A stretch of 64,000 bases of DNA, taken from Paramarasmius palmivorus. Lineage: Eukaryota > Basidiomycota > Agaricomycetes > Agaricales > Marasmiaceae. The stretch spans positions 372,001 to 436,000 of the forward strand of contig JAYKXP010000020.1 in assembly GCA_037176845.1 (NCBI GenBank). Direction: 5' to 3'. Shown here piece after piece: positions 1 to 64,000 of this stretch (position 1 is the stretch's first letter; the number at the start of each line of letters is the position of its first letter). The notes beneath the pieces are model-generated. The model saw nothing but the letters and a program-made list of their open reading frames with translations, was not told the origin of the DNA and ran no database searches. The position numbers and the translations under genes are program-made.

Positions 1-936
1 GAACTTGTACGGAAGTTAGAGGATATGACTTTCGATGGCCTCCAGGAACCAGTTGAACGTTCTAAAAGGGACCAGTCGGACAACGACCAGACATCTAATT
101 GGATAGTTGGTGTCTATCCCGGACCCACTCGCAAAGAACCTTATGTTGCCATTTACACCTTCGAAATCCTCAGGTTGGCACAGGATCGGTTTGCCTCCGA
201 GTGGGACCAGCGTGTTTGGGGATTATTCGACGCACTCCGCCAGAATCCTTACACTCGCGCACCAGCAGGACGCATACTCGAGAACAGGCTCCATGAAGCA
301 TTGGCAGAAGGCGGGACGTGGAAGGGAACAGAGATGACTGCTAGATCTGGGGGTCCGAAGGGTAACAAGAACACCTACTTTACTGACAATGTTTTCGGTC
401 AGCGTCACGTGTGGCTGTCCCTCGGTCCGGGTGCAGAGATCAGTACCACAGAACCACCCAAGGTCGGACGGACAGCTCTCACTGTTCATCGCTTCCGATC
501 TGGTGAGCTTGACGGGACCCTTACCACAGGATACTACTGCCCTTTCTCTCAAACCTATCCGACATTTGGCTCGTCTGTTCTCGATGTCGAACGGGAAACG
601 GTGGTAATCATCGATTATACCATGCTCATGGAGCATGATGTCAAGGCAAAGGGATTGCAATTCCTGGTAGAGAACTGGCAGAAATCTGGGTATCGCATTT
701 GCTATGTCATTATCACTGACGACCGTGACGAGACCAAGACTGTTGATATACCGATTTTGAAAACCTACGAACACGTTATCAGGGAAAAGGTTCATATTTG
801 CATGTCGAAAAAGGATCTGTTCCCGGTGAGTTCAATCTTTACCATTTTCCCATGTCGAGACTGACTCGATATACAGAACGCACCAGCAGATGGTTCTTCT
901 AGCCTGCGTGTGTGGGGTTATAAGCCGAGTAAATGA
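1..936 (+). CDS. Crinkler-like protein, C-terminal part (CRN1, 5' partial)
   Basis: The window begins inside this gene: frame 1 is open from base 1. An intron at 826-876 (GTGAGT..ACAG) leads to a 20-codon last exon ending in TGA at 934-936. The protein is the paralogue of the gene at 9332-11172: both share the segment GIYPGPTR/GVYPGPTR, an LDVER block followed by hydrophobic strands, ICMSKKDLFP, and the same last residues LRVWGYKPSK. In the second copy this region follows a P-loop NTPase domain, so the part seen here is the downstream nuclease-like (PD-(D/E)XK-related) module known from Crinkler/RHS-type proteins of fungi. The NTPase half lies outside the window. In that family the NTPase plus nuclease pair is thought to act on nucleic acid in a host or competitor cell; here that is inference. 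Confidence 0.7.
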
Positions 937-1801
937 TCTTTGGAGTGATCATTAGCTTTCAATGTAACAAATGTGAGTGAATATTAACCTGGCTATCCCA
1001 GCTTTACTTACACAAAAGATAGTCGTCCTGTAGTACTAGTGGAAATACAATCCCAACCAGGAATCATGCGCACGAGATACTTGGGCCTGATGAATCCGAA
1101 TCCCTCCCAACTTGAGTACAGTATACCATCGCACCTGCTCATGCACATTGCTGACTCTTAACTGTCTGTCAGTATCGGCCTTAACTCGCTCGGCGATCAC
1201 TACCAATTTGCATTGTAGCCGTAACCAGGTTCTCACCTGCTCTTACCGTATCAAGGACATCTTCAGCCTCAAGCCTCCTGTCGAGACAAGAACTCATCGG
1301 TGAAACGTAACAGCACCATTCGAAAATAGAACGGTAGCTCATGGACGACTTCATGGTGGTCGTCATTGACATTTGTTGATTCTCACAGATTCTCACTGGT
1401 GATCTTAACGCAATATTCAAATTATCTTCGGACCCCGGATGACGATTCCATTCGATAACAGCGTTCTCCGAAGGCTTGCCACAGTGTCTCATCAGATCTC
1501 ATCCTACTTAAGAGCGCACCAAACTCAGCTCTTGTAAAATAAGCTACAAGGTATGTGCTAGGTTCTTCAGACCGAATAGTCAGTTCATACTGCTCTTCAG
1601 GCTTCAGGATTGAATATGATTGACTCGAGCGCGAACGCGCTCAGGAACCGGCGTAACGTATGTATGATGCAAAGTTTCATAAATTACCCCACAAGCTGAA
1701 TCACACGTTAAATCATTTCAGCAAACCGCATGGACGGATTCCCAAGATAAATACTCCCAGCCCTTCTCTTTCTGACCTTGACTTATACCCAATCATCCAC
1801 C
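937..1801. other. intergenic, no gene recognised
   Basis: Only short open frames without recognisable content. Bases 937-985 resemble the sequence downstream of the paralogue CRN2 and a short piece at about 5206-5245, so the CRN 3' flank is part of the duplicated block. Confidence 0.4.
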
Positions 1802-4314
1802 ATGTTATTGGGGAACATGCGTGTTTTGTTCGCGTCACTCCTTTTTTTAACTACTCCGCTCGTCCTTGCTCAACTTCCTCAATGCTCGGGAACCGACGAT
1901 GCAGAGTACGACTACGTGGTCGTAGGTGCGGGTGCCGGCGGTGGACCTGTTGCTGCTAGATTGGCAGAGAATGGATATTCTGGTGAGCAGATCCTTCGCT
2001 TCACACATTGTGGTTGTTAACACGCCCTCTAGTGCTTGTCCTGGATGCGGGACACGACGTGCATAACTTGAACAGCACGATTCCCCTCTATTTCATACGT
2101 GCAACGGAAGGTGAGATTCATTAATTGTCCCGTAATGCGTTCCCGAGAGTCCCTGATTTTGTCCTTCTCAGATCCACAACTAGACTTGAGTTATACTCTG
2201 AACGAATACCCGCCCGATTTTCCGGTGAAGAAGGACAACCAATGGTACCCGAGATCGCGCGGGCTCGGCGGAAGCACCGTAAGTTTGGCAGGTTCGTCTG
2301 CGCCCGACCGGGGTCACAATCACCTCTCAGCTTCACAACGCGATGGTCAATGTTATTGCTGCCACACGTCCTGTGAGTTCCCATGCACCATCTCTGGATC
2401 AGGGCTAATGTTTCTGAAGGATTTCGACGGGCTCGCATCCATGTTCAACGACCCAACCTGGTCAAGAGACAGCATGCAAGAAATATACAAGCGTATCGAG
2501 CATAATCTGGTCTTAGGTCTCCCGCTTCCTCTCGAGCATGGCTTTAAAGGGTGGCTCAAAGTGAGCCTCAACCCGCTGCTTGATGCGCTTAACCCCAAGT
2601 ACTTGGGTACGTACATTCCATGTGCATGAACCTCGGATTTCACAGACCTTCATTCACCTTATCACTCAGATGCTCAAATACTTGCTCTCGCTGCTGGTCT
2701 AATTGCCGAAGCACCACCAATCGTCGATCTGAATTCCCGAGTCGGCGATAATGCCGTCGGGGGCACCCTCGTGACTTACACGATTGACGAGAACCACAAC
2801 CGTTCAAGCGTTCGAGAGAGGCTGCTGGATGTGCATGACGGGAATCCCGGCAAGCTCACTTTCCAACTTGACACGTTAGTGACAAGGGTTCTGTTGTGTA
2901 ACAACACGGAAGGTGTGCCTACTGCGTATGGTGTAGAATACGCACCGAATGCGGCTCTCCCCGTGGCCCTGAACTTCAATGGTAAATCCGACCTGCAGAC
3001 AAAGACTGTAAAGGCGAAGAGAGAGGTGATAGTCAGTGCTGGAGTATTCCAGAGCCCACAATTGGTGAGTGGTATCGCTTTCTCCGAAGCATTGCTAATC
3101 GTCGTACCGTAGCTCATGGTGTGTTGTAAACGGGAGGTCTCCAAGAACCTGGCTAAGTCTCTCGCTCCAGCTTTCCGGTATAGGCGACAGCACCCACCTT
3201 CAAGAACATGGTATCGACACCATTGTAAATTCCCCCGGAATTGGCCAAAACCTTCAAGGTTTTTTTACTAAACCAGACCTGTCTTGTGTGACAAAGCATT
3301 AACTCGGGATGTGTACAGATCACGACGAGATTGCGGTCATCTGGAAGATGAAGCAAAACTTTTCGTTGCTTGATGGCTGTACTTTTGGCTCGGATCCCGA
3401 ACAAGATCCCTGTCTCAAGGCCTGGAGAGACGAAGGCAGAGCAAACATCTACTCCTTTGGACCAGCATTCCAAACCTTCACCTATAAATCGGATCCCGGA
3501 TATCAAGATCCCGACATATTGACGTATATCGTCCCAGGATATTTTGAGGGTTTCGTACGAGGTTTGCATTCTATTGGCTGAGCTTGATGGACATACTGAC
3601 GTATAGCAAGGATTCCCGGAGCTGGGAACCTCCCCTTCAAATAGGAACGCCGTTACAGCTATCAACCTCAAAGTCAGGCCATCCTCCAGGGGATCTGTGC
3701 GCCTCACTGGCTCGCACCCTCAAGACCTTCTTTCTATCGACAAGATGCATTTTCAGAATGAGCGCGGCCCCCAGGACGTTAGAGACTTGAGGGAGGCGGT
3801 CAAGAGGTCACGAAAGATCATGAACAATCTATTGACCAAGCCGTTCATCAAAGAGGAAGTGTTCCGGGCGAACAAACGCAAAGCGATGAGGCTATTGAGC
3901 AGCATGTTTACGAGAACATTTTTGGTAAGCCGAATGCTGCCAGTGCTTGAGCGCCAGTGGAACGTCTCAAACCTATTGTTTTTAAACAGGTCACCATGCA
4001 TGTTGTACGAATCCCATGGGTGTTGATGGAGGTGTGTTGTTGTCACATATGGGTGCCTCGTTCTTCCATCGCTTAATCCTTCGTGTAGATGTCAATGCCG
4101 TTTTAGATGGGGACTTCAAGGTTCGCGGAGTGAATAACCTGAGAGTAGTAGACGCTAGCAGTTGGCCAACTGTTCCCGGGTATTTTGTAACAACACCTAT
4201 CTACATGGTGAGTTTCTGCCAAGTGTTCATTCGGGATTCAAAATCTGAAGACGTGAATGAAACCTTTAGATGTCAGAAAGAGCTGCGGACGTCATAATGA
4301 AGGACGCTAATTAG
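1802..4314 (+). CDS. GMC oxidoreductase, aryl-alcohol-oxidase type, with probable 1-nt frameshift
   Basis: A secreted FAD-dependent glucose-methanol-choline oxidoreductase; relatives oxidise aryl or other alcohols and make H2O2 for lignocellulose attack. The ATG at 1802 sits in CCACCATG and opens a signal peptide ending near LVLAQ. The FAD dinucleotide motif VVVGAGAGGGPVAARLAENG follows, then SRGLGGST, VSAGVFQSPQL, RGSVRLTGSHPQDLL and the C-terminal HHACCTNPMG, where the active-site His lies, and VVDASSWPTVPGYFVTTPIYM. Introns include 3562-3610, about 3924-3990 and 4206-4269. The frame that carries KEEVF ends in a different frame from PGEQTQSDE at 3862-3866: one C seems to be missing from a C run. 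No convincing intron explains the shift, so this copy may be dead, or the base may be an assembly error. The last exon is MSERAADVIMKDAN. Confidence 0.85.
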
Positions 4315-4801
4315 AGCGCGTTCTAGCTAGACTTCACTTGCATTCCCAGTTGTTTCAATTGTACTATTTGATCACGAACACTGCACGTTGTCGGACTCGT
4401 TCACCAAGAATTGTCACAAGCTTGCTACCCAAGTGTGCTCTCGACTATTAGAGTTGTCATCTTTTCGCATCCTCCTCTCCATTTCCGACACATTGACATT
4501 GCCTACCTTCCTTTCATAATTAAGCGGTGGTCTTATTAGTATCCTGGTCCATCAACGTGCGAATAAGAGTTTGAGTTCGAGGACTCGTTAAAAATGGACA
4601 AGATACAAGATACCTTTCATCGGAACCCCGGGCCACAAGTTGCCCGAATCCCAGTATGAGATCTAGATATCCTGCGTTCATTGTCAACGCACCACAACAC
4701 CCGAAAAAGGGTCACTGGCGAGGTGAACGTGTAGAGCTTCCGAGTCACCTTTATCTGGCGTCTGGCGTCTAAATACGTAACCTGCCAGTGATGTTCTGAA
4801 T
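4315..4801. other. intergenic, no gene recognised
   Basis: 3' flank of the GMC gene; no coding signal or repeat recognised before the methyltransferase relic. Confidence 0.4.
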
Positions 4802-5235
4802 AACCACAGCCATATTCCTCGCACTTCCTTTCGTCTGATCAGTCACCTGTATCAACTCCACTTTCCACTTACCCCTAACCCCTTCACCACCTCCTTCTTC
4901 AACCCACCTCACCCGATTTTACAAATCAACACTCTCAACCACAGGTCCTAATCTACACCTCCACATATGCAGTTCCTCAATTTCTCGCTTTTTCCTCATC
5001 CCACTCACCACTCCCAAGCGATACACCGAGTTTCCTAGATGCAGAATCTAAAAACGCGTCTTTACCGAGGCGGTAGTGTAGCGGGGAGTTACCCAACTCA
5101 TCCGCGGCCGATGTTTGGGCCCAGGAGAAAGCAGGGGAGGCGATGGTGTTGGAGACGAGGTTCTGTCTCGCAGGAGATCGGGATTCAGATGGGGGTATGA
5201 AGGCATTTGGAGTAGTCATTAATTTTCAATGTAAC
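4802..5235 (-). pseudogene. relic of METTL25-like methyltransferase C-terminus
   Basis: On the minus strand this stretch reads like the last third of the intact methyltransferase at 7773-9167. Shared pieces include PPSESRS, ARQNL(V/I)SNTIASPAFSW, DELGNSPLHYRLGK and GEWDEEKAR. The nucleotide match continues past the ORF into the region encoding the C-terminal end of the intact gene (both contain CAACTCCACTTTCCACT). There is no N-terminal part and no methyltransferase motif, and the frame is broken by indels. At its upstream (right) edge it joins sequence resembling the 3' flank of the Crinkler-like genes. It is a decayed partial duplicate, not a gene. Confidence 0.85.
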
Positions 5236-5861
5236 GTATGTGAGTCCATTCACCACCACCTCCTTTTCTTTCTTCACCTGCTTCACGCCAACACCAACAC
5301 AAGCCGCACCCACGCCGCAAGTTGCAACACCTCAACGTCAACCGTGACCCACCGATCCCGATTCCGTACTAAAACCACACTCTCAACCCGGACAGGTCTT
5401 CATTCTCCCACCGATCCCAGGCCTCTGAAACGTATACCTGACCTTTTCGCAGTTGATCAGCTGTTCGCCTCGCGTATCTGTATTGCTTCTTCAAGTTCCT
5501 CATGTATCCCTGTCGCCCTCGTCACGTCTTACATACGGACCATTGCATCGACACGCTTTTGGGTGTAGCATTCATTCGGACTTGCGTATAAATACTGTAC
5601 AGGAGTCGGTCAGCTTTCTCCAGCTTGACCTCTTGTAGGCTTCTCTCGTATCATTCTTGACATCTAATCCACTCTCGAACTCAACGTCACTCAATCTTGT
5701 GTGTACTTGAGCCTCAGTAATTATTTAATTCAGGAACCGAAATTCGAAGCTTCACGCTTCAATACTCAGTACTCAGTACTCAGTACTCAGTCTCTGACGT
5801 AGGGGTTTTGACGTTAAGAACTTGTAACATTGGCTCATCATTATGCCAGGCCTTTGCTACC
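5236..5861. other. intergenic; 5' region of membrane-protein gene
   Basis: C/A-rich sequence without a convincing gene; contains the heptamer repeat at 5763-5790 just upstream of the next gene. Confidence 0.4.
5763..5790 (+). repeat. heptamer tandem repeat (TACTCAG)4
   Basis: Four perfect copies of TACTCAG in tandem, about 70 bp upstream of the ATG of the membrane-protein gene. A short minisatellite, possibly in its 5' UTR or promoter. Confidence 0.9.
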
Positions 5862-6992
5862 ATGGACGTCTGTAAAATCCCTTCCAATTCAGACATTGCA
5901 GGCCTCGGAGTACGAATAGCAACGTACATGCAGGCCTGTACCGCCTTCATCATACCATTCCTCGTAATGCACACTGCGGAAACCAGACCGACTCGGACTA
6001 CCGAAGACGAACAAGCGGACCACGTATCATCGTCATCCTCGTCACTATTCCTTCAAGTCGGCAAATTCAAATCCACCGAGGGGCTCCGTGACGGGCTGTT
6101 CGTGGCATCCACCTCTGTCTTAATATCCGCTATCGTGCTGGCGTTAAGCACAGAGGGCTTGACGGTCTATCATGGTTTAGTAACACTGAACCTTGCCCAG
6201 CTGAACGGCCTCAGCTCCTTGATGATACGGCTCCTATTGCTAGACTACTCGAACTTGAAGAACACCCTGTGGAACACCTGGGTGATCGATCTAGCGCCTC
6301 GTGTTGGTACCTCGCTCCCAGGACCGAGGGATTCCTTTAAGCTTTTAGTAGATATAATGTCAGTGATAGTCAAATCTTTTGCTCGACTCCAATTCGAATT
6401 AACAATGGCCAGAGAAGCCGGTCTTCATTTCGCCATTCACACAAGCTTGGCTGGCGGCTTCGGACTATGGTTCTGGTCGGAACAAAGTCGGTTTGAGCGC
6501 TATGCTGGAGAATCAGAGTGTGTCGCCCAGACGATGTACTGGTTCTTCGTACCTCTACACAGTCATAACAAGCACATCCGCCGGTTTTTCCTTGTGCATA
6601 ACTCTCTACTCGTATTCCCTTTCACCGCACCTTTGGCACTCCTGCTGTTGAGCCTCGTTACCTCCCCGATATCCTTCCTTCTTCTACTCGTGATCATTTT
6701 GAAGAACCCCAATTCCATCGCAGGGACTGTATCACTCATGGTACTATATAGTTTCCCTATGGTGTTTTACATCTATTCCACCGAGCAGACTGTTCGGTTA
6801 AACGTACTGGAAGACAGAGACGAAGGAAACTGGAGTTATGGGCAGACGCTGGCTTTGGTCACCGCGTCGATGTCGGTAATAATGGTGGGATCGGACATTG
6901 AGAAGCTACTTGCCGAGAAATATCCCGGCTTCAGGCGCTGGATCAAGCGTCTCTACGAGGGAAGTATGCAGCGTATTCGAAACAATCCGTAG
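5862..6992 (+). CDS. fungal multi-pass membrane protein, function unknown
   Basis: A single exon of about 376 codons. I chose the ATG at 5862 because it lies in CTACCATGG; an in-frame upstream ATG exists. The N-terminus MDVCKIPSNSDIAGLGVRI is of a kind seen in uncharacterised Agaricomycete membrane proteins. Hydrophobic segments are visible at IATYMQACTAFIIPFLV, FVASTSVLISAIVLAL, NGLSSLMIRLLLL, LAGGFGLWFW, PFTAPLALLLLSLV followed by FLLLLVIIL, SLMVLYSFPMVFYIY and TLALVTASMSVIMVG, giving about seven or eight membrane spans. The C-terminus is basic and probably cytoplasmic (KYPGFRRWIKRLYEG). No enzyme or transporter motif is recognised. Confidence 0.75.
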   Translation: MDVCKIPSNSDIAGLGVRIATYMQACTAFIIPFLVMHTAETRPTRTTEDEQADHVSSSSSSLFLQVGKFKSTEGLRDGLFVASTSVLISAIVLALSTEGLTVYHGLVTLNLAQLNGLSSLMIRLLLLDYSNLKNTLWNTWVIDLAPRVGTSLPGPRDSFKLLVDIMSVIVKSFARLQFELTMAREAGLHFAIHTSLAGGFGLWFWSEQSRFERYAGESECVAQTMYWFFVPLHSHNKHIRRFFLVHNSLLVFPFTAPLALLLLSLVTSPISFLLLLVIILKNPNSIAGTVSLMVLYSFPMVFYIYSTEQTVRLNVLEDRDEGNWSYGQTLALVTASMSVIMVGSDIEKLLAEKYPGFRRWIKRLYEGSMQRIRNNP

Positions 6993-7772
6993 TGTACATT
7001 ATGTATATGCATGAAACGCACATCCCACACTGTCATTATACCACAGAACTCGTGAACTCTTGGAATTTTATAACGGATTCTCAAAAAACGCGAAATATTC
7101 GGAACCCGAGTCCACCTACTTACCAGCTGCAGATGTTTTCCATTCAACCAACTGTCACTGCTCCTGAGATGAGGAAGGGTGCGTACGTGCGTACTAATCT
7201 ATAGCTAGTCGTGGTTGATAAGCGTGCAAAGAAGGAGGATTTCGTGGTTTCTTGTCAAATGTTTACCGCCACCGGGTCTGATTAATGATTAATGAAATTA
7301 ATGAAACTTCAGAGACCAACATCTGGAATCCGTCAGGCAATCTTCCCTCCGACGTCAAGGCTCAAGGTTTTTTTTTTTGCGCAAGGACAAGATAGTGGGT
7401 CAAGGTGCGTGGTCGTTTCTCTTCTTCGTGTTCCTCGACAATTCAAGAACACCAACTGCCGCACGCATATTGGGATCCGAAGCACCAGTCTCCACTCGTA
7501 GTTGGCGTATACTTGTTGATAGTTAAAGAACTCGAATGAAAATAGAGCAAGAAACGACGACGACGACGATACCCTATATTGAGAAGATTTCATTGGCTTG
7601 CATGCATTGTCATTTTGGGTACCCGCTTGCTCGTAGACCGGGGCTATTTTGACTACCCGAGCTATATATCGCTACATAGTGAGGTATCAAGCTTCAAGCT
7701 TCAAGTTCCAGATGAAAGTGATTCGTGAAAACGATATCGATACTATTTCAGAGTCGCGTCTACTTCCTCTAC
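6993..7772. other. intergenic, no gene recognised
   Basis: Region between the 3' ends of convergent genes; AT-rich, no recognisable gene. Confidence 0.4.
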
Positions 7773-9167
7773 TCAACCCGGCAGCGGTAACAAAACAACA
7801 GCCATATTCCTCGCACTCCCCTTCGCCTGATCAAACACCGGTACCAACTCCACTTTCCACTCACCACCTCCTTCTCCACGTAAAGCATCCTCAACCCACC
7901 GAACTCGATCGCCCAAAACAGCACTCTCAACCACAGGTCCTAATCTACACCTCCACATATGCAACTCCTCAACCTTTCTCGCCTTCTCCTCGTCCCACTC
8001 CCCTTTGAGAGACACCCCTAGCCCCAATTTCATCGACGCGCCTTCTAAAAACGCCTCCCACGACTCATAAGCGCTACGGGGGAGTTTACCGAGTCGGTAA
8101 TGTAATGGTGAGTTACCCAGTTCGTCTGGGTGTGTTTGCGCGCCCCAAGAGAAAGCAGGAGAGGCGATTGTGTTGGAGATCAGGTTTTGTCTCGCCGGCG
8201 GCGCTGATCTGGACTCAGATGGTGGGACGAAGACGTGTGCCCGAGAAGAAGAAGGAGAAGGAAGAGAGGTGGGAGGTAGAAGTGAGGTGAGAAGTGCGCG
8301 GTATACGACTTTCCGCACACTCAGGTCGTTTGGTGTTTGGTTTTCGGGGACTTGAGCAGCGAGGTGATACGCCGACGGGGGTAGTGGGTTTGGTAGTAGT
8401 GCTTCGTTGGAAGAGAATGTAGAAGAAGAGAGCGGAAAATCCCCAGGTCGAAGGAGGTTGTAACAACAAGGGATTGTTAGGACGGCGTTGATGTACCATC
8501 TTCTTCTATAGCTACCTGTACTTTGATTGGAATTTGAAGTGAAAAACGCTCTAAACGTATCCACTGAAAGCGACCCGCACGCATGCAGCGCGACCAGCGT
8601 CACCGGTACGTCGTCGTCGTCGGGAGCGAAAGACGCAACCCACTCATCAACAGCGCGAACGAGCGTTTCTGGTGTGATATGTATCGTTTTATGCGTTACT
8701 GACGCATTATAAACGTTTCTTCCTGTATCTCCTCCTCTACCTGCTCCTTTGCCTTCTTTTCCTTCTTTACCTTTACCTGCGATAGCAGCATCGGTAAGAA
8801 ACCCATCCGAATCCAACGCCAAAACCTTTTTCGCAGGTAACACACGCGTTAAAAAGCCTTGGCCTGCGCCGATGTCGACGATATACGGCGTATCGATGCC
8901 TTGGGAGTGTAAGCTGAGGAGGTAGGCTTCGAGACGTGTGATTTCGTGGAGCTTTTTGGAGGGGATGCCATGTAGAGTCCGCGTTTGGGGGAGTGCGATT
9001 GGGATTGGAGTGCGATCGACGGAGTGTCGTGAGATGTGAGCTACGAGTTGGGTTTGAGTGGATTCGGATAAGAGTTCTGAGAGATGGGTGAGGTGTGTGT
9101 CGGTAGCTTGGTTTGGGTGTATGTTGAGGAGAAGTGAGATTGTTTCTCGGAGAGAGGAACAAGTCAT
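7773..9167 (-). CDS. METTL25/RRNAD1-like methyltransferase
   Basis: A 464-residue single-exon protein. The SAM-binding motif IVDIGAGQGFLTRVL lies at residues 96-110, with an acidic residue at the end of the next strand (VLALDSD, 115-121). VALHACGSLS (192-201) and PCCYNLL (233-239) follow, and SKKLHEI is at 70-76. This combination is that of the Methyltransf_32 family (METTL25 and RRNAD1 relatives), which is widespread in eukaryotes; its substrate is poorly defined. An insert rich in Gly, Lys and Glu (131-150) is probably a flexible loop. It is the intact source of the relics at 4802-5235 and 11516-11605. It lies 165 bp downstream of CRN2 on the same strand. The TCANNNNNACATG-type start context is unremarkable. 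Confidence 0.85.
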   Translation of the reverse strand: MTCSSLRETISLLLNIHPNQATDTHLTHLSELLSESTQTQLVAHISRHSVDRTPIPIALPQTRTLHGIPSKKLHEITRLEAYLLSLHSQGIDTPYIVDIGAGQGFLTRVLPAKKVLALDSDGFLTDAAIAGKGKEGKEGKGAGRGGDTGRNVYNASVTHKTIHITPETLVRAVDEWVASFAPDDDDVPVTLVALHACGSLSVDTFRAFFTSNSNQSTGSYRRRWYINAVLTIPCCYNLLRPGDFPLSSSTFSSNEALLPNPLPPSAYHLAAQVPENQTPNDLSVRKVVYRALLTSLLPPTSLPSPSSSRAHVFVPPSESRSAPPARQNLISNTIASPAFSWGAQTHPDELGNSPLHYRLGKLPRSAYESWEAFLEGASMKLGLGVSLKGEWDEEKARKVEELHMWRCRLGPVVESAVLGDRVRWVEDALRGEGGGEWKVELVPVFDQAKGSARNMAVVLLPLPG

Positions 9168-9331
9168 GTCCGCGCGTCAAAAAAATAAAACTTAAACACA
9201 ACGACTGCAACACTCGAGCTAATGGCACTGAGACGGACAATGGACATGGCGGTAGGAGGAACATGAGGATTATGGTAGACAAAGAATGTGACCTCGGTCG
9301 CAAAATACATGTACATTGCAATTGAAAACTA

Positions 9332-11172
9332 TCATTTACTCGGCTTGTACCCCCACACACGCAGGCTAGACTCGGAGGAACTACCTGCTGGTGCATTCTA
9401 TACATTGCATCAAGTCAGCGTCAGGTTCGAGGTGAATGAAATTTGGACTCACTGGGAACAAATCCTTCTTCGACATACAAATATGGATGATACGCTCATA
9501 GCCGCTTTTCGAAATAGTCTCGGGGTCGTCGTCGGTGGTGATGAGCACATAATAAACACGATATCCAGCTTGAATTCGAAGTTGCTGCCATCTCTCTTCG
9601 AATTCAAGATCCGTTTTCTTGACATCTTGCCTCGTGGACTGGATGACTACCATCGTTTTTCGTTCGACATCGAGAACAAACGAGTCTTGTGTTTGGGATC
9701 CGCGGTAGTATCCTGTAGTAAGATCCTCCTCCTCGCCAGATCGGAAACGACGAACATCGAGAGCTGCTTCAGAGGCCCGGGGTTCTGAGGTGCTGATCTC
9801 TGCACCAGGACCTAGGGACAACCACACCTGACGCCGACTGTTCTCACCCCCCATTGCCAACTCTACTCCCCGCCACCTCCCGCCTCCCGCCAACACCTCA
9901 TGTATCCTATCCTCAAGTATCCTTCCCGCTACCGCACGAGTATCATCGTCCCTACGAAAAGCATCGAATAACCCCCAAACACCCCGATCCCATTCAGCCC
10001 CGAACCGTTGTTGTACCATCCTGAGAATCTCGGACGTGTGGATGAAAACGTAGGGATCGTCGCGTGTGGGGCCGGGGTAGATACCAACTATCCGGTTGTT
10101 GGGGTCTGGAAGTTGAACGAGTTCCCGAAATCCATCCAACGTCATAGCCCGTAACGTCGTTTGAAGCTCCTGCCGATACGTGTTTATTTTCTGGGCATAC
10201 TTGAAGACATGGCGTGCGCATGTACCGAAGAGTTCGGTGAACCGCTCGTCGTCGATGGGGATCGCCTCCTCTTGGTATGGGTTCCTGGTGACTCGTTCAA
10301 CCGGGGTTGGCAAATTGAAACAGAATGACATACATACATGGTAACGACTTCTCGTACGGAAGTGGGTTTCATGTTCCACTTGTAATCTGTATTGACAAGT
10401 TTGTCTGCCCATTTGAATCGAGAGCCCGGGGAAGAGGTGGCAGCCACAACGATTCGACAGTTAGACTCCTGGACTTCCCGAGGTGGGTTGATTACATCCG
10501 AATCGGGGTTGGAATCAAACAAGTACCAGATATCTTGAGGGATTTGCGTTGATAGGTCCGTAGTACTTAGGTGCTGTACACCGTCTTGAGACCAGAAAGA
10601 GACGTAGTTGTGGTTTGTTTGGAAGTAAGTGGGGAGGTTGAGGAGTAGGCGTTCGATGAGGACGAAGTAGAGCCAGAGTGTTTTGCCTAGGTTGGAGGTC
10701 ATGAACTCGGGTGACAAATTGAGAAAACTTGAACGCACTCACCGATACCGGAAGATCCTGTAACGAAGAATACCTGATGGCGGTTCTTGATTTCCTTTCC
10801 GATTTCCCAGTCTATAACAGGAATTTTATCTTCTGTTTCCTTCTTCTCCATCTTATCAATCAACATCCCCCACTCGGACTCCCTATCCTCCTTCGTATAC
10901 CTAGTATAAAACTGCCCCACACCATGAAAAAAGGATATCGCATCTTGCAAGGCTTGATAATACTCTCGTCGTATGATGATGTACTTTGGTTGGCCGGGGG
11001 TGAAGGTGAACATACATTTGAGCTTGATGGTCTGAGTCTCTTGTTGGCCATGGGTGTTTAGAACAGGGGTGTATAGTTTATCTCGGTCTTTTTGAGTCCA
11101 TGCGATGTCGAAGAGATTCTGCATGGCTGTTTCAGTGGTGGAGTTGGGCATGGTGGGCGCTTGCTGACTCAT
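9332..11172 (-). CDS. Crinkler-like P-loop NTPase plus nuclease-like protein (CRN2)
   Basis: Four exons: 10743-11172, 10338-10686, 9453-10284 and 9332-9397, with introns of 53-56 nt that keep the frame. The N-terminal part (LYTP.., FTFTPGQP, RREYYQALQDAISFFHGVG) precedes a Walker A motif GSSGIGKT split by intron 1, a Walker-B-like strand IWYLFDSN and RIVVAATSSPGSRFKWADKL. The C-terminal module holds YYRGSQTQDSFVLDVER and VVIQST, matching the D...Q variant of the restriction-endonuclease fold of Crinkler/RHS-type proteins. Known fungal and oomycete relatives combine these two domains and are seen as nucleic-acid-targeting effectors or conflict proteins. There is no signal peptide. The start is the first in-frame ATG at 11172. 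The last exon ends LRVWGYKPSK as in CRN1. All parts are open here, so this copy may be functional. Confidence 0.8.
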
Positions 11173-11515
11173 CACGCCAGTCGTTTGTTTTTTCAACGAG
11201 AGGCGCGGTATAAGTAGCTTGGACACTTGCCGGCGCTGCCAGTGAAAACCTATTTTATGTATTCCTCGAATGGCACTCTTTTTCGTCGGTTACGCCTCCT
11301 CGTCATATCATCCCAAGACAGTAATGGCTGTGGTTTCAACTTTCATCAGACACTTTAAAATTTAGGAATTCGCGAATTGAAATACTGGGATTTGAAGTCT
11401 TGTTCATAGTACGTCGCGCAAAGGACACTGTAAACTTGAAAGTAGTAGACACTAGAATGCGATTGAGATAGACACAGAATCGAGCACTACGGAATTTGGA
11501 ATACGGGCCTCATCA

Positions 11516-11605
11516 ACAGCCATGTTCAAGTTCCTCGCACTCCCTTTCATACCGGTACCAACTCCACTTTCCACTTACCCCCTTTTTCACCAAGCATCTC
11601 TCACC
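11516..11605 (-). pseudogene. third fragment of methyltransferase 3' end
   Basis: About 90 bp matching the 3' end of the methyltransferase gene: CAACAGCCAT, CCTCGCACTCCC and ACCAACTCCACTTTCCACT occur in the same order as at 7795-7870 and 4805-4870, with small indels. Lies in the 3' flank of the golgin gene. Confidence 0.75.
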
Positions 11606-11666
11606 CACCGAGACATGTACGCGCATCAAACATAAAAAATATATACTATACAATAAAACACAAAAG

Positions 11667-13427
11667 CTAATCAACTCTCGCTCTACTCTCCGAAACAACT
11701 CTCTCCTTCCCCTTGCCATTCTCTTTACTCCCCAACACCCCCAAATTCGGCGTACTAGCCATCCCAACAGCCGAAAACGACGGTGCCCTCTTCGTCGGCG
11801 ACAACATTGACGGTGAAAATTCACTCAGTGTAGGCGTACTAGGTAACGAATTATCCGATCGCATCTTTGGACTCGTTTCGCCTGATGCAGCTTCTGTGAG
11901 GAGGAATTCTACCCATAGGCGAGAGAATGACTGCGTTCCCGTCTTAGTACGAGCTTTATAACACCTTGAGCTTGGAATTGGGCGACTTACCTCCGTCTCA
12001 TCCGTCTTCTGCACCTCCCCAACCGCACTCGGCCGTCGCCAAAACGATCCCCCACTCCCCTGCTGCGGCGGTCCACTACCTGCAGACCTTTGAAGACCAG
12101 CCTTCTCACGCTCCGCATCACTCCACGCCAAAATCGTCGCTAAAAGCGAAAGCATCTCGAATCGTTTCGCGTCCGCCCGTGGTGTTGTCAGGAACGACAA
12201 TAAAACGTTGGTGACGAGTCGTCTGTCGACGTTGTGGTCGGTGGAGTTGCGGCGGAGTCGGCGGAGGGCTTCCATTAGGTGTTCGTTGATGATTACGGCT
12301 GTTGGGTGTGTTAGTTGTGTAAGGTGGTGGTGAAAGGGAAGAGGGGAATACCTTCATGTCGTAGTTTCCCAATAAGCAGATTCTTTTCTTTCACTTCTTT
12401 TTCGAGTTCTTGTGTACGAGAATTGTTCGTTTGGGATTCTTCGAGGCTCAACTACCCCCAACCAACCACATAAGCTTTACCACAACTAAAGAAAAGAACA
12501 CAGGCGACACACCTCAGCGTTCAACGCCCTAGCTTTATACTCCGCCAGACTCTGCGTAGCCTGTAACAGCCTATCCTCATAATCCTTTACAGCTTGTCTC
12601 AATTCATGTTCTTTGCCTATGCCCCCAGTTAACTTCCATACCGCCACCAACGAACGCGACTCACCAGCCTGAAAATCAGCCAACACAACCTGCAAATTAT
12701 CTCCCCTCTCCTTCTCCTTCTTTCTCTCCCCATCCAGCCTCTCCACTTGTCCTTTCAACAATAACACCTCTGTCTCCAGCGCCTCCACGCTCTCCTTCGT
12801 CGCACGTGCACGCATCTCATTCAACTCATACTCGTCGAGTTTTATACGGTAGCGGTCCAACTCGGTTTGGAGTGCTATTAACTCGCGGTCTCGATCAGAG
12901 TCGGAATGTAACGCCTGGGTTCGAAGGGTATCGAGTTCGTTGGATAGTCGTTCAGTTTCTTGATGCGAGGTTATCAACTCGTCTCTGAGAGTTTCGACTG
13001 TATCACCGAGATCGGCGTTTTGAACGGAAAGTTGTTGGATGAGTTGTTCGCGACGGTCGAGTTCTTCCTACCCTTCCATAAGCACCTTTAAAGAGGAAGA
13101 AGGAGAAGGGGCACATACAGCGTCTTGTTTGAGTTTCGTCCCCAACGTACTCCTCATCGTACTCAACTTGGCTACGAGGTTGTTATATTGCGCTGCCAAG
13201 ACATCTTTTTCGGAACGGGTACGTTCGAGTTGGTGTTGGAGGAGGGTTATTGGGTCGTCTGTCTCTGGGTCGGGGTGTGTGTTGTTTGTGGAGGCGGAGG
13301 TGGTGTTATCTAGAGAAGCTCGTGGGTCGGAGGAGGTAGAGGTACGAGGTGATGCTTCTGAAGGGGAGAGTAAAGGACTGGAAATGGGGATGGATGTTCC
13401 GTTTGTTGTCGGGCTCGAGCTGGACAT
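11667..13427 (-). CDS. RUD3: Rud3-like golgin with GRIP-related (GRAB) domain
   Basis: At least five exons. The protein starts with a Ser/Thr/Pro-rich tail, then a long coiled coil (LLQHQLERTRSEKDVLAAQY through LEKEVKEKNLLIGKLRHE). Near the C-terminus comes NEHLMEALRRLRRNSTDHNV followed by LVTNVLLSFLTTPRADAKRF and EMLSLLATILAWSDAEREKA. This last segment is the GRIP-related Arf-binding type seen in yeast Rud3 and animal GMAP-210, which tethers vesicles at the cis-Golgi through Arf1. Introns at 11931-11990 and 12299-12351 restore the frame (for example DETE/SFSRLWVEFLL). The end is disordered and Ser/Pro-rich. The family assignment rests on the GRAB-like segment plus coiled coil; the gene symbol is by orthology. 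Confidence 0.8.
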
Positions 13428-13556
13428 GGTGGTGGAGAAGGGACGTGGCGATTATGGGCGTCTAAGGAATGCCAGACGGACATGTGACCTGCTGCGTGTC
13501 CAATGGCAACTTGAAGAATTTTAATCTAGTGCAGTGGCTATCTATAGCTACATGAT

Positions 13557-13725
13557 CAGACTCCTACCCATTCATTGTAGGGAGATAGAAAAAGGAGGAC
13601 AAGCTATATCTGAGGGGATGGGAATTATATCGATTAATTTGGAAATTTACGTTACTTTTCTGAACCTTATTTCTTTTTCTTATCACCCTACAACGACTGG
13701 CATAATATGCAAGCGCCGCTTGGCC
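13557..13725 (+). repeat. 169-bp dispersed repeat, copy 1
   Basis: Nearly identical to 29558-29726 in opposite orientation, starting CAGACTCCTACCC and ending GCGCCGCTTGGCC. It contains an internal inverted pair TTGTAGGG..CCCTACAA about 120 bp apart, so it is MITE-like. No coding potential. Confidence 0.9.
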
Positions 13726-14443
13726 ATTGTTTGGCACTATCTCTGACGCCCGCGCCCATCTACTCTTGGTCCACTCATCACTCTTGCGACTACAGCGCTG
13801 TGACCTTGTCGTTCACTGCTGGGCTTTTCTCGTACAAACAAATCTATAAGCACTACGGCATCTGTATCAGGACCTGGGGAAGGCATTTCTGGGGTTGGCC
13901 CGACTGAATTTGGATGGAATTGGATCGATAGGTGTGTAATTTGGTCATCACCCCAGTAGCGTGAATGTTGAATAAGTCTTCTAGCCCTTCTGCACCGTCA
14001 TGAACATTGCCTAGCAGTTTCGACCTGTAGAGCCCTACTTCTTGGCATTCTCGCGACATCATTTTCATGGCTATAGTTCAACTATCCCGCGCCATGCGTT
14101 AACATCAATACCCCAGAGCTACCAGCCTCACCATGGCAGTATCATCAACGCTATACTGCTAGTAAGTACTTCACTGGCACATAGATAGACTGAGTTGCAG
14201 CCTCTACTTTCAATGTTTACACATTTCGCAACAAGCAATGGACTGAAGAGCACCCAAAAGGTTTAGGACACGGCTCATTTACTGTCAACACCAATGAATA
14301 TACACCACGTCACATAGGATAGCTTCGATAGTCATGTTTTAATTTTCGGGTTGAATTCAAGCTTTCTCATATACACTCAAGTATCGATATGATGGGCGCG
14401 GGCGTCAAAGATAGTGCCAGATAGTGCCAAACAATGGCCAAGC
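13718..14443. mobile_element. 726-bp non-coding element with terminal inverted repeats
   Basis: Its two ends are perfect inverted repeats over 24 bp (13718-13741 and 14420-14443; tip GCTTGGCCATTGTTTGGC). The similarity continues inward to CGCGCCCATC at about 13759, with a 10-bp direct duplication (AGATAGTGCC) on the right side. There is no convincing ORF, so this is a non-autonomous DNA transposon. It sits exactly between the 169-bp repeat and the tip of the large RecQ/DUF6589 element. Confidence 0.7.
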
Positions 14444-14598
14444 TAGTCTCGAACAGACCTTCTGGCGGTCATGCTGTTACCATATATAGATAATTTCTCG
14501 TGTTTGATCAAAGGCATAAAAATTTCGTCATCGAAATTCGGCGCATGGACACGCCAGAAGGTCTGGTGCATTTTTACCGGGCGACCCTCCCTCAGGCC
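14443..14598 (+). repeat. left terminal inverted repeat with nested palindrome
   Basis: Begins CTAGTCTCGAACAGACCTTC and ends CTCCCTCAGGCC. Inside it, CAGACCTTCTGGCG (14454-14467) is repeated as its perfect reverse complement at 14552-14565. Within that loop AATTTCG/CGAAATT (14521-14527/14532-14538) forms a small hairpin around TCAT. Confidence 0.9.
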
Positions 14599-14637
14599 CG
14601 AGCGTGACAGATAAGATGAGATAACCCAACTCCCAAG

Positions 14638-14661
14638 TGCCGCTAGGGCTCACTAGCGGCA
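14638..14661 (+). other. subterminal hairpin, left
   Basis: TGCCGCTAG / CTAGCGGCA form a perfect 9-bp stem with a 6-nt loop (GGCTCA), followed by a run of seven T. It lies about 40 bp inside the left terminal repeat and upstream of the helicase ATG. A counterpart exists at the right end (20535-20565). Confidence 0.85.
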
Positions 14662-14747
14662 ATTTTTTTCTGATTCACTATTTTCTCACCTCCATCTTGA
14701 CGCGTTAACCACATACTTGGCCGACTCCTGCCATATTAGTCGCCTGA

Positions 14748-17683
14748 ATGTCCCATGGCGCTAATCAATCTCGACACGACCAGTTAGCCCGGCGCTCTCA
14801 GCAGCTACTCCAGCGCGCTCGCGAGGATGCTGCTCAGAGCACAGGTTATGATTCGGAGAAAACACGGAACGAACTCCTGGAGTCATATAGAGCACTTAGT
14901 GCCCATACTGCACGTCCATGGCAGCTTGATGTTGCTGAGGCACTCGTTCTAAAACAAGATTGCCTAGTGATTGCAGGAACTGGCTCTGGAAAGACAGTTC
15001 CCTTCACCATTCCTCTCCTTTTACCGTGTAACCAAAACAAGATCGCTATTATTATTTCACCTTTAAAGATGCTTCAAAGCGAGCAGGTATGCCTCTCTGC
15101 AATGCTTATCACAGTGGTTTTATGACAAAGTTTCCAGGCCGAACGATTCTCTAAGCTCAGTATTCAAGCAGTCGCAGTCAACGGAGATACATGGGATCCA
15201 GCATTGGCACAGGTATGGTGGAAGTAGTCCATGTTCATCCTAACTTCTTAACGAGAACACACAGGAACTTCGGCGACAGGCTTATCGTGGAATTTTCTGT
15301 GGCCCTGAGATGATCATGAACTTTGAGGAGTTCAAGGAATGGCTGGTACAGCCAGAGACGCTTGAACGTGTCTTGTATCTTGCTGTTGATGAGGCACATT
15401 GTATCTCCACTTGGGGTGGTGATTTCCGTCCGGAATACAGTCAACTTGCGAAATTACGTTCTGTGCTTCCCAAAACACTCCCGGTTCTCGCAACTACAGC
15501 TACCGCTACTCCCCGTGTTCAAAAAGATATCTGTCAGGCTCTCGAGTTCGACTCTTCCGAAATCATGTATGTAAACCTGGGGAATGATCGTCCAAACATC
15601 TCACAGGAACTTCATATCATGGATAATGCATGCGACTATGATGCCATGATTCCGTTTCTCCCAGATCCAAATACACCTGTGAGTGAATGGAAGAAGACCC
15701 AAGTGTTCATTCATTCTGTCAGTCAGGCTATGACTGTCTGTCGCGAGATACGGAAACGGTATGGATACGAAGGCAGCAAAGCCATATGTAACATACACGC
15801 CAGAGGTTCTCGGAAGTGGAAGAGACAACGTCTAGAGGACTTTCGAAGTGGGAAAATCAAGGTTCTGGTTGCGACAGAAATCGGAAGCATGGTAACAGCC
15901 TTTTACCTTGTTTGGATACAGTTCCTGACACAGGCCTTTATAGGGAACAGACATTCCAGACATCGAAGTTGTCATTCAATTTGGGCTACCAGGGTCACTG
16001 GAAGTTTATACCCAACGTGCCGGACGTGCTGGACGGACATTCACCCTACGTTCCTGAGCTATTATGCTAGTTCCTAAATCAGCATATCTACGTGTCAAGA
16101 AGAAAAAGAAGCCTCCAGACAAAGTCACAGCAGATTCTGATGCCATGGCGTCAGCAGCAGGAGAGCTCTCTCTTGACCGCATATCCGAGCTCCAGGATGT
16201 TGACACTGATGGATATGTACCACTTCCTACGGCTGTGTTGTCTGAAATATCAGAGAATATTGTGGATGGTAAAGAGTGGAAAATGAAGGTGGAACCTTCT
16301 CTACGGACCTACATTATGGCATCAGTAGGAGTATGCCGACACGAGCTTCTCAATCAGTACTTCGATAACCCACCCTGAATACAAAGTAGGTCATCCCTTC
16401 CTTTTTCTCATCAGACTTCTCATTCTTGAATAATTAGGGCCACTTGGACGGTGCTGCGATTTATGTGATGGCATGGACCCTGCTCGTGAGATGTTGCAAA
16501 GTATAATACCACACGTGGAGCAGAGTGATGACGAGAATGAGAACAACATCGAGGACGAGAACCGTTCAAATACTGGTTCACGCCCCTGCACTCCACCACC
16601 CCTTCATTCACCTCCAGGAAGCGCACACTCGACGCCATCAAAAAGTACGAACAGGAACGGCAAAAGGACGATGGTAACCTCAGCCTCAGATAAACCAAGA
16701 TACCACCGGCGCCATGGACAACATCTCGCAAATGCAAAAGCGGCTTTAAATCATTGGCGAACACGTACTATGAAGGCACACTATAATCCAAGCCCTTTCA
16801 CACACAATGTCCTTCTCCCAGACACCCTTCTCACCTCTCTTGCGTCGAACCGTGACATCAAAACCCTCGACGACATCTCAACCATGATTTCGACACCATG
16901 GCCCTTCCTTCAGAAACATGGTCACGAGGTTCTCCGAGTTCTGGCTGCTATCGACGAAGAACATGAAATGCGCCAACAATATGAGCGGGATGAGAAGCGA
17001 AGGAAGAAGGAAGCAGAGAAAGAAGAGGAGGAGACACGAAAGCAGCATATCAGAGAAGCAAAGAAAGCTGAGAAGGTGCGATTGCAAAGGGAGAAGGATG
17101 TTGAGTCTAACAAAGTCGCGGCACAAAGGAGGGCGAATGCAGCAGCGGAAGCGGCGAGTCGCCTGGCGGCCGAGGAGAAACGGGCTGCAGCTAAGGAAGA
17201 GGCTGCGAGGAAGAAGGAAAACACTGCGTGTGCGGCATACCTGGAGAAAATGGCCAATCCATCTCGTCGCAGACGCAAGCCTAAGGTATGTCCACTAGTA
17301 TCTCTTTCTCATTAAACATTAATCTGAGGACATTCATTTAGGCTCCAAAAGGGCTCGAGAGATACCAAGCTGAGCTGAGCGCAGGTATGCATTCCGACAA
17401 AATCACGGAACTCAACCAAACACCAGCCACTACGACGGCATCAATGCCTGGTTCATCAACTCATGTGTACCATCTTTCACAGCATCCAACAACGCCATCT
17501 CGATACCCCTTTAGTCCGCGACGCCCTTCAACTATACAACAAACATCTTGTGTAACTCCATTCTACCATACTTCTCCACCGGCAGTCTCTACACACATTT
17601 CGTTTCCTCGTATTATATCCGTTCATCCCACTCCAAATATGATGACACAATCTCTCGCCGATCCTAACGATCCCTTTCTGTGA
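14748..17683 (+). pseudogene. RecQ-like DNA helicase, interrupted by two in-frame TGA codons
   Basis: Superfamily 2 helicase of RecQ type. Motif I AGTGSGKT is near residue 82, motif II is VDEAHC, then STWGGDFRPEY, ATTATATPRV and the motif VI region QRAGRAGRTF. The zinc-binding part CRHELLNQYFDN..CCDLCD follows after an intron (16386-16437). The C-terminal third is a charged coiled coil (EEKRAAAKEEAARKKEN) and a Ser/Thr/Pro tail; there is no HRDC domain. Introns lie at 15087-15137, 15213-15264, 15892-15943, 16386-16437 and 17286-17341, all in phase. Two stops break the frame: TGA at 16055-16057 (after RAGRTFTLRS) and TGA at 16376-16378 (after YFDNPP). Both are one C-to-T change from CGA. RecQ helicases unwind DNA; here it is cargo or part of the transposition machinery of the surrounding element. 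Confidence 0.8.
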
Positions 17684-17720
17684 CCTTTTAATATGATTTT
17701 AATGCTTACTCCTTCGTATA

Positions 17721-20497
17721 TTAGTCGTAGTCTTGTTGATGCGAACGCGGAAAATATCGGTCGTTTGCCCACTTCTGTAACCAATTACCATAAAGCACCT
17801 TTTCAGCCCCGACTATCATATAATCCTTTGCCACATCATCTTTTAGCTTTCGACCATCTTGGTGTGAATGTTCTGTGTTGTATGACTGTTGAAGTCGCTT
17901 GACGTCTTCATCCTTCTTCGGCACCGTATGGTGTTTGCCCCTGGTGTATGTCTCAAACTGTTCTTCGATATGATCTGTGACCGAGCGAATCACTGGGATT
18001 GCAGGATGTAACTTTTTCATATATTCCCAGTCAATGTTAGGCCCTTGAGAGTGATATGTTACCTGTGTACGAACATCAATACTTTTGGCAGTATGAACAA
18101 TGCGCATGGGATGTACCTTGATGTCTTTGACATTATGTTCTTGCACTTGGTCAAATGGTACAAACGAGTTCGACCGACCAGTCGAGGTCATGACCCAGCA
18201 GTTGAGCCGAACGTACTCACTAGTAAAGCCAAACGGAAATAGTTAGCCAAGGATATAGCTCTGCAACGCTCTATAGTGACTTACGCAATCTCTGTAGTCC
18301 ACTCACGATGAAGTCCCTGAAGAAGCTCGATACATTCCAAGGCATAGTTGCCATTACCGCCCCCAACAAACCGAAAGAAGAAAAAAGGGAGAAGGCTTTC
18401 CATCATCCCGATATCGCCGGAGCGTATAGACTGCCGGAGAATGATATATGGAAGTATATCCCGCAAGAACATAGTATGCTGGCGCTTGAGGGCATCTTGA
18501 CGCTCTTTTGGAAGTGAATCCATCAGGTTGAGAGCCTCAGAGCTGGCATGCTTCTCATAGACCTGTTCGGCCAGACAACGTAAAGCTTCCGGGGGTTTGT
18601 TGCGAAGTTCAGCAAGATCATCTACCTTTGCCTCCTCTTTCCAACACTCTAAGATATGTGCCTCGGTAACATGATGCAAGCCTTCGTCGAGGTGATGATG
18701 GAATATGCCCTTGGTTTGGACCTTGCTAAGCCCCTTTCGTTCCAGCAAGTTAAACGAACTTAGCAAACCACTACCTTTGGCACGCCCAAGATACTGGTTG
18801 TGATAGCTATTCGCCGCTGTCATTGCAAAATGAAACCACCCAAACGGAGCGATTAACCAGTCTAGACGCTCAAATGAATTAATGTCCTCCGCACGTTGCT
18901 GATAAAGACCACGAAGCCGCGATACCGTGAGCTGATCTCCCATGAAGAAGAACACCTTATTCCACCCAATGTTCTGTTTCGTGCTATTGTCTCCCATCCC
19001 GATCTGACACAACCATTCCGGAATCAGCTGGATATGGTCTTCATAGCTAGCTTCTGCTGATTTGACTGTGCCGAGTAGGTATTGTTGCGTCACCTGTTCT
19101 GGCCCTGTTGGAAGCCCACGATGGCGAGGTGGCAGCTGGAGAAGCGGGGAACCCTTGTGACGGTACTTCTTGATATCAAAGTTCGGTGAATCGAGAAGAT
19201 ACTGCAGGATGACATGCACTGCACGATCTTTGATCAGAGGTTGAGCCCTCTGCGCAAGCTCGAAAACATCCAGAGATGTAAGTGGTGATTTGATGCCCTC
19301 TGACCGTTTCTCCTGGAGATTACAATTGGCAGTGGCAGAGAGAGGAACTGCTGATGGACGGACATAAACTGTGCACGCCGTTCCACTGTTGAACTGCTTG
19401 AGATTGGCAATTCTCTGAGAATAAACCTTCTTCATGATTTCGACATTGTCATAGGTCAGCTCCCACGAGCATTGGGGAAGGAGCGAGCAAACCTCCTTCA
19501 TTTTCTCGTGCGCTATTCGAGGTGTGGCTTCAGTTGTCCATTTAAAGCTCATAGTGAGCCCAAGTGCATGCAATGTGTCGAACGCCTTCGCGGAGATCCC
19601 TTTGAACTTGAAGTACACAGCAAACATTTTCTGCATGCGGTTCCTCCTATTATGACGGCTATAGGACAGAAGGGATATGAATAGAACCATCATCTGGGCT
19701 TCCATTAAGTTACACCACTCAGAGATGGACAAGATTCAGTGCCGACTCACCTTGTTATCGCTCTTCCGCACTTTCTCCTGTTCCCTCCGCTGTCGAGTCA
19801 CAGCTAAATCCTCTAGCATGTTGGAAAGGATCGGCGCTTGCTGTAGAAGCATGCCCCGCATTGACTCAAAATCAAATTGAGTGAGTTCTTCTGCACGAAG
19901 GTCTGCATTGTCCTCTGTGTCTGTCTTGAAGTAATCTCCCACTGTCTCTAGTTCATCCTCCATCGCCCGACCAACAATCTCTCTCGAAACCTGAACCAGA
20001 ATCTTCTGTCCTCCAGAGGCCCTCTTCTTCTTATACTTTTTTGATCTCGGCGGTTGGAACCAACGTCTCATGATCCCTAATAGCTCATCGCTCAGCAATA
20101 ACGATGTCCGCGCATACTGGATAGCAGCATCTTGGACACACGACTCATCTCCCCAGCTCAGTTTATCCAGGAATATCGGCAAATCCATTCCCTCCTCTCT
20201 CATACAATCCAAAACCCTTCGTACACTTGCAGCCATAGGTCTGCAGCCCAATTTCTCCCTCAGAAGGCGGGTGTTCCGGATGAAAGGATTTTCGGGACTC
20301 TGTTCTGTAGTATCATAGGTTCCAGCAATGCCCATCTCAGCGTCATTGTCATTGTCGTCGTCGCTGCTGTCATCCTCAGATTCGTCTTCTGATGACTCGA
20401 TGTCGTAAAGTCGGGAGTGCTCTAGATGTTCAAAATCGTCGTCGTCGTCAAATAGATTGAAATTGTCATTTGTGGGATTAATGACTGGTGGATACAT
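17721..20497 (-). CDS. DUF6589 protein, candidate transposase of the element
   Basis: Exons about 19748-20497, 18281-19718, 18122-18195 and 17721-18070; roughly 860 residues, open throughout. The first exon is acidic (DDDDDFEHLEHS, SEDESEDDSSDDDNDND). The middle has WELTYDNVEI, FFFMGDQLTVSRLRGLYQQR, SFERLDWLIAPFGWFHFAM and GNYALECIELLQGLHREW. The end has QEHNVKDIKV, GPNIDWEYMKKLHPAIP and GRKLKDD. These are hallmarks of DUF6589, a family abundant in Agaricomycetes and of unknown function. The invariant acidic residues in YDN, GDQ and NYALE are spaced like an RNase-H-type catalytic triad, which fits a transposase; this is my inference. It is transcribed away from the right terminal repeat, with a hairpin about 40 bp upstream of the ATG at 20497. 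Confidence 0.75.
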
Positions 20498-20534
20498 GAA
20501 AGAGAGATGTGTAGACGACAAGTGAGCGAGCGTG

Positions 20535-20565
20535 AAAGTGCCGGTCGAGCATTGACCGGCACTTT
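20535..20565 (-). other. subterminal hairpin, right
   Basis: AAAGTGCCGGTC / GACCGGCACTTT form a perfect 12-bp stem with a 7-nt loop. It sits 24 bp inside the right terminal repeat and upstream of the DUF6589 start, mirroring the left hairpin, with which it shares the opening AGTGCCG. Confidence 0.85.
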
Positions 20566-20588
20566 TGTGTGACTCAACCGTGACATGC

Positions 20589-20746
20589 GGCCTGAGGGAG
20601 GGTCGCCCGGTAAAAATGCACCAGACCTTCTGGCGTGTCCGTGCACGCGATTTCGATGACGAAATCGAAACTCGTCCACATCAAACGTCGAAATTATCTA
20701 TATACGGTAATTGCGCGTGACCGCCAGAAGGTCTGTTCGAGACTAG
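20589..20746 (-). repeat. right terminal inverted repeat with nested palindrome
   Basis: Reverse complement of the left repeat with scattered differences. CAGACCTTCTGGCG (20622-20635) and its perfect complement (20722-20735) form the large stem. CGATTTCG/CGAAATCG (20648-20655/20660-20667) form the inner hairpin around the same TCAT loop (read in the inward direction). Ends CGAGACTAG. Confidence 0.9.
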
Positions 20747-21486
20747 AGCGCGACGTGAAAATAATTTTTGACACTTTGACACCTCATACCTCATAGATAC
20801 ATATATGCATAGACCAGAAGTTCGCGTGCGTAGAGAGGGCCGCGCCCGCACCAGCGACGCTCGTTAGCTGGTCCGCCTCATCCCGCATGCGGGGTGAACG
20901 TTTGAACATGCCCACCTTGTTATTTTCTGTGGGATTCTTAATGCAAAAGGCATCGACCCAAAGGTAGCGCAAGGCATACTACCTACTGGTAGCTTCAATC
21001 GCATCGCAAATCGTTCCTGACATGTGATCCACTGTCGAAATTGTGACTGTGCTCCAACTCGCGCAGCCTACATATGGTTCGTCAGTGATGCAGTTCACAA
21101 GTGAATATGCTCGCAGCGAAGGCACTTCCCATATAGGATCTCTAGCCACGATTTATCTGTGCAATACCATCAAAAGAACACCGATTGGACAGCTTTGAGG
21201 TCTTTTTAGGCTCTGCATAATCAACGTTTAATCAACCTCAATACGTTCAACTCCAGCAGAATTGGCTTCAGTACACCGTGGATGTATGCACTCTGTTTTC
21301 TTTACTGCATGGCCTCAAGTAGCTTTCATATACATTAACCCACTGGCCCCTAACCCAGCCTCCAGCACGCCCATGGTCTCCATATGTTCTTGCACCCGCT
21401 AGCAATGTCCTTACACCCGCTAGCAATGTCCTTATCAATAGTTAGCCATGTGTGCAAGAGGAAGTTTTCCAGGCTGTACAAACCTA
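20747..21486. other. intergenic, no gene; short tandem duplication
   Basis: No recognisable gene. Around 21389-21433 a unit CACCCGCTAGCAATGTCCTT occurs twice in tandem. Confidence 0.5.
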
Positions 21487-22439
21487 CTACAACCGATTAT
21501 CATTGTCATAGAAAGCCAGGCCTTGGCGGAGGAAGGCGTCAATCGCAACTGCCGCCTCTGGTGTGCCTATTCGGTAAATTCGTTCCAGTATTGGTATATG
21601 AGCAGCATTATCCCGTAGATTGTTGGCGACCTCAGAAAAGAGAAAATCGCCACTGTCGTTTGGCTTGTACTCCCGGGTATTTCTTTCCGCTTCGGTGAAT
21701 GGGCCTATCTCTTTGACCACAAAATACGGGCCAACAACGACAAGCCATGGAACCACAACGTCGTACGGAATAGCTCCGTTACGTATCGCCGCCTTGACTT
21801 GGTCTCTAGCCTGACTTGAGGCGCGTTCAAATCGAGATCGAAGGCTCTCCTTAGTGTCCATGTCCGACTCGATCTCGAGTTTGGATGCCGGGGGAAGTGA
21901 CCTCATCAGTGGAAGTAAAGCAGCTTTTTGTTCCGCACCACCCTGGAGGGAGATGGAACCTCCTGACCTCAACCGACCGATACCAACATCCGGCTTGTCT
22001 CCGCGTCTATCTCCTGCTTGCTTTGGGTTCCATTTAAGCCATAGTTGGGGAAAGACAATGAAGGTGCCCGGTTCGAAAAGGTTTTTATGCTCAAAGAGCA
22101 TTTCGTTCAAAACCCCGTACGCTACGCTTTCATCTGGATCTCCTTGTACGGATAGGCGTACGATTTTGTCTAGGCGTTGGAGGCTTTCGGAGGACTAAGA
22201 TATTGTTATTCATTTCCTATTAGTATTAGTGTGATATGTGCGGCTTACCAGAACCATTTTGAGTTGATTTTGAAGATCTGAATTGCAAAGTCTGGTAGAA
22301 CGTTGGAACCACGTCCCGTTGAAGGCCTTCAAATTATGTAACTGAGACACGTGGTTATCTGATTCTCAAAGTTAAACGCCAGTTCGCTACACCTCGAGTT
22401 CGACGCTTACTTCTCGACTTGTCCCTTCACTGGAACCAT
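21487..22439 (-). CDS. fungal protein with PD-(D/E)XK-like core
   Basis: The main exon reads to a stop at 21487; an intron near 22200-22249 joins it to MVL and the upstream segment LKAFNGTWFQRSTRLCNSDL. Visible features are FEPGTFIVFPQLWLKW, GDKPDVGIGRL, SLQGGAEQKAALLPLM, RSLPPASKL, QARDQVKAAIRNG and VVGPYFVVKEIGPFT. The spacing PD...(E)xK (KPDVGIG then AEQK about 20 residues on) with flanking hydrophobic strands is what a PD-(D/E)XK nuclease fold looks like. I have seen similar uncharacterised proteins in Agaricomycetes, but the function is not established. The 5' end is uncertain: the first exon I can propose (MVPVKGQVEK, ATG at 22439) does not join in phase, so the true start may lie elsewhere or this copy may be damaged. 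Confidence 0.5.
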
Positions 22440-22630
22440 AATGCTAGCAGTGGAAACAGTGAGGTCTGGCCAGGACCACAGCACTACCTATAGGCTACGA
22501 GGCTGCTCTACATTGGCATTGGTTGAGCTTGCTATGGATGCCTAGTCTCGGGGACCCAGACTGACGATACCAACTGACGATCACAAGTGATGTGTTGGTA
22601 TGTAATGGATGCCAGTGAAACGGTTCGGGC

Positions 22631-23343
22631 TCAGGAGGAACTGTTAGACCTCAGACTTGAAAGATTGCAGAGGGGCTGAAGGTTGTCGACCTGCACAAAT
22701 GGATATTCAAACATGTATCCTGGCCGTGTTGGTGAACAAAAACTGCCTTTGACCAGAATGGAAGACGGGAAATCGTTGTCTGCAAAGAGCGACAATGTGT
22801 TCGTTACTGGATGGGTGTATTGTACAAGGTATCTGAATGGCTGTTTTCCAACAAGATATAAGTATCCCCTAAAGTGCATTTAATGTCGAGTGCGTTGAGT
22901 CTAAGGCTGCTTTGAAACTCACCTTCTCAAATATCAAGGACTTCGAACACTTCAGGAGCAGATGCCACTAGGTCCCATTGGCCTTGATTCTTCGTAAAGT
23001 ACGGCGGAGTGGGAATCCCTTCTATTTCTTTCCGGTCCTCGCCGAATGCATCGTATCCGAACGATAGCACCGTGAAGGTGTTACCATTGGGACGACATGC
23101 TGTACAGTCCGGAAACCTGCTCTTGTCGTTCATATCCAGTATCTTCCCAATCAAGTGGTCGACCAGTCTGTTTGACTTGTCTACCCCTAGCAATTTGGCG
23201 CACTTTTCCCAATCGAGAGCTATTCCCTTGACGTAGGTAGGCTGAAAATGAGAGTGAGTCGATCGTTCAACAAAAGTGATGAGTGTTACGAACCATTGGA
23301 CGAGTAAAAGTTGGTTATTGTTATGGAGCAAGAGGCTCGTCAT
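22631..23343 (-). CDS. unknown fungal protein
   Basis: Two open segments on the same strand: 22927-23343 (YVKGIALDWEKCAKLLGV, IPTPPYFTKNQGQWDL) and 22631-22879 (RGYLYLVGKQPFRYLVQYTH, SLFADNDFPSSILVKGSF, RPGYMFEYPFVQ). They probably belong together through an intron beginning GTGAGT near 22921. An in-frame TGA precedes that donor (after EVFEVLDI), so either the junction is different or the gene is broken. It could also be the 5' part of the adjacent gene at 21487-22439, which runs on the same strand. I do not recognise a domain. Confidence 0.4.
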
Positions 23344-23650
23344 ATATCATTATGAAATCATCACGTGATTATTTATCTATTCGAAGCGCGGTCTGATCAA
23401 GCACCAGTACATGACTTGTCATAGTCACTTCTCAAACGATAACCATCGTATCACCGTAAATCACGAATGAATTTTGAGATAATAAAGTCTAATTCGGTAT
23501 TCTAAATTGTAGTGAAGAATTCACCCATAAATCATTCTTTTAGCGTGCAGCTGTGTAATCCCAGCCAAGTAGAGTTGTGGTTTGGAAGGGCGTAATTCAA
23601 ATATATGTAGCTCTATGACTGTCGTACGTGCACAAAGCTGTATAGATATC

Positions 23651-25754
23651 TTAATCGACGTCCATTTTTATCTCGCAGCCATCCACATCCATGTCGTCTG
23701 GTATCAGCTGTCAGTCATTATCTCGTGCTGAATTTTGGCTAAACTCACCCTCATCCTCAGCATCCTCGAACTCAACTTCAAAAGCGGGAAGCTCGAGTGA
23801 ACGAGCAAAATCCCTAGTTCGCGGATCGAAGCCTTTGAATTCCTGTATCCTACGCGCGGCGCCATAGATGATATCATCCCATTTATAGGTCAGTGTTTTG
23901 ATTTGTGGCGTGATTTTTGGAAATCCTGGGGTCTGTTGAGCATCGTTCAGTACCCATGTTCGGCCTGACGCGTCGGAGGACCAATGAACCATGTTGCCAT
24001 GTGTCCAAGCTGCAAAGTCGGGCTGCCCCGTAGGCGTTGAGGGGAAAGGGCGTATAAAGAGAAACCAGGGGTTTCTTTGGGATGCGCTTTCTGGGCCGTT
24101 TCCTTCAAGGGAGGTATAGACCTTCCTTGTCATTGCTACTCCAAAAGTAAGTATTGAATTCGAGGACGGCTGGAGTAGACATACAGCACTGGCGAGCATC
24201 GTTCCTCGACATATTGAGGTGGTCAAAAACTCGGTGGGCTTGGGATAGCCATAAGCGAAGGAGCGCTTCTTGGACACGACAGTTGCCAAATTCGTGACCG
24301 AAACATATATGGAACTGCTTTGGGGATGTGAAGGTGAAACTAGAAACACATTGAGTGCTATTCGTTAAGAGCAAGAGCGAATCTGAGCGATAGAGACGCA
24401 CCGGATAGAACCGTCCGCCATCTGGGTTCGACTACGTTCTAGCTTCCCGGAAGATACGCGAATGTACGTAGTCGTCCATCTACAGGATTTGGATATATCC
24501 TCGCAACGAGCAACGAGCTTGCCGCGACTATCAGAGTATATAGCGCCATTTGACGAGGATAAGCTTCGGACCTCTGCCTCGCCAAGATCTGCCTGAAGGA
24601 CGTCGAAATGTGCCCTTGTAAAGAACCAATCAATAAAATCTTGATCATTAATCGCTCGAGAAAAGTAGTGAACAATGTTTTCGTCTTGATAAGCATCAAT
24701 TGGAAGCGGATCCTCAGAGTTGCAGACGTCGATTATCGGAGACGGTAAGTCGGCAAGCATGAATTGACATTCGAGCTCTGGCCCACGAGGTCCAACGCAG
24801 AGACCACCTGTTTGCGGTTGGACCCATAATAGCTGAAAATCCTGAGGAGTGTCAGGAACAGTAAACAAGCCACAAATGGGTAAATATGGTGTACATACCG
24901 TGCTACCATCTGTGGGCTCATTCGATAAAACCTGGTAAATGACCCGTTGTGAATAATTAGTGTCACACACCAAACTTTGGGGGTTATAAAGCGCAGTTAC
25001 CGAGTGATCGAACAATTCCCACTGACAGCTAAAATATAGTCGCAATAGTGGGGACCGGCGGTGACGATTAAGGACGTTGGCCAGAGGAATCAATGCTACA
25101 AAATATGTTAAATGTTTTGGCATTGAGTGGATATCAGCAGGTACTTGCCGTCGTAGAAGACCAGAGCTGGGAGTGTTGAACTGTTATAACCAAGAAGCTG
25201 GGCAGCTTTCACGCTCCTATTCGAGTAGTTGGTCTCGTAGCTAGTGGCCATCCTGAAAGCTCACTTTATGCGGCTGTATCGGAGGAATTCGATTCTAAAA
25301 GCCTTGTGCCATATGAGCCCAGGTAGCACCGGAGATTGACACCAGGACACACCTCATGAGCATCCGGTCCGCGATAAGAGACGTAGAGGAACCTCGAATT
25401 GAGACTCATACTAGGAATACTGGCAGCATGTATAGATTGCCATGCTCTTAGTTTTGGCAGATTCCTATGATCGTCTACAGGCAAATCGGGCCCAAATTTC
25501 TTCTCCAGATGAACGCTGCCTGTGGGAATAGCACTATAGTCGTTGTGCTGATATAGGCCGACATCAGAAGTCTGAGAAGGTGCTCACCAACAGAAAAACT
25601 TGAAAGGGCAATTACTCACTTCTGAGATTGGGAAGTGTGGGGCATCATGACGATTTTCTATGACTTGAAATGGAAGTGTATAGTTCTGTTGGTTTCCTTG
25701 CACATTGGTAAGCTCATTGCAGTAGATTGTGAATTCGTGACAGTTGGATAACAT
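23651..25754 (-). CDS. fungal multi-exon protein, paralogue A
   Basis: At least six exons. The N-terminus HEFTIYCNELTNVQGNQQNY resembles the 'GG-x-hydrophobic-NV-x-GDQ' opening of its paralogue at 37668-39860 and of many Agaricomycete proteins. Then come RFLYVSYRGPDAHE, AFRIEFLRYSR, AAQLLGYNSSTLPALVFYDG, LIPLANVL, an EIYSDSRGKLVARC-like segment and FLFIRPFPSTPTGQPD. The last exon, if spliced as I read it, ends in an acidic tail (EDEDDMDVDG). The block with RFLYVSYRG..AAQLLGYN..PALVFYD is the best conserved between the two copies. No catalytic motif is visible, and I cannot assign a function; a degenerate kinase-like core is possible but unproven. It has the same strand as its paralogue, 14 kb away. 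Confidence 0.55.
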
Positions 25755-26584
25755 GGAGGAGGAGGAGGAGGTTCAAGGGAACAGACTATGCCAGCGATTC
25801 TGCGGTCAACGGGAGAAGGGTGGAGCATTGGAGTGTTCATGACACGAATCTATTCGTATCCTCCTGCACGGGGATTCGAATAGGAATTGAAAAGGTGGAG
25901 CGGAAAGTCGAAAGTCGAAAAAACCTGCAACGGTCCGGTGAATGTAGTTCGAATGACAGGGGAAAGGACGTTCCAACGAAGTTCAAAAATTGCGAGCCTG
26001 GGAACGCACCGAGAACGTACGGGCCGACGAGCCGCGTTTCTTCGCTCTTAAGTATGTACCATCACCACTGCCAGCCTCCAGCATTCCCTTATACTACGCT
26101 CGCGTTACCGACACCCACCATAACAGCCCCGCTAATAGGCAAGCAATACTACTCATGGCTTCATAATCGTTCCGAACATCCGAATTCTGGCTCAAAAGTC
26201 GTGAGTCCTGTGTCGGGATTATACTTGGTTGAGTGCACAGTACAGCTACTATGAAATCGTGAATAAACACCCGCCGATGCACCCACGACCGCATGTCTCA
26301 AGCCTATTATTTATCTCAGTACCTGACATACTCAATGACTGAATCAAGGTTATTCTCGGTCCGTAGCGAAGATTTTCCGTGACAATGGAAGCCTCCGTTC
26401 AGAGATGTGTCGTTATGCAGCGCAAGAACCGATGAACCGTTTCCTGCTGACTTCTAGGATCACACTTTATGGCGTAGGAGTCTACTTATGGTGTGTGTGC
26501 CTTCCAGTTCATATGACTCCAGGTGAAATTTATATGTACTTCCAGGACGTGTCAACGTATCTCCATCGCCCTTCACCCTTTCCA
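25755..26584. other. intergenic between divergent genes
   Basis: Shared upstream region of paralogue A (-) and the fucosidase gene (+). No further gene recognised. Confidence 0.4.
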
Positions 26585-29474
26585 ATGGCAATACTACGAT
26601 CGCTAGCTGTTGTTTCGACTCTTTTCACAGTGTACGCCCGCGCAGTGAGCCTTGTACATCGATACCAGCATTTTCTATTCTCATCAAATATCGATATAGT
26701 CGACCAACATGTGGTTCGATATCCCTACGAGTACGTTGTATCCTATTGCAACATATCTCCGGAGCTAAACATCCCCAAGTAATTCCACTAGGCAATGGTC
26801 GACTTGGGGCCGGACTCACCGGTCAAGTTCCTAATGAAGTCGTGATACTCAACGAAGTGCATCTCAGTGACATTGTAATTCTGGATTCTGGCGCTTAGGC
26901 TTCTCACAGGACCACGTTTGGTCAGGCTCTTTGACCGATCCGAATAACAGAAACTGTCCGGGAATGTTACCGAATATTCAACAATTGATATGGTTTGTCC
27001 TGTCCTTCTAGCCATGAAACGATACCCCATAATGATTTCCGATTCATAGGCAGGATGATTTACTTGCTGCACAAAACATGGTCAGCGAATCCTGTATGGC
27101 CAATCCTATCGGGCAACAGATGTTCCAACGTGAAGTGATTGGTCCATTCAATACTATCTCATTCCTGATAATTGAATCTAAAGCTCCCGGAAACCTATCT
27201 CTCGTCTTCCCCTTGTTGTCTTCGGGCGCCGAGGTCACAGGTTATAACCATAGCTTGGACCTCATAACAGCTATTGGGAGCACTACATACATGATTGGCG
27301 GGGTTCAGTATACTCGGACAGCATTTGCAAGTCATCCGGACAACGTGATTGTGATGAACATCACTGCAAATCAACCAGGAAAAGTTGAATTTGAAGCGTC
27401 ATTCATATCTCCAATGGTAGACCCTGTAAGTCCTGTTCTATTCGTGCTGATCACTGCACTCATTCTTGCTTCAGGCATACCTCGCAAGCAATAACACCCT
27501 CACTATGACAGGCGGAGGGACCGAAAAATACGGGGTCTCTGGGTCTATCAAGTTTCTCGGCAGAGTCGAGGTCGTAGCTACCGGATCAAATGCAACAGTT
27601 GGACCCGGCCCAGGCGGAGACACACTCATTGTGTCAGGAGCGGATGAAGCACTCCTTGTTCTCGCCATTGATACCAATTATGTTCGCTATGACGATATCT
27701 CTGGTATTCCGGAAGCCAGGATAAGCGAAACTCTGGAAGGAGTGAGGGGCAAGACGTGGGATGAGTTACTCGAAGTTCATCTACGCGACTATCAAAACTT
27801 GTTCAGTAGGGTTACTATGTCTTTGGGTGAGTCGGATTGTCATGTCATCTGAACACCAGCCGGACCCTTCTTATCCAGGCACTCCCTCGGAGAACACCTA
27901 TATGCCGACCAACAGACGTAAAAACCTTTCTGGAGGGGCAGATGCCGATCAAGATATATTTGCACTCTATGCTCAATATGGAAGATATCTTAGTATTGCC
28001 TCGTCACGAAAGACAGAGCCGGCCAATTTACAGGGCATATGGAACTATGATATCGATCCCGCATGGGGAAGGTAGAGATTTTCCTACCTGCCGCCATATT
28101 CTCGCTCACGATTATTGTCAGCAAGTATACACTAAATATAAATCAGCAGGTATGTTTTGTTCTACATTCGCCGCTAGATGCTGAAAAGCTGTAGATGAAT
28201 TCGTGGCTCGCTGAGCCACTCAACATTGCTGAGACCCTCGACCCTCTTTGGAACATGATCGAGGAGCTCGCGGAGCGTGGAAGAGATATTGCTGCAGAAG
28301 AGTACAACATCAGTCGGGGCTGGGTTGCTCACCATAACACTAATCTCTGGCGAGACTCTGCTCCCATCGATGGGGCATTCTGGGGATTCTGGCCATTAGC
28401 CCCCGCGTGGCTCATGCAGAATATTTGGGAGCATTATGCCTTTGACCCCAGCTTGGAAGGTTGGGTAAGGGATGTGGCCTATCCGTTAATGAAAGGGCTC
28501 TCCGAGTTCTACCTCGACTTCTTGTTACCTACGCCTAATGATGTCGAGGAAACAGAGTATCTGGTGACGAACCCTAGCATGAGTCCGGAACACCAAATTG
28601 GGACTGAGGGTGGGACACAATACTCTTTAACATACGGTATTTACGCTCATCCTTTCCAACTACTACTACGAGACTGACACCAAAGTCCAGGTTCTACAAT
28701 CGACAATGCGTCAGCTGATACCACTCTATACACCTCGGAAGTCGATTGACGATGTTTCCAGGTTACTGCGAGACCTTTTCAACCATACCGTTGGATTCGC
28801 GAATCTGCTTGGCGTCGATGACGAGTTTGTCTCTGAGTTGAACTCGGCGATGGAACGCTTGATGCCATTCCGAATAGGCGCCCTTGGTCAATTACAGGAA
28901 TGGGCCCGAGATTATGACTCCAATGGGTGAGGCTTCACTGACTCGACCAACGAAGCAACCCTCACATGAGTTAAATAGCGAATTCAGCCATATCAGCCAA
29001 CTTTACCCTCTGCACCCCGGCGCACAAATCGATCCCAGATTTAATACGACCCTTACTGATGCCTGCAAAGTCACACTGGAACTGCGGGGTGACTCTAGCG
29101 AAGGTTGGCCGACTGCCTGGAGAGCCAACTTTTATGCGCGTCTATTAGACGGAGAAAAGGCCTATTACTACATGCAGAGGCTAGTGGGTCTGTACTCATA
29201 TGACAACCTTTGGTCCAGAAACTTGGTGTTCCAAATCGATGGGAATTTCGGTGGAGCGAATGCCGTAGTGGAGATGGTGCTACAAAGCCACAATGGAGAG
29301 ATCCATCTACTTCCTGCTATACCTGAATCGTGGACGGAGGGTGCTGTTACCGGATTCAGAGCTAGAGGTGGTTTTACGGTCGACATCTCTTGGTCTGATG
29401 GCGTACTAACGTCCGCAATGTTGACGAGTACATCAGGGACCTTTGCTAGAGTGAGACAATGGTGGCGCTATTGA
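26585..29474 (+). CDS. GH95 alpha-L-fucosidase, secreted
   Basis: Many small exons. The ATG at 26585 opens a hydrophobic leader (MAILRSLAVVSTLFTVYARA). After an intron, IPLGNGRLGAGLTGQVPNEV and WSGSLTDPNN match the N-terminal beta-domain of GH95. GNLSLVFP, EVTGYNHSLDLITAIG, RTAFASHPDNVIVM and ALYAQYGRYLSIASSR follow. The catalytic-domain motifs are present: LQGIWNYDIDPAWG, KYTLNINQQ/MNSWLAEP (the two Asn that position the nucleophile), NPSMSPEHQIG (the acid Glu) and FQIDGNFGGANAVVEM (Asp). GH95 enzymes remove alpha-1,2-linked L-fucose with inversion. One intron uses a GTCAGC donor (about 28711), which cleanly gives TIDNA/LLRDLFNHT. With that reading no frameshift is needed. The order and completeness suggest a working enzyme. 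Confidence 0.85.
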
Positions 29475-29537
29475 CTTGTCGCTGGAGAGAGGTGGCCAGA
29501 TAGCTCTGGGTCCTTCGGACTTTTAAATCCCTTCTCT

Positions 29538-29558
29538 AGAAGGTCTGTTCGAGACTAG
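29538..29558 (-). repeat. solo tip of the RecQ/DUF6589 element
   Basis: AGAAGGTCTGTTCGAGACTAG, 21 bp, is identical to the outermost bases of the element's right end (20726-20746). The inner part of the terminal repeat is absent. It is fused directly to the 169-bp repeat, as the left end of the element is (apart from the 726-bp insertion). Confidence 0.85.
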
Positions 29559-29726
29559 GCCAAGCGGCGCTTGCATATTATGCCAGTCGTTGTAGGGTAA
29601 TAAGAAAAAGAAATAAGGTTCAGAAAAGTAACGTAAATTTCCAAATTAATCGATATAATTCCCATCCCCTCAGATATAGCTTGTCCCCCTTTTTCTATCT
29701 CCCTACAACGAATGGGTAGGAGTCTG
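29558..29726 (-). repeat. 169-bp dispersed repeat, copy 2
   Basis: Same length as copy 1 at 13557-13725 and nearly identical, in opposite orientation. Confidence 0.9.
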
Positions 29727-30299
29727 CTACATGATGCATGATCACCCACTGGCAGACTACTTGTACATTACGAGTCCGAGGGTACGAGGACTCGTCTTTG
29801 TGAGCGAAAAGTTGCCTTTTTGGGACCCTTTTGTGTGCGAATAAATTGCCATATGTAGTGGTCTAAAATAAGGGTTCCCTGTCTGTTTTCAGGTGAAGCG
29901 ACGTCAGAACCTTTGAAAGCTATAGTTCGACGTTCAAACGTTCAATGCTGTTTCCAGAGTAACGAGTCAGACCTGTAACCGTTCTCTCAGCGTCACGGAG
30001 AGGTGAGTGTCAGATCAGTGAGAGGCCTAGTAGCTACTTGCCCGCTATACCGGTTCATTAATAATAACTTATATTGAGATGAAAGATGATACCACCCTTC
30101 GAGGACTCGACTTTGCCGCCGTTTCGGCGGCCCACTCCAGCAAGTTCACACTCGTCGCGTTGAAAGCTCTACCCCACACACATGCTTCGAAATGCCAATG
30201 GAAAAGATCCAGCTCAGCGAATTCACCCGAAACAGACTCAGATGCCTAGTATACGTACCTATGCTTGGAGGAGCGTAAAGATGCCTCCCAAATACCTTG

Positions 30300-30560
30300 C
30301 AATTGCCGACGTTGGCATCCTCCGGGCCGCCCACACCATGGAAGAAGGATATCGCATCTTGAAGTGCTTGATGTCAATGATACTCCCGTCGGATTACTAC
30401 TTGCTTTGGTGACGATTGGCCGGGGTTGAAGCTTTGAAGCTGAACATGCACTTGAGAGCTTGTTGGGCCTGGGATAGGGGTGTATAGTTAATCTCCGTTT
30501 TGTTGGGTCCATGCAATATTGAAAATTTTTTGCATGTGTTGGTGGAAGAGGAAGATAGGC
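30300..30560 (-). pseudogene. relic of a Crinkler-like gene (N-terminal part)
   Basis: Translated on the minus strand with frame shifts and stops, this matches the N-terminal half of CRN2: MQKIFNIAWTQQ (CRN2: MQNLFDIAWTQK), LYTP, KCMFSF (KCMFTF), VVIRREYH and HQALQDAISFFHGVG. Stops (TAA after NGD, TGA after REYH) and at least two frame changes interrupt it. The P-loop and nuclease parts are missing. Confidence 0.85.
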
Positions 30561-30671
30561 CCATAGTGTGGATGGAACACGCGTTTGATGGCAAGTGACA
30601 CCCTGTCGACACTACGATGGATCATGCAAATGTACTTGGTAGATGAAGGGGTATATATATCATACTGTATT

Positions 30672-32050
30672 CTACCGCAAAAGAGACACTGGCACCGTTC
30701 GCATCTTTGCTGAACGCTGTGTAGAGGGAACTAGAAATCCAGCCATAGATGCCGTCAGAGCACTCCTCTCACTCGTCCCTTCCGAGTCACCCTCTTTTTC
30801 CGGCGGCGCAGAAACCACTTGTACAATCCCCTGCGTGTCGACATTGTGTATCTCAATCGTGTCGTTAGGTAGCAGAGTCGTGATGTATGGGTAATCAAAG
30901 CCTACCAAGACACTCAGTATTCTATCAAACAGGACGAACCAGTGACACACTCACACATCGATTTAGGATGCCCCGGCCACTCCAAGGTCCCACGTACGGG
31001 ATCACCATTACTGTTAACGAATATCCCCAACGCGCTCGCGCCTGTCCAGGATATCAACAGGAATTCTCCTGGTGCTGTGACGGTGATAAAAGGTTTAACT
31101 TGGATATCAATGTCGGGGGATTGGTTTAGAGGTAATAAGGGGAACATTTGAGAGTTTTCTAGGTCGACGATGTTGTAAAACTCTGAATCGGCCATGCAGA
31201 GAGCGCTTCCGGAACGTCTGGCTAGGGTTCGGGTTCCTTGGGGAAGAGGGATTTCCTGTGGGTGTGTATGTGTGAATATATAGATGTCGACACAAGGGGG
31301 AATTGAGGGGAAGATACCTTTTGAAAAAGAAGCCTATCGCGTAAAGAGTACATTGATATTGCATTTCGTTTTATGACGCAGAACTCTACGGGCTCAGGAC
31401 GAGTCGGCGTACCCGATATGGGTTGAGCCGGGCGAATGAGGTGTTCGTGGTCCACCGCGAATGTAACGACATGTCTTATGGGCTTGATAATGTTGGACGC
31501 GACGACGTCCAGAGAAGGTAAGGTGTAAAAGTGAATTTGGTTATCTGCAAGGTAGTCAATGGAGTGCCCTACAACACAAGTGTACGAAAACGGGCACGGA
31601 CCGGATAACACCAGCGCACGGGAGATACTTGGAAGTAAGACAATCTCCTCTACGGGTTTGTCGTTTGGGAGACTTTGACGCGAGAGAATGGTGTATGATG
31701 CTATCTGGAATGTGAGGATGAGGAATCGGCAAATGAGCCTAGGATAGCGAACTCACCTTGTTGGGATCGTTAGCTTGTAAAGCATACCGTATGAGCTCCC
31801 CATTCGAGCACCCCACATATATCTCAGACCCTAGTGTCCCTTTAAAATCCCTTTCAACGTTTCATAAAGTAGGTTGGTGCCGACCGTGTGCCTGCGCGCA
31901 GCGTACTTGGACATCTGGACCAAGTCCTGCCTTGTAGTCAGTTCAAGCAAAAGTCGAGGAATTATACACAAGAATCCATACCTGTACCCTCAGAAATACT
32001 GGAAATGAGCTCTTGCAACTGAAACGGTGGGACTTCTGGAATGTTCATGG
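30672..32050 (-). CDS. CNH-domain protein, Vps39/TGFBRAP1-like, C-terminally truncated
   Basis: Starts MNIPEVPPFQLQELISSIS at 32050. Exons give EIYVGCSNGELIRYALQAND, EEIVLLPSISRALVLS/DNQIHFYTLPSLDVV (intron GTCCGTG..TGCAG), EFCVIKRNAISMYSLRDRLL, PFITVTAPGEFLLISWTG and FDYPYITTLLPNDTIEIHNV. These make up a citron-homology beta-propeller as in Vps39/Vam6, Vps3 and TGFBRAP1, subunits that link Rab GTPases to HOPS/CORVET tethers on endosomes and vacuoles. Such proteins normally run to about 900-1,100 residues with a clathrin-repeat C-terminal half. Here the frame stops at 30672 after VPVSLLR, and the Crinkler relic follows immediately. No C-terminal half was found downstream on this strand, so this is either a truncated gene or a CNH-only protein. 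Confidence 0.75.
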
Positions 32051-32175
32051 TGGTGGTTCGGAATCGAAGCGTGAATTCGAAGCGAAGCACGCGCCTCTTA
32101 AACCTAAACCATATCGTCCACGCTTTTATGCTCCCTCGAGCTTACCTATAAATCTACCACAAATCCCGGTTGGCA

Positions 32176-34084
32176 ATGTCGCAAACTAGAAGATTATCCC
32201 AGTCTTTCACATACAGTCTCTCTAGTTCTAGTTCTAGTTCAACCAGCAGTGCCATCGCGCCTTCAGATTCAGATATCTGGGTGGAGAGATGGAAGTCGGT
32301 CTTGGCAAGAGGTGTGCTCCTCAGAGCTGTACAAAACCTTCATTCATGTCATGGAGCTTCTTCAAGATGTTATCGACTCTAGAATCGTTAGCGTCAAGGC
32401 GGATATGAGCGTCGAGGAGGCTTGTGATGTGCGTATCCCCCAATTTGAATCTTTGGAGGTATGCTGATGCAGTTGTGGTATTTAGAGACTTCTCTCGGAA
32501 GATATCAATTGTCTTGCTGTACTTGGAAATCAGGAATCAAAGGAGTTGACGGGGCTTTTTGATGTATGTGATAGTTTTGAGTTCAGGATTCTTAGAATTG
32601 ACGCATTCTGCCCCGTACAGTTTTCGGATGTGAATGCATTTCTGACTCTGGCTGCAACGAAGCATACGTTTACTCCAGAGGATCTGAGAGATAAGCCTCG
32701 GGTGCAGGAGATATTTCTAGCTGCTAAAGCTGGACATGTTCCTGTATACCTTGTTAGTAGTGCGTATCTCCCGGATCGTGATTGTGTTGATACACGCTCC
32801 TAACGGCTATCTGAAGACCTCTCGGAGAAGAATCCACTGCAAATACTACCGTATGATGCCACTGTAGTATCGTTACTAGAATCCTTTGCCCGAGGTGTCC
32901 ATAGAGGCAAGTGCGTATCAACTTTTCGGGCCAGCCCGGGTCTGACTCTGCGTTCAGTCTTAATTAGGTCCCCACCTCCTTCTCTAGACCTCGTCGGAAT
33001 CGTCTCCGATCGAGGTCTTCTTTCCTGGTTTGCGTCCTACGCGTCAGAGACCCCTTCTCTACAATCATTCCTATCAGGCTCTCTCCGCTCCTTCTCGTTT
33101 CCATCTCTCAACCTCTACACTGCTGTCATAGCAGCAACATCCAAAGCTTCGGTTCTCGAAGCCATGAGACTCATGAGCGACGAAGGTGTCAGTAGCATTG
33201 CTGTTCTTGATGATGAAACCGGCGCTCTTCTTAGTGCTGTCAGTGTTACCGATATAGGCAAGGTGTGTTTGTTTTTTCGTTCTTATGAGTAGATTTGGGT
33301 TGCTGATGTTCGCTGGAAGATAGTTGTGCCCTCGCCTAGCGATCAGATACTGTACATACCTCTCCATCAGTTCATCGCGCACATCAAAGTAGGCCGCTCT
33401 TGTTTTCTTGTTCGCTTCCCTTGAAGTTGAGTGATAACCGGATCTTGGAATTGTTAGGCACCCGAAGGTTCTACGGATGGCGCAGAGAAGTTCCCAGGTG
33501 AGTAGAATTCCAGATACATCTCGATGGCTTTCGCTAATGGTGGTCTAGTGTACTCCGTTAGTCCCAGCAGCACACTATTCTATACGATACAGAAGCTATT
33601 GGCCAGTGAGTATCTCGAAACGGTTCTCATATCAACTTTAACGCCTCTACCTGTAGCAAACGCCCATAGGGTTTTCATCACGACCGAAACGCCCGAATCA
33701 TCTCCAATCTTGGCTGCTCGTAATGCGGGTAATTTGAGCGGTATTGTGTCTATCGTGGATAGTAAGTTCTACTCGCATACTTACTCGACACCGTTATTGA
33801 CGATCACATTTGTAGTACTATCCCTCTTCGCCCGTCTAGCCCACGTCCAAGACGTCGACCCTACTCGAATGCAACGACACCGAAGAGCATCTTCGGTTTC
33901 TTCTCAAGGTTCTAGACCAGACCGATCGGACTTTACTAGGTCTAGGTCTAGTAGCAGGACTAGTATAGGCAGAACTTCGAGTATGTCGCGCAAACATGCC
34001 AGTCCCAGTGGGGCGCGTAACTCTTTATCTCTGTCTGGTAGTGTGGAAGCTGTTCTTGGGTCGGACACCAAGAAGTCAGGATAG
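32176..34084 (+). CDS. SDS23: Sds23/Moc1-like CBS-domain protein
   Basis: About eight exons. After a Ser-rich start (MSQTRRLSQSFTYS), intron 1 joins WKSVLAR to DVIDSRIVSVKADMSVEEAC. CBS-type units follow: LLSEDINCLAVLGN, FSDVNAFLTLAATKHTF, LVGIVSDRGLLSWFASYASE, EAMRLMSDEGVSSIAVLDDE, AVSVTDIGK, VYSVSPSSTLFYTIQKLLA, NAHRVFITTE and GNLSGIVSIVD. The C-terminal tail is Ser/Arg-rich (RMQRHRRASSVSSQGSRP). This order and tail are those of fungal Sds23/Moc1, which inhibits PP2A-type phosphatases and links nutrient state to mitosis and the APC. The gene is divergent from the CNH gene with about 125 bp between the start codons, so the promoter is shared. Confidence 0.9.
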
Positions 34085-35311
34085 AGGGATTGATAGCGAT
34101 GTTTTGGATTGGGAATAAATCGCTATGCTGTGTACTTGGAAATGGAAGTGTATTTCTACTTGTAGTTCGTTTGTGTATGTACTTGCTATGTTGTGGAAGA
34201 GGATCTAGATCTTGCATGAGCTCTTTAGACGCCCAGGCGCTAAAGGCTACCTAGTGGGCTTTCATCAAAATTCTCACGGCCTCCTTCGCAACAACGATGA
34301 TGTGTTTGACAGTGAAGCTCGACCATGGATCTATTGCAATGTTATCGGCCTCAAGTAAGCTCATTGAAATTGGGGTTTGATCGCGTGTGTTTGAAGGTCT
34401 TTTTTCTGGTTTGCTTCTGGTGCGTATTCTTCTAATTTGAAAATTGGTAGTGTCCCATCCCGGCGTAGCGCTGACTTTCTCTTTCCCTCACACAAGGCAA
34501 GGGTATGACCCGTAGAAGCAGTTCGGATCCGAATACTGCTTTCTTCCCACATGAATTGGCAGGGTCGAAGCTACAGGGTAACATCAACCATACTAGTGGC
34601 AACCACCATCAACTTACCATACACAAAAACAATACCGCCAGAGGTTGCGTCGCAGGAACTTGATTCGGAGATCCTGTAGTCGTCTCGATGGCCTGTTCCT
34701 GGAAACAAGTCCTTGTTACGAGTTGCGATTGAGCTTTTTGGTCCAGTCTGCGAATCGAGGATGTGTCCGTTCAATCACCATGGTCGCTTCCCTGCCAGTC
34801 AATGTTTCACGATGGTTGCCAAATCCTAGGTGAGTGTTTTGACGGATCTGACTCCATTAATTTTCTGTCATAATCTGACAGTTGGCTCTCAGGACTTTTA
34901 CGTTTCACCTCCTCGAGCGTTGAACTGACCTGCCCATAAGTTCATTGGTGAGTGTGTTACCTATGACAGATATCATTGTTGTATCAATTGATTCGCATTC
35001 ATCAGGTCTTCGCACGGGATGTAACTAAGGGTGGCTGGCACCCCTTAGATTTCGCCGCCAACTATTTGAATAGTGGCGTCCGGTGAGCGCGAAGTTTCTT
35101 GTTCTCATGAGCTTGTTCTCAGCGCTTCCCTTATGACAGTTGCAAAGCTAGTGCTGGCTAGTAGGAAACATCATTCGATGGGTTGTGTCAATCATGGGTA
35201 GTGGCAGCGGCTTGGTCTTGGCAAACCCAAAGGTGCGTAAACGGCTGGTAGGTATTTCAGCTTCATCCACTGGTAGCTTATTATTCACTTCCTTTCAGCC
35301 TCGCTTCGACA
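34085..35311. other. intergenic or decayed gene, not recognised
   Basis: Short plus-strand open pieces (for example VFARDVTKGGWHPLDFAANY near 35010) lie between splice-like signals, but no family is recognised and no continuous gene can be built. Confidence 0.35.
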
Positions 35312-37584
35312 ATGAAGCTGCCATACTACTACTTCTTGCACCTTTATTTTCTTGCCCAGCAATGCGTTTTCGCTTGGGCGCAAGAGCTCTTTGACGACAG
35401 CTGGGTTGATTCCAGAGCCAATACTTCTGTCACCGCAGCAACAACGATATCCGGATTACTTTCGAGGTCTATTTTGGACGGTTCAGGTTTTCAATATGAA
35501 CGTCGTCAATCGGAGTGTGGTCGTGCGTACAACAGAATTTACTCTTGTAACCATTCTCAAATCTATCAATCTAGCGAGTTGTGGCGCGTCAAGCTGCTGT
35601 AGGCCTGGCCAGAAATGCGTGAGTAATAACTAGCTCAAGGGTGTGATTAGACTGAATATGCGTAGTGCTTTCCCGGATGCTGCAAATCGGATGAAAATGT
35701 AAGTACGTTGTGCGGAATTGGATGAGTTAGGTTGGCTGACTGCCCGGACAGTGTTACGAAGCTATTTGGTAGGGTTCCATTTTTCTAGGAGCCCAATGCA
35801 CTGACGTTGGACCAGGTGCTGTCCCAATAATGCTGAGACTTGTGTAAGCTTCAAGCATACTCTAAGCAAAAATCTCATGTTAAACAGCTGGTCAATAGGG
35901 CGGAACAAACTGTTGTAACCCTGGGTGAGAAGAGGCCATGTCTATAATGATCTCAATAGTTAACAAATTTATAGAGCAGTCTGTTGCCCCAGTGCTACAA
36001 CGGGATGCTGCAAGGCTGGGTATGTATTTCCTATATTTCCAAGATTTTATCTGATGTTAGATTGTAGATCTGTATGTTGCCCGGGGGGATGCTGCTCCTC
36101 TGGGTCCGTCTGCTGTGGATCAGGCTGCTGTTCGGAAGGATCAACATGCTGTGGCAATCGTTGTGAGTGTTCACATACCCACTTTGACACCATCGCTCCC
36201 TAACAAAGATGCAGGTTGCCCATCAGGCACGTTTTGTGAGAGAGGGACCTGTCTTACTTCACGTAAGTTCGCTTTGCTTATTGTGTACAGCTGAGATCGG
36301 TCCTTGAATTGGTGTTCAACAGAGGTTCAGCGAAGGACAGTTCGGTACGAAATGGACGTGAAGCGGAATGGCCATGTGAGTCTATCATATCTTGCCTCGT
36401 GCAACCTTAACGAGCCAATAAATCTATAGTTGTTGCGAAACACCTGCAATGGTATGTTTGGGTCTCGATGACTTTTTCAAGTCTAACTCCAACCGGATAG
36501 CAATGCAGGGGGAAAACACTATGCTTTTGACATATTCTGGCCCAGCAAATACTCCAGATAAAAGACAAGCAAAGAGAGAGAAACGTCGCCAAGCAGGATG
36601 CGTCGATAGATTCTGCCAAATGTCTACAAATGGTGGTAGGAACTCCTCACTGGACTCGTGCGATGACGTAAGTATATTTTATGTGCTCGTAACGTGGCTA
36701 CTGATTTCCTGCCTTCTAGTGGCCACCGGCATGTAGTGACCAAGGTGGCGACACTCTTCTACCAAGCAATCGTGCCGTTAGCTGCATTCCAAGAGCCCAA
36801 AATGTGTTTCAAGGTTGGACATTCAACAGAATGATGTCAACTTCGAGCATAAAGCAAGGTGATTCGTTCGCAATCAGCATTGATTGCGACGAAGTCATGA
36901 AGGCGGAGTTAGTTGCCCCGGCGGCAGAAGACTTGAATTCAGGCACAGCAAGTGGGTAAACTTTGAGGCCTACACCAATCGACTGTCACTTACCGAGATT
37001 TCTTAGGCCCAGATTACAATATTCCCAGCGACGAGAACTCTTATCTCATCATTCCCTTTGGGGATTTAGAGGCCGGGAGGCAGGTTATCACAGCTGTTGC
37101 GGTATCATTTAGTGCTCACAATAAGACAGATATACAGTGACCGTCCGTATTCTCGATGGAACCACTACATCGGGCCATCTAATTGACGCAGAAGGAGACG
37201 ACATAATTGAGTAAGTCGATGCATCGCGAACGCGTTACCGTTTCTGACATTGCGCTTGATAGTCCGATAGGACCTCTTTCTACAGGGCAATCTCATGATT
37301 TCGCCTTCAATTTGGACCAAGAAGATATCGGCCTTGGAATTGTACTGGGAACGACGAACAATGGTACCAAAGTCACTTGGACCTTCCAGGGTACTCCGAC
37401 GCCTACATCCACCGCAACCAGGGCATCCCAAACAATTAGGACAACCCAAAGTGTTACAGGCAATGGACAGCAAGCTGGTAGTTCCTCGGCTGGAAACGAT
37501 GCGTCGGGGAGATTCGCACCTTTAATGTCATTGTTTGTCACCATAGCAGGTTTGGCCATCGGATTCTTCTTGTATGTCACGTAG
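35312..37584 (+). CDS. cysteine-rich, probably GPI-anchored protein; possible NucA/NucB-like segment
   Basis: Very short exons cut by many introns. The start MKLPYYYFLHLYFLAQQCVF is a signal peptide. The first third is a string of paired cysteines (ASCGASSCCRPGQKCV, then CCPGGCCSSGSVCCGSGCC), a granulin-like pattern common in extracellular fungal proteins. The middle has LLTYSGPANTPDKRQAKREK, GCVDRFC, DSCDDWPPACSDQGG and SCIPRAQNVFQGW. The pattern CD-x-x-P..QGG..C(I/V)P..N..QG resembles NucA/NucB-type nucleases, though the usual EYPFA is changed to DWPPA. The C-terminus has a Ser/Thr linker and a hydrophobic end (SLFVTIAGLAIGFFLYVT) typical of a GPI signal. The exon join near 37110-37140 is uncertain. 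The nuclease suggestion is tentative. Confidence 0.55.
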
Positions 37585-37667
37585 CCTTCTCTACGGTTCC
37601 TTGGGTTATATGGATGAACAATTTCCATTTGTGTAATGTAATGTCCACTACCTAAGATATCCCTATT

Positions 37668-39860
37668 TTACTTGCATCGAACTGGATAAACGATAATCTC
37701 TTCATCAGTATCGGAGTCTGAGGAGTCTACAGCAGATCATTAGCATGAGAACTAGGGACCATGAACCGACCAAGCTCACCATTTGCCTCAGAATCGGCAT
37801 CCGTGCTCGGAGCAGATAGTAATGTCGAATTCTCGAGTTCCCAAATTTGATCGCATTCAGCAGCGGCGACATCCAGGATAGGTAAACCAAGAGCGCGCGC
37901 AAAGTCTGCAGTTCTTGCGTTAAGCCCATTCTGTTCTTGGAGCTTTTCGACAGCTTCATAGGCGATATGATCCCACAGGTCGTGCCAGATCTGGATGGTG
38001 CATGTGAAGTCGGGTATCCCGAGAGCCTTGCAAGACTCTTGCGACATCGGCTCTTCGCTGCAAGGATCGAACGACCAGAAATATTTCTGGCCTCCCATCC
38101 AACGTGTCCAAATGTACGCCGGGTCTGAAGGGCGCGGTATCGGTCGAATGAAGAGATATAGCGGAGTCTTTTCAAGGATAGCACCCAGCGAGCCGATGTT
38201 TTCTGGTCGGAGTAGTAGGCCAAAACCCCCAATGGTAGCTAAGGAAGAACGGAAATTTAACAAGTGTTCGTCATCAGAGAAGAGAAGTTGCACCATAGTC
38301 CTTCCACATACGTTCTCCAAATCGGGGGTCTACTTGTTCAACAACACCATGAGCCTGGGACAACCATGATCCTGTTAAAGTCGCCCATGAACTCGTAGGA
38401 CATAATTCATATCGTAGATTCAGGAGTTGTATGTCCATTGGACTTGTCACTGTAAACCTGAGTAGTTCGCAATGTAAGTACTAAATCTAGTGATCAAGAC
38501 TAGCACGCACCTCACTGCACGGTCTTTCATCATGGCTCTAGTGTCCCATATCATAGTTGAAGCATCGTGGATATGATACAGTTCGTAAAACCAGCTTTCA
38601 CCGACGTCTCGACACCGCGCTAGAATCTCTCGAGTCCGGAGGTTGTAAATTGTACCCGGCCTGTGCGACAATAAGGAGACAGCTTCTGCGTTGGTGACCC
38701 ATTCGCCTGTAGTCGTGCTACAACACCGAATGCCGTGAAGAATATTCTGCGCAGTCGTTGTTCGGCAGAGGAATTCCAGGATGCTGTCGTTATCGCTGTA
38801 TGTCTGAATCCCTAGGCAACTCGAGTCACCGTTACGGTCTTCTGCGGTTGAAATTTTTGGTGCGAAGATGTCCCAGCGCCGTTCAGATGTTATTTCAATA
38901 TGGGGTCCAATGCGTAGTGCTCCAGAGGTTGAATCTATCCAGAGACTCCCCAATGCCTAGATCCTTTCCATTAATATGTGTTAGGAGCGTGTGTTGAGCA
39001 TGCGTACCGTTCGTGGCTCCACTTTTATGGCCATTGAATTGGACTGATTGACGGGAGCGCTTTGTTATAAGGTAATGAACACAAAGGATGCAAAGACATA
39101 CTTGATGGGAGAAATACGTGTAGAGGATAGGTGAAAGATGATTCTGCTCGAATATCCGTGCGACAGGAACCAGCGCTGCGTGAATGTCAGTGTGGAAAAC
39201 CTCACAAAGAAATGCGAATCACCGTCGTAGAATATCAATGCAGGAGGGTCAGACTTGTTGTAGCCGAACAACTGTGCGATGTGGACGTCTCTAGGAGACA
39301 TGAGTTGGTATCTAGATGATGCTTCGGAATGTTCAAAAACGTACTTTTCGCGTGAGTATTTCTCAAAATCGCGACGAAAGGCCTGGATTAGCGTTGATTA
39401 GGAAGGTGTAAGGATGAATCGTAGCAGACGTCCTACTTTCAGAGCGTCATACCCTTCATATTTCACATAGAGATACTCTTTTCGCTCTTCTCCAATGACT
39501 GCCTTGTAGAAAGACCGTCTGGCCTCGATAGTCGTATCCCGGCTTCGAGTATCCTTCTCTTGTTCGATATATGCCGTTTTCCCAACGGCATCCACGAGAT
39601 ACACCTCCCCGGTTCCAACTTCTTTGTACTAGTTGCATGGTTAGAACGAAAAAGTGTTGAATGTTATCGAGACATACGTTATCCCAACTCGTTCTGATCC
39701 CCTTCCCCTTCCCCTTTCGTGTCTGCTGAAGATATCGCTTCTTCACAATTTGCAGATGACGAATACAAGGTTGATCCCAACGATATTGATATTGGTCCCT
39801 TCCAACGTTTGTTAGTACCCCGCCGGAAATTGTTACTTCCGAAGTGTTGCGAAATGACAT
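37668..39860 (-). CDS. fungal multi-exon protein, paralogue B
   Basis: Same architecture as the gene at 23651-25754. N-terminus SEVTISGGVLTNVGRDQYQY, then EVYLVDAVGKTAYIEQEK, RRSFYKAVIGEERKEYLYVK, AFRRDFEKYSREK, IAQLFGYNKSDPPALIFYDG, a middle with IYNLRTREILARCRDVGESW, and YLFIRPIPRPSDPAYIW near the end. I read the last intron as GTGAGCTT..CTGTAG, giving DSSDSDTDEEIIVYPVRCK and a stop at 37668. Compared with paralogue A the middle is more complete. No motif shows an enzyme activity. The opening and the LFGYN..PALIFYD block are shared by a large Agaricomycete family of unknown role. Confidence 0.55.
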
Positions 39861-41220
39861 ATTGGTCGAGATAACGAAGGTGTGAGGCTGTGAGGTGCTT
39901 TTAAGGCTCCTGTACTAATCTGCACTGCAATGGGTTCCTCAGGCTGGAGCGCTCAACATGACAGATGGAGTCTTGAGATGAATACAGTCACAAGCAGACG
40001 ACATCATTTCCTATGTATCTGTTGAGAATTAGTCGACAGATGGCCGTTATTTTTGAACGCACTTACCTGGACGTCGATACCAACCAACGGAATACACGAC
40101 ATTCCAGTGAAATTGGGTTGGAAATTGGCTCGGAGTCACCGGTGGCAGTGACAAGCAGCGTGTTGTTTGTGTGCCAAACAAACCGCCTTTTTCTCTTCCC
40201 CCTCCATGATCCCGCGACACTTTCCTCTTTACGCACAATTGCTTTATTCTTCTTACCCGGTAAGTTCTCTTTCTTTCATATTCTTCTCATGATGAGATAG
40301 CTTTTTTCAGTTATCCCTGTCTTAATTCTCATGTCGACAGTTTTCATTTTCTGACCTATCTTCCTATTTTTTCTTGACATCGTTTGCTGATAACTCTTCT
40401 TTGATGGCAGCAGTAATCAATATGGCGCTCGACTCGCCATTCATGAAGAAGCAGAGCTAGATTCAATAGCCCTTGGCTACCTCAACTTCGGAGACTATCA
40501 AACAGACTCCCGCTGACCTTCTGTGGTCAACGATACCCCGGCGACCAGCTAAACAAGCGTAGTATCGTCCGTATTTGGCACATTGACGCGGAGAGCGAAC
40601 AATGTAATCTTGTCAGGTAACTCTAGTCACTTCTCGCGACCTACTCTAGGACTAACATCGATCCCCAGGAATTGAAACCGGCATGCGACCTCACCTAGGG
40701 AGATTTACCTGTTGCAGCGATTTTTCCCTCAAGTCATCATTGGCAACAATCAACCGACAATCTTCTGAAGCGCGTTCTTCCCGTCATTCCGGCTTATCTC
40801 CATGGAGGGCAGTATAGAGCTCGAGTTGGGACACATGGCAGTGGACATCTTTCGGGATTAGCATCTCTTCTTTCCTATTACATTACCGCCCTCCGTTATT
40901 CATCTAAACGGGTTTGTAGTATAGTCATATGATGGTTACTCCTCGGAGGATCCTGTGTCATAACTCTTCTCTCGAGCTTCGAGCAATACATCATGATGCT
41001 TCGCCCATGTCTCCCGCTTTCCATTGTTCAATTCCGTTTGCTCGACAACGGATTTCCTCGATGTATCTACCCATGCAAACGTACCAAGGATGTAGACTTT
41101 ACGCAGAATCATGAACTGATGATCAGCAACTGTTGGTGATCTGACAGATGGAAGGAAGGATTTTGACTGAGAATTCGAGCGCGTCTCTGCCGCGGCTTGC
41201 TTCTTCCCTTCATTCGGTCT
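39861..41220. other. intergenic, no gene recognised
   Basis: Shared upstream region of paralogue B (-) and the PH-like gene (+). Pyrimidine-rich stretches at about 40180-40400 look like promoter or 5' UTR introns; no gene recognised. Confidence 0.4.
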
Positions 41221-44200
41221 ATGGAAGACAGGCCAGCTCAAATTATCCCCCTCGCTTGTCGCTTCATTCCATACGACCAATGGCTCATAACACACATCGA
41301 CACTTGCTGGAAAATAAGCCAGTTGAAGGCCTGGTTCATTGCTAAATGCATCATTTCTCCACCATCATCGTCGTCAGCACAGGTCCCAAGTTTTCTCACC
41401 GCCGAACTCCCCCCTAAACCAAGCAGTAAACCACCAAAGAGACCTGCAAGTCCGATTGTTTTCGCCCCAGAACCACCAAAGGGAAGGTCAATTTCACCAA
41501 TCAGGTTCGCTCCGTTGGATAGCGTGTCTGTAGCGGGTACGGGGACTAGTGTATCATACGAAGGTGGAAGTAGCGAAGATGAAGGGACCACAATTGCTAT
41601 GGGCTATGAAGAGGATGACGAACTCGATTCAGATGAACCTGGTATCGGTTTGGGCGGTGGTAGCGGTCGCTTCGCATCGCGAAGCCAATATCTTTCGCAT
41701 TTCGAGAGAAGACCGGCAACGAGGTCCGTTGCCATCGAACACCATCGGAAAGAGTCAGCATCAGCTTCTACGCCTTCTGCAGATTCTGTACTGCATATAT
41801 ATCATCCTAGAAGGCTTATGCTCATACGGTTTTCCACTGGTCAAGTGCTGGAAGACCACTTTCGCGTGGAGGATGTTAACATCAGCCCTTATGAGCTCAT
41901 TGAGATACAACGCTGCGACGTTGTGCTTCAATTGCCCAGGACGATACCCAGAGAATATGTGAAGCCGTATTGGGAAGGATGGGCAAAGGCGTTGCGGGTT
42001 GTATCGAGAGACCCGGGCAATAGCTCTGCTTCACGAAAGAAGCGTAAAGATGCAAATCAGCCACAGAGCAATACCAAGCGACGTCCCAAGCTGGACTGGA
42101 AGGAACGCTGGGTCTTTGTCAAAGATGGTACGCTGAACCTGCTAAAGGACCGCAAGGTATATAATTCCATATACCTTACGAACAACGACTAATTATTACG
42201 TGTTCAGGATCCAACCACTGCACAAGAGTTGCCCCTCGACACTCTCATCGAGATACGCGGCTCTGAACAGCTAGGGCGTACTGTTGTCACGAGCAGCTCC
42301 CACATCATTTGCGCAAAGTTCAGGTCTACCCAACGACATCGCCCACCTCCCCTTCATCAACCCGAATTGTCAACCCTGTACCAGCCTATCTTGATGGCTC
42401 CATATGAAGGACCACCACAAACGCACTTGGCAGCAGCTATCCCTCGACACCCTTTAGGTCGCCTTTCACACGAAACAAACCTTCAATTGCGTCGACATCC
42501 AAGTCTGGATCACTAAACTCGTCACCTGGCTCATCCGCTACACTCGTAGTCTCCAAGCCCAAACCCCCGAATCGCCTAATCAAGGAACACAGGCCGGAAT
42601 CTGATGGTGGAGATTCTGACGATGAACGTGAAACACAACCGCAAGTACCACAGCCAAATTCTGATAATGAAGATGTGGAATCCCAAGTACATAAACACCC
42701 TTTCTCATCATCGCAATTACCGCCGGATCCGGACGATTCCTCATCAGGATCGCTTAGTTCTCCGGTTTTTGCCCATTCAGACGTTGATTCGTCTGATGAA
42801 GGGCCAAGGCCGATTTACAGATACGATGGAGGAAGCATCGGACTGCGACGCCGCAAGGAGATGGAGAAGGATCGTCCTGGAGTGCGCTTCGACTCCGTTG
42901 AACCTGAGCCACAACCCGAAGCCGACAAGTCATTCGTTCTTGTCTCAAAGGAAACAGAGAAACCAGTGAAAGAAGACAAGACCTCAGGCAACGAGTGGAT
43001 CGTTTTGGACTTGGGAGACGACCACGGTATGTTGCCTTCCTTCCTAACGATCTACTCTGCAACTAATATGAACAAAATCAAGCATTCAGATCATTTATTC
43101 GTATCCTTCACAGGCATGCGCCACATATCGTAACATCGACCTTTTTGTCTTCGTTTCCTGCGTTTTCTTCAACGGCATCTACACCCCCGCCTGATGACCA
43201 GAACGAAGGTCATACACCCGATCCAAGCCCGATTGTGTTTGCTCCTGCCCCGCATCAGCATCACCAGGGCCCAGAAGAGGGTTCTCAGGCTTTTCCATTG
43301 ATGGTGTCGTCTTCACGAAAAGGCAGAGAATGGAAGTCGGAGCCTTCGTCGCCGATTGGGACATACCGGTTTCCTCCCAATACACCCCATACGCCCCCGA
43401 GGAAGCTCGGTCTTGAAGCGCTACCTTATCCCGAATGGCGTATCGAGGTGGTCGAAAGGGCCAGGAAGCTTGGCTTAGGAGGCATGATGCGTGGAATGGA
43501 ATTTCACTTGTGGGGACCTGCAGTCGAGGCGACGTTTCAGTCGGGGTTCCTTTTCACGAGGTCAAAAGAGGCTAAGGAGAAGAAGAACCAGGAGACTAAG
43601 GGCAAGGGCAAGGAGAAACAGAGAGAACCTTCGGGATCCGACTCGGGGGACGAGTCGTTCTACTCTGCCGGAGAAGACAATCCATGCCTGGACACCTCGG
43701 AAGGTGACACTGATTCAGAGGGTTACCTTTCTTCGGACGCAGAGTGGGTTAGCTGGACGGCTGATCTACCCAGGCAGCGAGACAACTTGGTTAATGCCAC
43801 GAAGGTTGCTGTAGAGGAAGACTTGCGGGAACCAGAAGAACATGCACTTACAATGGAAGAGGAACGACTAGCCCGCGAGCCGATCGGGCATGTCATCGGT
43901 CCAAGTCCTGCCGTTAGCCCTGTCGTCGAGTCATTCGCGTACGCGACAGGGCCAGCAACGGCTTCATGGGGACCTGCCCCTGGTCAGCCACTAAATTCAC
44001 CGTCCTCTAATGAGTCCCTTCGAGGCTTCAGACCTAGGAAACTGAGTTTCGGTCGTGGCCCAGGCGAACCGAGCTCTCCGCACAGGGAGCGCGAAGCCAT
44101 GCTCACCACCACTGGTATGCATCACTTCAGTGGATACGAGGGCGGACGGAGACCCAGTTTACCGCTCATGTCAGCCTTCGCTGGACCTGGCCCTGCGTCT

Positions 44201-44653
44201 CCTAGTACTCTGCCAATAATGGAACATCAAGTAAGAAGGAGAGGCAGTCTTGCGTCAACTGGTGGTGGTCGGCTACGCAAGAAGGATAAGGATGACAAGG
44301 ACAAGGACAAGAAGGGCAAGGCCAGGGAACGCGAGCCAGAGACAGACCACGATCATTCCACCGATACACACAGTCAATCGCAGAGAAGACCGGCATTATC
44401 AGTTTCGACAGCTACGGCTCGACAACCCCCTTATCATCAACCACCGACAAGTCCCAAATTCTTGCGCCGGGTGCGTTCCTGGGAAGAAGCTGAGGAGGAA
44501 GTGACTGTATCGGCAAGTAATGTGAGAAATAATCCCCCTGTGAAGAAGAAGGGAAGTAGGGGTAAAGGTCTAGTCCGGGAGGTGTCAATGCGGGCGGAAA
44601 AGCTTGTGCAGGGATTAGAGAGTGCTTTGGATTTTGTGGATGGGAGGCAGTAA
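41221..44653 (+). CDS. PH-like domain protein, basidiomycete-conserved
   Basis: A large gene of about 1,000 residues. Start MEDRPAQIIPLACRFIPYDQ, then a Pro/Ser-rich stretch (RPASPIVFAPEPPKG) and a PH-like core: HIYHPRRLMLIRFSTGQVLE, REYVKPYWEGWAKALRV, DWKERWVFVKDGTLNLLKDR/DPTTAQELPLDTLIEIRGSE and SSSHIICAKFR. I splice a ~137-nt intron (GTCTAC..CTTTAG) to give KFR/SPFTRNKP and another to give GDDHAFRSFIRILHRHAP, which keeps one open frame to 44653. The rest is disordered, acidic and Ser/Pro-rich, with a Lys-rich patch (KKDKDDKDKDKKGKARERE). It could be of the Skg3/Caf120 PH class, which acts in cell-wall and polarity signalling, but that is only a resemblance. Confidence 0.6.
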
Positions 44654-45028
44654 TACTTTTTCTTTGGCTTTCAACATGCTTTTCTCTAATTATTTCGCTG
44701 TGTTGTGCTTCTCAAAGCGTGTATTGAGTATAATTGTAACTTCTGATACCTGTAATTCGTACATCTTTCAGCAATCAGTGTAGCTTATTTCCTCGTCAGA
44801 AGGCTCTATAGAGTCAAAATAAAAGCTACATTTGTTGGTTCAATTGCTTGTTCGCGTGGGCAAATTTTATGGACTCGCAGAATGACAGTTCAACAACTGG
44901 ATATGCAATGCAAGGTGGTATGGATGTAGATTACAATGAACGATGACAATGCAGGAGACATAGAGGAAGGAAAAAAAGGTATAAGCCCAGGCGAAACACT
45001 CATCTAACCATAACGCCCCGACAACGTA
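44654..45028. other. intergenic, convergent 3' ends
   Basis: 3' flanks of the PH-like gene and UBC2; no gene recognised. Confidence 0.5.
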
Positions 45029-45795
45029 TCAGGCACTAGCGTCAGCCCCATTGACATGCTCGCCCGACGTAGATGAATCCCCTAAACCCTCACCGGGATC
45101 CAACCAACTCTCCTCGACAGTAGCCTTAACTCTCCTGACGTATTCTTTCATGTTTTCCCGATACAGTTGAGCCGCCTCTGCATTTGCCGGGCTGATGACA
45201 TAGACGATGATCAGATTCTCTTTTGCACTGGTATGACCAGAAGAACAGACCTGTTTGGGTTCGGATCATGTAACAAACTCTGTATACTCGTCAATATCGC
45301 TGCGACATCATAGGTCGGGCTCCATCGATTTTGCAGGATATCCAAGCACAGCTCGCCGTTTGCGTAAACATTTGGGTGGAACATGCGTGAAAGGAATTTG
45401 ACGGTAGGTGGCTTATTAGGATATGATTCGTCAAAAGAAAGTGTCAACTTGAATGTTCCGTCTTCGAATGGCGTTTCCGCTTTAATGCCCGGTCAATACT
45501 CAGAATGATCAATAAGGGTGTGTTGGCTTACCTGGCCCGAAAATGACAGCATTCCAAAGCATGATGTTATCGGGGCATGGCGACCCTGATATTCCGCCAG
45601 GAGGGTCGGAGGAGAGTCGCTTGAAGTCGCGAATGAGTCGACGTTTGCAAGGGTTACTCTATAGTTGCCCATTCATTCGTGTGATTTGTCATTCGAGATT
45701 TTGACGGCGAGAGTTTTTGTTTTTGAGTTAGGAAGACAAAAAAATGGGGGCATCAGTGTCAGATACACACAAAGCTAAGGTGGCAAACATACCAT
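45029..45795 (-). CDS. UBC2: ubiquitin-conjugating enzyme E2, Rad6/Ubc2
   Basis: E2 enzyme of the Rad6 class, which with RING partners ubiquitinates PCNA and histone H2B. The first exon holds only the start codon (ATG 45793-45795, donor GTATGT); the 134-nt intron ends ACTATAG and joins to [20 protein letters not shown]. The catalytic cysteine lies in [43 protein letters not shown] follows over an intron. The C-terminal tail is extended and acidic ([19 protein letters not shown]), as in many fungal Rad6 proteins. The single-codon first exon agrees with the family N-terminus MSTP(A/C). All key residues are present. Confidence 0.95.
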
Positions 45796-46161
45796 ATCCT
45801 ACGTTTCAGAACGAGATGATGGTGGTAGTGTGCAGAGATGTTTTGTTTGTTGTTTGGTGGGGCAGAGGGCCAAAGGGCTCGGAGGCACAGCCACTCCGAG
45901 GATCAGCCGCTTCACACCGACGAGGCTCGGACGAGGCGGAGCAGCATGCATGATGTGCAATCATTTTGTCCTCGTTCATTAATCATTAATATCTATCGTT
46001 GACGTTGAGTTGCGGACCGGTTTACACACAATATCTCCCTTCGCTCAAACGCAGAAAATGTGTAAAAGTATCAAAAGACAGTGTGTATTACAACAAATGT
46101 TCTAGGGTATCCATGGTCATAAAGAGATGAATAAATTATCAGTGATTCAGAGAACTATCAA
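45796..46161. other. intergenic, UBC2 promoter side
   Basis: No gene recognised between the UBC2 start and the 3' end of the GH99-like gene. Confidence 0.5.
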
Positions 46162-48628
46162 TCAACCTCGTCTCGCAGAACTCCTCGCAGCTCGTATCAC
46201 TACTTTCTTCTCTCCGGGTGCCGCCTTGGGGACGGCGTATTCCTCACCCCTGTTGGAATTGGACATAGCTTTCAGTAACCGGCCAATACTTTTCGACTTG
46301 TTCTTTTCGCGAGAAGGTGTCGACGAGGTCGGCGAGACCGAAATTCCTTCATCTTCGGGTTCGAACTCACTACCTGCCGTAGCGATGGATTCGATATCCA
46401 AGAAGACTTCGTCTCGTGGAGGAAACGTTGCAGAGTAAGGTGATGTAAGAGGAGTAGAATGGGTTGTTGAAGGGTTCTGTACAACAAATCGGGGTTTGGT
46501 GGGAGTAAACATCGGAGAAGTAACGAAAGTTGTCGCGGCGCTGTCAGCAGAACGGGGAGCTGCAGGAAGAGGTCGACCGTTGTTGGCACGGGGATTTGGG
46601 AGCATCATTGGAGGAGGAGCTTTCATAGCGGCTTTAGGGCTTTTAGGTGATGATGCTCCGAGCCGCATATGGATTTTCGAAGGCGCGAGGGAAGGTGATG
46701 GTGACGACGACCCGCTTCTGTATGGCGGCGGAGGGAAGTGTTCCAGTATTCGACTTGAACTTGCTGTCGAGGATATGCTAGGCTCATAGCCTCTCATGTC
46801 GATGTCAACTTCATATCGTGGTCGTGTCGCCCAGTAGTTCTGCAGTTCCGTAAAGGGGAACACATGGGTACACTCTGTTTCTCCTCTCAGGATCTCGGCT
46901 GCAACGCCACAAATTCGCATGTACCTGGAACAAATTCAAAGCGTTCAGATAAATATCTTCTTGGGACAGCGAACTTCTCTCACCAATCTGATGGTAGACT
47001 GTAGCCGTCTTCATCAAGGGACATCAGAGGGTGATAATGAGAAACTGGTAACAGTTTTTGATTGACCACTGCAGGAAGGAGAGCGGTTCCTGCGTCATAT
47101 CTGTCAATTGAAGGCTAAGCACGTATGATTCGAGAATACGAAACAAAAATAGAACCCACTCGTCCCACGTAGCGCCGAGAACCATTTTGGACCCGTAATA
47201 CAGTGCGTTGTATACTTGCCGCCACAGGAAATTGCCCCCGTCTCGTTTGATGCTGTTGAATCCACAATCACCTCCGGTCATGTTATATCCCTTAAACATC
47301 ATACAATTCAGTTACTGCTGAATTGAAAGAACACTGGGTGCACTCACCGAAAGCCCTGGCCACACGACAGGCATGTAATCCACCTGTCTCCACTTGCCGA
47401 CACTATTCCTCCAATTCAAAAACTCGATATCAGTCTTCAGAAAGGCGTCCGCATATGCATCAGCCTCGACCGCATTGATGTATCGGCCAACAGACCAAGG
47501 ACATATCGCATCAAACTCTGTCAGCCAGACGTCAAGCCAATCTTCTGCATCTGGGCTGTCAGCGCTTGGATTACGCCAATCAATAGGGACACCAGCAATG
47601 ATATACGCTCCGCTTGGAGAAGCATTCCGAATTGAGTTTGTCAGATTTCGAATGCTGGAAGGCGTGTGGGGTGTTTCTGAAAATCCGACACCTGAACATC
47701 CATCAGTAACGTTAGCACTGATAGAAGGAACAGAAAAGCGCACCCCACAAATAAACAACGGGCTTCCCTTGCTCTCTGAGGTAACTGGGACTGTATACAA
47801 ATCGTTGGACCTGTGCGACACGCCTCCAATCTTGCTGGATAACATCAGAAGAGACGTCCGTAATATCATACCTAGAATCAGATCAGCATCAGCATCTCAT
47901 CTCAGAAGAGTCCCCCATACACAACTCCAATACACCCGCGACTGACTCAATGTACTCACATGAGTGCGAAAACCCTATTCTCCGTTTCGGCAGCATGCTG
48001 TACACATTTTCCGAGCTGGTCTTCGTCTTCGTGAGCGGCGTCCGAAGCGTTCCGTTGTAGGAAGGCACCATCAATGCCATGCTTTGACATCCACTCAAAA
48101 TGCCTGGACCGCAGCGGTCAAGATAAGAGGAGCGTCAAGTGAACTTGGCATGACTCACCTCGTGACTGTTCGCTGATTTCTTGACGAGAAGAGTAATGGG
48201 TTATCGCCTGAGCGGTATTTGAGAGAGGGGACAGGGAAGAGCTCGGCCGGGGTATAGGCGGAGACGTCAGGCCAGAGGTCGGTTGCGGGTTCGCCGTTGG
48301 GATGTAGCCAGTGAGACCATGGATTGACTGTTGGGTCTGTAGGAGCTTTCGAGTGTCGTGAGCATTGCGGAGGTAGTGCGTTTATGGGATACCATACCAG
48401 GTCCTGTATCGTTTTCACGATCCCCGGGACATGTAAACCTAAGTGGACAACCAGCCCCAGGTGAGGGAACAGACTAACAAATGAGCAAAAGAGTAACTCA
48501 CCTTCCCTGATATCCTACCAAAAACTTGCTTTGGATTGTCGAAGGATCTGCTCTATAGGGAGATGTGAGCAGTCGCATTCAGTCTGTATCGGCAAGGATA
48601 GGCAGCACCTTCGAACTTCAGGGAACAT
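46162..48628 (-). CDS. GH99-like glycoside hydrolase ('xylosidase/arabinosidase' type) with disordered tail
   Basis: Multi-exon. I read the start as MFPEVRR/ADPSTIQSKFLVGYQG (ATG 48628). Then come FTCPGDREND, NPWSHWLHPNGEPATDLWPD, HFEWMSKHGIDGAFLQRN, SGAYIIAGVPIDWRNPS, FDAICPWSVGRYINAVEADA, MPVVWPGLSFKGYNMTGGDC, GGNFLWRQVYNALYYGSKMV and LGATWDEY. These are the segments of the fungal GH99-like (alpha/beta-barrel) proteins often labelled xylosidase/arabinosidase; the substrate is not known. No signal peptide is seen, so the protein may be cytosolic. Unusual: about 200 residues of Ser/Pro-rich, probably disordered sequence follow the barrel (EHFPPPPYRSGSSSPSPSLA to the end). Confidence 0.7.
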
Positions 48629-49099
48629 GAGCGTCAAAAGAAGAGTAAGGAACGATGGGTAAAAGGGAAAGATAAGAGCGCGACCCTAAGCATAAGTACT
48701 CTTGACTAGTACATAACTCAATCATGTCGATTGTCACTGTTATCCACCGGTCGGTTCCTTTAGAATATTAGAATATATATCGGCTTTAGATCAGTTCCAT
48801 CCGACAGGTCCTCTCCGAACACACAGGAACAACTCAATAAGCTTCAGTCTTGTCATTCAAGGGCGCCTCACGCAGATGTAATGTGTGAACGAGGGGTAAT
48901 TTGCGATTGCTATGTACAAACCTTAAATCTACACACGCATCGGGGACCTTGATAACGGGTACCAAGATAGCCAGGTTCTAGCCATTGCACGTCAATGACA
49001 ACAGCATTCTCCCGAATTTTGATATCATGTGATGCACCTGTTATTTTAAACACTTTGAGATGGATTTCGACATATAGAGCATATGCATACGCCATACCT
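48629..49099. other. intergenic, no gene recognised
   Basis: No coding signal recognised. Confidence 0.4.
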
Positions 49100-50995
49100 T
49101 CAGCGTACATCATTCTCGGTAGAAGCGCATCGTGTGCCGCCGCTGTCGGCGATAGGGGAAGGGGAGGATGAAGGTAACATCTGCCTCCGTGCATCAGTGA
49201 TCATCTCTGTTATGGTGCTCTTCACCCCAGACATGTGTTGATCGTGTGTCGGTAATGGGCTGTGCTGTTCCTTAGCCTGATTATGGGCTGCTTCCTTCTT
49301 CCTGGCTATAGCCACCTCCATAGCAGCCAAAATCGCCCTTTTTACTAGCCTCTGTGGAACTCTGTCTGACAGCATTACGGCAGGAGGCGAAGAGGCGGTA
49401 CCGTCAATAATAGCTGCAGTGGGAACCAGTACACCAGGCCGACGCTCTGAGATCGCACCAGGCTTGGGAACCAATCCAGGAAGTCGACCATACCTCAACA
49501 GCCTCTCCACCCAATACCGATTCGAGAACTCGGGTATCGGCTCAGGTTTGATTTCGAATCCATATAGCCGTTGACCCCAAATTGGTGCGGCGTCAGGTTC
49601 GCGCTCTATCTCCCTGTTGAGGCGCCGCGCAAGACTATTAACTATAATGGTATAGGTTCTGGGGTTGACACAGATCCGCCTCTCTTCAAAGGTTTGAAGA
49701 ACGACAAGTGCGCCCACATAATCCTTCCTGACGAAAAACGCTTGTAATGCACGATTCATCATGGATTGCACGGCATCCAGAGCAGAGGGGTCAAGTGTTC
49801 GCCCTTTGGTAGACGAGAGTATGTGTGTATATGCATCGGCGAAAATAAGGCGCGGCCGTAGAAAGGTAGAGAACCGAGGCGAAGTGAACAGCGATGGACG
49901 ACCCGAAGGTGTAGTCTGCGCCGAAATGAGCTTGAACAGACTTTGGTACACGGATGTGGTTGGAGTCACAATTCCGTGTTTGGTCGCCTGCTTCAGCGCG
50001 TCGTAAAGTGCCAATGTCCTGCGTACATCACGCTTTTTGGCGTAGTGGGCGATGAGAGTGCCAAAAAGATTGTTGTCAACGGCAACTTCTGACTCCCGAA
50101 GGGATTTCAATACCCGGTCCACGGCGAACTCGCTGAGTGGATCCACGGTATCGAGTGAGGATAGAATACTGATGTAAGGATGGGAATGAACGACGGGATC
50201 CACTTCGTTCTCGTTTATTTCCATTTCCTCGTCCTTTCCATAACGGGAAATCACTTCGAGAGCTTCATTGACTAGGCCATCCTTGGCAAGTGCCCCAGCT
50301 AGGAGATTGACAATCTTCCGAGGAGGCGAATAATCCGGTCCTCGACGGGATATGAACTTCCGTACAAGGTGAGCCTGACTATGTGGCGGTAACTCCAGGT
50401 CTTTCCAGACACTGAGGAAATGTATAAAATCATCTTCGCCGAACGCTTTGGTATCTGAGAAGATCCTTTCCAACGCGTCCATAGCCTCCGCGGAGGACAC
50501 GGATTGATTGGCGATACCAATGGCAATCATATTGGCATTATTTCGTTGGGAGCTAGGGTACTTTTCCTTTTGCATGCGCTGATAAACAGTCACAGCTTCG
50601 CGGAACCGGTGATGGTGAATTAAGAGAGATATAAGGTTTTCGAAGATAGCATGTCGAGAAGGGGCTTTCCGGTAACGGGATTCGGACAGACGACGATGAA
50701 TGAAGGATTGTGCATTGGACTGCTTTCTTGCGGGTGCAAATGATATGAATTGCTCGACTGAAGAAATCAAAGGTTTCGGGCTATCGACCACGGATTCGTC
50801 ATCCTGGTGTGGATCCTTCCTGAGCACCCCCTTCTTGTTTGGTTTCATCCGCGCGGTCTTCCGACCTGTATGACCCGCACCAGACGTTTGACCGTCTACA
50901 CTCTCTGCATCTGTGCCATTTGTCTTCCCCGTAGCTCCGAGATGAGCACCAACACGCCTCCACTGTGTTGGCTTTGGTGGCTCGGTTGAAGCCAT
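49100..50995 (-). CDS. pentatricopeptide-repeat-like protein
   Basis: One long exon; the first ATG is at 50995 (MASTEPPKPTQWRRVGAHLG), since the frame upstream of it opens only with a TTG. After a basic, disordered start, helical repeat pairs are visible: HAIFENLISLLIHHHRFREA, VTVYQRMQKEKYPSSQRNNA, LVNEALEVISRYGK, LFGTLIAHYAKKRDVRRTLA, LYDALKQ..VTPTTSVYQSLF and VLQTFEERRICVNPRTYTII. These follow the 35-residue PPR rhythm, so the protein probably binds organellar RNA. A clear mitochondrial presequence is not obvious at this start. Its start lies head-to-head with the next gene, about 250 bp away. Confidence 0.75.
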   Translation of the reverse strand: MASTEPPKPTQWRRVGAHLGATGKTNGTDAESVDGQTSGAGHTGRKTARMKPNKKGVLRKDPHQDDESVVDSPKPLISSVEQFISFAPARKQSNAQSFIHRRLSESRYRKAPSRHAIFENLISLLIHHHRFREAVTVYQRMQKEKYPSSQRNNANMIAIGIANQSVSSAEAMDALERIFSDTKAFGEDDFIHFLSVWKDLELPPHSQAHLVRKFISRRGPDYSPPRKIVNLLAGALAKDGLVNEALEVISRYGKDEEMEINENEVDPVVHSHPYISILSSLDTVDPLSEFAVDRVLKSLRESEVAVDNNLFGTLIAHYAKKRDVRRTLALYDALKQATKHGIVTPTTSVYQSLFKLISAQTTPSGRPSLFTSPRFSTFLRPRLIFADAYTHILSSTKGRTLDPSALDAVQSMMNRALQAFFVRKDYVGALVVLQTFEERRICVNPRTYTIIVNSLARRLNREIEREPDAAPIWGQRLYGFEIKPEPIPEFSNRYWVERLLRYGRLPGLVPKPGAISERRPGVLVPTAAIIDGTASSPPAVMLSDRVPQRLVKRAILAAMEVAIARKKEAAHNQAKEQHSPLPTHDQHMSGVKSTITEMITDARRQMLPSSSPSPIADSGGTRCASTENDVR

Positions 50996-51243
50996 CGTGT
51001 CCACGATGATCGAGAACCGGACCAAAAGGTCTGGCTAACCGCTAGGGTGCGAGTTGAAAGAAGATTTAAGGCCAGCCGCATGTAACATGGGAGATTAAGA
51101 CATAGAATCGAGGAAGAGCAAACGTAGCGTGAAATTTTTGGAGACAAAGGTTCCAGCGCCTTGCTGTCACAGCTGTCACGTTGGGCGCTTACAACACGGA
51201 GGTGCGACCACGTGGACCCTTCATCTCTTGGCCTCGCACCACG

Positions 51244-52571
51244 ATGCCTCTACTCGCAGCTCCTCTTCCTCCCGGTTCTGCCATGCCACCTATCAATCTA
51301 AGTCGGAAAACGAACGGTACTCAGCAGAGCATTATTGAAGTCGAGGAAGAAACCCAAGCAGTCACCAGCCGAATACCTACAGTTCGTCTCGATATCCAAG
51401 TTATCGACGATTCTATCGCGGCAAAACTGGCAACAAGTCTCATAAACCACGTCCTATTTCTCAAGAGTCAAGTTCCTCTGTGAGTGTACTTGGCCCGACT
51501 TTCTATATCTAGTCTGACGTTTTCTATTAGGCCAATAATGATACTCAACAAACAACGACAGGTATGGCATTCTTCGCCGTTGAGAAATGGAATACTCAAG
51601 GAAACATCATAGACAAACCCGAAAGCAGACAAGCCTCGGCTAGAACTACTCAACACGCTCGATATTTTATCGTCTCACCTCGATACCACATTCACCGCCC
51701 TTTCAACTGCATTCGCAAAGTGCAAATCGCCCGCGTCAACTCAGCCCGCGTATTTGGCTATCCTAGTTGGACCCAGTATTAGTAGCGCAAAAACAAAAGT
51801 GATATTTGGCGTTGATGGATTAGAAGCGAAGGTTTGGGGTGTGCGAGATGATTTACCTGCGGAAGACGAGGACCACGAGGATGCCAGCGAAGAGAGTGAA
51901 GATGCCCAAGAGGCGGATGGTTCAGAATCTGAATGCGATTCACACTCTGGAGATGACCTGCCTGATGACTCAGAGTCAGAGTCTGGGGAAGAAGAAGAAA
52001 CTTCTGAAGACGAACAACCCCCAACGAAACAGCCTCCTTTATCCCACTCGTCACCTTCACAAAATCCGTCACGAAGACAACCTCACCTCGTTTCGGCTCC
52101 GCCACACGCTGAACAACAACAAATTCTCCATCGAGCAGACCGCCATTTCTCGAATACCCTAGCTCGTGCTGAAGGCGAAGGAAGAGGAATGAGCGCAGAA
52201 ATGGGTGAGCTTCGTTTACCACTCCCGAGCGTGATTCAGGATTGAGTAAATGTTTGGTTATAGCCCCGACCCATACCCATATACTTATACGCGCACCGAG
52301 ACGATATACCCACCCCGCATGGATACCTAAACAGAACATTGGGAAGACGATGGACCGTGTATTGGAAGAGTTCCTTGTAGACTTACAAGGGAACGCTCCC
52401 GAGGAAAAGAGCAAGAAGACGCTCAAGAAGACCAACAAGGTGGAAGGCGTCTGGGTCACCGCTCGTGACACGCATGCCATAGCCGTGCCCAGCGACGCTC
52501 CAGCAGCTGTAGAAGAGGACGACGAGATGATATGGTGGAGTTGGGATCGGGAATTGGTTGGATTCAATTAA
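51244..52571 (+). CDS. p31comet-like conserved fungal protein (tentative)
   Basis: Four or five exons. Start MPLLAAPLPPGSAMPPINLS, then VIDDSIAAKLATSLINHVLF/LKSQVPL, PIMILNKQRQ, KPRLELLNTLDILSSHLDTT, ALSTAFA and AYLAILVGPSISSAKTKVIF. A long acidic linker (EDHEDASEESEDAQEADGSE) follows, then APTHTHILIRAPRRYTHPAW, VLEEFLVDLQG and the end DEMIWWSWDRELVGFN. The helix-strand pattern around 'NHVLFLKSQVPLP' recalls MAD2L1BP/p31comet, the HORMA adaptor that disassembles the mitotic checkpoint with TRIP13. This is a weak resemblance; conserved hypothetical protein is the safe name. Confidence 0.6.
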
Positions 52572-52887
52572 TTGTATGGATGCTATTGTACAGGTCTGGA
52601 TGTTGTACTATATGATCTAACGCTTGTCAGGACGGTAGTCGGTACTCATGTATACTATGGTCGCCATAAATCTCTTCAGTCAGCGCTCAATGTTCAACAT
52701 TCAACGCCCAGTCCATTGTCGCGTGGCACTCTGCCGCAGAGATTGGCGTAGAGTCTCAAGTTAACCTACTCTTCACATTGACTATCGCTCACCAGCGACA
52801 GTATTGGGATAGGACACGCCGTCCTTTTTACGCTTGTGGTGTTGGCTACACCAGTGTAACATCTGCACAATGGAAACGACATTTGAT
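52572..52887. other. intergenic, convergent 3' ends
   Basis: No gene recognised. Confidence 0.5.
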
Positions 52888-55251
52888 TTAAAGACGTGTA
52901 TCGTACACTTGGGGGTTCCACATCTTGTTGGTAACAAAAAGAAGTAGGTCAGAGTCATTCATAGTACGAAGTTTAGTGGATCCGTCGACACCCTGGTATA
53001 AGCATGGGTTAGCAAAGCTCAAAATATCAATGACAGGCCACCCACAGCTTTCTGAGCAGCACGAATGACTTCTTTGGCGATGAAAGCACTAATTTCGCGG
53101 ACTAATAGTAATCGAGTCAGTAAATCAGACCTACGACTAGCTAGCTTCCAACTTACTTCTCGAAATATCTGGATACAACAATCCAAGCTTGCGTTCCTCA
53201 GGTGTGAGTGAGTCCGCCAGACCCCACGAGGAAGCTTCAACCATCGAATCGGTAACGGAGGTGGCTCGAGCTAGGATAGCTCCGAGACCAAGACCTGGAA
53301 AGATGTACATGTTATTCCCCTGGCCAGGGTGCATCGTCTGTCCTGTGTATTGCACTTCGGAAAAAGGTGATCCCGAGGCGAAGAGCACAGTGCTATTGCT
53401 ATAGTTTATCGCATCTTCGAAGCTGCACTCCGACATACGAACCGGGTTGGACAGAGGGAATATGATAGGGCGAGGGTTCAGTTCCGCCATGGTCGAGATG
53501 ACGTCGGACGTGAAAGCGTTCTAGTTGATTGTCAGTCTAGTTCATGCGTGGGGTTTAGGAGAACACTTACCGCGATAGTCGATAAGCCAACCAAAGCCGT
53601 CGGTTTCACGTACTTGATGATATCAAGAAGGCTGGTGATCGGTGGCCCAGTATAGTCCTTGCGAGAGAAGACCTTCTTGTGTTCCGGCAACGGTCCACGG
53701 GCGTCATAAACGAGGCCTTTGGAGTCAACAAGCCAAATTCTCTCACGAGCCTCCTGCTCGGACAAGCCTTGCAAAGTGAAAAAGCTCATAAGCTGCATGG
53801 CAACACCAACACCTGCAGAACCTGCTCCGAAGAACAGAATCTTGTGAGAGGTCAAAGGTTGGCCTGATGCAGCGGACGATAACTTGGCAGCATTGAGGAA
53901 GCCACCAAGGATTACAGCGCCGGTGCCCTGTATATCGTCATTGAAGACCGGATATTTGTTGCGGTAACGTGCGAGGTATCGAAAGGCATGGTCGGTAGAG
54001 AAATCCTGGCAGACAAGAGGTCAGCATGAAGGTATGCGTGAATGCTGTGTGTAGTATCTTACCTCGAATTGAACAAGGAGTTTAGGAAAGACGTGAGACA
54101 TCTCGCACATTAATTCATTCATGAACTCGGACATTTCTTCTTCAGGTACACGGTGTTGACGGAGACCAAGATAAAGAGGATCATCAAGGTGTTTCTGAGT
54201 GTCGGTGCCGAGATCGAGACAGATGGGAATAGTAGATTCAGGACGAATGCTGGAATTCAAGGAGGTAAGAGGATACCCTAGGGGAAACGGGGAGGTCGTC
54301 TTACCCGGCAGCGGTGACGTAGAGCGAAAGTTTCCCCACCGAGATACCCATTCCGTTGACCCCAAGATCACCGAGTCCAAGAATGCGAGACCCTGACGGA
54401 AGGATGAACAGCCGCTCATTGGCGTGAAAAATCACTTACCATCGGTCACAACACTGATTCTTGCTTCGTCAAGTCGTGGCCAGTTTTGTAAAACAGATCG
54501 GATACGACCTTTGTCCTTGATGGATATATACTATGTGAGAGTCGTCAGTAACGTGCTCCAATGCAGAATTCACTTGGTTTAGCAACGCACCAAACCTTCT
54601 GGACGTTGCCAGATGTGGCTCCACTGTTGACAGGCGTCGCCCACAGTCGGGGTGTAGATTAGAGGAGTAATTTCTGCCATGTGCTTTACGCATAGGCGGT
54701 AGAACATGGTCGGATCCTGTTGCTTGAGTCCAGAAAGGAAGATATATTTCTCGAGATCTTTTTCCTTTGATCTGAGCTGTTCCAGACACCTTCGTTCGTG
54801 TAACGAATCATCGTATACAGGAGGCATCAGCCCGTACTGAGTTTTGTCTGGTGTTGCATGGGATAAGGATTAGTATTCAGAGGCCCAATAAATGGATACC
54901 ACGTACTTCGAGACACCATCGTAGGGTCGAGGACGTTGAGACACGACTCTCCATTCCTGCTTCCCCTCAGTATTTGAGCATTCCAAGCCCATGGCTCAGA
55001 TTGAGACAAAATACCCACTAGATGGGTTCCGTGAGAGTATGCCTTGAAATTCCAACCGTTTCAATGACTTCAGGGCTCAAGTCAACCCGGCCTGGACCTT
55101 CTTGAGCCTGCGAGATGACGTCCTGTGCTCCAGTAGCGACCAAAATGGGTCGGAAAAGAACATCACTTCCGCGGAGAGCACAAGTGACTGCTGTAAAATC
55201 GCGTCCACTGCCACCTCCGCTCCAGCGTTTCCCGTCGCTTTGTGAATCCAT
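52888..55251 (-). CDS. malic enzyme (NAD(P)-dependent)
   Basis: Decarboxylates malate to pyruvate. Exons give [147 protein letters not shown] (Rossmann fold), [64 protein letters not shown] and the end [29 protein letters not shown], the [15 protein letters not shown] block and NDDIQGT are the hallmark malate-, metal- and cofactor-binding segments. The N-terminus is uncertain: a 77-residue ORF from the ATG at 55251 runs into TAG (55017) before it can be joined to the next exon, so the true start may be further inside. Confidence 0.9.
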
Positions 55252-56030
55252 AGACCGGTGACTCCTCGAGTTTTATATGTTGCTGAAACCAGAGTTTCAA
55301 GTCTGTGAGTTCGATTGGAGATAGGCTAATATTATCATACAGCTGTTGTTCATTCCTGTTTCTCCCGAATAGCAGCGACTCTAAGTATCACCTGAGTCGC
55401 CTTCTGAGCCTTTCAAGCCTTGTGTTCCCTGGTGAAGACAAATACAATCGACGACGACGCTCCAAGTTTGAGTCATAGATCGGGCTGAACCGGCTCCTTA
55501 GGTACAGAATAGCGAAGCATTACGGGAAAGAGGAAGGCCATGATGGCTCCCGAACGGAAGGATGGAACTGGTTGGTAACCAGAATCAGGTCTGGGAATCG
55601 CTAGGATACAAGAATGGGCGAGGTATTTGAAAATATGGAAGTTGAGGAGTACCAGTGATCGGCTGGTACGAGGTTGGATTTGTGCATGCGATGAAGTTGT
55701 CCAAGTCGCACTAACTGAGGTCTGAGGAGTCGGTTTACTCATCAACTGAGACATCTCTAAGGCAAAAGGCACGTACATATACCGAAAAACCAACCATCAC
55801 GCAATATCAACGGTGTTCTAGAATCGTTGTTCCCATAAAACTGCGCTGCCTTAGCACTTTTGTCCTGTGCAATGACCATCTGGCAGGAATGAGCTCCAAA
55901 AATGCCGCTGTACGGGTAAAATCTAGTTCCTGGTTTTCACGGGTTCCTGCCCAAGACAAACTCTCCCCACTGTACTGCCCGAAAGAAGTGCTTGTGAGTC
56001 AACCAAATCGCGGCAAGATGTTTGGGACGC
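55252..56030. other. intergenic, no gene recognised
   Basis: Small open frames only (for example 55473-55793 minus), none recognisable. Confidence 0.4.
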
Positions 56031-56034
56031 ACCT

Positions 56035-56150
56035 CGCCAAATTCATCCCCTTCTTCTGCATCTGCGATATCAATTGTCGGATGGTTTGATAGTCGACCTA
56101 GTCGCTTCGAATATCGGTTCCTCTCCAGATTAAAGTGTTTGCAAAACTGT
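56035..56150. repeat. degenerate repeat, related to 58370-58490
   Basis: Both stretches carry CTTCTTCTGCATC(T/C)G, ATCGATTG-like and TAGGTTCCTC/CGGTTCCTCTC elements in the same order. The similarity is partial and eroded. Confidence 0.45.
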
Positions 56151-56949
56151 AGCTGCTGTCCAGAATTTTGGAGTCGGGTTTGTGTAGGTATCCCGTTATT
56201 TGACTGTCAAGTTACTGGAGTTCTTCCGAGCCACGCTATTGAATGGAGAGTTGACCATGCACCTTTGCACTTGAAACGTTCGAATCGAATGCATTGCCAG
56301 TACTAGTGCCATCTTATTTGTGATGGGGGATGGGAACTCAGAAACGAAAAGGAAAAGACGCCCGACACACTTCGCCGTTCTCACCCCTTCGTCGCGCTCA
56401 TAACGTTCACTACCAGTCACTACTCAAGGATCCTATAACCTCTTTTCGATATCTCTTCTAAATCGAGGACGTTTGTTCTTAAGATCGAAAGCTGGAAAAC
56501 GATGGATAGGTTTTCACCCGGTTCTCTATTCGAGTCGCGTTAGACTGACTCTATATCGGTTCACCATGTCAAGTTCGTCTTAACATTTTGACCGATCTAG
56601 AGTCTCGACAACAGGTGGTACTGAAGGACCCTCTGACTATGGCTCAGATTCCGGAGAGCTGGGAGCCCCCAGGAAACCTCAACATCCCAACGGATATGCT
56701 TTATACTATCTCCCGTAGTTTCCGCATCAGTCCACAACCATAGCACGAGGAGCTCGAGGAGCATGCATCGCGCGGTCACCTTTCCTGAGAGAAGGGAATT
56801 GTTGCACGGTGCGATAATATTGAACCGCGACCTGGTAGTAAACATTCAATACTTTGATAGATCTTTCAATCCAATACTTTCCGAATACCCTCAGAACATC
56901 CTCCGAACTGCGTTTCAGTGGCGTTGTGAGTGACATCTTGGTGTTTACA

Positions 56950-58110
56950 TACATACTCCTTTGCAGACAGTACTCCATAATGAAAGCCTGGCATCTCTTG
57001 TTCTTGTATAGGATATTATCCTCTTCGTGACACGAGCATCCTACATTCTTCGCCGCTTCCCCGCCCAAAACTGCAATACGAAACACATCTCATTGCTATG
57101 TATAAATTAAATCTCTATTCATATCTTGGACTAGCAATGTACCATTCTCACCTGGGTGAATAGGCATTGGGTAGTAAGGCCTCATCCGAGATGATAAACA
57201 TCTTAGCCATACTAGTACCACTGGTACAAGCCGCCTGCAACTTCCGGTTGAGACGCAGACTCATCGTGGACCTGTTCGTGGCGCAAAGTCATACCCATTT
57301 GTGCATTCTCGGCGTCGACCTGGTGTTTCGGATTCAACTACAAGGACCCAACGAGGACCCAATAATGCTAGTGAGTATCATAATTGCCTGATAATTGCTC
57401 ACCTTTTACAAATTCCAATTCCGACAGTGGTTTGACGCTTCGGCCGACCCAGATGTAGTCCAAGCCTGCGAGTAGCCTCCCAGATTCGGAGTTCGTTAAT
57501 GTCTGAGGAAACATAGAGGGAACACCATGCAAGGACCTGAAGGTCCTCGGAGGAACGGCCGCATCGAGCAAGGCGTCGGACGAGTGGAAGGTCATTAGAC
57601 AAGTCCTTCTCTGTCGGAAGGTACTCAGAGCTCGAGGGTTCCACATGTACTCAAGACGATGTCCGCGGATAGAAAATGACTTTTGACTATGGCTTTAGGT
57701 GAAATGTCAATCGCCGAGTACTCAAAACGCAAAACGTTCGGTGACGTTGTGAATTTGTGAATGCAGTATACACATTTGCATAGTGTTGAACCAGAGTATA
57801 ATATACCGAGGGTATCTTGAAGTAATTTTTTGCTATCAGTGTTCAACGTCCAACAATCATTCTGTTCCATTGAGGCTCTTAGGAGCAGCCTGCCTGGATC
57901 TCTGTGAAATGGAGATCCCCGTGGAAGCCTACTACGCTCGGAAACGTGTAAGTATCAGTGTAAACTGCACAGTGGCAAAAGTAGCGACGCACCGACACGG
58001 CTTCTGTCCTTTGTCAAACATTTTCCACGTCACCAGTCAGTCACTGGGACAGCTTTGCCACTGAATCGGATTTCGCTCTGATGTCCGGCGCCGGGAATTG
58101 AGATGACGAG
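56950..58110. repeat. degenerate direct repeat, left copy
   Basis: Shares ordered blocks with 62950-63850: GAGCATCCTAC(A/G)TTCTTCG, AACACATCTCATT, CCTCATCCGAGATG, ACTTCCGG..GAGACGCA, TGTCGGAAGGT, CAGCTTTGCCACT and GGGA(A/G)TTGAGA. The copies are strongly diverged, with many indels. Confidence 0.6.
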
Positions 58111-58489
58111 GTAAATCCGTGCGCGTTGGTAAACGGAGCGAGAAATTGACCATCATGATAGACACCGCTCAGGTGTTGTACAACACTGCTGTACGGGCGA
58201 CATTATTAGATCCTGGCCTGAACAGAGTTGAACTCTTCCTAGGGGTTTCCTAGCCCCTCGTAAGCAGGCGGTATACCTTTTTGAGATCGGCGAGTGGGTT
58301 TCTTCAGTGGGATGCTGCTTAAAAAAGTGTATCGGTAAGCTAAATCACAATGAGAAGTTTGGTTGTCAAACTCATGACATTCCCTCTCTTTTCTTCTGCA
58401 TCCGACACTGTATCGATTGCTGGATAGTTAACGGCCGGGTCGTCTTGAATATAGGTTCCTCGAGAGATGGAAAATCTTAGTCGTTGGGG

Positions 58490-59560
58490 ATGGGAGAAAG
58501 GTATGAACACAAATTTCATCAAAAATTCAGTGTCCGAAACTGACTCGGGTCCGTCCGGTAACCGAGTTTGACTGACTTTTCCAACTCCAACTTCAACACT
58601 GTTAACGCTCGTTAGCCGAGTGCAGCTTGGGTAATTCACCTCTTTATCTATCTGAACACAGTGTTAATTTCTAACCATCCGAGCCCAGATTATGGATTTT
58701 CAAGTACAATGCTAACATTTCGGTGTCCTTACGAGTCGGTGCTGGTACTCCGACTCCGGAGTCCGACAGACCAAGCGCCTGTCAGTCCAAAAAAGGCAGG
58801 TAAGAAAGGGCATGTGATCAATTGATCAGTACGCGTCGCGACTCGCAAATCAATGAGTATCGCGTCGCCCGTTCCCTGTACATGAATGAAGACTCGGAAA
58901 AGAGTATTATAAAGCTTATTACACTGTTTTAAATCTCTTACATGGTAGACAGTAGTTTTTAGCTGATACAAATGCAGCAACATTCAAAGCAAGTTTATCT
59001 TGGGTGCCGAAGCCTGGTGCAATTTGGTGAGGAATAACCACTCATCCTTGGATTAGTGGTATGTGCTTGTGGAAAATCCTTGTGTTTCCTTGAGAGAATG
59101 TCCCCCTGGTAAGTATTTTGTATCAAGATGTCATGGATGTTCGAGTGCAGTCAAAACCGATAAGTGTGCCACTGGTTGCTTTCATAGATGAATTACTCCA
59201 TAGATAAATACGCCTGGAATCCTTAGCCGTTCTTAGACTTGTCTCAGATGTAGAAGCGCTCTAGTCAAATATTCTCTGAACTTAAATAGATGCCTCATGG
59301 AAACTATAACCCTTTCAAGCCCAACTTGCCCACCAAATATATTACAGCTGAGCGCTGAGCTTTTAAAGATCCAGTTACTCATTACTGAGATCTCAGCGTA
59401 ATGACATTTACACTATGATCAATTCACAGTCGCGCATTCAACGTTCGGCGCGTTGTTTTCACCATCGAAAATTCGGCGCCTATTTGGCGCTTATAACTTC
59501 TTTTTGGCGCTCCATATGCTTTAGCGAAACATTGGGATGTAGAAAGAGTATGTTGAATAG
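58490..59560. other. intergenic, no gene recognised
   Basis: AT-rich, no coding signal. A few short GGCGCC-like motifs (TTCGGCGC) recur near 59440-59510. Confidence 0.4.
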
Positions 59561-60043
59561 TTAGATATGGAATTGAAAAAGTACGACTGCCACAGCGCTA
59601 AGTACGAAGTCGGCTAAGTCGAAGTTGGAGTTGGTTTCGAAGAAGTCGAGCTCGGCTATCACTGATCTGGCGCCGGACCGAATATGGCCGGCTACAAAGA
59701 GGATGGATCTCAGAACTGAGCTAGTGCTAATTGACATGAGGATATTTACTTCAAGAGAATGGCCATAGATCATTTTGAGACGATAGCAGGAAACAAATAG
59801 CTCGAAAAAAAGTTGGAATTGAGAGTTGGACTTGGTTAGTATAGTCGGATCAGGGACTCGGAGTCGGTTCGGCGGGTCGGAGTCAGATTTCTGACGAAAT
59901 CTGGGTTCATAGAAAGGCGCTCGACACCGAGTGTTGTAACTCAAGTACTCATCCTTTCTCACGTTCGCCCACAACGTTGACTCTCTTTGGGACTCTGTAA
60001 CACCATTCAGGCGTTCAATAACCTTTTTGAAGCGATAGGCCAT
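59561..60043 (-). CDS. hypothetical ORF
   Basis: An open frame of 160 codons from ATG 60043 (MAYRFKKVIERLNGV). No recognisable domain; the end is hydrophobic (FDLADFVLSAVAVVLFQFHI). It lies in a gene-poor, repeat-rich stretch and may be chance. Confidence 0.2.
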   Translation of the reverse strand: MAYRFKKVIERLNGVTESQRESTLWANVRKDEYLSYNTRCRAPFYEPRFRQKSDSDPPNRLRVPDPTILTKSNSQFQLFFELFVSCYRLKMIYGHSLEVNILMSISTSSVLRSILFVAGHIRSGARSVIAELDFFETNSNFDLADFVLSAVAVVLFQFHI

Positions 60044-60499
60044 GTTATATCGGTTTAGTTGAACACGTAGGGTGGATCGAAAGTAAGTCCTCACCAAATT
60101 CTCTCATAGTCGCGTTCAAGTCGCGTCATGTTTGGTACTTATCAGTTTTTCCCGTCATATCCTCAGTGGCACCGGCCTTCTACCGTAGGGGATAATGTGC
60201 AATGACATCGTCTTGGTGAACGAATCATCACCTTGTCCTCAGGCTTCCCAAAGCTGGTACATTCATCCACCTTGGCATTCCCCTTCAAACAACTACCTTC
60301 TGAGGAGACATACGAGCGTCGAGGCACCAACTTCCCAGTTCAGGAAAGCGCGATAGCCTACAGATGTCTCCTGACCACTGCACGTAAAGGGCTTACCATC
60401 GACTTCTAACCGGGACATCGGCCCTTCACACGCATTCTTTTCTGCATCTTTGACATAACATGGGATTGTCTGGCTCAGAGTATTGGCACGAGGCCAGAC
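60044..60499. other. intergenic upstream of P450
   Basis: No gene recognised. Confidence 0.4.
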
Positions 60500-62874
60500 A
60501 TGTCTTTCGTCAACCAGCTTGACCTGCCACTGCCAGCCTGGGTTAGCGTCTTTGCTGCTGCGCTCCTTGTGTTAATTCCTCTCATCTCTCGATCTCAAAG
60601 ACATCTTCCACTTCCGCCGGGACCTAAACCCTTACCAATAATCGGTTCGTGAAATATCTTCGCGGTATCCGGAAGTATGGCTCAGTGATGCTCACTAGGC
60701 AACTTTTTCGACCTCCCATCGAGTTTCGAATGGTTAACTTACATCGAATGGGGTAAAAAATATCGTGAGTGTCGTGATTGGATCCCAGGTACTCGTTATA
60801 ACCCGAAAACTGCTCAGAATCCGACATTCTACATTTCACTTTCGCTGGGACGCATACCATCGTCCTCAACTCACGCGAAGCTATCAATGATCTGTTGGAG
60901 AAGAGGTCGGATATCTACTCAAGCAGGTGAACCAACCGTCTTCTCCTGCTCACCGATGACTGACTGAAACAAAAGTTGACGATAGACCGAGATGGACGAT
61001 GCTCAACGACGTGTGCGTATTTTTTGGCTATATATTTCCGGGATATTCATTCTGATGACCCTCGGCAGAATTGGGTACGCCATTGGTTTGGACATTTCCG
61101 AATGGACAAAGAGTTATACTTAATATCTACAGATGGAGTTGGATACTCGTCACTATGCCGTACGGAAAACAGTGGAACGCGCGCAGAAAGCTCATTCACC
61201 AAGGTACGGCGCATATCTTGGTGGCTGTGATCCTGATTCTGACAACCGCCGTAGAATTCAACCCAAAGCAAACAGAAAGATACGACTTACAGCACCAAAA
61301 GGCCATATGCAACTTTCTCGTGGATCTGTTAAGAGACCCCAATGATTTCTATCATCTCATGCGACAGTGAGTGTCATATAGCCAATTCCATCCGACTTTG
61401 CCATTAAAACGCGTCTGTTCAGCATGGCAGGCTCTATAATCCTCTCCATAACCTACGGAATCACCATCAAATCCTCCGAACAAGGCGAACCTGCCATCGA
61501 CACCGCAGATCGTGCGTTACATGGATTCGTTGCGGCAGGCGTACCGGGCTCGTTTTTAGTCGTGCGTCAGCTCCGCTGTCCCTCTGCTTTCACTGAGACC
61601 CTTGCAATTGAAGGACTACATACCCTCGCTCCAACACGTCCCATCATGGTTTCCCGGCGCAGGCTGGAAACGCAAAGCAATCAAATGGGGAGAAGACGCA
61701 GATCAGATGTTGAATGAACCATTTGAGGTCGTTAAGAAGAACATGGTATGCCTTCCAAATCCCAGCCTTTACTAGGCTTCCCACTGATGAAACCGCAAGG
61801 CCAAAGGAACGCAAAAACCCTGCTTTGTCTCGTATTGCCTCGAAAAAGAAAAAGCCGACCCCGACTACGAGCAAGTAGTCAAAGAGGCGGCGGGAGCCAT
61901 GTATCTAGCAGGCACAGACACATCCGTGTGTTGCCTACATTCCTTCTTTCTCGCGATTAAGAACCATCCGAGTGTCTTACGTCGTGCGCAAGAAGAGTTG
62001 GATCGTGTTGTTGGGGATGAGAGGTTACCTGATGCAAGGGATTTAGTCGTAGGAAAGGACGGGGATGGAGATGTCAAGTTGCCGTATGTGTGGGCGATAC
62101 TGAATGAGGTTATGCGGTATGCTTTTGGCTTGTTTCTGGGTATGCTCGTTTTGAAGGAAGCCTGTTTAGATGGCAGCCTGTCAATCCCATGGGTACGTCA
62201 ACACCATTTTACCTGTTCGGATTCACAGGTCGACCTCGGCCATTTCAGGTCTCGCGCATCTCGTTACGGAGGAAGACACGTACAGAGGATATCGCATCCC
62301 AAAGGATTCAGTCGTTCTTGGGAATGCTTGGTTCGTCGATCTCTCTCTCTCCAAAGCAGACTAACGAAGCTCAACCTCAACCCAGGGCACTCCTCCACGA
62401 CGAAACACTGTACGGCGCACACCCCGATTCATTCATCCCCGAACGGTGGCTGACATCCGATGGGAGATTGAATACGGAAATTCCGGAGCCAATGATCTTT
62501 TGGGGGAGTGGTCGCAGGTATGTGTGTCCGCTTTTGTTATGTATGGTTTCTGCGTTCGCGTGGCTGAAAGGTGACACGTAGAATATGCCCCGGACGTCAA
62601 TTCGCATTTTCCTCAATGTTCAATGTGATAGCTTGTGTTATGCATTGTTTTGATGTCACTGCACCGACAGATGAGCCTGTTTCTTCTGGAGGAGCGTTCG
62701 AATCATCGTTGCAAAAGTAAGCCTTTAATCATGGTCATGTTCGCATCCTAGCTTGCTAATTCAGATACGAATCACAGTCGTCCTGTGCCTTTCCGATGTA
62801 CCATCCGGCCAAGGTCGGCCAAACATGAGGCGTTGATTAGGAGTAGTGCTATGATGGATGAGTTGCAGTGTTAG
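60500..62874 (+). CDS. cytochrome P450, with probable frameshift near the C-terminus
   Basis: About ten exons. N-terminal anchor [20 protein letters not shown] followed by [13 protein letters not shown]. Then [77 protein letters not shown] and [20 protein letters not shown] (I-helix A-G-x-D-T). [13 protein letters not shown] holds the ExxR, followed by [35 protein letters not shown] and the heme motif [15 protein letters not shown]. All catalytic landmarks are present. It resembles the O-methylsterigmatocystin-oxidoreductase-like class common in mushrooms; the substrate is unknown. The last exon reads [20 protein letters not shown] only one frame away from where intron splicing leaves it, so one base is extra near 62770-62790, or the splice differs. 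Confidence 0.85.
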
Positions 62875-62949
62875 TCTACTAGTGCTGGGGGACGCCACAC
62901 CACATGTCTTTTTTGTTCTGTGAGTGACACCTTGGTTACATGAACTTGA

Positions 62950-63850
62950 AGGGGTCCAGGGATGCTTACCAGTGGTAATCGTAATAGTACAGGCATCCTA
63001 CGTTCTTCGCGCTGCATGAAACACATCTCATTAATTAAATTTCTGGGCTAGGTGAACGAGTGTACATGTAATACCTCATCCGAGATGCCAAAAAATCAAT
63101 GCATACGGTACTTCCGGGCGAGACGCAAGCTCACGTTTTGGGGCTGAGCGCAGCGAATTTGACCGTTCTGGGGAGTCTGGTGCTTGAACGTTGAACCTGC
63201 ATTGCGATTAGCGGATTAGCGGATTAGCGGATGTCATCCTCCGTACCGAATCCCGCTGTAGTTCTGCATAATGCAGATCCCAGACGTTTCACACTCACGA
63301 ACCGGTCCGAGGAAACACTTTCAGCCTGAGGAAAACACGTCCTCGGACTCGAGAAACACCGGCCGCATAGAGCAGCACTTGAAGTTTTTAAAAAAACGAC
63401 TTGGTCCTTCCCTGTCGGAAGGTCGGGATCCGCGGCCATCGTCCGCGTCATGGGTAGGACAGTAACCCACCTCAACGGACGGCTATCATGTCAATCTCCT
63501 CTTGAGCCTCCAGGTAGGTAAATTGCACTGAAGGTTAACCGGAGTATACATGATTCACCGAGGGGTACCTCGAAATCAAGAGCATTAATCAACGTTCAGT
63601 CCGTTCCGAGAATCGGAAATTGGCTAGCGATGTGCAGGCCCATATGCACGATTTGCGGTCCGAACTCGGTATGTTCGGGACGCTGTAAGCACTCGAGTCT
63701 TTAGTATCAGCGCAAAGTCTGAGCACCGACGCTCAAACGGTCACTGGGGGAACAGCTTTGCCACTATCGCTTGTCAGGTTGCCGGTTTCGGTTTCGCTCG
63801 CGTCGGGAGTTGAGAGGTACAGTACGCACTGCCTCCGAGGTCACTTACGT
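62950..63850. repeat. degenerate direct repeat, right copy
   Basis: Same orientation as 56950-58110, about 6 kb away. At 63206-63231 it holds three copies of GATTAGCG in tandem. Confidence 0.6.
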
Positions 63851-64000
63851 GTGAGTCGGGGCGGGTTTCACATGTGATCTCAGCGACCCACCGTAATTGT
63901 CGGGGCGTAGGGACAGGGGCACAGGTTACGGCTGAATTCATGCGCACTTGCATGAGCTTGCATGTCGATCATACGCATACGTATAACCTGATGCATGGTG

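Follow-up and report, generated by a model that had tools for sequence, protein, structure and literature searches.

The window is a stretch of 64,000 nucleotides from Paramarasmius palmivorus (contig JAYKXP010000020.1, positions 372,001 to 436,000). It contains a 6302-bp unit whose terminal inverted repeats (TIRs) of 156 and 158 bp enclose two convergent genes, encoding a RecQ-family helicase and a DUF6589 protein (Table 1). The initial annotation had described this arrangement, with inverted repeats of ~157 bp around a RecQ-type helicase gene and a DUF6589 gene; the arms, detected at 14443-14598 and 20589-20746 with 84% identity over 156-158 bp, and both genes were indeed found. The true termini likely lie one base inside each of these limits, at TAG (14444) and CTA (20745), because the target-site duplications (TSDs) of related copies start there. 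Comparison of the two flanks of the window copy itself, TGGCCAAGC and GAGCGCGAC, gave no TSD. A 726-bp unit lies directly outside the element, its right end being the base that adjoins the transposon left end. A genome search found no second full copy of this unit, and its position may account for the absent TSD. Elsewhere in the window, the minus-strand frames at 7776-9176 and 49103-51034, with Methyltransf_32 and PPR repeats, are ordinary host genes.

Table 1. Features of the two-gene element and of the adjoining unit (positions in the window).
Feature	Position	Strand	Remarks
Whole element	14444..20745	.	6302 bp; termini from relatives' TSDs; second copy 98% identical, C53:352696-362792
Left terminal inverted repeat	14444..14599	+	156 bp, starts TAGTCTCGAA
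Left end, internal inverted repeat, outer arm	14454..14474	+	CAGACCTTCTGGCGGTCATGC; score reached by 0/500 shuffles
Left end, internal inverted repeat, inner arm (inverted copy of outer arm)	14543..14565	-	
RecQ-family helicase gene	14748..16375	+	modelled exons 14748-15086, 15138-15212, 15265-15891, 15944 to about 16375
Possible 3' helicase exons	16434..17683	+	open frames, charged, low complexity; inferred, model uncertain
DUF6589 gene	17721..20497	-	exons 20497-19751, 19693-18285, 18219-17721; 884 aa; predicted DDE transposase
Right terminal inverted repeat	20588..20745	-	158 bp
Right end, internal inverted repeat, inner arm	20622..20645	+	
Right end, internal inverted repeat, outer arm	20712..20735	-	score reached by 0/500 shuffles
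Adjoining 726-bp unit, outside the element	13718..14443	.	perfect 25-nt inverted ends; abuts transposon left end

The helicase carries the motifs GTGSGKT, DEAHC and QRAGRAGR, and matched the E. coli RecQ structure 1oyw with E=3.8e-34. Its model contains an in-frame TGA at codon 385, and a further TGA stands immediately after the modelled frame, where it may fall in an unmodelled intron. Two frames scanned in the region of the possible 3' exons gave no Pfam family above its cut-off. Variants of motif II were seen in RecQ relatives in the same genome: one subfamily has a RecQ-like helicase with DEAD for DEAH (C22, L050:2001-3827; C115, L052:4654-6495), and the RecQ relative adjoining the DUF6589 gene on C163 (L051:5628-6521) has NEEAH at the expected DEAH box, a change by which it has possibly lost ATPase activity.

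The DUF6589 frame is open across three exons, with GT-AG introns and no internal stop. The protein matched PF20231 with E=4.2e-86, and no other family passed its cut-off in a scan of three frames of the transposase gene. Pfam lists no function for this family; our literature search found no paper on DUF6589, and the query PF20231 gave only unrelated literature. When the predicted fold was compared with known structures, by a second look at the top 1000 Foldseek matches, the best were the Hermes and P-element transposases. With a conserved D, D, E set as candidate catalytic triad (D331, D502, E746), DUF6589 is thus predicted to be a DDE transposase. With an open transposase frame but an interrupted helicase frame, the window copy is probably no longer able to move alone.

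A second copy, ~98% identical, lies at C53:352696-362792 and carries GTGCTGTAT on either side, directly outside TAG...CTA, that is, an exact 9-bp TSD. Since the whole unit recurs there between different flanks, its structure in the window is not due to chance. The two copies differ at 121 substituted sites and 6 gap columns, the gap at the first base being a slicing artefact. At 97 of the 121 sites the window has C or G and C53 has T or A (the opposite direction accounts for 17), and 84 of these 97 fall at CpG. This skew towards T/A, mostly at CpG, indicates a methylation-type decay in C53. Both helicase stop positions read differently there than in the window, and the C53 DUF6589 gene is disrupted by two nested insertions. 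One, of 1.9 kb (C53:356032-357973), has TAGGGTTTC-type inverted ends and an 8-bp duplication, CTGTAACC, and is hAT-like; the other, of ~1.84 kb, sits in the first DUF6589 exon (C53:360060-361900).

A genome search with the window TIR gave at least 11 matches on six contigs (C20, C53, C166, C10, C214 and C36). The initial annotation had proposed to test whether such matches come in inverted pairs, and they do so throughout, except for one C214 copy that is cut by the contig start. Ends without the two genes between them, which the initial annotation would have taken as counter-evidence, occur on two of the six contigs, C10 and C166, which lack the full pair among the matches listed. On C10, less than 500 bp separate one end fragment from the other. 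On C166, both ends, a near-TSD (8/9) and a piece of helicase are spread over 13.6 kb, with no DUF6589 in the match list. The two look like derivatives that arose by deletion or disruption. At C214:1-17750, two DUF6589+RecQ copies with equal DUF6589 scores lie ~11.6 kb apart, the first being truncated at the contig start.

More distant units were read at nine other DUF6589 loci near which a RecQ match lies (C15, C22, C163, C115, C52, C171, C91, C157 and C94). At three of them, C22, C52 and C157, the TAG...CTA ends are flanked by an exact 9-bp TSD. No TSD-flanked end pair was found at the six others: the TIR search gave no clear TIR at C15, C163 and C115 and was confused by nested repeats at C171, C91 has a 36-bp inverted repeat for which no fitting TSD was found, and C94 has a 29-bp inverted repeat with one recognisable end. 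The gene pair is divergent at C157 and in tandem at C21, so gene order is not fixed. Altogether, 14 units were examined for TSDs: four have an exact 9-bp TSD (C53, C52, C22, C157), two a near-TSD (8/8 at C214a, 8/9 at C166), and eight, the window copy among them, have none. A search for empty sites, made with the flanks of C53 and of C22 joined and run against the same genome, listed no match that spans either junction. The TSDs of its relatives bear out the initial view of the unit as a DNA transposon with TIRs.

We then considered whether the two genes belong together. In this genome, a RecQ-like match lies within 8 kb of 17 of the 29 DUF6589 loci, where random placement predicts 0.29, and 15 of the 17 pairs are convergent; the count rests on 42 merged RecQ-like loci at E up to 0.001, a threshold that may pass over distant helicases. 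For other species, linkage was inferred when both proteins sit on equal-sized contigs within one species, strains being merged. Among the best 120 of 7912 helicase matches, 64 were eligible and 27 were linked to DUF6589, against 4.0 expected for assumed genomes of 40 Mb; two of the 27 pairs share one Daedaleopsis contig. Some of the pairs inferred on large contigs may be due to chance; within the same 120 matches, 5 of the 27 are on contigs below 300 kb, where 0.11 are expected.

The two proteins also diverge together. For 26 inferred pairs from other Agaricomycetes, the DUF6589 and helicase distance matrices were correlated with a Mantel r of 0.906, and for Mycena alone (11 pairs) with r = 0.926, correlations that shared species kinship can inflate; neither value was reached by any of 2000 permutations. 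In species with two pairs, matched partners clearly exceeded swapped ones in M. polygramma (0.934 versus 0.573) and M. maculata (0.962 versus 0.876), and hardly did so in Schizophyllum commune (0.896 versus 0.867) and Favolaschia (0.958 versus 0.957). Between the window and C36 families, the helicase has a dN/dS of 0.10 with dS above 2, hence near saturation, and for DUF6589, whose dS could not be computed, pN is 0.22 and pS 0.77. The ratios for the window versus the C53 copy, 0.51 (helicase) and 0.55 (DUF6589), are those expected for decaying copies. Over the longer term, between families, both proteins have been under purifying selection, and therefore the helicase is not passive cargo. TSDs, linkage and co-divergence together uphold the proposal of the initial annotation that DUF6589 and RecQ travel as one class.

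These data bear on the simplest alternative, that two host genes were trapped between unrelated inverted repeats. The missing TSD of the window copy speaks for it. The unit that is 98% identical with an exact TSD on C53, the linkage and the co-divergence refute it for the DUF6589+RecQ class, and for the window we find it scarcely credible.

The ends have a common layout. Most start with TAGNCTYG (C166L and C22L deviate), and in 9 of the 15 scored ends a motif beginning at position 10-12 is followed, 7-69 bp further in, by its inverted copy. In 11 of the 15 ends, no more than 1 of 500 block shuffles matched the score of this internal repeat; these include C52L and C94R, whose alignments start at 6-7 and overlap. 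Shuffles reached the score more often for C166L (14 of 500), C214aL (19), C166R (83) and C22L (324). The scoring left out C53L, C36R, C214b, C10, C91 and C94L, and the end sets C20/C53, C36/C214 and C52/C94 are not independent. The motif differs between families: CAGACCTTCTGGCG in the window family, CAGACCCTC in C36/C214, CAAGACTTTATTATC in C22, and a CCAGYCGC-like motif in C52 and C157. Folded as single-stranded DNA, the window left end outperformed 199 of 200 shuffles (z -3.65). A motif that varies by family in a layout that is kept could mean that the fold-back ends are purpose-built, RecQ opening them so that hairpins extrude or paired transposase sites meet; we offer this as a speculation with a low chance of being right.

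To which known group does the element belong? Several can be set aside. Helitrons have neither TIR nor TSD and encode Rep/HUH and a PIF1 helicase, whereas the window class has both TIR and TSD, and its helicase is a RecQ. hAT and P elements, whose transposases (Hermes for hAT) give the best-scoring solved folds for DUF6589, have TSDs of 8 bp, close in length to those found here; they differ from the window element, which has a RecQ gene and whose class has 9 bp in its four longest exact TSDs, and no hAT or P Pfam domain was matched in the window transposase-gene frames. A 9-bp TSD would fit a MULE, and Kolobok elements duplicate TTAA. The MULE Pfam domain, given as PF10551 in PMC8290104, was not matched in the window transposase-gene frames either.

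KolobokH deserves more attention, as a fungal Kolobok lineage, confined to fungi, that encodes a RecQ helicase and a DDD/E transposase (PMC9587614). Its helicase is placed downstream of the transposase domain, whereas in the window it is on the opposite strand and 15 of the 17 linked pairs are convergent. As the TSDs are in addition of 8-9 bp and of varying sequence, not TTAA, we hold this assignment to be very improbable.

The best agreement is with AcademH, in which, as reportedly described by Kojima in 2020 (Mob DNA 11:15), an Academ transposase is paired with a helicase. According to two papers that cite it, AcademH encodes a helicase and makes TSDs of 9-10 bp (PMC10045372), and is low-copy in Basidiomycota, Ascomycota and Mucoromycota (PMC10799480). 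Here, a RecQ-family helicase is found beside the transposase gene (linked at 17 of 29 DUF6589 loci), TIRs are present, TSDs are of 9 bp in four units and of 8 in two cases, the DDD/E transposase is predicted from fold and conserved D, D, E, and the host is likewise a fungus, of a phylum within the range reported for AcademH. The initial annotation knew of no described transposon type with this gene pair; that statement has to be given up, since AcademH corresponds in the genes carried, the range of hosts and the length of the TSD. If AcademH applies, AcademX belongs to the same superfamily and differs by a nuclease in place of the helicase and by TSDs of 3-4 bp (PMC10045372). From its description in citing papers, we infer that the window element is a new member of the AcademH kind, to which it would add DUF6589 as transposase and ends that have a TAGNCTYG-type terminus with, in most cases, an internal fold-back repeat behind it. 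No link between DUF6589 and AcademH was found in the literature searched, which does not show that the link is unpublished.

The element might instead form a separate superfamily that acquired its RecQ helicase independently, gene pair and TSD length being convergent. AcademH was compared here by description, and the DUF6589 protein searches gave fungal-named or unnamed proteins only, all with PF20231 among the matches listed. One of these searches, made with a DUF6589 alignment to reach animal Academ or nuclease-bearing relatives, found none (28 matches listed among the best 8000 candidates, all PF20231), and DUF6589 profile A1 had no PDB sequence match at E up to 1. Against convergence, the description of AcademH agrees in gene pair, in fungal range and in TSD length at once, and we consider a separate superfamily unlikely.

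We conclude that the window very probably holds one copy of a two-gene TIR transposon of the AcademH kind, with DUF6589 as DDE transposase and a RecQ-family accessory helicase. Such an element would move by cut-and-paste: the DUF6589 transposase would bind the element ends, cut them and join them to a target opened by cuts staggered by 9 bp, and fill-in of the stagger would yield the 9-bp TSD. The helicase, inherited together with the transposase, would be an accessory protein that most likely separates strands, either as the ends are processed or when the donor or target site undergoes repair or replication.

The predicted DDE transposase role gives DUF6589 a concrete function, by which many unnamed mushroom genes could be annotated as transposon genes. 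A share of the RecQ-like genes in mushroom genomes are then probably transposon cargo and not repair genes. With transposase and helicase diverging together, it becomes testable why a TIR transposon requires a helicase. If the proposal on the fold-back ends is true, these ends together with RecQ would amount to helicase-assisted transpososome assembly, which to our knowledge has not been described for any TIR transposon.
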